Assembly (NCBI GenBank): GCA_016793845.1
Contig: JAEULI010000113.1
Location: 1-39,144 of the forward strand
DNA length: 39,144 nucleotides
Source: Sphingosinicella sp.
GTDB taxonomy: Bacteria > Pseudomonadota > Alphaproteobacteria > Sphingomonadales > Sphingomonadaceae
Reading direction: 5' to 3'
In this document: in pieces, positions 1-39,144 of the stretch
Layout of the letters: every line of letters begins with the position of its first letter
How positions within the stretch are numbered: the first letter of the stretch is position 1
The notes under the pieces: model-generated
What the model was told of the DNA's origin: nothing
What the model saw: only the letters and a program-made list of their open reading frames with translations
Databases searched by the model: none
Position numbers and translations under genes: made by a program

Positions 1-468
<468 letters not shown>

Positions 469-475
469 GAACCTG

Positions 476-547
476 CCCCTCACCTTTCCGCCCGCTTGCG
501 AAGCGGAGCTGAATAAGAGATCGTCTGCCCCTTCCAAGGGGGAGGGA
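476..547. repeat. Two-hairpin intergenic repeat, degenerate copy
   Basis: This segment follows the same plan as the better copies near 16.4-16.9 kb: a CCCTCACC start, a first hairpin (CCGCTT-GCG-AAGCGG, 492-506), a spacer, then a second C-rich/G-rich hairpin (CCCCT-TCCA-AGGGG, 528-541) ending in GGAGGGAT. The first hairpin is not followed by a T-run, so it is not a typical terminator. The G-rich arm runs into the ribosome binding site of the next gene. Copy identity is inferred from layout more than from base identity. Confidence 0.45.
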
Positions 548-552
548 TGACC

Positions 553-948
553 ATGCCGATCGAACTCTATCTGCTGGGCGCTGCCGTGGTGCTGGGCCTT
601 GTCCACATCCTGTGGGCCGTGAACGTGAAGACCGCGCAGTACGGCATCGAATGGAACATGGGCGCGCGCGATGCCGAGATGCCGCCGCTGAAGCCGCTCG
701 CGGGGCGGCTGGCGCGGGCGCAGGCGAACTTCTTCGAGACTTTCCCGCTGTTCGTCGCCGTGCTGCTCGCGGCCGTCGCGGCGGACCGGCTCGGCTGGAA
801 GACCGAGCTTGGCGCCCACCTCTATTTCTGGGCGCGGCTGATCTACCTGCCGCTTTACGCTGCAGGCATTCCCAAGCTGCGAACGCTGGTGTGGCTCACC
901 TCGCTGGCGGGTGTGGTGCTGGTGCTCTCGGCGCTGCTGCTGGGCTAG
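553..948 (+). CDS. MAPEG family membrane protein
   Basis: A 131-residue integral membrane protein of the MAPEG family (membrane-associated proteins in eicosanoid and glutathione metabolism). Bacterial members are small four-helix proteins, some with glutathione transferase or peroxidase activity; the substrate here is unknown. Visible features are an N-terminal membrane segment (LYLLGAAVVLGLVHIL), the conserved loop with R-A-Q-A-N-F-F-E-T-F-P (about residues 56-66), and two further hydrophobic stretches, the last ending at the C-terminus. ATG at 553 is chosen over ATG at 547 because the G-rich ribosome binding site (538-546) abuts the earlier one and is properly spaced from 553. It stands alone between two other units. 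Confidence 0.85.
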   Translation: MPIELYLLGAAVVLGLVHILWAVNVKTAQYGIEWNMGARDAEMPPLKPLAGRLARAQANFFETFPLFVAVLLAAVAADRLGWKTELGAHLYFWARLIYLPLYAAGIPKLRTLVWLTSLAGVVLVLSALLLG

Positions 949-1100
949 CGGCACCGTCCCGAAACGGGACGAAGTAGAGGAAGTAGAGGCCCGCGCGCGG
1001 AAATCCGATTCCGCCGCAGGGACGCGCTTACGCACTATCGGGAGGGAATGACCAGCCATCGCCTTTGGCTGGCACAGGTTTTCCTATTTCGAAAGCGGCA

Positions 1101-1373
1101 CTACTTCCGCTGCGGCCAGCACTTCTCGCATCGGCGCCAGCATTTGATGTTCGGCATTACATCGGAGGGCTTCACGCCCGGCGGCGGGTTGAGGCCGATC
1201 AGGATTTCGGGGGCGAGACCTTCGGGCGCAGCGCTCTTGTGGCAGAAGAGGCAGCGCTGGCGGTAGATTTGCGGGGTGAGCGTCTGCTGCGATTGATGCG
1301 GCATCGCGGCGACGGGGGACGAGAGCGCCGCGAACACGCCGAGCGCCAGAAGACGCAAACGGTATTTCCACAT
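1101..1373 (-). CDS. Small periplasmic protein with a c-type haem-binding motif
   Basis: A 90-residue protein with a clear signal peptide (MWKYRLRLLALGVFAALSSPVAA, about 23 residues, split here as MWKYRLRLLALG then VFAALSSPVAA) followed by one CXXCH motif, CLFCH at about residues 43-47, which in this family covalently binds haem c in the periplasm. A second cysteine pair near the C-terminus (CWRRCEKCW) has no following histidine. At about 65 mature residues it is shorter than standard class I cytochromes c, and no obvious axial Met loop is seen, though Met occurs in DVMPNIK. ATG at 1373 has GGAGG eight bases upstream; the GTG at 1382 overlaps that site. It lies downstream of lepA with its own likely promoter. 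Function unknown; it could be a degraded cytochrome. Confidence 0.55.
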   Translation of the reverse strand: MWKYRLRLLALGVFAALSSPVAAMPHQSQQTLTPQIYRQRCLFCHKSAAPEGLAPEILIGLNPPPGVKPSDVMPNIKCWRRCEKCWPQRK

Positions 1374-1395
1374 CACGGGCACCTCCAGAGACGGG

Positions 1396-1425
1396 ATACT
1401 CTGCCCCGGAAGAGAAACTTGTCAA
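1396..1425 (-). promoter_or_regulatory. Possible promoter of the small haem protein gene
   Basis: A perfect -35 hexamer TTGACA is read on the minus strand at 1425-1420, in the 70-base gap after lepA. The -10 about 17-18 bases further (GAGTAT or AGAGTA) is poor. This is a weak but plausible promoter 25-50 bases upstream of the ATG at 1373. Confidence 0.3.
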
Positions 1426-1443
1426 CCGTCCTAAATTCGAGAC

Positions 1444-3249
1444 CTACCCCTCGTCGCCCATGCGGAGCGCGGCGATGAAGGCTTCCTGCGGGATACTGAC
1501 CGAGCCATACTCGCGCATCCGCTTCTTGCCTTCCTTCTGCTTGTCGAGGAGCTTGCGCTTGCGGCTGATGTCGCCGCCGTAGCACTTGGCGGTGACGTCC
1601 TTGCGGAGCGCGGCGATGGTTTCGCGCGCGATCACCTTGCCGCCGATCGCCGCCTGGATGGGGATCTTGAACAGGTGGCGGGGAATGAGATCCTTCAGCC
1701 GCTCGCACATGTGACGCCCGCGCGCTTCCGCCGCACCGCGGTGAACGATCATGCTGAGCGCATCGACGGGCTCATTATTCACGAGGATCGACATCTTGAC
1801 GAGATCACCCTCCCGGTAGCCGATCTGGTGATAATCGAAGCTCGCGTAGCCGCGGCTGATCGACTTCAGCCGGTCGTAGAAATCGAACACGACCTCGTTC
1901 AGGGGCAGCTCGTAGGTGATCTGCGCGCGGCCGCCCACGTAGGTGAGGTTCTTCTGGATGCCGCGCCGATCCTGACACAGCTTCAGGAGCGAGCCGAGAT
2001 ATTCGTCGGGCACGTAGATCACGGCCTCGATCCACGGTTCCTCGACGAAATCGATCTTCACCACGTCCGGATAATCGGCGGGGTTGTGCAGTTCCTGCGT
2101 CGTCCCGTCCGTCATGTGCATTCGGTAGACGACCGAAGGCGCGGTGGTGATGAGATCGAGGTCGTACTCGCGGGTCAGCCGTTCCTGAATGATCTCCAGG
2201 TGCAGGAGGCCGAGGAAGCCGCAGCGGAAGCCGAAGCCTAGCGCGGCGGAGGTTTCCATCTCGAAGCTGAACGAGGCGTCGTTCAGGCGCAGCTTCGAGA
2301 TGCTGTCGCGCAGCTTTTCGAAATCGGCGGCATCCACGGGGAAGAGGCCGCAGAACACCACCGGCTGCACCTCCTTGAAGCCGGGGAGCGCGGCCTTCGC
2401 CGGGTTCTTTACGGTCGTGATGGTGTCGCCGACGCGGGTTTCGGAAATGTCCTTGATCTGCGCGGTGATGAAGCCGATCTCGCCCGCCGCGATCTCGTCG
2501 AGCGTCTCGATCTTGGGGCGCATACAGCCGACGCGGTCGATCAGGTGCTCGGTGCCGCCGGCCATGAACTTGATGTTGAGCCCCTTGCGGATGACACCGT
2601 TCACCACGCGCACGAGGATGACGACGCCGAGGTACGGATCGTACCAGCTATCCACCAGCATCGCTTCGAGCGGGGCATCACGGTCGCCCTTGGGCGGCGG
2701 GATCTTGTTCACGACGGCTTCGAGCACATCATCGATGCCGATGCCGGACTTGGCGCTGGCGAGCACGGCCTCCGACGCATCGAGGCCGATGATGTCCTCG
2801 ATCTCCGCCTTCACCTTTTCGGGGTCGGCTGCGGGCAGATCGATCTTGTTGATGACGGGGACGATCTCGTGATCGTGCTCGATCGACTGATAGACGTTCG
2901 CCAGCGTCTGCGCCTCGACACCCTGCGCCGCATCGACGACGAGCAGCGCGCCTTCGCACGCAGCGAGACTGCGGGAGACTTCGTAGGCGAAATCGACATG
3001 GCCCGGCGTGTCCATGAGGTTCAGTGTGTATGTCTCGCCGTTCTTCGCCGTGTATTCGAGGCGCACGGTCTGCGCCTTGATGGTGATGCCGCGCTCGCGC
3101 TCGATATCCATGTTGTCGAGCACCTGCTCCGACATCTCGCGGTCGGTGAGCCCGCCGGTGCGCTGGATAAGGCGATCGGCCAGCGTCGACTTGCCGTGGT
3201 CGATGTGGGCGATGATCGAGAAATTACGGATGTGCGCGAGATCGGTCAT
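1444..3249 (-). CDS. lepA: Elongation factor 4 (LepA) GTPase
   Basis: A 601-residue translational GTPase, the normal length for LepA/EF4, which acts on ribosomes (back-translocation and initiation/assembly roles have been reported). The G1 motif AHIDHGKST is at about residues 14-22, followed by DTPGHVDF (G3) and NKIDLP (G4). The C-terminal part shows the LepA-specific region, including [20 protein letters not shown], rather than EF-G domain IV. The start is placed at the ATG of [11 protein letters not shown]; an earlier in-frame extension is rich in Arg and Pro and unlike the family. It is a single-gene unit; the small haem protein gene downstream has its own candidate promoter. Confidence 0.97.
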
Positions 3250-3347
3250 GGGAGGGCCACTTAGGGGGCGCGGGCGCCTTCGGCAAGCGCAGGGCCGTGC
3301 CACTGTCGCCGTTTTTTACATACTTGTTGTACGCAAAATCGCTTAGC

Positions 3348-3360
3348 CATTTACGAAATG
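3348..3360. promoter_or_regulatory. 13-bp palindrome upstream of sigma-54 site
   Basis: CATTT-ACG-AAATG is a perfect inverted repeat centred about 53 bases before the sigma-54 -24 element. Enhancer-binding activators of sigma-54 polymerase bind dyads upstream of the promoter, so this is a candidate activator site. It could also be chance or belong to lepA control on the other strand. Confidence 0.3.
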
Positions 3361-3406
3361 AAAAAATGGGGCGCAAATCCGTGACTTGTTGGCGCAGGCG
3401 CCCACT

Positions 3407-3422
3407 TGGCACGGCTTATGCT
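3407..3422 (+). promoter_or_regulatory. Sigma-54 (RpoN) type promoter of the PEP-CTERM gene
   Basis: TGGCACG-GCTT-ATGCT matches the -24/-12 consensus TGGCACG-N4-TTGCW at 11 of 12 defined positions, with the invariant GG (3408-3409) and GC (3420-3421) correctly spaced. Transcription would begin near 3433, giving a leader of about 68 bases before the ATG at 3501. PEP-CTERM genes under RpoN and the PrsK/PrsR pair are known from other bacteria. Confidence 0.7.
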
Positions 3423-3500
3423 TTCCTTCGTTTTCGACGTTTGTGTCCGCCAGGCAGCGTATCGCCCGGCGTGCGTAGAAACACAGAGGGGATTAAGACA

Positions 3501-4400
3501 ATGCGTTACATGACCTCAATTCTGGCGGCCTGCGCCACGCTCGCGATTGCGGGCACCGCCCAGGCGACCACGCTCACCAACGGTAATGTCAGCATGGGCC
3601 TGTTCGACGACGGCGGCCTTGGCTCGGGCGGCGTTGGCCTCGCCCTCGCCGGCACCGGCGATGCGATCACGCCGGGCTGCCTTTGCGAAGGCTGGGGTGT
3701 CGCCGCCAACGGCGTCGGCAGCTATACCTATGGCGGCGGCAACACGTTTAACTCGGCCGTGCTTTCCGACGTGACCGCCTCGAGCGCCAAGTCGACGGTC
3801 ACGACCGGCGGTCTGAAGGTCGAGCACACCTATTCGCCGGTCTCCGGCGGCACGCTGTTCCGCATCGACATCAAGATCACCAACGACACCGGCGCGGACG
3901 CAACGGACATCCGTTATGCCCGTACGCTCGACTGGGACGTGCCCCCGGGCCACTTCTCGGACGACCGCACCTCGATCTACGGCGGCACGCCGTCGGGTCC
4001 GGGCGGCAAGGTTCTGCACACCTCGCTCGATCCGTTCGCGGTTCCGAACCCGATGGTGACGCGTAGCGCTTACGCAAACCAGAACGCCACGGACGTGGGC
4101 GGTGACCTCGGTGGTTACTTCATCTTCTCGTTCGGCGATCTCGCCATGGGCGAATCGGTGGAGTTCACGACCTACATCGGCGCTGCTGACTCGCTGCGCG
4201 CGCTGTTCGCCGCCTTCATCAGCGTCGGTGTCGAGGCCTACTCGTACACCCGCGACAACGATGGCGACTGGACGTTCGGCTACGGCTTCACCGGTCTCGA
4301 CCTGCCGCCGATCGGCGAAGTGCCGGAACCGGCTGCGCTGGCGCTGTTCGGTCTCGGTGTCCTCGGGCTGGGGGCAGCCCGCCGCCGCCGCAAGGCCTAA
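3501..4400 (+). CDS. PEP-CTERM sorting-domain surface protein
   Basis: A 299-residue exported protein. It has an N-terminal signal peptide (MRYMTSILAACATLAIAG, cleavage near AQA-TT) and a C-terminal PEP-CTERM signal at residues 274-299: VPEPAALALFGLGVLG, then a short hydrophobic tail and RRRRK. In known systems exosortase cleaves at this signal and delivers the protein to the cell surface or exopolysaccharide matrix. The mature part is Gly, Thr and Asp rich with no catalytic motif that I recognise, and resembles beta-rich extracellular proteins. ATG at 3501 follows a good ribosome site (AGAGGGGA). A sigma-54 type promoter lies upstream and a terminator downstream. No exosortase or EPS gene is in this window, so the sorting machinery must be elsewhere. 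Confidence 0.9.
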   Translation: MRYMTSILAACATLAIAGTAQATTLTNGNVSMGLFDDGGLGSGGVGLALAGTGDAITPGCLCEGWGVAANGVGSYTYGGGNTFNSAVLSDVTASSAKSTVTTGGLKVEHTYSPVSGGTLFRIDIKITNDTGADATDIRYARTLDWDVPPGHFSDDRTSIYGGTPSGPGGKVLHTSLDPFAVPNPMVTRSAYANQNATDVGGDLGGYFIFSFGDLAMGESVEFTTYIGAADSLRALFAAFISVGVEAYSYTRDNDGDWTFGYGFTGLDLPPIGEVPEPAALALFGLGVLGLGAARRRRKA

Positions 4401-4414
4401 GACTTACAGTCTCG

Positions 4415-5104
4415 TCACGCGGAAGGGGTCGCCCGAAAGGGCGGCCCCTTCTCATTTGAGACAGCCTCCTGCGCCCAGAGCGGCCAGTCCGCCGGTAGCG
4501 GTGCGCTGGCGGAGACGGGCGCTTCCTCGCGGTAGGGGATGACGAGCCCCGCCGAATGCAGCCGCATCGGACCCTCGCCGCCCCCGTAAACCGGATCGCC
4601 GGCGATCGGCGCGAGCGCGTGCGCGGCGTGGACGCGAATCTGGTGCGTGCGGCCGGTTTCGGGGAAGAAAGCGATGAGCGCCTGCCCCTCGTGCGCGGCG
4701 AGCCGCCGCCAGCGCGTGGCGGCGGGCTTGCCGGCCGGGTCCACGACCATGCGCCAGCCCGCCTCCGCGCTCGAAACCTTGGCGAGCGGTGCGTCGATGC
4801 GGCCTTCGCCCTGCTCCGGCACCCCATCCAGAAGCGCAAGATAGGTCTTGGTGATGCGCCCGTCGGTGAAAAGCTGACCGAGGCGCTTCGCGGCCTTTGG
4901 ATGCCGTGCGAGCACAAGACAGCCGGAGGTGTCGCGGTCCAGCCGATGCGCGGGTTGCGGCAGGCGATGGAAGCCGAAGGTGAGCTCGCGGAGGCGTTCC
5001 TCCAGACTGTGCGGTGTCTTCGGCCCCGGATGCACGGCAAGCCCCGCCGGCTTGTCGATCACCAGCATGTGCGCATCGATGTGAAGGACGGGCAGCGCCG
5101 TCAT
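4415..5104 (-). CDS. RluA-family pseudouridine synthase
   Basis: A 229-residue RNA pseudouridine synthase. The catalytic motif HRLDRDTSG is at about residues 53-61, with Asp56 the expected nucleophile; the later family motif ETGRTHQIRVH and the early IDKPAGL are also present. No S4 domain is visible, so it is of the short RluA/RluC-like type; which uridine in rRNA or tRNA it modifies cannot be told. The start overlaps the stop of the NadR-like gene by ATGA, so it is translationally coupled as third gene of a pnuC-led operon. Its last 15 codons contain the terminator hairpin of the convergent PEP-CTERM gene and are probably not conserved. Confidence 0.88.
   Translation of the reverse strand: MTALPVLHIDAHMLVIDKPAGLAVHPGPKTPHSLEERLRELTFGFHRLPQPAHRLDRDTSGCLVLARHPKAAKRLGQLFTDGRITKTYLALLDGVPEQGEGRIDAPLAKVSSAEAGWRMVVDPAGKPAATRWRRLAAHEGQALIAFFPETGRTHQIRVHAAHALAPIAGDPVYGGGEGPMRLHSAGLVIPYREEAPVSASAPLPADWPLWAQEAVSNEKGPPFRATPSA
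4422..4457 (+). terminator. Intrinsic terminator after the PEP-CTERM gene
   Basis: A 13-bp stem, GAAGGGGTCGCCC (4422-4434) with GGGCGGCCCCTTC (4439-4451), closed by a GAAA tetraloop, one G-T wobble, followed by TCATTT. It lies inside the last codons of the convergent pseudouridine synthase gene. Confidence 0.75.
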
Positions 5105-5637
5105 GCGATCCCGGCAGACGCGATCGCCGCGACCGCCGCGGCGAACCGCTGCTCGGCATCACCGGAAACGAGCACCCACGGCACCAAGCGCCGTTCCAGC
5201 TCCGCCCGCGACAGGTCCATGAAGCGCGCGCGCGCCTGCGGCGTGCGATGCAGCCGGACGCCGTCGTCCACCCACGGGATATCGTCCGCCATCAGCAGGT
5301 AAAGATCGCCGACATCAGTGAACGCATCGAGCGCCGGCAGGCGGTGCCCGAGCCCCATCATCGCCCACGCCGCAGTCATCAGCGGATCGGTATCCGAGAC
5401 GACGAGGCGCGCACCGTGCGCCGCCGCATCGTCCCGCGCGGCCTCCGTGAGCGCGACATGACCGTGCATGATAGAAACGAGATCGTCGGCATCAGTTTCG
5501 CTGCCACGCACCTCGCAGTAAAGACGCCCGTATTCGGGTATCAGCCGCGTGCCATAGTGCGCCGCAAGCCGGGCGCCGAGCGTCGACTTCCCCGTGCTTT
5601 CGGGGCCGTGGAGAACGACATTCGCGGGCCGCTTCAT
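5101..5637 (-). CDS. NadR-like AAA ATPase / probable nicotinamide riboside kinase
   Basis: A 178-residue P-loop protein of the NadR C-terminal (AAA_28) type. The Walker A motif GPESTGKST is at residues 11-19, followed by the EYGR stretch (PEYGRLYCEVRG) typical of the ribosylnicotinamide kinase domain of NadR, and by VVSDTDPLMTAAW. The family phosphorylates nicotinamide riboside to NMN. The N-terminal HTH and NMN adenylyltransferase domains of full NadR are absent. ATG at 5637 overlaps the pnuC stop (ATGA), and upstream in-frame codons have low-complexity Arg-rich content, so they are excluded. Coupling to a riboside transporter strongly supports the kinase role by metabolic trapping. Confidence 0.87.
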   Translation of the reverse strand: MKRPANVVLHGPESTGKSTLGARLAAHYGTRLIPEYGRLYCEVRGSETDADDLVSIMHGHVALTEAARDDAAAHGARLVVSDTDPLMTAAWAMMGLGHRLPALDAFTDVGDLYLLMADDIPWVDDGVRLHRTPQARARFMDLSRAELERRLVPWVLVSGDAEQRFAAAVAAIASAGIA

Positions 5638-6194
5638 GCCGCCACCGCCGCGGCGCGGCGCCACTGGAAGAGCCCGGCGAAGGCGAGGCCGAGGAACACG
5701 GTATAAAGTGCCGACGTGACGGGAAGATCGCGCCACCAGAACAGCCCGATCGCGAGCATGTTGACGACGATCCAGTAAATCCAGTTCTCGACGAAGCGCC
5801 GTACCATGAGGATCTGGCCGGCCACGCTGAGACAGGCGACGGCGCCATCGACATAGGGCGCGGCAGCATCCGTGAAACGGTGCATCACGCTCGACCACAG
5901 GAACCAGAGGACCGCCGTGACCGCAATCACGACGGCATTGCCGCGCAGCCCCATCCAGCGCACGGGAACCGTATCGCGCTGCTGCACGCGCCGCCAGCTG
6001 ACCCAGCCGTAGACATTGAGAACAAGGAAGAAAACCTGCAGCAGCGCGTCGCTATAAAGCTGCGCCTCGTAGAAAACGACCGCGTACAGGCTGACCATCG
6101 CGATGCCGAACGGATAGTTCCAAACGCTGCGCCGGACGACGAGCGCGACATTGGCAAGGCCGAGCAGGGCAGCGATGATTTCGATGGCGGACAT
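5634..6194 (-). CDS. pnuC: Nicotinamide riboside transporter, PnuC family
   Basis: A 186-residue inner-membrane protein with about seven hydrophobic helices, the size and pattern of PnuC. Family features include WNYPFGI near residues 25-31, the central [11 protein letters not shown] and the C-terminal [21 protein letters not shown]. PnuC facilitates uptake of nicotinamide riboside, which is then trapped by phosphorylation; the kinase is the next gene. ATG at 6194 ([12 protein letters not shown]) is chosen because the longer frame overlaps the divergent rpoZ. It is the first gene of the operon pnuC, kinase, RluA-type enzyme, all joined by ATGA overlaps. Confidence 0.9.
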
Positions 6195-6261
6195 CCGCCT
6201 CCCGCATAGCATTCGCCGCGCCCTGTGCAATGCGCCGAAACGTCTGGATCGGGGCTTTTCC

Positions 6262-6290
6262 TTGACTCCTGTTGCGCGCGCGCCTACATC
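6262..6290 (+). promoter_or_regulatory. Housekeeping-type promoter of rpoZ
   Basis: TTGACT (6262-6267) and TACATC (6285-6290) are spaced 17 bases apart, 44 bases before the rpoZ start. The -35 differs from consensus by one base. Confidence 0.5.
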
Positions 6291-6333
6291 GCGGCCCTTA
6301 CGAATTTCCCGATTTTTTGCTGGAGTTTGCCCG

Positions 6334-6675
6334 ATGGCGCGCGTCACCGTCGAAGATTGCGTAGACAAGGTTCCCAACCGCTTCGAACTCGTGCTGCTGG
6401 CAGGCCAGCGCGCGCGCCAGATTTCGAGCGGCGCAGAGCTGACCCTCGATCGCGACCGCGACAAGAATCCGGTCGTCGCGCTGCGCGAGATCGCCGAGGA
6501 AACCGTGAAGCCGGTGCAGCTGAACGAGGCGCTGGTTTCGGGTATGCAGCGCGTGATCGTGGACGACGAAGACACGGTGGACGAGATCGGCAGCCTCGCC
6601 GAGAGCGCCGAGGCCCTGCGCCTCACCGCCGCCGCGCCGCCCAAGCCGACGCCGATCGTTCCCGACTACGACTGA
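6334..6675 (+). CDS. rpoZ: DNA-directed RNA polymerase omega subunit
   Basis: A 113-residue omega subunit, which helps assemble and stabilise RNA polymerase by holding beta-prime and in many bacteria contributes to a (p)ppGpp site. Diagnostic stretches are MARVTVEDC at the N-terminus, [16 protein letters not shown] and [11 protein letters not shown]; the acidic, Pro-rich tail is typical for alphaproteobacteria. It is monocistronic here, with its own promoter-like elements and a strong terminator. In many alphaproteobacteria rpoZ precedes the rel/spo gene; here that gene lies about 5 kb away. Confidence 0.96.
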
Positions 6676-6696
6676 TCGGAACGAAGCAGTGAACTG

Positions 6697-6730
6697 AAAC
6701 GGCGGGGCCTTCCCCGCCGTTTTCGTTTTG
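6697..6730 (+). terminator. Intrinsic terminator of rpoZ
   Basis: A perfect 11-bp stem, AAACGGCGGGG (6697-6707) with CCCCGCCGTTT (6712-6722), loop CCTT, followed by TCGTTTTG. Confidence 0.9.
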
Positions 6731-6757
6731 AAGCTGGTGCGCTGAAGTTGGTGCGCT

Positions 6758-7633
6758 TCAGGGCAGTGCGTTCATACCGAGCGCGGCGACAAGCCCGAGG
6801 ATGCCCAGCCCAAGTCCGTATTCCATCGCGACATGACCTTGCAAACGGCGGCGAAGGCCGACCGTGTCCCCGCCCCGTCGTTCCAGCGCCGCCAGCAGGT
6901 GGAAGCGGTTGGCGGCGGCCAGCAGCAGCATTGCCGCGAAGGCGGTGAGCTTCACGGCGAGGAGCCAGCCCCACGTGGTGGAAAGCAGTGCAGAAAGGTC
7001 GGTGACGGACAGCAGCATGTTCGTCAGCCCCGTTACGCCCAGCACAGCGACCGCAATGTAGCCCATCGCGGAAAAACGGTGCAGCGCGGCGGCGAGCTGG
7101 CGGGCATCATTCTCGGTGCGCAGGAACAGCCAGAGCGGCACCAGCCCACCGATCCAGAAAGCCGCGGCAACAAGGTGCAGTGCATCACCGGCCATGTGCC
7201 AGTAGCGCACCGGCGGATCGTTCACCTGTGTGTGCCCTGTCCCCGCGAGCGCCGCAACGAGCACCATCGCGAGAACCGCCCGGAAGCGCCGCGTGCGCAG
7301 CCCCGCCGCAAGCACGCCGGCGAGAATCGCGAGCAGCATCAGGCGGGCGAGCCAGAGCCTCCCGAAATCCGTCTCCGTCATCACGTAGGACACGACCGCA
7401 GGCTCGGCAGCCTCGAGAGATCCGGCCATGGCGAGCAGGGTGGCCGCCGCCCATGCGAGCGCTCCCACGAGTGCGGCCACCGAAAGCCATAGCATCACCG
7501 GCCGCAAACGCAGCTCCACCACCTGAGCCGTCGGCGCTCCGGCCGTTCCGTAAAGCCGCCAAGCGAGAATCCCGGCGAGCGGGACCAGCGCTACGTAGTG
7601 GACAAGACGCGCGCCGTAGAGCGCCCACTCCAT
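6758..7633 (-). CDS. copD: CopD family copper resistance membrane protein
   Basis: A 291-residue polytopic inner-membrane protein with about eight hydrophobic helices. The C-terminal half carries the CopD domain: GHTQVND, HMAGDALHLVAAAFWIGGL and a Met/His-bearing helix set that in the family is thought to pass copper across the inner membrane from CopC. ATG at 7633 (MEWALYGARLVHYVAL) shares one base with the copC stop (TGATG), so translation is coupled. It is the third gene after ycnI-like and copC. Whether it imports copper or gives resistance cannot be told from sequence. Confidence 0.9.
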   Translation of the reverse strand: MEWALYGARLVHYVALVPLAGILAWRLYGTAGAPTAQVVELRLRPVMLWLSVAALVGALAWAAATLLAMAGSLEAAEPAVVSYVMTETDFGRLWLARLMLLAILAGVLAAGLRTRRFRAVLAMVLVAALAGTGHTQVNDPPVRYWHMAGDALHLVAAAFWIGGLVPLWLFLRTENDARQLAAALHRFSAMGYIAVAVLGVTGLTNMLLSVTDLSALLSTTWGWLLAVKLTAFAAMLLLAAANRFHLLAALERRGGDTVGLRRRLQGHVAMEYGLGLGILGLVAALGMNALP

Positions 7634-7992
7634 CAGCGCACGCTGAAGCCGTAATGGCCCTCGACACGATGCGTGTCGGACGAAACCACGTGCCACTGGA
7701 CGTGATAGCTACCCACCGGAAGCGGACCCGAAAGCGGCACGATCAGCTCCTTGCCGTCCGCACCGGCTCTCGCCTTGCCCGTCTGAACCGACTTGCCCTT
7801 GGCATCGATCACCTTGATGCCGGAAAGCGGCAGCATCACCGCTTCGCTAAACACGAGCTTCACTTCCTTCGGGGCCGCCCCCGCCGCATCGGGCGCCGGA
7901 CTGGCCTTCAATACCGACGGATGCGCGAGCGCGGCACTGGCCGTGAACATGGCGGCGAGCACTGTGGCAGTGCGAAACAGAGGTATTCGCAT
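7633..7992 (-). CDS. copC: CopC family periplasmic copper-binding protein
   Basis: A 119-residue protein with a signal peptide ending in ALA, so the mature protein begins HPSVLKASPAP. In CopC the N-terminal His together with a later Asp and His (here SSDTHRVEGHYGFSV near the C-terminus) forms a Cu(II) histidine-brace site; all three are present. Few Met residues are seen, so the Cu(I) Met-rich site of pseudomonad CopC is probably absent. ATG at 7992 has AGGAG seven bases upstream and is preferred over ATG at 7998. The gene overlaps copD and follows the YcnI-like gene after 26 bases. Confidence 0.92.
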   Translation of the reverse strand: MRIPLFRTATVLAAMFTASAALAHPSVLKASPAPDAAGAAPKEVKLVFSEAVMLPLSGIKVIDAKGKSVQTGKARAGADGKELIVPLSGPLPVGSYHVQWHVVSSDTHRVEGHYGFSVR

Positions 7993-8018
7993 GGTCATTC
8001 TCCTATATGCGCGCAGCG

Positions 8019-8531
8019 TTACTGGGGCGCGGTAACGGTCAGTGTTGGTGCGGGATAACGCAGCCCGGTCTGCGCGTTCGACGCATCCGGCACCTCGATC
8101 CAGCGCTTCTCACCCGCAGCACAGGTCTGCACAGCGGGGAAACGCAGCGGACCCGGCGTTCCAGGCAGCCGCAACAGCACCGTGAACTGCTCGAAATGAC
8201 TATCCGGCACCGCAGGGCCGCCGGACCATGTGATGCGTGTCACGCGTTCGCGCTGCACGACACCTTCATTGATGATCGGATCGGCAAGCGGCACGTGTTC
8301 AAGCCGAATGTCCCAACCGGCTTTCAGCTGCGGCTTTGCGAAAACGATGCCTGCGGGAATTTCGATACTCAGCGCCGTGGTGGCTTCCCCCGCGCATCCT
8401 TCCGGCACCCAGAACGCCAGCGCTACCGGCCGCCCGGCTTCCGCCGTGCGCGGCATTGTGACGACATGTGCGGATGTCGCGCTCGCCGAAAGCATCATTG
8501 CAGCGCCAAGGAACCAAGGGTTTCTACGCAT
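8019..8531 (-). CDS. YcnI-like (DUF1775) copper-associated periplasmic protein
   Basis: A 170-residue exported protein of the YcnI/DUF1775 family. The signal peptide ends at about residue 21 (SATSA), giving a mature N-terminal His (HVVTMP), as in YcnI proteins where that His helps bind copper in a monohistidine brace. The stretch FWVPEGCAGEATTALSIEIP and the repeated Trp-containing segments fit the family. It heads the operon YcnI-CopC-CopD, the standard partners of this domain, which supports a copper-chaperone role in the periplasm. ATG at 8531 is the only start next to a signal peptide; the in-frame extension upstream crosses the regulatory region described below. Confidence 0.88.
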   Translation of the reverse strand: MRRNPWFLGAAMMLSASATSAHVVTMPRTAEAGRPVALAFWVPEGCAGEATTALSIEIPAGIVFAKPQLKAGWDIRLEHVPLADPIINEGVVQRERVTRITWSGGPAVPDSHFEQFTVLLRLPGTPGPLRFPAVQTCAAGEKRWIEVPDASNAQTGLRYPAPTLTVTAPQ

Positions 8532-8551
8532 CTTCACCGACCTCACGACTC

Positions 8552-8563
8552 TGACACATGTCA
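8552..8563. promoter_or_regulatory. Inverted repeat with overlapping TTGACA hexamer
   Basis: TGACA-CA-TGTCA is a perfect 5+5 inverted repeat 20-32 bases before the YcnI-like start. On the minus strand TTGACA (8564-8559) overlaps it, a perfect -35 hexamer, though no good -10 follows at 17 bases. It may be an operator or part of the copper-operon promoter. Confidence 0.3.
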
Positions 8564-8569
8564 ATGTTA

Positions 8570-8638
8570 TTTCGAAATTTTCGCACGGTTCGGCAGCGAT
8601 CTCAAACCCCTTCGCAATAGTTTCGAAATTATCGCGAA
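8570..8638. promoter_or_regulatory. Paired TTTCGAAA dyads before the copper operon
   Basis: The 10-mer TTTCGAAATT occurs at 8570-8579 and 8621-8630, 51 bases apart start to start, about five helical turns. The second copy is the core of a nested 28-bp dyad, TTCGC-N5-TTTCGAAA-N5-GCGAA (8611-8638), in which 24 of 28 positions are symmetric. The gap holds no gene and lies between the divergent copper operon and the dioxygenase gene. It does not match the copper-regulator boxes I know (CueR, CsoR, CopR types). Confidence 0.5.
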
Positions 8639-8730
8639 ATATGCCGCCGGCTTCGCGTTGCATTTTCCGCAACCGCGGGATCGCCGAGATGCCCCTTCTC
8701 AAAGCACCGCATCACTTCCACATAGCGTTC

Positions 8731-9525
8731 ATGACACATGCAACCCAACCCGCGCTTTTCATCCCGCACGGCGGCGGCCCGTGCTTCTTCATGGACGACC
8801 CCCGCGGCATCTGGCGCGGTATGGAGACGTATCTCCAGAGCATCGCGGCAACCCTGCCCTCCCGGCCCCGTGCGATCCTCGTCGTTTCCGGCCACTGGGA
8901 AACGGAAGGCTTCGCCTTCACCGGGGCGGAACGCCCGGCGCTGGTGTACGACTACTACAACTTCCCCCCGCACACCTACGAACTGCGCTACGACGCACCC
9001 GGCGACCCCGCACTCGCGGCGCGCGCCGCGGCGCTTTTACGCGATGCCGGACTGCCGGCGACGATCGACGCGGAGCGCGGGCTCGATCACGGCGTCTTCA
9101 TTCCGCTGAAGGTCGCCTTCCCGGACGCGGCGATACCGGTCGTCGAAATGTCGGTCGATCTCAGCCTCGATCCCGCGCTTCACCTCGCAGCGGGCCGCGC
9201 GCTCGCACCCTTGCGCGACGAGGGCGTGCTCATCGTCGGCTCAGGCATGAGCTTCCACAACATGCGCGGCTACGGCGACCAACGCTTCACCGCGCCTTCG
9301 GACGCGTTCGACGCCTGGCTGACGAAGGCCGTGGAAGCGGATGCGGCAACCCGCGCGGCAGAGCTTAACCGTTGGGAAGACGCCCCCGCCGCCCGCGCCA
9401 GCCACCCGCGCGAGGAGCACCTGATCCCGCTGATGGTCGCCGCCGGCACCTCGGATGCACCGGGCCAGAGCGACTACCGCGAGCACGTTCTCGAAACGGC
9501 GATCTCGGGCTTCCGCTTCTCCTGA
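8731..9525 (+). CDS. DODA-type extradiol ring-cleavage dioxygenase (LigB superfamily)
   Basis: A 264-residue protein of the 4,5-DOPA dioxygenase (DODA/YgiD) branch of the LigB superfamily, non-haem metal enzymes that open catechol rings between or next to hydroxyls. Candidate metal and catalytic histidines lie in IPHGGGP (His13), SGHWE (His55), LDHG (His120), SFHN (His176) and HPREEH (His225/His230), the order of the family. The natural substrate is unknown. ATG at 8731 matches the usual MT...PALFIPHG beginning; ATG at 8689 is possible but would add an unusual 14-residue leader. It is transcribed away from the copper operon and shares its 200-base upstream region. Confidence 0.9.
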   Translation: MTHATQPALFIPHGGGPCFFMDDPRGIWRGMETYLQSIAATLPSRPRAILVVSGHWETEGFAFTGAERPALVYDYYNFPPHTYELRYDAPGDPALAARAAALLRDAGLPATIDAERGLDHGVFIPLKVAFPDAAIPVVEMSVDLSLDPALHLAAGRALAPLRDEGVLIVGSGMSFHNMRGYGDQRFTAPSDAFDAWLTKAVEADAATRAAELNRWEDAPAARASHPREEHLIPLMVAAGTSDAPGQSDYREHVLETAISGFRFS

Positions 9526-9550
9526 GCTCCTCGCATCGTGAGCGCCGAGT

Positions 9551-11500
9551 TCAGGGGGCGGTGGGATTGTGCCTTTCCACGAACTCCACCGCAGCTTTCA
9601 GCATGGCCAGTCGCGTCTCGCTTCTGGAGAGCCAGTGGTCTTCGCCCTTCAGCGTGACAAGGTCGACCGGCTTCCCGGCCTTCTGCAGCGCACGGTGCAT
9701 CGCGACGCTCTGTTCGTAGAGCACCACAGTATCGTCCTTGCCGTGCACCAGGAGAACAGGCGCATCCGCCCGCTCCGCGAAGCGCACCGGCGACACGGCA
9801 TGGAGATCACGCCCCGAACCGACCTCAGCCTTCAGCGAGCGGACCAGCGTCCTGTCGTTGGCGCTTTCCCGGACGTCGGTGATATACATGCGCTTCACGT
9901 CGCTGACGCCGGCGACGGACACGGCACAGCGATACAGACCCTGCTGGAGTGTGACACCAGCAAGTGCGGCATAGCCGCCGTAGCTTGCGCCCATGATGCA
10001 CGCGCGTTTCGGATCGACGAGGCCCTGCCGCACGAGTTCGGCAAGCCCGTCCGAAATATCGGTTTGCATCTTGCGCCCCCACTCGCCGTGTCCCGCTCGC
10101 TCGAAATCCGGGCCGAGGCCCGTTGAACCGCGAAAATTCGGTTGAAAGACTGCATATCCCCGAGATGCGAATGCCTGCGCCCACCAGTTGAACACGGGAT
10201 AATCGCGTGCGGCAGGGCCTCCGTGTGGGAGCACGACGACCGGCAAGGCTTTCGCCTCCCGGTGCGGGGGGAGCGTCAGAACACCCGCCATTTCGAGCCC
10301 GTCCCCAGCCTTGTAAGGAAACATCCGAACCGGCCCAACGTCTTCAGGTTCGAGCGTGTAGGAAACACCGAGCACCTTGGCAGACCCACTCTTGATATCG
10401 ACGATCCACCATGTCGGCGGTTCACCTGTGCCCTCGGTGAGCACGATCAAACGGTCGAACGCATCGTTCCAGTCGATGAGATCGACACGATTGCCCGGGA
10501 ACGCCTTTCTCGTCGCTTCCATGACCTTCTCGCGCCGGGCGTCATGGAAGCGCACCATCGGCACATCGCCATCAACCACGTGGCCGATGATTCGTCGCGT
10601 GCGTCGATCCGTGAGCCGCCAATGGGCCTGCTCGCCGGTGGCAATCTCCTTGCCTTGCCCGCCAGCCAGAGGCTGCTCGATCCAGCGCGGGTCGCCTGTT
10701 TCCTCATCGGCGACCCAGTAAATGAGCGTGCCCGGCGTGCTGCCGAGGGCGGCAAGGCCAACATTTCCGAAGGGGGCCCTTCCCGAGACGACCGTGTGGT
10801 TATCTGGCGTCTTGATCTGCCAGTCCCCCTGCCTGGAGGAGAAGTCCAGCGTCGCCGCCACCGTGCCGCGCTCATCAATCAACCAGCGGCGATGGATTTC
10901 CAGGCTATCGAGGCGACGCGCGATACGGTCGAACTTGCCCGTCTCAAGATTCACTTCATAGAGTTCGGGCGCTGTATTTCCGAGGTGAAACCCATCCCTT
11001 TGATTGCCGTCGAGCGTTATGCCTCCGAAATAGCCGTACCACTGGCCCTCTTTTTCGATTGCCCCGTAATAGCCCCGAACGCCGCCGGTTATCGTTCTGG
11101 CTTTCTGAAAGACATTCCAGACGGGGTCGCTATTCAGCGATACAACGGTCATCTGTGAAAGCTCGGCCTGTGCCGCGGTGAATCCCGGCCCCAGATTGAC
11201 AGTGAATCCCGTCTCCAGAAGCAGTCGATCTTCCCCGGCCCAACTCACATCCCGCAGTTTGTGAGTGCCCACTGGAATCGCAAGAAGAGTTTGATTGTTC
11301 TTATCGGCAACGATCAGCCTGCGCGCTTCAGCGACAACGCCCACTATTGCTACGCGCTCGCCGGATGGAGAAATCGCCGCCATCTCCAATCCGGGCAGTT
11401 GTCCGTAGATTTCGATCGACGGCGGCGAGGCCGCAACAGATGGGATGATGATCAGAGGTATGAAAAACGCCAGCGCTACTCTTGCGAAGCAAAACCGCAT
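9551..11500 (-). CDS. Secreted S9 family prolyl oligopeptidase-like serine peptidase
   Basis: A 649-residue exported peptidase. It has a signal peptide (MRFCFARVALAFFIPLIIIP, cleavage near VAA-SPP), a beta-propeller-like N-terminal region of about 370 residues, and a C-terminal alpha/beta hydrolase domain. The catalytic triad is visible: Ser506 in GASYGG, Asp590 in HGKDDTVV and His622 in GEDHW. The family cuts short peptides, typically releasing dipeptides or cutting after Pro; specificity here is not readable. ATG at 11500 follows GGGTAAGGGT; a TTG further upstream lacks support. It is a single-gene unit, convergent with the dioxygenase gene and divergent from the rsh operon. Confidence 0.93.
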   Translation of the reverse strand: MRFCFARVALAFFIPLIIIPSVAASPPSIEIYGQLPGLEMAAISPSGERVAIVGVVAEARRLIVADKNNQTLLAIPVGTHKLRDVSWAGEDRLLLETGFTVNLGPGFTAAQAELSQMTVVSLNSDPVWNVFQKARTITGGVRGYYGAIEKEGQWYGYFGGITLDGNQRDGFHLGNTAPELYEVNLETGKFDRIARRLDSLEIHRRWLIDERGTVAATLDFSSRQGDWQIKTPDNHTVVSGRAPFGNVGLAALGSTPGTLIYWVADEETGDPRWIEQPLAGGQGKEIATGEQAHWRLTDRRTRRIIGHVVDGDVPMVRFHDARREKVMEATRKAFPGNRVDLIDWNDAFDRLIVLTEGTGEPPTWWIVDIKSGSAKVLGVSYTLEPEDVGPVRMFPYKAGDGLEMAGVLTLPPHREAKALPVVVLPHGGPAARDYPVFNWWAQAFASRGYAVFQPNFRGSTGLGPDFERAGHGEWGRKMQTDISDGLAELVRQGLVDPKRACIMGASYGGYAALAGVTLQQGLYRCAVSVAGVSDVKRMYITDVRESANDRTLVRSLKAEVGSGRDLHAVSPVRFAERADAPVLLVHGKDDTVVLYEQSVAMHRALQKAGKPVDLVTLKGEDHWLSRSETRLAMLKAAVEFVERHNPTAP

Positions 11501-11712
11501 ACCCTTACCCCCCAAAAAACTCTGACCGGTTCAAACAGAAGAAAAGAGTACGGCGCAAATCAAGACTGGAAATTTAGAGGAGATGCTTGGCGCGGAAAAG
11601 TAACATTTATGCGATGGCGAACGCAGCAGCGATGGAAATCCATCAACTCCCCCCTTGCCCCGCACCGCCCCGTGACCCCAAATAGCGTTGGGAGGATCGT
11701 GGAAAGGGACGT

Positions 11713-13818
11713 GTGCTCAGGCAGTTCGAACTCGTTGAGAAGGTAAAGGCCTACGATCCGGGCGCGGACGAGGATTTGCTGAACCGTGCCTATGTGTTTT
11801 CGGTGAAGGCGCACGGCAGCCAGCTGCGCGCGAGCGGCGACCCGTATTTCTCGCACCCCATCGAGGTGGCGGGTATCCTTACCGACCTGAAGCTCGACGA
11901 CGAGACGATCGCCACCGCCATTCTGCACGATACGCTGGAGGATACGGTCGCGACGCCGGAAGAGGTCGAGGCGCTGTTCGGAAAGAACGTCGCGCGGCTG
12001 GTGGACGGCGTCACCAAGCTGTCGCGCATCGAGGCGCAGACCGAGAGTGAGCGGGCCGCCGAGAACTTCCGCAAGTTCCTGCTCGCGATGTCGGACGACA
12101 TTCGCGTGCTGCTGGTGAAGCTCGCCGACCGGTTGCACAACATGCGCACGCTGCACTTCATCAAGGACCCCGAGAAGCGCAAGCGCATCGCGCGCGAAAC
12201 CATGGACATCTACGCGCCGCTCGCCGAGCGGATCGGCATGTACGAGTTCATGGACGAGATGAAGCAGGTGTCGTTCCGCGAGCTGGAGCCGGAGGCCTAT
12301 CAGTCCATCACCACGCGGCTGGAGCGCCTGCGCGCGGCGGGCGGCGATCAGCTGACACGGATCAGCGCCGAGATCACGGACGTGCTCGGCAGCCACGGCG
12401 TCGATGCCGATGTGGCGGGGCGCGAGAAGCGGCCGTTCTCGATCTGGCGCAAGATGCAGGAACGGCACATCCCGTTCGAGCAGCTTTCGGACGTGATCGC
12501 GTTCCGCGTGATCGTGAACAGGCCAGACGACTGCTACCGTGCGCTTGGCGTTATCCACCAGCGCTGGCCGATGGTGCCGGGGCGATTCAAGGATTTCATC
12601 TCGACGCCCAAGCGAAACGGCTACCGTTCACTGCACACCACGATCATCCACGGCGAACAGATGCGCGTGGAGATCCAGATTCGCACGCGCGCCATGCACG
12701 AACAGGCGGAAATGGGCCTCGCCGCGCACTGGGCCTACAAGCAGGACGAGAACGCCCGCGCCTCCGAACGTTATCCCTGGCTTTCCGACCTTCTCGAAAT
12801 CCTCGACCAGGCTGGGAGTCCCGAGGAGCTGATGGAGAACGCCAAACTTGGCCTCTATCAGGATCAGGTGTTCTGCTTCACCCCCAAGGGCGAACTGATC
12901 CAGCTGCCGCGCGGCGCGACGCCGGTGGACTTCGCCTATGCGGTGCACTCCAAGATCGGCGAGACGACCGTGGGCGCCAAGGTAAACGGGCGCGTCGTGC
13001 CGCTGCGCACCACGCTCGCGAACGGCGATCAGGTGGAAATCCTGCGCTCCGCCCGCCAGCAGCCGGACGCGACGTGGGAGAGCTTCGTGGTGACCGCGAA
13101 GGCGCGCGCCGCGATCCGCCGCTTCATCCGCCACAAGGAGCATGAGGAGCAGGCCGCGCTCGGCGAGCGCCTGCTCGCGGACATCATCAAGCGGCTTGAC
13201 GTGAAGCTGAACGACACGGCGATCAAGGACGCACTCGGGCGCCTCGGCCTGCAGGACCGCGACGACCTCGTGATGGGGCTCGCCGCGCACCGGATCGAGG
13301 ACGACGCCGTGATCGACGCGTTGCTGCCGGGGCGCATCCTCAACGCCCGCGCCAAGCGGCGGGCGAAACGCAATCCCAAGGCGAAGCTTTCGATCAAGGG
13401 GCTGACTCCGGGCGTCTCCGTGCACCTCGCGCAGTGCTGCAGCCCGATCCCCGGCGACCGCATCATCGGCATCCGCCGCCAGAGCGGCAGCATCGACGTG
13501 CACACGATCGACTGCTCGACGCTGGCCGACGCGGACGGGCGCGAGTGGCTCGACCTCGGCTGGGGCGACGACAACGACGGCGCGGTCGTGCGGCTTTCGG
13601 CGGTGCTCCGCAACGAGACGGGCAGCCTCGCCACGATGACCGGCGTGCTCGCGAAGCAGGGCGCCAACATCGTGAACATGCGCACGCACCACCGCGACCG
13701 CGATTTCCATACCTTCGTCGTCGACGTCGAGGTGGACAATCTGGCGCATCTCACGAATATCATCGGTGCGTTAAGGGCGACCGACGCCGTGACATCCGTG
13801 GAGCGCATGAAGGCATGA
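11713..13818 (+). CDS. rsh: Bifunctional (p)ppGpp synthetase/hydrolase
   Basis: A 701-residue RelA/SpoT homolog that makes and breaks the alarmone (p)ppGpp. The HD hydrolase domain is intact, with HDTLEDT at residues 72-78. The synthetase domain has RFKD at 291-294, the RXKD type found in bifunctional enzymes, and [15 protein letters not shown] (about 390-450), zinc-finger/helical (with [11 protein letters not shown]) and ACT (about 625-700) domains follow. The start is GTG at 11713, with GAAAGGGA upstream, giving the standard [11 protein letters not shown] beginning. It is the first gene of a tightly overlapping operon with pyrE, pdxJ, acpS and lepB, so lipid, pyrimidine and cofactor synthesis are co-transcribed with the stringent-response enzyme. 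Confidence 0.96.
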
Positions 13819-14399
13819 CAGACGAAGAGGTTCTTGGGGAATTCCGCGCCGCCGAAGCACTGCTTGAAGGGCATTTCATCCTGTCCTCCGGCCTGCGCTC
13901 GCCGATGTATCTGCAGTGCGCGCGCGTGCTGATGGACCCGGCGCGTGCAGAGCGGCTGGCGAAGGCGCTCGCAGCGAAGATTCCGGCGGACCTGCGCGGG
14001 CAGATCGAGGCCGTGGTGGCGCCCGCGATGGGCGGGCTCATCGTCGGTTACGAGGTCGCGCGTGCGCTCGGCGTCGATTCGATGTTCGTCGAGCGGCCCC
14101 AGGGAACCTTCGAACTCCGGCGCGGTTTCCGGCTGGAACCGGGCACGAAGGTGCTGATGATGGAAGACGTGGTGACGACCGGGCTCTCCTCACGCGAGGC
14201 GATCGGTGCGATCGAAGCGGCGGGCGGCGAGGTGATCGCGGGCGGCTGCCTCGTCGACCGCTCGAACGGCACCGCCGACATCGGCGTGCCGCTCTATTCG
14301 CTGATCCGGCTCGACGTCCCCACTTACAGCGCCGACAAGCTGCCGCAGGATCTCGCCGCGCTGCCCGCGGTGAAACCGGGATCGAGGGCCGCCGCGTGA
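13815..14399 (+). CDS. pyrE: Orotate phosphoribosyltransferase
   Basis: A 194-residue type I phosphoribosyltransferase that joins orotate and PRPP to give orotidine 5'-phosphate in pyrimidine synthesis. The PRPP-binding motif [14 protein letters not shown] is clear, preceded by [14 protein letters not shown] and [15 protein letters not shown]. The ATG overlaps the rsh stop (ATGA) and the stop is overlapped by pdxJ (GTGA), so it is coupled on both sides. Confidence 0.95.
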
Positions 14400-15148
14400 G
14401 CACGCTGCGCCTTGGCGTGAACATCGATCACGTCGCCACGATCCGCAACGCGCGCGGCGGCGTGCATCCCGATCCTGTGAAGGCGGCGCTGATCGCAGCG
14501 GCTGCGGGCGCGGACGGCATCACCGCGCACCTGCGCGAAGACCGGCGCCATATCAGCGACGACGACATCGCGCGGCTTTCGAACGAGATCGATCTGCCGC
14601 TGAACCTCGAAATGGCGGCAACCGAGGAGATGCTGGACATCGCGCTCCGCCACGCACCACACGCCGTGTGCATCGTGCCCGAACGGCGCGAGGAGCGCAC
14701 GACCGAGGGCGGACTCGATGTCGTCGGCAACCAGCCGAACCTGCGGACATTCGTGGAGCGGCTTTCGGCACGCGGCTGCCGTGTCAGCCTGTTCATCGAA
14801 GCCGATCCCGAACAGATCGAAGCCTCGGCCGCGATCGGCGCCGCCGTCGTCGAACTGCACACCGGCCGCTACGCGCTGACCGAAGGCATTTCGCGCGACG
14901 AGGAGCTGGAGCGACTGACCGCAGGCGCGGCGCTTGCCGCGAAACGCGGTCTCGAGGTTCACGCGGGACACGGGCTTCGTTTCGACAATGTGGCACCGAT
15001 CGCGGCAATCCCGGAGGTTGCCGAACTCAACATCGGACATTTTCTTGTCGGGGAGGCCGTATTCATCGGCCTCGACGCTGCGATCCGCGAGATGCGGCGG
15101 TTGATGGACGAAGCGCGCAGCGCGTCGACCAGCACCGCGGGAGCCTGA
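14396..15148 (+). CDS. pdxJ: Pyridoxine 5'-phosphate synthase
   Basis: A 250-residue TIM-barrel enzyme that closes the ring of vitamin B6 from 1-deoxyxylulose 5-phosphate and aminoacetone phosphate. Family stretches are [47 protein letters not shown] and VHAGHGL, and the C-terminal [14 protein letters not shown]. The start is a GTG overlapping the pyrE stop as GTGA. Its own stop TGA (15146-15148) runs directly into the start region of acpS. Confidence 0.96.
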
Positions 15149-15150
15149 TC

Positions 15151-15558
15151 CTGCCCCACGTCGTCGGCCTCGGCTCTGACCTCTGCAATATCGAGCGTAT
15201 CCAATCGAGCCTCGACCGATTCGGCGCACGCTTCATCAACCGCGTGTTCACCGAGATCGAGATCGCGCGATCCGAACGCCGCGTGCTGACGCGCGCCGCC
15301 TCCTACGCCAAGCGCTTCGCGGCGAAGGAGGCCTGTTCGAAGGCGCTCGGAACCGGCTTCCGGCGCGGCGTGTTCATGCGGGACATGGGCGTCATCAACC
15401 TCCCCTCCGGCCAGCCAACGCTGGCGCTGACCGGCGGCGCGGCGTTGCGGCTCGCCGAGATCACGCCCGATGGCCACACGCTCGACATCCACCTGACCCT
15501 GACCGATGACCATCCGTGGGCGCAGGCGATGGTCCTCATCACGGCGCGGGCGCTGTGA
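15151..15558 (+). CDS. acpS: Holo-[acyl-carrier-protein] synthase with a non-canonical start
   Basis: This enzyme transfers 4'-phosphopantetheine from CoA to apo-ACP. The conserved [12 protein letters not shown] and [16 protein letters not shown] stretches are intact, as is [12 protein letters not shown] near the end. There is no ATG, GTG or TTG upstream of the catalytic motif: the next in-frame GTG (15244) would remove it. GGGAG (15139-15143) is seven bases from CTG at 15151, giving a start [10 protein letters not shown] that fits the family's M-x-x-x-G-x-GSD beginning; CTG at 15145 (CTGA overlap) and ATC at 15148 are alternatives. With the CTG at 15151 the product has 135 residues, a normal length. 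A sequencing error is possible but the frame is otherwise clean. Confidence 0.85.
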
Positions 15559-16376
15559 GCGGCGGCAAGCCCCGCATCGACTGGAAAAAGGAGCTGCGCT
15601 ACGCGGCGCTCCTTGGCATCGCGGTGATGGGCATCTGGTCGTTCGTCGCCAAGCCCTTCTTCATTCCTTCCGAATCGATGGTGCCGACGCTGCTCGTGGG
15701 GGACCGGCTCGTCGTCAGCAAATATCCCTACGGATTTTCCTACCTCTCGCCATTCCTGCCCGTGCTGCCGAAGATGGAGGGCCGCGCGTTCGGCAAGCTG
15801 CCCGAACGCGGCGACATCGTGGTGGTGAAGTCACCGAGCGACCACAAGGACTGGATCAAGCGCGTGATCGGCCTTCCGGGCGACACGGTGCAGATGCAGG
15901 ATGGCGTGCTCTATCTCAACAACACCGCCGTGCCGAAGCGGGCGGCATCGCCCACGATGATCCCGGAAACCGAGAACATGCCCTGCGCACGGGCGGAATT
16001 TCGCGTGGTCGAGGCCGATGGCGCACGCTTCTGCCGCTATCCGCGCTTCATCGAGACGCTGCCCGGAAAGGAAGGATCCGGGCGCAGCTATGCCGTGCTC
16101 GACCTTCTGTTCAGCTATGCCGACGACACGCCGCCGGTGCTCGTGCCGCAGGGCCACGTGTTCCTGATGGGAGACAACCGCGACCGCTCCGCCGACAGCC
16201 GCTTCTCGCCCGAGGAAGGCGGGCTCGGCCTGCTGCCGATCGAAAACGTCATCGGCCGCGCCGAGTTCACGACCTTCTCGCTCGACGGCAGCCAACGCTT
16301 CTGGAACCCCGTGAGCTGGTTCACCGCGCTGCGCGGGGAGCGGGCCTGGGTGTCATTGCGGGACGGGGAAGAGTAG
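15555..16376 (+). CDS. lepB: Signal peptidase I
   Basis: A 273-residue inner-membrane serine protease that removes signal peptides from exported proteins. One membrane segment (about residues 16-33) precedes the catalytic domain. Catalytic Ser is in [11 protein letters not shown] and the Lys in KRVIGLPGD; the later box [12 protein letters not shown] is also present. GTG at 15555 overlaps the acpS stop (GTGA) and gives the typical start before DWKKELRYA. It is the last visible gene of the rsh operon; rnc and era, which often follow lepB, are not here, and a repeat cluster begins 15 bases after the stop. Confidence 0.95.
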
Positions 16377-16391
16377 GCCCCCACCTTCCAT

Positions 16392-16462
16392 CCACCCTCA
16401 CCAACTCCGCCTAACCAGCAAGCTGGCAAGGTTCCATATCCTCTCCCATCAATGGAGAGGAT
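16392..16462. repeat. Two-hairpin repeat, direct copy upstream of DUF559 gene
   Basis: A 71-base unit: CCACCCTCACC, a hairpin CCAGC-AA-GCTGG, then a second hairpin CCTCTCC-CATCAAT-GGAGAGG ending in AT. The copy at 16873-16943 has exactly the same length, the same first 11 bases and nearly the same last 23 bases. In the first hairpin the bases differ but pairing is kept, so the structure appears to be what is conserved. Confidence 0.8.
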
Positions 16463-16469
16463 CGTGCAT

Positions 16470-16531
16470 CCCCTCTCCCTTGATGGGAGAGGGAGGGGCC
16501 CGCCGCGGCAGCGGTGGGAGGGTGAGGGTGG
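16470..16531. repeat. Two-hairpin repeat, inverted copy
   Basis: Read on the minus strand this starts CCACCCTCACC (16531-16521), has a short hairpin with CCGC-GGCA-GCGG, and ends with a CCTCTCCC/GGGAGAGG hairpin (16471-16493). It therefore faces the direct copy at 16392-16462 in an inverted pair, the layout seen in REP/BIME clusters. Its G-rich half precedes the DUF559 start. Confidence 0.65.
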
Positions 16532-16535
16532 CCGG

Positions 16536-16895
16536 GTGAAACAGTATCCAATGGCAGGAGCAATTCTGCGCGCTCGGCGATTGCGGCGCGATGCGACTGT
16601 GTTCGAGCGGATACTTTGGGTTGCACTCCGGGAGCGGCTGCCGGGATTGAAGTTTCGCAGGCAGGTGCCGTTCGGGCCGTACATCGCCGATTTCGCAAGC
16701 CATCGGGCGCGGCTGATTGTCGAACTCGATGGAGAGGGACATGCGTTCCAGATCGAAGCGGATGCCGAGCGTAGCCGGTTTCCGGAAGGTGAAGGTTATC
16801 GCGTGCTGCGATTCTGGAACACGGAGGTTTTGGATAATCTCGATGGGGTCATCGACACGATTACCGCCGCTGCCACCCTCACCGACTGCTACTAG
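16536..16895 (+). CDS. DUF559 (Vsr-like nuclease fold) protein
   Basis: A 119-residue protein of the DUF559 family, related to the Vsr/PD-(D/E)XK nuclease fold. Family stretches are FERILWVALRERLPGLKFRR, PFGPYIADF, LIVELDGEGH and YRVLRFWNTEVLDN; the Asp of IADF and the Glu/Asp of VELDG are the likely metal ligands. Its biological role is not established. GTG at 16536 has a G-rich site upstream; ATG at 16551 (MAGAILRARRLR) is an equally good start. It sits between repeat copies, and its last eight codons and stop are made of the downstream repeat (T-L-T-D-C-Y-stop read from CCACCCTCACC). This suggests gene and repeat travel or evolve together. Confidence 0.8.
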   Translation: MKQYPMAGAILRARRLRRDATVFERILWVALRERLPGLKFRRQVPFGPYIADFASHRARLIVELDGEGHAFQIEADAERSRFPEGEGYRVLRFWNTEVLDNLDGVIDTITAAATLTDCY

Positions 16896-16943
16896 CCGGT
16901 TCTACCGGCAAGTCTCGTTTCCTCTCCCATCAAGGGAGAGGAT
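16873..16943. repeat. Two-hairpin repeat, direct copy at the end of the DUF559 gene
   Basis: The unit has the same 71-base length as the copy at 16392-16462. Its first hairpin is GCCGGT-TCT-ACCGGC, paired like the upstream copy but with different bases; the second is CCTCTCCC-ATCAA-GGGAGAGG. It covers the DUF559 stop codon and ends exactly one base before the stop codon of the FKBP gene on the other strand. Confidence 0.8.
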
Positions 16944-17435
16944 TTATTGCGGCGGCATACCCTGTTCGAGGGCCTCGCGCGGAGCGATTTCGAGGAGTTC
17001 GACGTCGAATTCCAGCGTCGCGTTCGGCGGGATGACACCGCCTGCGCCTTCCGCGCCGTAAGCGAGCTGCGGCGGGATGCGGAAGCGGTACTTGGAGCCC
17101 TTCGACATCAGCTGGATGCCTTCCTGCCAGCCGGGGATCACGGCGTTCACCGGAAAGGCCGCGGGCTGGCCGCGATCGTAGCTCGAATCGAACTTGGCGC
17201 CATCGAGCAGGCGGCCTTCATAGTGGACGAGCACCACATCGTCGGCGGTCGGCTTCTGGCCGGCGGCCTCGCGGATCACCTCGTACATCAGGCCCGAAGC
17301 TGTCGTTTGCATATTGGCAGGCACCGCAAATTTCTGTGTTCCGGCCCATGCGAGCGCGCCCATGCCGACGAGAAGAACCGCGATGAGCAGAACCCAACGG
17401 CCAAGGCCGCTACCGCGCGTCGCAACAGTCGCCAT
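16944..17435 (-). CDS. FKBP-type peptidyl-prolyl cis-trans isomerase, membrane-anchored
   Basis: A 163-residue protein with an N-terminal membrane anchor or signal (about residues 13-31, GRWVLLIAVLLVGMGALAW) and one FKBP domain (about 55-150). FKBP signature pieces are VHYEGRLLDGAKFDSSYDRG, VIPGWQEGIQLM and PPQLAYGAEGAGGVIPPNATLEFDVELL. It probably assists folding of exported proteins in the periplasm. No lipobox is seen. Its stop codon abuts the end of a repeat copy. It lies 65 bases downstream of rpsU on the same strand and may be co-transcribed. Confidence 0.93.
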   Translation of the reverse strand: MATVATRGSGLGRWVLLIAVLLVGMGALAWAGTQKFAVPANMQTTASGLMYEVIREAAGQKPTADDVVLVHYEGRLLDGAKFDSSYDRGQPAAFPVNAVIPGWQEGIQLMSKGSKYRFRIPPQLAYGAEGAGGVIPPNATLEFDVELLEIAPREALEQGMPPQ

Positions 17436-17500
17436 CAGCGCACACTCCAGACCTGAAACCTGAACGAGATCCAGCCCTCATTTTAGGACCGGAGGCCGGC

Positions 17501-17707
17501 TTAACGAACGCCGTCGCGCTCGGCGCGCTTGCGCTCCAGCTTGCGGGCGCGGCGGACGGCAGCAGCCTTCTCGCGGGCACGCTTTTCAGAGGGCTTCTCG
17601 TAGTGACGGCGCAGCTTCATCTCGCGGTAGACGCCTTCACGCTGCAGCTTCTTCTTGAGCGCACGAAGGGCCTGATCGACGTTGTTGTCGCGAACGATGA
17701 TTTGCAT
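17501..17707 (-). CDS. rpsU: 30S ribosomal protein S21
   Basis: A 68-residue basic protein, normal for S21, which sits on the small ribosomal subunit near the anti-Shine-Dalgarno region of 16S rRNA and aids initiation. The start [20 protein letters not shown] and the basic body [10 protein letters not shown]-like region followed by [15 protein letters not shown] are characteristic. A hairpin plus T-rich stretch lies 45-77 bases upstream in its likely leader. Confidence 0.96.
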
Positions 17708-17750
17708 TGCGGCCGTCTACTCCAATCCAGTTTGCCGTTTGCCCGGCACA

Positions 17751-17784
17751 ATAAAACAAGCCGCCGGAGGCAAGCCTCGGCGGA
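17751..17784 (-). promoter_or_regulatory. Hairpin with T-rich tail upstream of rpsU
   Basis: On the minus strand CCGCC-GAGGC-TT-GCCTC-C-GGCGG forms a ten-pair stem with one bulged base, followed by CTTGTTTTAT. It lies 45 bases before the rpsU start, in the orientation of that gene. It could be an attenuator in the rpsU leader or the terminator of an unseen transcript; no gene is visible between it and the COQ9 start. Confidence 0.4.
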
Positions 17785-17886
17785 AAGAGCGCGCGATCTA
17801 GCAGATTCGGGCCAGTGCGGCAAGGGTCTGCGGGTAGCGCCCGAAGCAGGGCTGACGCTCCGGCACGGCTCGTGTATCACATCGCC

Positions 17887-18555
17887 ATGACCGACACCAT
17901 CGCGCCCGCTGACATGACGCTCGACGAGCTTCGCCCCGTGCTGGTGGAAGCTCTGCTTCCCAACGTGGCGTTCGACGGCTGGAGCCCGGCCGCGCTCGAT
18001 GCCGCCGCCGCCGCGATCGCCATCCCGGCGGACCGGGCGCGGCTGGTGTTCCCGGGCGGTGCGACCGAGATGATCGACGCCTGGATCCTGAAAACCGACC
18101 GCGACATGGCCGCCGAAATGGCGCGGCGCGGCGCTGCCGCGATGAAGATTCGCGACCGCATCACGACAGCGATCCGCATCCGCATCGACCAGGCACGCCC
18201 GCACAAGGAAGCTGTGCGCCGCGCGTTCGCCGTGCTCGCGCAGCCGCAGAACGCCGCACTTTCGGCGCGTACGCTGTGGCGCAGCGCCGATGCCATGTGG
18301 CGCGCCGCGGGCGACACGGCGACCGACTTCAACCACTATACCAAGCGCCTCTCGCTCGGCGGCGTCTATGCCGCGACATTACTCTACTGGCTGCAGGACG
18401 AGAGCGAGGACGATGCAGATACGTTCGCGTTCCTCGGCCGCCGCATCGACACGATCATGCAGGTGGAAAAGGCCAAGATGCGGTTCCGCGAGCAGACGAA
18501 CAACCGCCCGCGCCTCTCCCGATTCCTCGGCCGACTGCGCTATCCTGCCGCGTAG
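17887..18555 (+). CDS. COQ9 family ubiquinone biosynthesis protein
   Basis: A 222-residue protein of the COQ9 family, which binds lipids and supports the COQ7-type hydroxylation step of ubiquinone synthesis in mitochondria and alphaproteobacteria. Visible pieces are VAFDGWSPAALDAAA near residue 28, VFPGGATEMIDAW and the C-terminal helical region with NHYTKRLSLGGVYAATLLYWL, all typical. ATG at 17887 is the first in a clean family-like frame. It stands alone, divergent from rpsU, with feoA starting 73 bases downstream. Confidence 0.92.
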   Translation: MTDTIAPADMTLDELRPVLVEALLPNVAFDGWSPAALDAAAAAIAIPADRARLVFPGGATEMIDAWILKTDRDMAAEMARRGAAAMKIRDRITTAIRIRIDQARPHKEAVRRAFAVLAQPQNAALSARTLWRSADAMWRAAGDTATDFNHYTKRLSLGGVYAATLLYWLQDESEDDADTFAFLGRRIDTIMQVEKAKMRFREQTNNRPRLSRFLGRLRYPAA

Positions 18556-18588
18556 GGCACGCTCGCCCTAGTCAAGCCTCATTGAACA

Positions 18589-18603
18589 TGATAATCGCTC
18601 GCA
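18589..18603 (+). promoter_or_regulatory. Possible Fur-type half box before feoA
   Basis: TGATAAT-C-GCTCGCA fits the 7-1-7 Fur pattern TGATAAT-N-ATTATCA with a perfect left arm and only three matches in the right arm. It lies 26-40 bases before the feoA start, where a Fur operator would be expected. Confidence 0.3.
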
Positions 18604-18628
18604 ACAGTACGGGCAGATCAGAGTGTTC

Positions 18629-18895
18629 ATGCGGATCGAGGACCTCAAGACCGGGCAGAGCGCCAGCGTCGTGAAGATCAGGGAAACCGGCACGCACGCC
18701 GCCGAGGCGCTGCGTCTGCGTGAAATGGGCTTCGACGAGGGCATCGAGATCGAACTGCTGCACCGCGGCCTCATCGGCGGCTGCCCGATCGCGCTGCGCG
18801 TGGGCAACAACGTCATCGCATTGCGCAAGGCCGCGTCGCGGCTGATCGAGGTCAGCGTTACACCTGCCGGGGTACAGGCCGAGGCCGCCGAATGA
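18629..18895 (+). CDS. feoA: Ferrous iron transport protein A
   Basis: An 88-residue SH3-like small cytosolic protein that accompanies FeoB. The FeoA pattern REMGFDEGIEIELL, then GGCPIALRVGNNVIALRKAAS, is clear. ATG at 18629 (MRIEDLKTGQSA) is preferred to GTG at 18623. The stop overlaps the feoB start (ATGA). Confidence 0.93.
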   Translation: MRIEDLKTGQSASVVKIRETGTHAAEALRLREMGFDEGIEIELLHRGLIGGCPIALRVGNNVIALRKAASRLIEVSVTPAGVQAEAAE

Positions 18896-20745
18896 ATGCA
18901 GTGACCGCCGCGCCGATGGTGGCGCTGGTCGGCAACCCCAATGCCGGCAAGACATCCCTGTTCAACGCGCTGACCGGCGCGCGGCAGAAGGTCGGCAACT
19001 ATCCAGGCGTCACCGTGGAGCGGAAGGTCGGCGCCATGCAGCTTCCCGACGGCTCGCACGTCGAGATCGTCGACCTGCCCGGCACCTACAGCCTCAGCCC
19101 GCATTCGCCCGACGAGCAGGTGACGCGCGACGTCCTGATGGGCGAGCACGGCATCGAGCGGGCGCCAGACGCCATCATCTGCGTGGTGGACGCCACCAAC
19201 CTGCGCAACCACCTGCGATTCGTGCTCGAACTCGCGCGGCTCGGGCGGCCGATGGTCGTTGCGCTCAACATGATCGACCTTGCCGACCGCGACGGCACGA
19301 AGATCGACACGGCTCAGCTTTCGCAGCGTCTTGGTCTTCCCGTGGTGCCGACGGTTGCGGTGCGGCGGCGCGGTCTTGCCGATCTCGGGCAGGAAGCGCT
19401 TTCGATGCTTACGCGCGAAGCCGTTCCTCCCGGGCCGGGCGCCGACATCCGCGCGTTGCAGCACGAAGCTCTGCGCATCGCGCAGGCGGTAACGACGCTT
19501 TCCGGCGGCGCAGGCGCCGCGACGCGGCGCATCGACAATATCGCGCTCCATCCCGTGTTCGGACCCGTGATCCTCGCGGCGCTGCTGTTCATCATGTTCC
19601 AGGCGGTGTTCGCGTGGGCGGAAGCACCGATGGCATGGATCGAGGCCGGCATCGCCGCCCTTCAGGAAATCGCCGCCGGCGCGCTTCCCGAGGGCTGGTT
19701 CCGATCGATGATCGTGGACGGCGTGCTCGCCGGCGTCGGCGGAGTCGTCGTGTTCCTGCCGCAGATCCTGATCCTGTTTGCGTTCATCCTCGTGCTCGAA
19801 CAATCGGGCTACATGACGCGCGCGGCGTTCCTGATGGACCGGCTGATGGCGTATGTCGGCCTTAACGGGCGCGCCTTCATCCCTCTCCTCTCCTCCTTCG
19901 CCTGCGCGATTCCAGGCATCATGGCGACGCGCAGCATCGACGACCCCAAGGACCGGCTGACGACGATCCTCATCGCGCCGCTGATGACCTGCTCGGCGCG
20001 GCTTCCCGTCTATGCGGTGATGATCGCGGCGTTCATTCCCGATCGGCAGATCGGTTTCGCGAACCTGCAGGGCCTCGTGCTGCTCGGCCTCTACGTCTTC
20101 GGTATCGTCGGCGCGATGGTCGCGGCGCTGGTGCTGCGTCGCACGGTGGCGCGCGGCGCGGGCAGCGGCTTCATGATGGAGATGCCGAAATACCAGTGGC
20201 CGATCCTGCGCGACCTCATCATCGGCCTTTGGCAGCGCGGCGTCGTGTTCATGAAGCGTGCGGGCGGCATCATCCTTGCTTCCACCGTGCTGCTGTGGGC
20301 GTTCGCGAGCTATCCGGTGCCGCCGGAAGGATCGGACGAATCGCCGATCGAATATTCGATCGCCGGACGCATCGGCAGCGCACTCGAAGTCGTGTTCTCG
20401 CCAATCGGCTTCAACCACGAGATCAGCATGACGATGCTGCCGACGCTCGCCGCGCGCGAGGTCTCCGTGGCGGCGCTCGGCACGATCTACAGCCTGCAGA
20501 CCGACGACGAGGATGCATTGCAGGAAAGCCTCGTCGACCGGCTTCGTTCGGCGTGGCCGCTGCCGACCGCGCTCGCCTTCCTCGTGTGGGTGGTGTTCGC
20601 CCCGCAGTGCATCTCCACGCTTGCAGTTGTGAAGCGTGAAACGAACGGGTGGAAGTGGCCGATTTTCATGTTTACGTACCTGTTCGCTCTTGCCTATGTC
20701 ATGGCAGGACTCACTTACTGGATCAGCCGGGCACTCATCGGCTGA
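18892..20745 (+). CDS. feoB: Ferrous iron transport protein B
   Basis: A 617-residue inner-membrane Fe(II) transporter with a cytosolic N-terminal G domain. G1 is GNPNAGKTS (residues 14-22), followed by the switch region NYPGVTVE, DLPGTYSLSP (G3) and NMID (G4). The membrane part contains two Gate motifs, including the FACAIPGIMATR stretch, and ends with YVMAGLTYWISRAL. The length is usual for alphaproteobacterial FeoB, shorter than in E. coli. No FeoC follows; the next gene is ssb. A 2.7-kb open frame on the opposite strand is a composition artefact. Confidence 0.97.
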   Translation: MNAVTAAPMVALVGNPNAGKTSLFNALTGARQKVGNYPGVTVERKVGAMQLPDGSHVEIVDLPGTYSLSPHSPDEQVTRDVLMGEHGIERAPDAIICVVDATNLRNHLRFVLELARLGRPMVVALNMIDLADRDGTKIDTAQLSQRLGLPVVPTVAVRRRGLADLGQEALSMLTREAVPPGPGADIRALQHEALRIAQAVTTLSGGAGAATRRIDNIALHPVFGPVILAALLFIMFQAVFAWAEAPMAWIEAGIAALQEIAAGALPEGWFRSMIVDGVLAGVGGVVVFLPQILILFAFILVLEQSGYMTRAAFLMDRLMAYVGLNGRAFIPLLSSFACAIPGIMATRSIDDPKDRLTTILIAPLMTCSARLPVYAVMIAAFIPDRQIGFANLQGLVLLGLYVFGIVGAMVAALVLRRTVARGAGSGFMMEMPKYQWPILRDLIIGLWQRGVVFMKRAGGIILASTVLLWAFASYPVPPEGSDESPIEYSIAGRIGSALEVVFSPIGFNHEISMTMLPTLAAREVSVAALGTIYSLQTDDEDALQESLVDRLRSAWPLPTALAFLVWVVFAPQCISTLAVVKRETNGWKWPIFMFTYLFALAYVMAGLTYWISRALIG

Positions 20746-20769
20746 TTCCCACGCGAACAAGGGAAAAGC

Positions 20770-21288
20770 ATGGCGGGCAGCGTCAACAAGGTCATTCTGA
20801 TCGGCAATCTCGGCGCAGACCCGGAAACGCGTACGATGGGCAGCGGCGGCAAGGTCGTGAACATGCGCATCGCCACCTCCGAAAACTGGACGGACAAGGC
20901 GAGCGGCGAGCGGCGCGAGAAGACCGAGTGGCACACTGTCGTGATCTTCAACGAGAACCTCGCGCGAGTCGCCGAGCAGTATCTGCGCAAGGGCAGCAAG
21001 GTCTATGTCGAAGGCCAACTCCAGACCCGCAAGTGGCAGGACCAGTCCGGACAGGACCGCTACACGACCGAGATCGTATTGCAGCGCTTCCGCGGTGAAC
21101 TGACGCTGCTCGACGGCCGCGGTGAAGGCGGCGGTGGCGGTGGCGGCGGCAACTATGGCGGCGGCGGATCCGGTGGTGGATCGGGCGGCGGCTTTGGTGG
21201 TGGAAGCGGCGGTGGTGGCGGCGGCGGATCGCGCCAGGGCAGCCGGCCGAGCTTCGACGACGATCTTGATGACGACGTGCCGTTCTGA
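20770..21288 (+). CDS. ssb: Single-stranded DNA-binding protein
   Basis: A 172-residue SSB that coats single-stranded DNA in replication and repair. The OB fold begins [18 protein letters not shown] and includes [13 protein letters not shown] and [18 protein letters not shown] long glycine-rich linker (about residues 118-155) leads to an acidic tip ending DDDVPF, the docking peptide for partner proteins. It is 25 bases after feoB but likely has its own promoter. Confidence 0.96.
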
Positions 21289-21319
21289 TCGCTTGGCTGT
21301 CGGCACCGTTTACAGTTTG

Positions 21320-21347
21320 AAGGGGCGTCCGTTCGGGCGCCCTTTTC
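21320..21347 (+). terminator. Intrinsic terminator of ssb
   Basis: Stem GGGCGTCC/GGGCGCCC (21323-21342) with loop GTTC, extended by flanking A-T pairs, followed by TTTTC. Confidence 0.8.
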
Positions 21348-21400
21348 ATTAACTATCCAAGGGGTTGGCGCCGTTTGATGAAAGGACGCACGATCCTCGC

Positions 21401-21416
21401 TGGCACGCGGCTTGCA
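21401..21416 (+). promoter_or_regulatory. Consensus sigma-54 (RpoN) promoter of a small RNA candidate
   Basis: TGGCACG-CGGC-TTGCA matches the -24/-12 consensus TGGCACG-N4-TTGCW at every defined position. Transcription is predicted to start near 21427. There is no coding gene on this strand before the next terminator about 95 bases on. Confidence 0.75.
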
Positions 21417-21426
21417 ATGAAAGCGT

Positions 21427-21521
21427 TGTGGGCAACGGCTCTCGCCCACAACAGAGTTCCCAGTCTCTGATCTCAAGCAAGGCCGGGGAGCCAAAACTTC
21501 CCGGCCTTGCACTCCTTTTTC
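21427..21521 (+). ncRNA. Candidate small RNA under sigma-54 control
   Basis: The predicted transcript of about 95 nt has three parts: a 5' hairpin with a nine-pair stem (GTTGTGGGC at 21426-21434 with GCCCACAAC at 21445-21453, loop of 10), a linker of about 24 nt (21454-21477) that can form a short AGAG/CTCT pair, and an 11-pair terminator hairpin with a T-tail. The promoter upstream is a perfect RpoN match. An ATG at 21417 opens a 17-codon frame, but it lies before the predicted start site. The unit lies between ssb and the convergent YceD gene. I do not recognise it as a known RNA family; targets and the activator are unknown. Confidence 0.6.
21478..21521 (+). terminator. Intrinsic terminator of the small RNA candidate
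   Basis: A perfect 11-bp stem, GCAAGGCCGGG (21478-21488) with CCCGGCCTTGC (21501-21511), loop of 12, followed by ACTCCTTTTT. The T-run is only on the plus-strand side, so it serves plus-strand transcription and not the convergent gene. Confidence 0.85.
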
Positions 21522-22047
21522 AGCTGCTGCGCTTCAGCGCCGCGAACGGGTTTGCCTGCGCCTTTTCCGCAGCCTCGCGCTCCGCCGCTTCCTCTTCGCT
21601 GAGCAGACGCCGTCGCGCGGCGGCAAGCACTTCGGCATCGGCGTGCGGGTATGGATCAAGCGCGAGACCGAAGGTCTGCGCCGCAACCTCGCCGAGGTCT
21701 ATGCTTCGCCCCTCGATGGGCAGCACGTCGCAGTCCCCTTCGTGAAGTTCGATCTCCTCGCCCTGCCCGAGGTCGTGGAGGAACAACAGCTCGACAGGCT
21801 CATCGATCCGCGCCGGGACATCCTCGCCCGAAGTGACGCAGGCCTGCACGGCATCGCCCTCGACCCGGCCCGTCACACGCACGCCGCCGGGGGCGGGCGC
21901 CGCGGTCAGCGCCGCTTCCAGCCGATCCAGCGCGCGAAGATCGAACCGCGCAGCGAGCGCCGCACGCTCTTCCACGTTCGCCGCAATCCGGCGTTCAACG
22001 CCCGCGCCGACCTCGTCGAGAGTGAGCAGCCTCACGAATTCGCTCAT
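21520..22047 (-). CDS. YceD/DUF177 family protein
   Basis: A 175-residue protein of the YceD (DUF177) family. Members are often next to rpmF and, in plants and bacteria, have been linked to 23S rRNA accumulation; rpmF is not in this window. The family core ARIDEPVELLF, the acidic stretch, then IDLGEVAAQTFGLALDPYP is clear. ATG at 22047 overlaps the stop of the upstream gene as ATGA, so the two are coupled. The C-terminus has a charged helix and ends NPFAALKRSS, typical of alphaproteobacterial members. Confidence 0.87.
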   Translation of the reverse strand: MSEFVRLLTLDEVGAGVERRIAANVEERAALAARFDLRALDRLEAALTAAPAPGGVRVTGRVEGDAVQACVTSGEDVPARIDEPVELLFLHDLGQGEEIELHEGDCDVLPIEGRSIDLGEVAAQTFGLALDPYPHADAEVLAAARRRLLSEEEAAEREAAEKAQANPFAALKRSS

Positions 22048-22559
22048 CCCAGAATCTCCGAAAGCGGCCGCGCGGTGCAGCGTGCCCATTCCTCGCGCAC
22101 GCGCGCACCCAGCCAGTCCGGCGCGGCATCCTCGCCGCGCAGCACGTTGCGGGCGAGCGCTGCGCTCAGCAAGGCGGGATCAGCATCGGCAGCGAGCGCC
22201 TCGCGATAGCTGCCGAGCCGGCCGCCGAGCGCCTGCATGGCGTGGCCCATGTGCTTGCCGATCACCATGTCGCCGATGCCGATCTCGCGGAAGCTGCCGT
22301 CCATGTCCGCCGCGAAACGCTCGACGAGCAGGCTTGAGAGCGCCCGCGCGCGCGCATCGTCCGCATCGCGTTCGAGCCGCACGAGCAGCAGCGACAGCGC
22401 CAGCACGACCATGTCGAAACGGCCATCGATGCTGTCGGGCACGCCGCCCTCGACGTACCAGCCCGGCCGGCGCGCCACCGCGACGATCTCGTCATAGAGT
22501 TCCGCCGCGCGCACCTCTCCATCGGTCCCGGCATTTCGCCTTTGCAGCCATTTCAACAT
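22044..22559 (-). CDS. Ubiquinol-cytochrome c chaperone family protein
   Basis: A 171-residue protein of the CBP3/UQCC1-like chaperone family, which in mitochondria helps cytochrome b and complex III assembly. Typical stretches are LYDEIVAVARRPGWYVEGGVPDSIDGRFDM (positions about 21-50), FAADMDGSFREIGIGDMVIGKHM and the C-terminal LARNVLRGE. The role in bacteria is inferred from the family. It is coupled to the YceD gene by an ATGA overlap, a pairing common in alphaproteobacteria. Confidence 0.9.
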   Translation of the reverse strand: MLKWLQRRNAGTDGEVRAAELYDEIVAVARRPGWYVEGGVPDSIDGRFDMVVLALSLLLVRLERDADDARARALSSLLVERFAADMDGSFREIGIGDMVIGKHMGHAMQALGGRLGSYREALAADADPALLSAALARNVLRGEDAAPDWLGARVREEWARCTARPLSEILG

Positions 22560-22695
22560 GGTTCAGTCTCGTTTCATCCCGTATGCGCTAGCGAAAGAGG
22601 CGCGGCTCCAGCTTGCGGGGCCGCAGCAACATGCATATTGAGTGGCGAGGCCGCGAGGTCAATGCGCGAGGCCTCTGCCAAGGTCAGGAGTGTTC

Positions 22696-23154
22696 ATGTC
22701 GGTGAAACGGGTTGTCGGAACGCTTGCGATCGTTGTCGCGCTCGGCGCGTGCACGCGGATCACCGACCGGCAGGGCTTCCTCGCCGATCAGGAACTCATC
22801 GCCGCGATCTCGCCGGGCGTGGATAATCGCGCCTCGGTTGAAAAGACGCTGGGCCGCCCGACCTTCGTTTCCAAGTGGGACGAGAACAGCTGGTACTATC
22901 TCGCCCGCACGACGAGCCAGCTCGCCTTCCTGCCATCGAAGCCGACATCGCAGGACATGCTGAAGATCACCTTCGACAGCGCCGGCAACGTCACCGGCGT
23001 CAACCGCGACCAGACGCTCGCCCAGATCGTTCAGGTGATGCCGTCCGGCGACAAGACGCCGGTCTATGGCCGCGACTCGGGCTTCTTCGAGGACATCTTC
23101 GGCAACATCGGCGCCGTCGGCGCCGTGGCCCCCGGCCCGAGCCGAGACCAGTAA
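22696..23154 (+). CDS. bamE: Outer membrane assembly lipoprotein BamE
   Basis: A 152-residue SmpA/OmlA family lipoprotein, part of the BAM complex that inserts beta-barrel proteins in the outer membrane. The signal peptide ends in a lipobox VALGAC with Cys19 as the lipidated residue. The family fold is marked by VDNRASVEKTLGRPTF and SWYYLAR, then DMLKITFDSAGNVTGV. ATG at 22696 precedes the signal peptide directly. It is divergent from the chaperone gene and convergent with hppA across a shared terminator. Confidence 0.92.
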   Translation: MSVKRVVGTLAIVVALGACTRITDRQGFLADQELIAAISPGVDNRASVEKTLGRPTFVSKWDENSWYYLARTTSQLAFLPSKPTSQDMLKITFDSAGNVTGVNRDQTLAQIVQVMPSGDKTPVYGRDSGFFEDIFGNIGAVGAVAPGPSRDQ

Positions 23155-23176
23155 GCCACCCTTCCCGTCCAAGGGC

Positions 23177-23216
23177 AAAAAAAGAACCCCGCCGGAGCGA
23201 TCCGGCGGGGCTTTTT
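23177..23216. terminator. Bidirectional terminator between bamE and hppA
   Basis: A perfect ten-pair stem, CCCCGCCGGA (23187-23196) with TCCGGCGGGG (23201-23210), loop GCGA. It has CTTTTTG on the right for bamE and an A-rich run on the left that reads as T-rich for hppA. Confidence 0.92.
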
Positions 23217-23235
23217 GTTCGCGCTGATGCGCGGA

Positions 23236-25323
<2,088 letters not shown>

Positions 25324-25445
25324 GAACGAACCCCTGCTGCTCGCCTTACCCGCCCTTGCCAGGCAGGCAGGCGCGTTTCCCCAAGTTTGACTTTATGTCG
25401 GGGCGGAGCATTGCAAATGGAATGGCAACAGGCAAGCCGCGGATT

Positions 25446-25880
25446 TCAGACAGGAACCGCCGTTAGAATGCGGACCTGCCGGACGTTTGACGGGCCGAGC
25501 GCGGAGCGTGCCGCGACGAGCAGCGCCGCGCGCATCGCTTCGATGTCGAGCCGATCGTCATTTTCGGCAACAAGACCGGACTGCCACGCCGCTGCATTCA
25601 CCGCGTGGCGCACCTCCGGCACCCGGTCGCGAACCCAGGCGCGGCGGGTGCGCGGCACCTCCAGCGTGAACGCGACGACGACGTAGCCTTGCGGGCCGGA
25701 CGCCCCCATGACCGGCAGCGTCATGCGCTCTAGAGGGACATAGGCGATATCCGACGCCTCCGCCGTTTGCCGACGGACGTTTTCACCGCCGAGCACACTC
25801 GCGGTGACAAGCACACCAAGCAGCGCGCCGGCGAAGCCCGCAAGTAGCGTGCGCCTTCCCTGCCGCGCTTCATGCCCCAT
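25446..25880 (-). CDS. FliL-like single-pass membrane protein
   Basis: A 144-residue protein with one N-terminal membrane segment (about residues 13-34) and a periplasmic domain beginning AYVPLERMTLPVM and containing YVVVAFTLEVP, then RDRVPEVRHAVNAA. Topology and pattern resemble FliL, the flagellar stator-associated protein, but no flagellar genes are near and the match is loose, so the function is open. The start overlaps the end of thiL by 11 bases, placing it last in the nusB-thiL unit. Confidence 0.7.
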   Translation of the reverse strand: MGHEARQGRRTLLAGFAGALLGVLVTASVLGGENVRRQTAEASDIAYVPLERMTLPVMGASGPQGYVVVAFTLEVPRTRRAWVRDRVPEVRHAVNAAAWQSGLVAENDDRLDIEAMRAALLVAARSALGPSNVRQVRILTAVPV

Positions 25881-26826
25881 GTTCGTACCCCAGACGCGGC
25901 ACCGACACGGGCACACCGCCCTCGTCGATCACCGAAAACCCCTCGCCAGCCTCCACGCGGCCGACACGCGTGAGCCTAAGCCGTGCGGCTTCTGAAAGCG
26001 TTAAGAGCGCAGCGCGGCTTTCCGGCGGCGCAGCGATCAGCAGTTCGTAGTCGTCCCCCGCGGTCGCCGCGGCGAGGCGGCCCGCGTCGCCCGGCGCGAG
26101 GCGCGCGGCGGCGGCTTCCGAGAGCGGTACATCGGCAAGCGTGATCTCGATACGCACGCCCGATGCCTTTGCCATGCGCGAGGCATCGATGAGGAGGCCG
26201 TCCGACACATCCATCGCCGCGTGTGCGCCCGCACCGGCCAGTCCCTGCCCCATCGCAAGACGTGGAACGGGCAGTCGGTAGCGGCGGAGCAGCGCGGGAT
26301 CGGCGGGCGCTTCGCCGCGTGCAATGGCAAGACCGAGCCCCGCGTCGCCGATCGTGCCCGTGACATAGAGATCGTCGCCCGGCTTCGCGCCCGTGCGCGA
26401 CAGCGATTGTCCGCGCGGCACGTGGCCGATCGCCGTGCAGCCGAGAACGGCGGATGCGGCGCCGGTCGTCGTGTCGCCACCAAAGAGCGCAGTGCCGTGT
26501 TCGGCAAGCACGCGGGCGAGACCCGATGCGAAGCGTTCGAGCCACGCGTCATCCAGCCGCGCAAGGCCGAGGCCGATGAGCACGCCCGCAGGCTCGGCGC
26601 CCTTGGCGGCGAGATCGGAGAGGTTCACGGCAACGAGCTTCCACGCGATGTCGGAAGGATCATCCGTGCCGAGATAGTGGACGCCTTCGGCGATCACGTC
26701 GTGGGTGAGCACGAGTTCACGGCCCATCGGCGGCGACCACACTGCCGCATCATCGGCAAGACCGCGCGCGGCAGGGTGCGTCGCGATCGGACGCAGCAGC
26801 CGCTCGATGATTTCGCCTTCGCGCAT
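25870..26826 (-). CDS. thiL: Thiamine-monophosphate kinase
   Basis: A 318-residue ATP-dependent kinase that makes thiamine diphosphate from thiamine monophosphate. The N-terminal GLADDAAVW, the LTHDVIAEGVHY stretch, FGGDTTTG and MDVSDGLLIDASRMA are characteristic of ThiL. It lies 23 bases after nusB on the same strand, a common order in alphaproteobacteria (ribH-nusB-thiL). Confidence 0.95.
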   Translation of the reverse strand: MREGEIIERLLRPIATHPAARGLADDAAVWSPPMGRELVLTHDVIAEGVHYLGTDDPSDIAWKLVAVNLSDLAAKGAEPAGVLIGLGLARLDDAWLERFASGLARVLAEHGTALFGGDTTTGAASAVLGCTAIGHVPRGQSLSRTGAKPGDDLYVTGTIGDAGLGLAIARGEAPADPALLRRYRLPVPRLAMGQGLAGAGAHAAMDVSDGLLIDASRMAKASGVRIEITLADVPLSEAAAARLAPGDAGRLAAATAGDDYELLIAAPPESRAALLTLSEAARLRLTRVGRVEAGEGFSVIDEGGVPVSVPRLGYEHGA

Positions 26827-26849
26827 TTCGCCTTGGTAGCGCGGGCGCG

Positions 26850-27323
26850 CTATTCGCGCACGTCCTTCGCGATGCGATCGAGGAGGCCGTTCACGAAACC
26901 GGCCTCGCGCGCTTCGTAAAACGCCTTCGCGACATCGACATATTCGCTGATCGCGGCCGCGCGCGGCACATCGAGACGGGCGACGAGTTCATAGACGCCG
27001 CAGCGCAGGATCTGGCGCATCGGCCGGTCGAGCCGGTCCAGCGTCCAGCCTTCGGCGAGTGCGCCCGCGATGCGCTCGTCGATCTCCGCCTCGCGCGCGG
27101 CGACACCGGAGACGAGATCATCGAAGAAGTCCGCGTCGGCGGGGGCGAAGGCCGTATCCTCGATGGTGCGGCCGAGGCGGTGTTCATGGAATTCGCGCAG
27201 CAGCTTGGGGATCGTATCGCCCGACATCTCGCGCTGGTAGAGCGCCTGAACGGCGGCGAGACGCGCTGTCGCGCGGGACGGTCTTTGCGTTTTCGTCTTG
27301 GGGGATGAGGTCTTGGAGGACAT
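26850..27323 (-). CDS. nusB: Transcription antitermination factor NusB
   Basis: A 157-residue all-helical RNA-binding protein that, with NusE, promotes antitermination in rRNA operons. The pattern RLAAVQALYQREMSG near residue 21, then RLDRPMRQILRCGVYELVAR and FVNGLLDRIAKD, is standard. The N-terminus is a basic low-complexity tail of about 18 residues. It follows ribH by 50 bases. Confidence 0.94.
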   Translation of the reverse strand: MSSKTSSPKTKTQRPSRATARLAAVQALYQREMSGDTIPKLLREFHEHRLGRTIEDTAFAPADADFFDDLVSGVAAREAEIDERIAGALAEGWTLDRLDRPMRQILRCGVYELVARLDVPRAAAISEYVDVAKAFYEAREAGFVNGLLDRIAKDVRE

Positions 27324-27373
27324 GGCGCGCTATGTAGAGCCGCAGCCTTCGAAACCCAAGCACCAAAGACGTG

Positions 27374-27793
27374 TCAGCCGAAACGGCTCTTGAGTTCGAG
27401 GAGCGTGAGCGCCGCCTTCGCCGCCTCGCCGCCCTTGTCCTTCTGCTTCGGATCGGCGCGGACGAGCGCCTGCGCCTCGTTCTCGACGGTGAGGATGCCA
27501 TTGCCCACGGCGAGCCCATCCATCGTCAGCGCCATCAGGCCGCGCGCGCTTTCGCCCGCCACGATCTCGAAGTGATATGTCTCACCGCGGATGACGACGC
27601 CGATGCCGACGAACGCGTCATAGCGACCGGATTCCGCCGCGAGCGCGATGGCGCCCGGGATTTCGAGCGCACCGGGAACGGTGATCGTTTCGTGGCTGTG
27701 CCCCGCATCCTCGATCGCGGCGCGCGTGCCGGCGAGCAGCATGTCGTTGAGGTGGGCATAGAAACGGGCTTCGACGATGAGGACGCGTGCCAT
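27374..27793 (-). CDS. ribH: 6,7-dimethyl-8-ribityllumazine synthase
   Basis: A 139-residue lumazine synthase, the penultimate step of riboflavin synthesis, joining the RibBX product dihydroxybutanone phosphate with the pyrimidine from RibD. Active-site stretches [11 protein letters not shown] and [14 protein letters not shown] (catalytic His) are present. ATG at 27793 gives the family start [11 protein letters not shown]. It lies 19 bases after ribBX. Confidence 0.95.
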
Positions 27794-27812
27794 GACCGGC
27801 CTTTCCGTAATC

Positions 27813-29084
27813 TCAGTTGGTGGGAATGGGCCGTTCGCCGACGACATTGATACCATAGCCCTCGATCGCGACGATGTTGCGATGCGAATTGGTGAGCAGG
27901 ATCATGTCGTGGATGCCGAGATCTGCAAGGATCTGCGCACCGATACCGTAGGAGCGCAGATCCATGTCGCCGCCACGTTCGCCGGCGATCTCGCGCGTCA
28001 GGCTGCTCGATTCCGGCGCGATCAGGAGCACGATGACACCTGAACCCGCGCGTCCGATCTCCTCCATCGAACGCTGCAGGATGCGCTTGCGGGGACCGGG
28101 CTGACCGAGCACGTCCGAGAAGATCGAAAGGCCGTGCATACGCACAAGTGTCGGCTCGTCGGCGCTGACCTTGCCCTTCTGGAGCACGACGTTGACCGAC
28201 CCGTCGATCCTGTTGCGATAGGAAAGCACTCGCCAGTCCCCACCGTAGTCCGACGTGAACGGCGACTGCGCAACGCACTCGACGAGGTGATCGTGGCGGC
28301 GGCGATAGGCGATGAGATCGCGGATCGTGCCCATCTTGAGGCCGTGCAGGCGCGCAAAGGGGACGAGATCGTCCATGCGCGCCATCGTGCCGTCGTCTTT
28401 CATGATCTCGCAGATCACGCCCGAAGGATTGAGGCCGGCGAGCCGCGCGACATCCACCGCCGCTTCGGTGTGACCGGTGCGCACGAGCACGCCGCCGTCA
28501 CGCGCGACGAGCGGGAAGACGTGTCCGGGCGTGACGATATCGTCCGAGCCGCGCGCGGAATCGATGGCAACAGCGACCGTGCGCGCCCTGTCCGCCGCCG
28601 AAATGCCGGTGGTGACACCCTGCTTCGCTTCGATCGAGACGGTGAAGGCGGTTTCGTGCCGCGTGCCATTCTGGCGGCTCATCAGGCCGAGACCGAGTTG
28701 ATCGACGCGCGCCTTCGTCATCGCGAGGCAGATGAGGCCGCGGCCGTGCGTCGCCATGAAGTTGATCGCGTCGGGCGTCGCCATCTGCGCGGGGATGATG
28801 AGGTCACCCTCATTCTCGCGGTCCTCGTCATCGACGAGGATGAACATGCGGCCGTTGCGCGCCTCCTCGATGATCTCCTCGATGGGGACGAGCGCCGGGC
28901 GGTCGCTGTTCGACGCCATGTACAGCTCCAGCTTGCGGAGCGTTTCGGCGGTCGGGTTCCACTCGGGCGAATCGATGTCGCGGAGCGTGTTGGCGTGAAG
29001 CCCCGCCGCGCGGGCGAGACCGGAACGCGACACATCGCCCTTGGAGACGATGCCGCGAATCGTTTCGATCAGGATCTGGCTCAT
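27813..29084 (-). CDS. ribB: HTH-fused dihydroxybutanone phosphate synthase with degenerate RibA domain (RibBX type)
   Basis: A 423-residue three-part protein. Residues about 18-50 form an XRE-like helix-turn-helix ([19 protein letters not shown]). Residues about 66-270 are an intact RibB domain, with [36 protein letters not shown] and [12 protein letters not shown]-like [17 protein letters not shown]. The rest (about 275-423) aligns with GTP cyclohydrolase II, but the zinc-binding cysteine cluster is gone and the C-terminus is cut short after GINVVGERP. It should therefore make dihydroxybutanone phosphate but not open GTP. Such RibBX hybrids are known in Proteobacteria; the HTH is an extra layer. 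It sits between ribE and ribH; a palindrome lies 14-31 bases before its start. Confidence 0.92.
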
Positions 29085-29097
29085 GGCGGAACTGCGT

Positions 29098-29115
29098 ATC
29101 ACATTAAAATGTGAT
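29098..29115. promoter_or_regulatory. 18-bp palindrome before ribBX
   Basis: ATCACATT-AA-AATGTGAT is a perfect 8+8 inverted repeat, 14-31 bases upstream of the ribBX start in the 60-base ribE-ribBX gap. It is a good candidate operator; the HTH domain of RibBX itself is a possible binder. As RNA it would be a weak A/T-rich hairpin. Confidence 0.55.
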
Positions 29116-29131
29116 CGCAATACCCATTTGT

Positions 29132-29143
29132 CACAGGCCTGTG
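29132..29143. repeat. 12-bp perfect palindrome next to the ribE stop
   Basis: CACAGGCCTGTG is self-complementary and begins two bases after the ribE stop codon on the minus strand. There is no T-run after it, so it is not a standard terminator. It may stabilise the upstream mRNA or be chance. Confidence 0.3.
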
Positions 29144-29144
29144 T

Positions 29145-29747
29145 TCAGGCCGCGACGTCACGCATCCGGCCGATGTAGCGGGCGAGCACATCGATCTCGA
29201 TGTTCACCGCGTCCCCTGCGCCGGCACCGCCGAACGTGGTGTGCGCCGCACTGTGCGGGATCAGGTTGAATGAAAGGACAACGCCTTCCGCCGTGTCCTC
29301 CACCGTGTTCACGGTGAGCGAGACGCCGTCGAGCGCGACCGACCCCTTGGGCGCGATGAATGCGGCGACGCTTTTCGGAGCGGCGATGCGGAACGTGTGG
29401 CTGTCGCCCACCGCCGCGACCGATTCGACACGGCCGACGGCATCGACATGGCCGGTGACGATATGGCCACCGAGTTCGTCGCCGACCTTCAGCGCGCGCT
29501 CGAGATTGAGCCGTGCATCCTGCTGCCAGCGTGATGCGGCGGTTTTCGAGAGGGTTTCGGCAGACACGTCAACGGCGAACCAATCCGCGCCTTTGTCCAC
29601 CACGGTGAGGCAGACGCCCGAACAGGCGATGGAGGCGCCCATGTCGACCCCCGCCATGTCGTACCCGCAGGCGATGGTGAGCCGCGTGTCGCCGCGCGCT
29701 TCAACGCGGGTGACGGTGCCGATGTCGGTGATAATGCCGGTAAACAT
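29145..29747 (-). CDS. ribE: Riboflavin synthase, alpha subunit
   Basis: A 200-residue enzyme that dismutates two ribityllumazines to riboflavin. Two lumazine-binding repeats are visible, beginning MFTGIITDIGTV and GGHIVTGHVDAVG, with the paired SIACSGVCLTV and SVALDGVSLTVN stretches. ATG at 29747 is the family start; the upstream frame overlaps ribD. It lies ten bases after ribD. Confidence 0.95.
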   Translation of the reverse strand: MFTGIITDIGTVTRVEARGDTRLTIACGYDMAGVDMGASIACSGVCLTVVDKGADWFAVDVSAETLSKTAASRWQQDARLNLERALKVGDELGGHIVTGHVDAVGRVESVAAVGDSHTFRIAAPKSVAAFIAPKGSVALDGVSLTVNTVEDTAEGVVLSFNLIPHSAAHTTFGGAGAGDAVNIEIDVLARYIGRMRDVAA

Positions 29748-29757
29748 GGCGCCCCCT

Positions 29758-30750
29758 CTAGCGCGTCCGCGCGTAGACTTCGAGTCGGTCGTTGCCGAAC
29801 GTGCGCGTTTCGTCGAGCCGCCAGCGGCCGTGCGCATCGGACAGGCGTTCGAGGCCGATGCGGCCCGCGCCGGGCGCACCGTCGCCGATCACGATGGGCG
29901 CGCGGTAGACGAGCATCCGATCGACGAGATCGGCGGCAAGCAGCGTGCTCGCCGTTGCCGGACCGCCCTCCACGAACACGTCGTTCACCGCGAGGCCGCA
30001 CAGATCATCGACCGACGCCAGCAGCAGCGGATCGCGCGCAGCGAGCTTTGCCGACGCCGGAATCGCATCGAGTGTTGCGCTGAGTACGGCGGGCCGCGGG
30101 CTGCGATCCTGAAGCCCCGGCAGGCGCACATCGAGCGAGGGGTCATCGGCTTCGAGCGTACCCCGCCCGACGAGGATCACGTCCGCAAGCGCGCGCTGGA
30201 GGTGAACATGCGCGCGCGCCTCGGGACCTGTGATCCACTGGCTCTCGCCGCCGGGCATCGACACGCGGCCATCGATGGACATGGCGAGCTTGAGCGTGAT
30301 GCGCGGACGGCCACGCTCCATGCGCGAGAAGAACCCCGCCATGGCCGCGCGCGCCATCGCTTCGCCAGTCCCGACCGTGACGGCGATGCCCGCATCGCGG
30401 AGGCGCGCCGCGCCCTGCCCCGCCGTGCGCGGATCGGGATCGAGCACGGCGATGTGAACCGCGGAAACACCCGATGCAGCAACGAGATCGGCACAGGCCG
30501 GGCCGCGCGCGCTGACATGCGCGCAGGGTTCGAGGCTGACGTAAAGCTCCGCGCCCCGCGCCGCTTCGCCCGCGATCTCCAGCGCGACCGCCTCGGCATG
30601 GGGACGTCCGCCCGGCTGGGTCCAGCCGCGCGCGATCACCATACCATCCTTCACGATGAGGCAGCCGACATTGGGATTGGGGGCGGTACGGCCGAGGCCG
30701 CGGTGTGAGAGGCGAATGGCGGCCTCCATCAGCCGCGCCGCCTCGTTCAT
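29758..30750 (-). CDS. ribD: Bifunctional riboflavin deaminase/reductase
   Basis: A 330-residue two-domain enzyme. The N-terminal deaminase has the zinc ligands His51 (HAEAVAL), Cys76 (EPCAH) and Cys86 (GPACADL). The C-terminal reductase domain starts near residue 148 with RITLKLAMSIDGRV, and contains VGRGTLEADDPSL and VFVEGGPATAS. It carries out the second and third steps of riboflavin synthesis. The start overlaps the stop of the small membrane protein gene by ATGA. No FMN riboswitch is visible upstream. Confidence 0.95.
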   Translation of the reverse strand: MNEAARLMEAAIRLSHRGLGRTAPNPNVGCLIVKDGMVIARGWTQPGGRPHAEAVALEIAGEAARGAELYVSLEPCAHVSARGPACADLVAASGVSAVHIAVLDPDPRTAGQGAARLRDAGIAVTVGTGEAMARAAMAGFFSRMERGRPRITLKLAMSIDGRVSMPGGESQWITGPEARAHVHLQRALADVILVGRGTLEADDPSLDVRLPGLQDRSPRPAVLSATLDAIPASAKLAARDPLLLASVDDLCGLAVNDVFVEGGPATASTLLAADLVDRMLVYRAPIVIGDGAPGAGRIGLERLSDAHGRWRLDETRTFGNDRLEVYARTR

Positions 30751-31112
30751 TCGCTTGCCGGCTCTTTGGCGCTTGCCGGCTCTTTGGTTTCAGGCGGGGC
30801 TGCAACTTCAGGCGCCGCCGCCTTCTCCGCATTGATATCGAGCTGTGCGGCGATCGCGTCCGCCTGTTCCTGCATCAGCCGCTCTTCTTCCTCCTGCTCG
30901 GCGAGCGCATCGGCGCGCGAGCGGCCATCCTCCCAGTTCTTGAAGTAGGCGATGATCGGATCGGGCGGGAGGTAGCCGAAGCGGTTCTCGATCAGGAACG
31001 TGAACATGATGATGAAGGTCATCAAAACGGACAGGCCGCCGATGATCCACTGCCGCTTTTCGATGGCGGCGATGTGTGCGCGGATGCGTCCGAAAATGGT
31101 GGCGTTGCTCAT
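30747..31112 (-). CDS. Small membrane protein, unknown function
   Basis: A 121-residue protein with one membrane segment (about residues 24-42, QWIIGGLSVLMTFIIMFTF), a conserved-looking periplasmic stretch ENRFGYLPPDPIIAYFKNWED and a charged, Ala/Glu/Pro-rich tail. The tail ends in a repeated KEPAS unit made by an 18-bp tandem duplication. It is coupled to ribD by ATGA and lies 55 bases after tonB. I do not recognise a function; the position suggests only co-transcription with the riboflavin genes. Confidence 0.75.
   Translation of the reverse strand: MSNATIFGRIRAHIAAIEKRQWIIGGLSVLMTFIIMFTFLIENRFGYLPPDPIIAYFKNWEDGRSRADALAEQEEEERLMQEQADAIAAQLDINAEKAAAPEVAAPPETKEPASAKEPASE
30752..30787. repeat. 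Perfect 18-bp tandem duplication
   Basis: CGCTTGCCGGCTCTTTGG occurs twice back to back (30752-30769, 30770-30787) in the last codons of the small membrane protein gene. It keeps frame and repeats a six-residue unit. Confidence 0.9.
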
Positions 31113-31167
31113 GCGGGGCCACAGATAGGGTTTCGAACGCACCCGCGCCAGTGCCTGTGTTATGCCT

Positions 31168-31809
31168 TTACGGGTTCAGCACGAATGTCACCGTGATCTG
31201 GTGACGGCTCTGGACCGCGACACCGTCGCGCGTGGCGGGCCGGAAGCGCCAAGCCGACAGCGCCTGCCGGACCGCCGCGCTATCGAGACGCTCGTAACCG
31301 CTCGATCGCATCACTTCGGCATCGGCGACGCGACCATCCGTGCCGACGAGTACGCTGACGACGACGCTCCCCGCCTCGCCCGCGCGGCGCGCGGCCGACG
31401 GATACGCGGGCTGGAAACGGTCCCGGTAGCGCGGATCGATGCTTGCCGCGACGAGCACCGGATCTGCGGCCTGCGTCTGCCCGATCGATCCGACAACATC
31501 CGGTACACGCGGCAGAATGGGTGTCGGATCATCGCGCACGATCGGCACCTGCGGCGCATCCACGACAAGCACGGGTTCGACGACCGTGATGTCCACGCTG
31601 TCTTTCATTGCGGGCAACGGCGGCGTTTCGGGCTTTGCAGGCTCGACTTTCTCGATCCAGATCGGCGCCTCTGGGTGAATGATGTTCGGAACCTTGACGA
31701 TACCCGTGGCGGTGAGCGCCACATAACCGAGGACGAGATGAACGGCTGCGGTGATGAGAACGCCGCTGCTGTCTCGCAGGGCTCGGTGGGTCGGGAACGC
31801 TGACTTCAT
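31168..31809 (-). CDS. TonB family energy-transducing protein
   Basis: A 213-residue TonB homolog that links the inner-membrane proton gradient to outer-membrane receptors. It has one N-terminal membrane helix (about residues 15-37), a Pro/Glu-rich spacer with EPAKPETPPLP, and a C-terminal TonB domain (about 130-213) with YPSAARRAGEAGSVVVSV, then VMRSSGYERLDSAAV and AWRFRPA. No exbB/exbD or receptor is beside it. A Zur-like palindrome lies 85 bases upstream, which suggests zinc-controlled expression and a partner receptor for zinc or another metal. Confidence 0.9.
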   Translation of the reverse strand: MKSAFPTHRALRDSSGVLITAAVHLVLGYVALTATGIVKVPNIIHPEAPIWIEKVEPAKPETPPLPAMKDSVDITVVEPVLVVDAPQVPIVRDDPTPILPRVPDVVGSIGQTQAADPVLVAASIDPRYRDRFQPAYPSAARRAGEAGSVVVSVLVGTDGRVADAEVMRSSGYERLDSAAVRQALSAWRFRPATRDGVAVQSRHQITVTFVLNP

Positions 31810-31893
31810 CTAACGGCTCCATCCCAAGGGAGGGCGCCCCATGCGTTGCCGAACGGCAGCGCCGCTCCACCACCGGCAACATGCCGGCCCGCG

Positions 31894-31908
31894 TGTTATA
31901 CTATAACA
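31894..31908. promoter_or_regulatory. Zur-type box upstream of tonB
   Basis: TGTTATA-C-TATAACA is a perfect 15-bp palindrome that equals the core of the gammaproteobacterial Zur box (TGTTATA-N-TATAACA). It lies in the gltX-tonB gap, 85-99 bases before the tonB start, and contains a TATAGT/TATAAC stretch that could act as a -10 on the minus strand. Two further hairpins (31873-31887, 31847-31858) lie between it and tonB. Confidence 0.6.
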
Positions 31909-31944
31909 ACCCCGTCTCTGCCGAGCAGATCATTCGCGCCGCGC

Positions 31945-33273
31945 TCAGTTGGTACGGGCACGTAATCGTTCGAGGGCGCGGTCACGACCGATCAGGAGCA
32001 GCAGCCCCGCCATCTCGGGGCCGTGATCGCGGCCCGTGAGCGCGCGGCGGAGCGGCAGGAACAGATCTTTGCCCTTGCGGGCGGTCGCTGCCTTGAGCGC
32101 GCCGGTGAGCGCGGACCAGATGCCGGGCTCCCACGGGAGCGATTCGAGCGTGTCGGCAGCAAGGGCGAGGTAGTCGCCATCGTTGGCGAGCGGCTCCACC
32201 GGACCTTCGATCACCTGCCACCAGTCGGCGGCATCCGCGACGGTTTCGAGGTTCGGACGCAGCACCGCCCACGCCGCAGCGTCCATGCCCGGCGGCAGGC
32301 GGTTCGCCACGGCATCGTAATCGAGCTGATGCAGGATGCGCGCATTGAGCTGGCGCAACTCCGCCTCATCGAAGCGCGCGGCGGAGCGGCCGAAGTGCGC
32401 GAAATCGAAATGTTCGACGAGCGGATCGAGACTCGTGACCGGCTCGACGGAATCGGACGTGCCGAGGCGGGCGAGCAGCGCGGCGATGGCGACGGGTTCG
32501 ATACCCGCCTCGCGGAAATGCGCCATGCCTGCCGAGCCGAGACGCTTCGAGAGCGCACCCTCGGTGCCGGTGATCAGCGCCTCGTGCGCGAAAGCCGGCG
32601 GCTGTGCGCCGAGCGCTTCGAACATCTGAATCTGCACGCCCGAATTGGTGACGTGATCCTCGCCGCGGATGACGTGGGTGACGCCCATGTCGATGTCGTC
32701 GATCACCGAGGGCAGCATGTAGAGGTAGGAACCATCGGCGCGGCGCACGACGGGATCGCTGAGCGAGGCGGGATCGATGTGCGAGTCGCCGCGGATGAGA
32801 TCCTGCCAATGGACGTGCGCGCCCGTATCGAGGCGGAAGCGCCAGTGCGGCCGTTCGCCTGCTGTGCGCTTCGCCGCGATCTCATCGGGTGTGAGATTCA
32901 GCGCAGCGCGATCGTAAACGGGCGGCAAGCCGCGCGAGAGCTGGATCTTGCGACGGACCTCAAGCTCCTCGGCGGTCTCAAAGCAGGGGTAGATGCGCCC
33001 GGCCGCGACGAGCGTTTCGAACTGTTCGTTGTAACGCGCGAGCCGGTCTGACTGACGGTATTCGGCATCGGGCAAGAGGCCGAGCCATGCGAGATCGGCG
33101 CGGATGGCGTCGGCGTATTCTTCGCGCGAACGCTCCGTGTCGGTATCGTCGAGACGCAGCAGGAAACGCCCGCCGTGCTTCTTCGCGAACAACCAGTTGT
33201 GGAGCGCGGTGCGGACGTTGCCGACGTGGAGATAGCCCGTTGGAGACGGGGCGAAACGGGTGGTGAGGGTCAT
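31945..33273 (-). CDS. gltX: Glutamyl-tRNA synthetase
   Basis: A 442-residue class I aminoacyl-tRNA synthetase. The HIGH-type motif is in PSPTGYLHVGN near the start, and the KMSKS-type motif appears as LSKRLG. The C-terminal anticodon-binding part is of the bacterial GluRS type. At 442 residues it is shorter than E. coli GluRS (471) and similar to the second GluRS many alphaproteobacteria carry; whether it charges tRNA-Glu, tRNA-Gln or both is not readable. ATG at 33273 overlaps the nadE stop (ATGA). Confidence 0.94.
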   Translation of the reverse strand: MTLTTRFAPSPTGYLHVGNVRTALHNWLFAKKHGGRFLLRLDDTDTERSREEYADAIRADLAWLGLLPDAEYRQSDRLARYNEQFETLVAAGRIYPCFETAEELEVRRKIQLSRGLPPVYDRAALNLTPDEIAAKRTAGERPHWRFRLDTGAHVHWQDLIRGDSHIDPASLSDPVVRRADGSYLYMLPSVIDDIDMGVTHVIRGEDHVTNSGVQIQMFEALGAQPPAFAHEALITGTEGALSKRLGSAGMAHFREAGIEPVAIAALLARLGTSDSVEPVTSLDPLVEHFDFAHFGRSAARFDEAELRQLNARILHQLDYDAVANRLPPGMDAAAWAVLRPNLETVADAADWWQVIEGPVEPLANDGDYLALAADTLESLPWEPGIWSALTGALKAATARKGKDLFLPLRRALTGRDHGPEMAGLLLLIGRDRALERLRARTN

Positions 33274-34922
33274 GAGGTCCGGAAGGCGTTGGTGATCGGA
33301 TAGCGGCGGTCTCGCCCGAAGTTGCGGACGCCGATCTTGACGCCGGGGGGCGACTGGCGGCGCTTGTATTCGGCCACGTAGAGCAGGCGCTCGATGCGGA
33401 TCACGGTGTCGCGATCGAAGCCCCGCGCGACGATGTCGGCAACCGAAAGCTCCTCTTCCACGAGGCCGTGCAGGATCGGATCGAGGATTTCGTACGGCGG
33501 CAGCGAATCCTGATCCTTCTGGTTCTCGCGCAGCTCGGCCGTGGGCGGCTTGGTGATGACACGCTCCGGCATCACCGGGCCATTCGGTCCCAGCGCCAGT
33601 TTCGGACGGTTCGCATTCCGCCAGCGCGAGAGCGCGAACACGGTGGTCTTGTAGGCATCCTTCAGCACCGAATAGCCGCCCGCCATGTCGCCGTAGATCG
33701 TGGCATAGCCCACCGACATCTCGGACTTGTTGCCGGTAGTGAGCAGCATGTGACCGAACTTGTTGGAAAGCGCCATCAAGGTGACACCCCGGATGCGCGA
33801 CTGGACATTCTCCTCCGTGATGTCGCGCGGCTTGCCTTCGAATACCGGCGCGAGCATCGCGTCGAACGCTTCCATGGCAGGCGTGATGGGTATGGTATCC
33901 AGGCGACAGCCGAGCATCCGCGCACATTCCGCCGCATCGTCGAGACTGTCCTGCGACGTGAAGCGCGAGGGCATCATCACGCACCATACGCGGTCCGCGC
34001 CGAGCGCATCCACCGCCACCGCCGCCGACAGCGCCGAATCGATGCCGCCCGAAAGCCCGAGCACGACGCCGGGGAAGCGGTTGCGGTTCACATAGTCGGC
34101 GAGGCCGATCTGCATCGCGTGGTAGATGTCCTCCGGATACGGATCGAGGCGGTGCTTGTGCCCTTCCTCGCACACCCAGCCCTTCGCGGTGCGGAACCAC
34201 GTGGTGAGCGTGACGCGCTCCTCCCAGTCCGGGAACTGCACGGCGATGCGACGATCCGCGTTCATCACGAAGCTGGCGCCGTCGAAGACGATTTCGTCCT
34301 GCCCGCCGACGCGGTTGAGGTACGCGAGCGGCAGACCGGTTTCGGCGACGCGCATCGCGGCCAGCGAAAGCCTTTTGTCGTCCTTGTCCAGCTCATAAGG
34401 GCTGCCGTTCGGAACGAGCAGGATCTCAGCCCCCGTCTCGGCGAGGCATTCGCACACGTCCGGGAACCAGATGTCCTCGCAGATCGGCACGCCGAGGCGC
34501 ACGCCGCGGAACGCCAGCGGCCCCGGCAGCGGGCCGGGCGCGAACACGCGCTTCTCATCGAACACGCCGTAGTTCGGCAGCTCGTGCTTGCGCGTCCACG
34601 CCGCGATCTTGCCGCCATCGAGCAGCGCCATCGCGTTATAGAGCTTGTCGTCTTCGAGGAGCACGCTGCCGACGAGCATGGCGGGGCCGCCGTCCGCCGT
34701 CGCTTCCGCCATGCGCTGTAGCTCTGCGTCCGCAGCGCGCACCAGCGACGGCTTCAGCACGAGGTCTTCGGGCGGATAGCCGATGAGCGAAAGCTCGCAG
34801 GTAACGACGAGGTCAGCCTGCGGCTGTTTCGCGCGCGCCGCGAGCATCGCATCGGCGTTGCCGCGAAGGTCGCCCATGGTCTGGTTGAGCGGCGCGAAAG
34901 CGATCTGAAGGCGTTCAGTCAT
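33270..34922 (-). CDS. nadE: Glutamine-dependent NAD+ synthetase
   Basis: A 550-residue two-domain enzyme that amidates nicotinic acid adenine dinucleotide to NAD+ using glutamine. The N-terminal nitrilase-like glutaminase domain has the triad Glu43 (CELSLIGYPPEDL), Lys112 (RKHELPNYG) and Cys148 (ICEDIW). The C-terminal synthetase domain has the PP-loop SGGIDS at 291-296. It is coupled to gltX downstream by ATGA. Together with PnuC and its kinase at 5-6 kb it marks two NAD routes in the window. Confidence 0.96.
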   Translation of the reverse strand: MTERLQIAFAPLNQTMGDLRGNADAMLAARAKQPQADLVVTCELSLIGYPPEDLVLKPSLVRAADAELQRMAEATADGGPAMLVGSVLLEDDKLYNAMALLDGGKIAAWTRKHELPNYGVFDEKRVFAPGPLPGPLAFRGVRLGVPICEDIWFPDVCECLAETGAEILLVPNGSPYELDKDDKRLSLAAMRVAETGLPLAYLNRVGGQDEIVFDGASFVMNADRRIAVQFPDWEERVTLTTWFRTAKGWVCEEGHKHRLDPYPEDIYHAMQIGLADYVNRNRFPGVVLGLSGGIDSALSAAVAVDALGADRVWCVMMPSRFTSQDSLDDAAECARMLGCRLDTIPITPAMEAFDAMLAPVFEGKPRDITEENVQSRIRGVTLMALSNKFGHMLLTTGNKSEMSVGYATIYGDMAGGYSVLKDAYKTTVFALSRWRNANRPKLALGPNGPVMPERVITKPPTAELRENQKDQDSLPPYEILDPILHGLVEEELSVADIVARGFDRDTVIRIERLLYVAEYKRRQSPPGVKIGVRNFGRDRRYPITNAFRTS

Positions 34923-35023
34923 GCGGGGTCTTCTAGGCTGTCGAAACGGCTTTGGCGATGCCTTCGCGCCACCGCGCGAAGGGGGCTTTCGAACGCCGCG
35001 GGTTCCGTTTAGGTTCCGCGCCG

Positions 35024-35650
35024 ATGTTCACCGACACGCCCCTTCTGGCCAACCCCTGGACCTGGTTCGTCGTCGGCTATCTGCTGGGCGCGATTCCCTT
35101 CGGCCTCATCGTCACGCGCCTCGCCGGAATGGGCGATATCCGCCGCATGGGATCGGGCAATATCGGCACGACCAACGTGCTGCGCACCGGCGGCAAGAGC
35201 CTCGCGGCGCTGACCCTGCTGCTCGATGCGGGCAAGGGTGCGCTTGCCGTCTGGCTCGGTCACACATTTGCGTACGGCGGCGATATTCTCGGCGGCATGG
35301 GCGCGTTTATCGGCCATCTGTTTCCGGTGTGGCTCCTGTTCCGTGGCGGCAAGGGTGTCGCCACGATGCTCGGCATCGCGCTCGCCATCCATCCGCCCGC
35401 GGGGCTCGTCTTCGCGGCCGTCTGGCTGCTCGTGGCGGGTGTAACGCGCTACTCCTCGCTCGCGGGGTTGATGGCGGTAACGCTGACCCCGCTTGCGCCC
35501 GCGCTCGCCGGACGCTGGGATGCCGCGCTGCTGTTCGCGGGCATGGCCGTACTGGTGATCGCGAAGCACGACGAAAACATCGCGAAGCTGCGCGCGGGCA
35601 CCGAGAGCAAGATCGGCGGGCGCGGCGGCGCGCCCGACCCGAATGGCTGA
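35024..35650 (+). CDS. plsY: Acyl-phosphate glycerol-3-phosphate acyltransferase
   Basis: A 208-residue polytopic inner-membrane enzyme that starts phospholipid synthesis by acylating glycerol 3-phosphate from acyl phosphate. The three PlsY motifs are present: GSGNIGTTNVLRTGGK, DAGKGALAVW and GHLFPVWLLFRGGKGVAT. ATG at 35024 gives the family-like N-terminus. It overlaps dprA by eight bases. Confidence 0.95.
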   Translation: MFTDTPLLANPWTWFVVGYLLGAIPFGLIVTRLAGMGDIRRMGSGNIGTTNVLRTGGKSLAALTLLLDAGKGALAVWLGHTFAYGGDILGGMGAFIGHLFPVWLLFRGGKGVATMLGIALAIHPPAGLVFAAVWLLVAGVTRYSSLAGLMAVTLTPLAPALAGRWDAALLFAGMAVLVIAKHDENIAKLRAGTESKIGGRGGAPDPNG

Positions 35651-36740
35651 CCGGCCGGGCAGCGACATCGAACGCATCGCAAAGCTGCGGCTGATTCGCA
35701 GCGAAAACGTGGGGCCGGTGAGCTACCGGCATCTCACCGCGCGTTACGGAAGTGCATCGGCGGCGCTTGAAGCCCTTCCCGACCTCGCGCGGCGTGGTGG
35801 CCGTCGTGACTTCCGGATTGCAAACCTCGCCGCCGTCCAGCGCGAAATGGAAGCCGTGGACGCGGCCGGGGCCCGCCTCGTGTTCCTCGGCGAGGCCAAT
35901 TATCCGCCGCTGCTCGCCGAGATCGAGGACGCGCCGCCCGCGCTTGCCGTGCGCGGCGAGATCAAGCACGCGCACCGCCGCACGATCGGCATCGTCGGTG
36001 CGCGCAACGCGTCGGCCGCAGCGATCCGGTTCGCGCGCGGACTTGCCGCCGATCTTGCCGCCGCCGACATCGTCGTCGTCTCGGGGCTCGCACGCGGTAT
36101 CGACGCCGCGGCGCACGCGGGTGCGCTTTCGGGCGGCACGATCGGCGTGATCGCAGGCGGCATCGACAACATCTACCCGCCCGAAAATGCCGAGCTTTAT
36201 GCCGCGCTCTACGAACGCGGCCTCGTGATCGCCGAGCAGCCTTTCGGCACCGAACCGCAGGCGCGGCACTTCCCGCGCCGCAATCGGCTGATCTCGGGGC
36301 TCTCGGCAGGCATCGTCGTCGTGGAGGCCGCACCACGTTCGGGCTCGCTCATCACCGCGCGCTTCGCGGGCGAACAGGGCCGCGAGGTGATGGCGGTGCC
36401 CGGCTTCCCGCTCGATCCGCGCGCGCAGGGCTGCAACCAGCTGATCCGCGACGGCGCAACGCTCGTGCAGTCCGCCGCCGACATCGCCGAGACGATCGCG
36501 CCTTTCGGGGCGGCACGACTCGCGGCGGGCGGAAGCCGCTTCTCGGCCCCGCCCCCAACCGACGCCGACGACAGCGCGCGCGGCGCCGTGACCGCGCTGC
36601 TCAGCCTCACGCCCGTCGCCGTCGATGAACTCGTCCGCCTGTCGGGCGAACCACCCGCCGTGGTGCAGACCGTGCTTCTCGAACTCGAACTCGCCGGGCG
36701 CCTCGTGCGCCACGCCGGCGCGCGCGTGGCGCTCGCATGA
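35643..36740 (+). CDS. dprA: DNA processing protein DprA
   Basis: A 365-residue single-stranded DNA-binding RecA loader used in transformation. The Rossmann-like core has GIVGARNAS, VVVSGLARGIDAAAHAGAL, NIYPPENAEL and HFPRRNRLISGLS, the standard DprA/Smf pattern. An N-terminal helical domain (about residues 1-90) and a C-terminal winged-helix-like region (about 300-365) flank it. It overlaps both neighbours; topA, which often follows dprA, is replaced here by aat. Confidence 0.94.
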   Translation: MADRPGSDIERIAKLRLIRSENVGPVSYRHLTARYGSASAALEALPDLARRGGRRDFRIANLAAVQREMEAVDAAGARLVFLGEANYPPLLAEIEDAPPALAVRGEIKHAHRRTIGIVGARNASAAAIRFARGLAADLAAADIVVVSGLARGIDAAAHAGALSGGTIGVIAGGIDNIYPPENAELYAALYERGLVIAEQPFGTEPQARHFPRRNRLISGLSAGIVVVEAAPRSGSLITARFAGEQGREVMAVPGFPLDPRAQGCNQLIRDGATLVQSAADIAETIAPFGAARLAAGGSRFSAPPPTDADDSARGAVTALLSLTPVAVDELVRLSGEPPAVVQTVLLELELAGRLVRHAGARVALA

Positions 36741-37423
36741 GTTCGCGGCAGAAGCGCGGCGCGGCGCTCGATCCCGAGCTGCTGCTCCGCGCCTATTCGA
36801 TCGGCATCTTCCCGATGGCGGAAAGCCGGGACGCCGAAGACGTGTTCTGGGTGGAACCGCGCGAGCGCGCGATCCTGCCGCTCGAGAACTTCCACCTCTC
36901 GCGCAGCCTCGCCAAAACGCTGAAACAGGAGCGTTTCGCGCACAGCATCGACCGCGCGTTCGATGCGGTGATCGATGCCTGCGCCGAGCCCGCACCGGAC
37001 CGCGCCGACACGTGGATCAACCGGCAGATCCGCGAAGCCTACACGTTCCTCCACCGCATCGGCCACGCGCACAGTGTCGAATGCTGGGAGGACGAAACGC
37101 TCGTGGGAGGGCTTTACGGCGTCAGGATCGGCGGCGCGTTTTTCGGCGAAAGCATGTTCAGCCGCCGCACCGACGCATCGAAAGCCGCGCTCGCGCATCT
37201 CGTCGCCCGGCTGCGCGTCGGCGGTTTCCGGTTGCTCGATTGCCAGTTCATGACGGGTCACCTCGCCAGTCTCGGCGCGGTGGAGATCAACCGCGAAGCC
37301 TATCTGCAGTTGCTGGGTGTCGCGACCGGCATCGCCGATGCGGATTTCAGCGCGCTTGATAGAGACGCCGACGCCGGGATTTCAGGTGCGCGTATCGCAG
37401 CGTCGCTACGCTCCGGGCGCTGA
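36737..37423 (+). CDS. aat: Leucyl/phenylalanyl-tRNA-protein transferase
   Basis: A 228-residue enzyme that adds Leu or Phe to N-terminal Arg or Lys of proteins, making them substrates for ClpS/ClpAP (N-degron pathway). Family stretches are YSIGIFPMAESRD, FWVEPRERAILPL, the GGLYGVRIGGAFFGESMFS core and DCQFMTGHLASLGA. It is coupled to dprA by ATGA, and its stop lies six bases from that of the convergent membrane protein gene. Confidence 0.95.
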   Translation: MSSRQKRGAALDPELLLRAYSIGIFPMAESRDAEDVFWVEPRERAILPLENFHLSRSLAKTLKQERFAHSIDRAFDAVIDACAEPAPDRADTWINRQIREAYTFLHRIGHAHSVECWEDETLVGGLYGVRIGGAFFGESMFSRRTDASKAALAHLVARLRVGGFRLLDCQFMTGHLASLGAVEINREAYLQLLGVATGIADADFSALDRDADAGISGARIAASLRSGR

Positions 37424-37429
37424 AAACGA

Positions 37430-39079
37430 TCAGCTTTCGGGTTCGCGCTTTTCCATTCCCGGAAGCGTCGGCGTGGCCGCGCTGCCCGCACCTTGATTGA
37501 AAGCACTGAGCGCGCTCATGCGCTCCATGTCCGCCGCCGTGCCCGGCGCAACGATCATCGACTGGCCTTCCGAGAACCGGACCAGCGCGCCGATCGTTGC
37601 ATCGGCGGTCTCCTGCGGGCCGGACATGCCGTAGATCGAGCGATCCCCGTCCTTCCCGAACGTGACCGTTTCAAGGTCGGTCACCCAGAGCGTGAGCGTG
37701 AGATTTTCGACATTCACGACGCGTTTCTGCGTGCTGTAGTTCCCCGTGAACTGGTTACCCACCGCTGCCGAAGCCGTGTTGTAAACGCCGGTAAGCTCCA
37801 TCCAGACCAGCCGCGACTGGAAATCGAAGCGACCCCAGAGCACATGCGCCGCACGGCGCGCGGCCGTTGCGATCGTATAGGCGACGATGGCCCATGCCCC
37901 GGTCTCCAGCGTGCCGGTTTCACCCCACGCCAGACCCGCGAAACGATAAACCAGAAAAACGCACGCCAGCCCCGCCAGCGTCATCAGCGCGGTGAGCACG
38001 ACGAGCCAGAGCCGGCGCGGCGAGCCAAGCACTTCCTGCGCCGTTTCCCGTCGCCCGGCACTCACGGGCTGCGTCTCTTCCAGGAACTCGGCCCGGAACT
38101 CACCCGCCTCGCGGGATGAATCGAGCTGGAACGGTGTACGGATGTAGCGCCGGTTCGGCAGCCGTGTCGGATTCGATCGCAGCACCAACCGTTCCAACTC
38201 ACCGATCAGCTCGGAAGGATTGAAATTCACCGAGAGCACGGCCTGCTTCATCGCGGGCGGCGTATTGACGCCGGAGCCGAGCTGGCTCTTCACCGCCGCA
38301 AGGAAGAGCCCGTAAACCGCGAGCAGCGCCACCAGCATGAAACCGACGTGCCAGTTCACCGCGACCTCGCCGAGCGTGGGCAGGCTTTGCCCGACCAGCA
38401 GGAAGACGACGGGGAAGAAGATCGCGAAAACCGTGAGGACGATCAGCGGCCGCATCGAAACCTCGGCTGTGGCATTCGCATTGATCGTCCGCAGCAGCCA
38501 GACGACCATGACGACACCGTAAGCGACGCCGAGCCAGTTTTCGAACGGCGTCGTACCCATCAGGAACAGGCTGAACAGGTAGCTCGCGAGCGCAAGCGCG
38601 ACCGCGCAGAAATTACCGAAATTGTACCGCGCGAAATACTGGAGCTGGATGGGTGCACGCGTGATTCCCTTGACCAGCGTGTAGAGCAGATTGCTGACGG
38701 CATCCTGAGGCGGCACGAACAGAAGCGCGTTCTTGCGAATCTGATCTTTCAGGTTCTCCGCGGCATTGCTGGTGCCGGAGGCATTATCGGCGACCACCGG
38801 GCACAGAGATTTCGGATAATCCACCGGCAGGATGAAGCGCAGTTGCGAAAGCGCCGAGGCCGCCAGCCGAAACGCGACGCCCCAGAGCGCAACACCGATC
38901 AGGATCGGCGCGAGTGAAGCCCCGGCCCCGGCCGCAAGCCACTGCGCGCGGCCGTCGAGAAGAATCATCAGACCGGCGACAAAGGCGGCCACCGCGACGA
39001 TGAGCAGCGCCCAGTTCTCGATCACGTAAGGATTGGGAATCTCGTTGACCCGGTCCCGATCCTCGATTTCGATGCTCAT
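37430..39079 (-). CDS. Large multi-pass membrane protein, unknown function
   Basis: A 549-residue protein I do not recognise. About eight hydrophobic segments are visible: near residues 22-42, 53-77, 155-175, 183-198, 210-230, 243-263, 357-380 and 393-408. Between segments 2 and 3 there is a hydrophilic stretch with FILPVDYPKSLCPVVADN and LFVPPQDAVSN; between 6 and 7 is a basic loop with RLPNRRYIRTPFQLD. The C-terminal 130 residues are soluble, with a possible beta-rich part (VNVENLTLTLWVTDLETVTF). No enzyme or transporter motif stands out. ATG at 39079 (MSIEIEDRDRVN) has GGAGGGG upstream. It may be first in a unit running off the window edge or stand alone. Confidence 0.8.
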   Translation of the reverse strand: MSIEIEDRDRVNEIPNPYVIENWALLIVAVAAFVAGLMILLDGRAQWLAAGAGASLAPILIGVALWGVAFRLAASALSQLRFILPVDYPKSLCPVVADNASGTSNAAENLKDQIRKNALLFVPPQDAVSNLLYTLVKGITRAPIQLQYFARYNFGNFCAVALALASYLFSLFLMGTTPFENWLGVAYGVVMVVWLLRTINANATAEVSMRPLIVLTVFAIFFPVVFLLVGQSLPTLGEVAVNWHVGFMLVALLAVYGLFLAAVKSQLGSGVNTPPAMKQAVLSVNFNPSELIGELERLVLRSNPTRLPNRRYIRTPFQLDSSREAGEFRAEFLEETQPVSAGRRETAQEVLGSPRRLWLVVLTALMTLAGLACVFLVYRFAGLAWGETGTLETGAWAIVAYTIATAARRAAHVLWGRFDFQSRLVWMELTGVYNTASAAVGNQFTGNYSTQKRVVNVENLTLTLWVTDLETVTFGKDGDRSIYGMSGPQETADATIGALVRFSEGQSMIVAPGTAADMERMSALSAFNQGAGSAATPTLPGMEKREPES

Positions 39080-39144
39080 GAGCCCCTCCTGTCCGCCAGA
39101 GGCATATGCGCGAAATTCTGCTGATCCAGCAACCCTCTATGGAT

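Follow-up and report, generated by a model that had tools for sequence, protein, structure and literature searches.

A probable PrsR/RpoN-driven, trans-acting small RNA gene of the PEP-CTERM/exosortase regulon in Sphingosinicella

What does a full-consensus sigma-54 promoter control when no gene stands behind it on its own strand? The question is raised by a locus between ssb and yceD in a Sphingosinicella sp. genome, on a stretch of 39,144 nucleotides that was analysed as a whole and is called the window below. An earlier note, made from the letters alone, had proposed an undescribed sigma-54-dependent small RNA at this place. The locus is organised as follows.

20770-21288, plus strand: ssb, the gene upstream of the RNA (TIGR00621, 159.2 bits)
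21298-21314, plus strand: predicted PrsR 'motif 1' enhancer TGTCGGCACCGTTTACA, 17 nt, 86 nt upstream of the -24 element
about 21320-21352: terminator-like hairpin belonging to ssb, read from the sequence
21357-21368: dyad CCAAGGGGTTGG between the ssb terminator and the promoter, nearly invariant in the five-genome alignment, by reading
21401-21416, plus strand: sigma-54 -24/-12 promoter TGGCACGCGGCTTGCA, zero mismatch to TGGCACGN4TTGCW
21427-21521, plus strand: predicted small RNA of about 93-95 nt, its start taken from the -12 rule and its end within the T run
21425-21452, plus strand: 5' stem-loop of the RNA, conserved core 21427-21450, with the 10-nt loop AACGGCUCUC at 21434-21443
21452-21469, plus strand: second small hairpin, CAGAG/CTCTG, inside the linker
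21470-21475, plus strand: AUCUCA, unpaired, separating hairpin 2 from the terminator, invariant in 5 sequences
21477-21521, plus strand: intrinsic terminator, a 14-bp stem at 21477-21510 and a T-rich tail ending in TTTTT
21520-22089, minus strand: yceD (DUF177), convergent, its stop codon overlapping the T run of the RNA (PF02620, 49.8 bits)

Taking the statement as a whole, we consider it probable that 21298-21521 is the gene of a trans-acting small RNA, driven by PrsR and RpoN and belonging to the PEP-CTERM/exosortase regulon; the promoter and regulon assignment is firmer than the trans-acting mode.

The sequence at 21401-21416 is the sole zero-mismatch match to TGGCACGN4TTGCW in the window and none of 100 shuffles contained one, which upholds the full-consensus RpoN promoter first described. 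Twelve of its 16 positions are invariant in five genomes of the genus, the variants including CGGCAC in S. soli and TGGCACAG in MCMED-G19. With mismatches allowed the motif is not enriched: at two or fewer there was no excess over chance in the window (8 vs 6.97), and at one or fewer the whole genome gave 37 matches vs 47 for the reversed pattern. On its own the -24/-12 promoter is therefore weak evidence, and the context must decide. As the earlier note had also seen, no same-strand gene uses the promoter: the genes recognised between the RNA and a BamE-domain gene at 22642 are yceD and a ubiquinol-cytochrome c chaperone, both on the opposite strand, so that no sense gene was recognised before 22642 and no PEP-CTERM gene is driven. 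The dyad CCAAGGGGTTGG, lying between enhancer and promoter, might be a DNA-bending site or the site of a second regulator.

The segment behind the promoter folds at -48.8 kcal/mol (z -6.53), and none of 200 shuffles folded equally well. The -12 rule, as we apply it, places +1 at 21427, exactly where the stem of 7 pairs shared by the relatives begins (21427-21433/21444-21450), in agreement with the earlier description of a hairpin starting at about the predicted first base. The nine pairs then described are present in the window (21425-21433/21444-21452), and it is the inner seven that the relatives share. The 24-nt linker proved not to be unstructured, for it contains the invariant 5-bp hairpin CAGAG/CTCTG. 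As to the strong terminator with T-tail, the terminator-like hairpin 21477-21510 and its T-rich tail were also detected by a separate terminator scan, but the T run begins 6 nt beyond the stem. In the alignment of 5 RNAs, two of which are 96% alike across the element, 68 of 93 positions are invariant; so are all ten positions of the loop AACGGCUCUC and 5/7 and 4/7 positions of the 5' stem arms, and the loop is likely the seed. Bases pair in 96.3% of cells of this alignment, compared with at most 45.5% for slid partners. Three pairs show a double change, a number that 17 of 500 shuffles reach; the 5' stem has one such pair, in the terminator stem GGCC/GGCC becomes GACC/GGTC, and the hairpin CAGAG/CTCTG, in which 5/5 pairs form in 5/5 sequences and none varies, contributes no covariation. 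Covariation support for the structure is thin and the shuffle control modest. A coding sequence was discarded: the second loop differs in length by 1 nt and the terminator loop by 1-3 nt, which breaks any reading frame. The element is a predicted free-standing RNA with a conserved structure, an intrinsic terminator and no conserved ORF, and its RpoN-dependent expression is predicted from the promoter.

Among 59 relatives searched at the nucleotide level, the RNA was present in the window's genome and in 4 of the 5 other Sphingosinicella genomes, and its position beside yceD is retained in all 5 carriers. The fifth other genome of the genus (G005; 78% complete, 680 contigs) showed neither yceD nor the RNA; it is uninformative on RNA presence, because yceD is also missing and the genome is incomplete. 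An exact gapped pattern run over 84,980 species genomes, a set that may lack the record of the window or one close to it, named as carriers S. soli DSM 17328, the MAG MCMED-G19 and S. microcystinivorans DSM 19791, the last a microcystin degrader. A covariance model built from the same 5 genus genomes and run with strict filters, 10 candidates being scored per genome, matched 71 of 397 family genomes at E <= 1: strongly (E <= 6.5e-20) in the 5 genus genomes only, and weakly in 66. The 25 loci read from the weak genomes (L041-L065) resemble bare terminators, and the 22 of them that the regex covered (all but L045, L053 and L056, near contig ends) have no -24/-12 element upstream. Beside yceD in 25 loci from outside the genus (L074-L098) there is no sigma-54 site within 330 nt, the lone GGCAACGGC in L084 falling within the ssb frame, and viral contigs gave 0 matches to the gapped core pattern. 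Homologs across Sphingomonadales, as once expected, were thus not seen: the covariance model, the pattern scan and the yceD loci all place the RNA in one genus, where the homologous regions keep both the -24/-12 element and the hairpins, as the earlier proposal implied. None of 4227 Rfam families reaches its gathering threshold in the window, and the sub-threshold matches are far below. The idea of an undescribed sigma-54 small RNA is accordingly supported by the promoter, by the structure, by some covariation in 5 genomes and by the lack of an Rfam family above threshold. The segment 21427-21521 is a predicted RNA gene conserved within a single genus, Sphingosinicella.

Its closeness to yceD suggests another mode of action for the same PrsR-driven RNA, which would act in cis or as an antisense RNA: by overlapping the 3' end of the yceD mRNA it would reduce YceD while the matrix regulon is active. 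Two facts fit such a role: the terminator borders directly on the stop codon of yceD (21520), and the yceD neighbourhood is kept in 5 genomes. Against it, the invariant 10-nt loop is unneeded for an antisense function and the module-linked hairpins of other genera, described below, adjoin other genes. We regard this mode as unlikely and favour an RNA that acts in trans.

It is highly improbable that the hairpins are mere terminators of ssb and yceD, with a fortuitous -24/-12 match and no dedicated RNA. Read on the minus strand (21453-21424), the first hairpin has CTTTC behind it and is scored as a yceD terminator, and the genome-wide counts of sigma-54-like matches at one mismatch or fewer given above would fit a fortuitous site. 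Against this, the minus-strand T run is missing in 3/5 genomes, as read from the alignment, ssb is already provided with a terminator-like hairpin further upstream, and enhancer and promoter are conserved jointly, as a pair that neither shuffles nor reversed-pattern controls contain. The preferred reading of a dedicated, PrsR-driven RNA gene leads to the DNA upstream of the promoter.

The main clue lies there and had been overlooked: the RNA was said to bear no signature of a known regulator, and PrsR motif 1, TGTCGGCACCGTTTACA, is found 86 nt upstream of its promoter. Haft et al. 2006 (PMC1569441) described motif 1 as a 17-nt element ending in TTTACA, followed, after a spacer of 62.8 +/- 10.6 nt (32-92), by the sigma-54 motif 2; they named PrsR as the predicted activator of the PEP-CTERM (exosortase-sorted) protein module; a few extra sites precede 'other genes', and an RNA is unmentioned in the excerpts of that paper on which we draw. 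At the RNA locus a spacer of 86 nt, within 32-92 nt, leads to the -24(GG)/-12(GC) elements. Within the window TGTCGGN5TTTACA is matched exactly at 21298-21314 alone; the pair of motif 1 and sigma-54 site is likewise unique there, and occurred in 0 of 100 shuffles. In the 5 genomes 12 of the 17 positions of motif 1 are invariant, compared with 21 of the 47 spacer positions at 21353-21399. A reading of the DNA ahead of 18 sigma-54 sites from the window's genome showed that TGTCG...TTTACA precedes most PEP-CTERM promoters as well as the RNA promoter; among the 8 PEP-CTERM promoters read, one is without motif 1 (L025), one has a variant (L006) and at one the sequence ends early (L015). The window itself holds a second module for comparison.

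3304-3422, plus strand: comparison module, with motif 1 at 3304-3320, an 86-nt gap and the sigma-54 site at 3407-3422
3501-4400, plus strand: PEP-CTERM protein gene behind this module (TIGR02595, 23.9 bits against a cut-off of 16; PF07589, 28.7 bits)

This module has one mismatch in each half, and its gap is the same 86 nt as at the RNA locus. Module patterns were then written for searches of whole genomes, after sites had been seen, with a gap range chosen to take in the 86 nt of the RNA and with a motif 1 consensus derived from the sites found here, not from Haft's logo. In six genomes of the genus TTACA-N56-86-YGGCAYN5TTGCW gave 31 matches vs 0 for the reversed pattern, a control that is not composition-matched, and a stricter pattern gave 17 vs 0. 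The 31 matches lie upstream of PEP-CTERM genes (20), of a secreted protein of about 99 aa (5) and of the RNA (5); one is probably due to chance (L108, which has no TGTCG and no gene for a PEP-CTERM or 99-aa protein). Across the family, GTCGN6TTTACA-N57-87-TGGCAYN5TTGCW matched 52 of 397 genomes; none of the matches listed was to the reversed pattern. Its gap was set at 57-87 nt, as a range of 54-84 nt would miss the 86 nt of the RNA. At 96 sites from outside the genus two positions left free in the pattern agree with the window, T being first in 85/96 and G sixth in 82/96. The enhancer-promoter gaps of 98 family modules (68 at 61-66 nt, 25 at 72-76, 4 at 84-87 and 1 at 54) step by about one helical turn, and the 86 nt of the RNA fall within the 84-87 class, hence in a minority, as 93 of the 98 gaps measure 61-76 nt. 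The stress or nutrient signal suggested before is thus not supported; the enhancer that the RNA promoter bears is the one predicted for PrsR in the PEP-CTERM/exosortase regulon, and the locus is classed as a non-protein member of the PrsR/PEP-CTERM regulon, not as a PEP-CTERM gene.

A conserved secreted protein of about 99 aa without PEP-CTERM also stands under a PrsR module (L031, L129, L131, L133 and L138), and its copy in L031 adjoins a PEP-CTERM gene.

The regulators are encoded in the window's genome in one cassette, with the genes for PrsK (TIGR02916, 625.8 bits, cut-off 300), PrsR (TIGR02915, 704.3 bits, cut-off 502.6) and PrsT (TIGR02917, 558.7 bits, cut-off 312.2) in a row behind an EPS sugar transferase gene (L180). 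PrsR comprises a receiver, a sigma-54 activation domain and a Fis-type HTH, and the GAFTGA motif was recognised by eye. It scored above cut-off in 5/5 genomes carrying the RNA; the incomplete G005 has no PrsR above cut-off, yet two module matches. RpoN (TIGR02395) was above cut-off in 11/11 genomes tested. What the regulon requires of a genome, namely PrsR, PrsK, PrsT, RpoN and PEP-CTERM proteins, is all encoded. Another activator of flagellar FlbD, PspF or NtrC type, which would assign the RNA to a motility, membrane-stress or nitrogen response, is very unlikely: the PrsR model matches 17 places of this genome at E <= 0.001, so that many related activators are encoded, and perfect sigma-54 sites occur in a flagellar-reading cluster and upstream of a pspA-like gene, but motif 1 is present at the RNA promoter and was not seen by eye at the 6 flagellar promoters and the pspA promoter read (genes named by reading). 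The flagellar regulon as such, considered on account of the several perfect sites in that cluster (C78), was dropped on the same comparison, motif 1 being found at PEP-CTERM promoters and at the RNA. The sigma-54 site upstream of the pspA-like gene (L016, about 1488-1507; gene named by reading) is one half of a perfect inverted repeat, CGTGCCAGAAAACTGGCACG.

From the promoter, the enhancer motif, the conserved RNA structure, the regulon context and the PrsK, PrsR, PrsT and RpoN genes, all visible in the sequence, we infer as follows how PrsR would bind, how the RNA would be transcribed and base-pair, and what its targets would be. The kinase PrsK would activate the response regulator PrsR, which is predicted to bind motif 1 (21298-21314) and would, by looping the DNA, open sigma-54 RNA polymerase at 21401-21416. 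The product would be an RNA of three stem-loops, about 93 nt long, that stops at the terminator 21477-21521. Its loop AACGGCUCUC and the unpaired AUCUCA could then pair with purine-rich ribosome-binding sites of other mRNAs and silence them, probably those of envelope or lifestyle genes, during construction of the surface matrix. Invariant loops, a pyrimidine-rich 3' half of the loop and a terminator tail are the typical look of base-pairing bacterial sRNAs. Searched in 5 genomes, GAGAGCCG-N1-16-ATG gave 137 matches, nested and duplicate ones included and two of them arising from the RNA gene, read as its complement (G001 and G003), vs 75 for the reversed pattern, a control not matched in composition. 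Among 50 target loci read, some of them overlapping, one plausible gene start recurs, that of an apparent lipoprotein, in 3/5 genomes; its duplex energy is ordinary, 0.16-0.33 of 500 shuffles being as good. Target prediction from the 5' loop, as advised in the earlier note, thus yielded one candidate with a duplex energy not above that of shuffled sequences, and the seed-match trial in the 5 genomes no convincing target. The lipoprotein start site GAGAGCCGTGATG (L261, L265 and L267) is complementary to the RNA loop and constitutes a weak target lead.

Modules of the same kind were also read in other genera. Out of 104 distinct modules, a few of them from Sphingosinicella, a loose regex put 80 before PEP-CTERM-like frames, a few of these flags being false (e.g. 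L151). The remaining 24, sorted by eye, precede small proteins of about 35-66 aa (10), secreted or cut PEP-CTERM genes (6), the 99-aa protein (2) or a hairpin without a sense gene (5), with one unclear case (L147). The last five belong to four other genera, and their promoters, with the orientation read, are the following.

L157, promoter at 1591: termination signal T7
L184, promoter at 1582: short T run
L195, promoter at 1593: short T run
L218, promoter at 226: short T run
L239, promoter at 247: no termination signal

All five face a convergent gene, judging by the codon GC pattern. L195 and L218 are homologous (78%; 2/6 genomes of that genus), and L184 and L239 adjoin the same glutaredoxin gene (Pfam Glutaredoxin for that of L239). 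None of the five aligns convincingly with the window's RNA. They may be candidates for further small RNAs, which suggests that such RNAs recur. A wider, tentative reading is that a non-coding arm recurs in the PrsR regulon of Sphingomonadaceae: lineages would repeatedly have put different small RNAs under the exosortase/matrix switch (beside yceD in Sphingosinicella, beside the glutaredoxin gene in two genera, as a conserved pair in a third and as a single case in a fourth), so that matrix building would routinely be coupled to RNA-based silencing of other genes. We hold this possible but less likely than not, because the PrsR search, which among the genomes of the five hairpin loci covered G022, the source of L157, gave there a best score of 348.8 bits, below the cut-off.

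PrsR modules also stand before small proteins, about 35-66 aa long, that have a single hydrophobic stretch (L151, L152, L175, L208, L223, L227, L229, L232, L233, L235 and L237), several of them beside what is apparently the same convergent gene; this could possibly be a small membrane protein of the PrsR regulon.

The PEP-CTERM surface-matrix programme thus probably also has an RNA regulator. PEP-CTERM/exosortase systems are present in many environmental bacteria, and links to the formation of exopolysaccharide, flocs and biofilms have been reported (PMC1569441, PMC9850573, PMC3333781). A small RNA under the exosortase switch would add a post-transcriptional output to the regulon and reveal what matrix-building cells turn off, and it is open to testing in S. 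microcystinivorans, a culturable carrier. Experimental work on such regulons includes one PEP-CTERM gene that is RpoN-dependent (PMC9850573) and five predicted PEP-CTERM targets enriched with the Desulfovibrio regulator DVUA0057 (PMC3333781); in the portions of the literature consulted, the published binding data that we found concern this Desulfovibrio regulator, not PrsR. PEP-CTERM and RNA are both present, and not connected, in the passages of PMC8092127 and PMC9260433 considered here. In a literature with subscription papers mostly outside its scope, and represented by partial texts, no report of an RNA in the PrsR/PEP-CTERM regulon was found. Sigma-54 RNAs and the PrsR module are already known; what appears new, going by the sequence, is the predicted wiring of an Rfam-absent RNA to the exosortase matrix switch.

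GlmY and CrcZ are free-standing RNAs with a sigma-54 promoter and a terminator, features that they share with the window's RNA; unlike them, the latter has no Rfam match, no A-rich sponge repeats by eye and a different activator site. A closer parallel in wiring is offered by Vibrio fischeri, in which SypG, the activator of the syp locus needed for cell aggregates, also drives the sigma-54 RNA Qrr1 (PMC10162802). Like the RNA described here, Qrr1 is a sigma-54 small RNA under an enhancer-binding response regulator that also controls another locus, syp; in contrast, Qrr1 is a quorum-sensing RNA driven by LuxO too (PMC10162802), and with no Rfam match in the window there is no sign of homology. 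Dv_sRNA2 of Desulfovibrio is likewise a small RNA targeted by a two-component response regulator, DVU0679, which differs from the PEP-CTERM-binding DVUA0057, for which no RNA is given as a target in the excerpts of that study considered here (PMC3333781). The nearest known system remains the PEP-CTERM PrsK-PrsR-sigma-54 regulon as described in the portions of PMC1569441 used here, with which the window and its genome share the 17-nt motif 1, a spacer, here of 86 nt, the sigma-54 site and the PrsK, PrsR, PrsT and PEP-CTERM genes; unlike its described members, the gene downstream is a structured RNA and not a PEP-CTERM protein.
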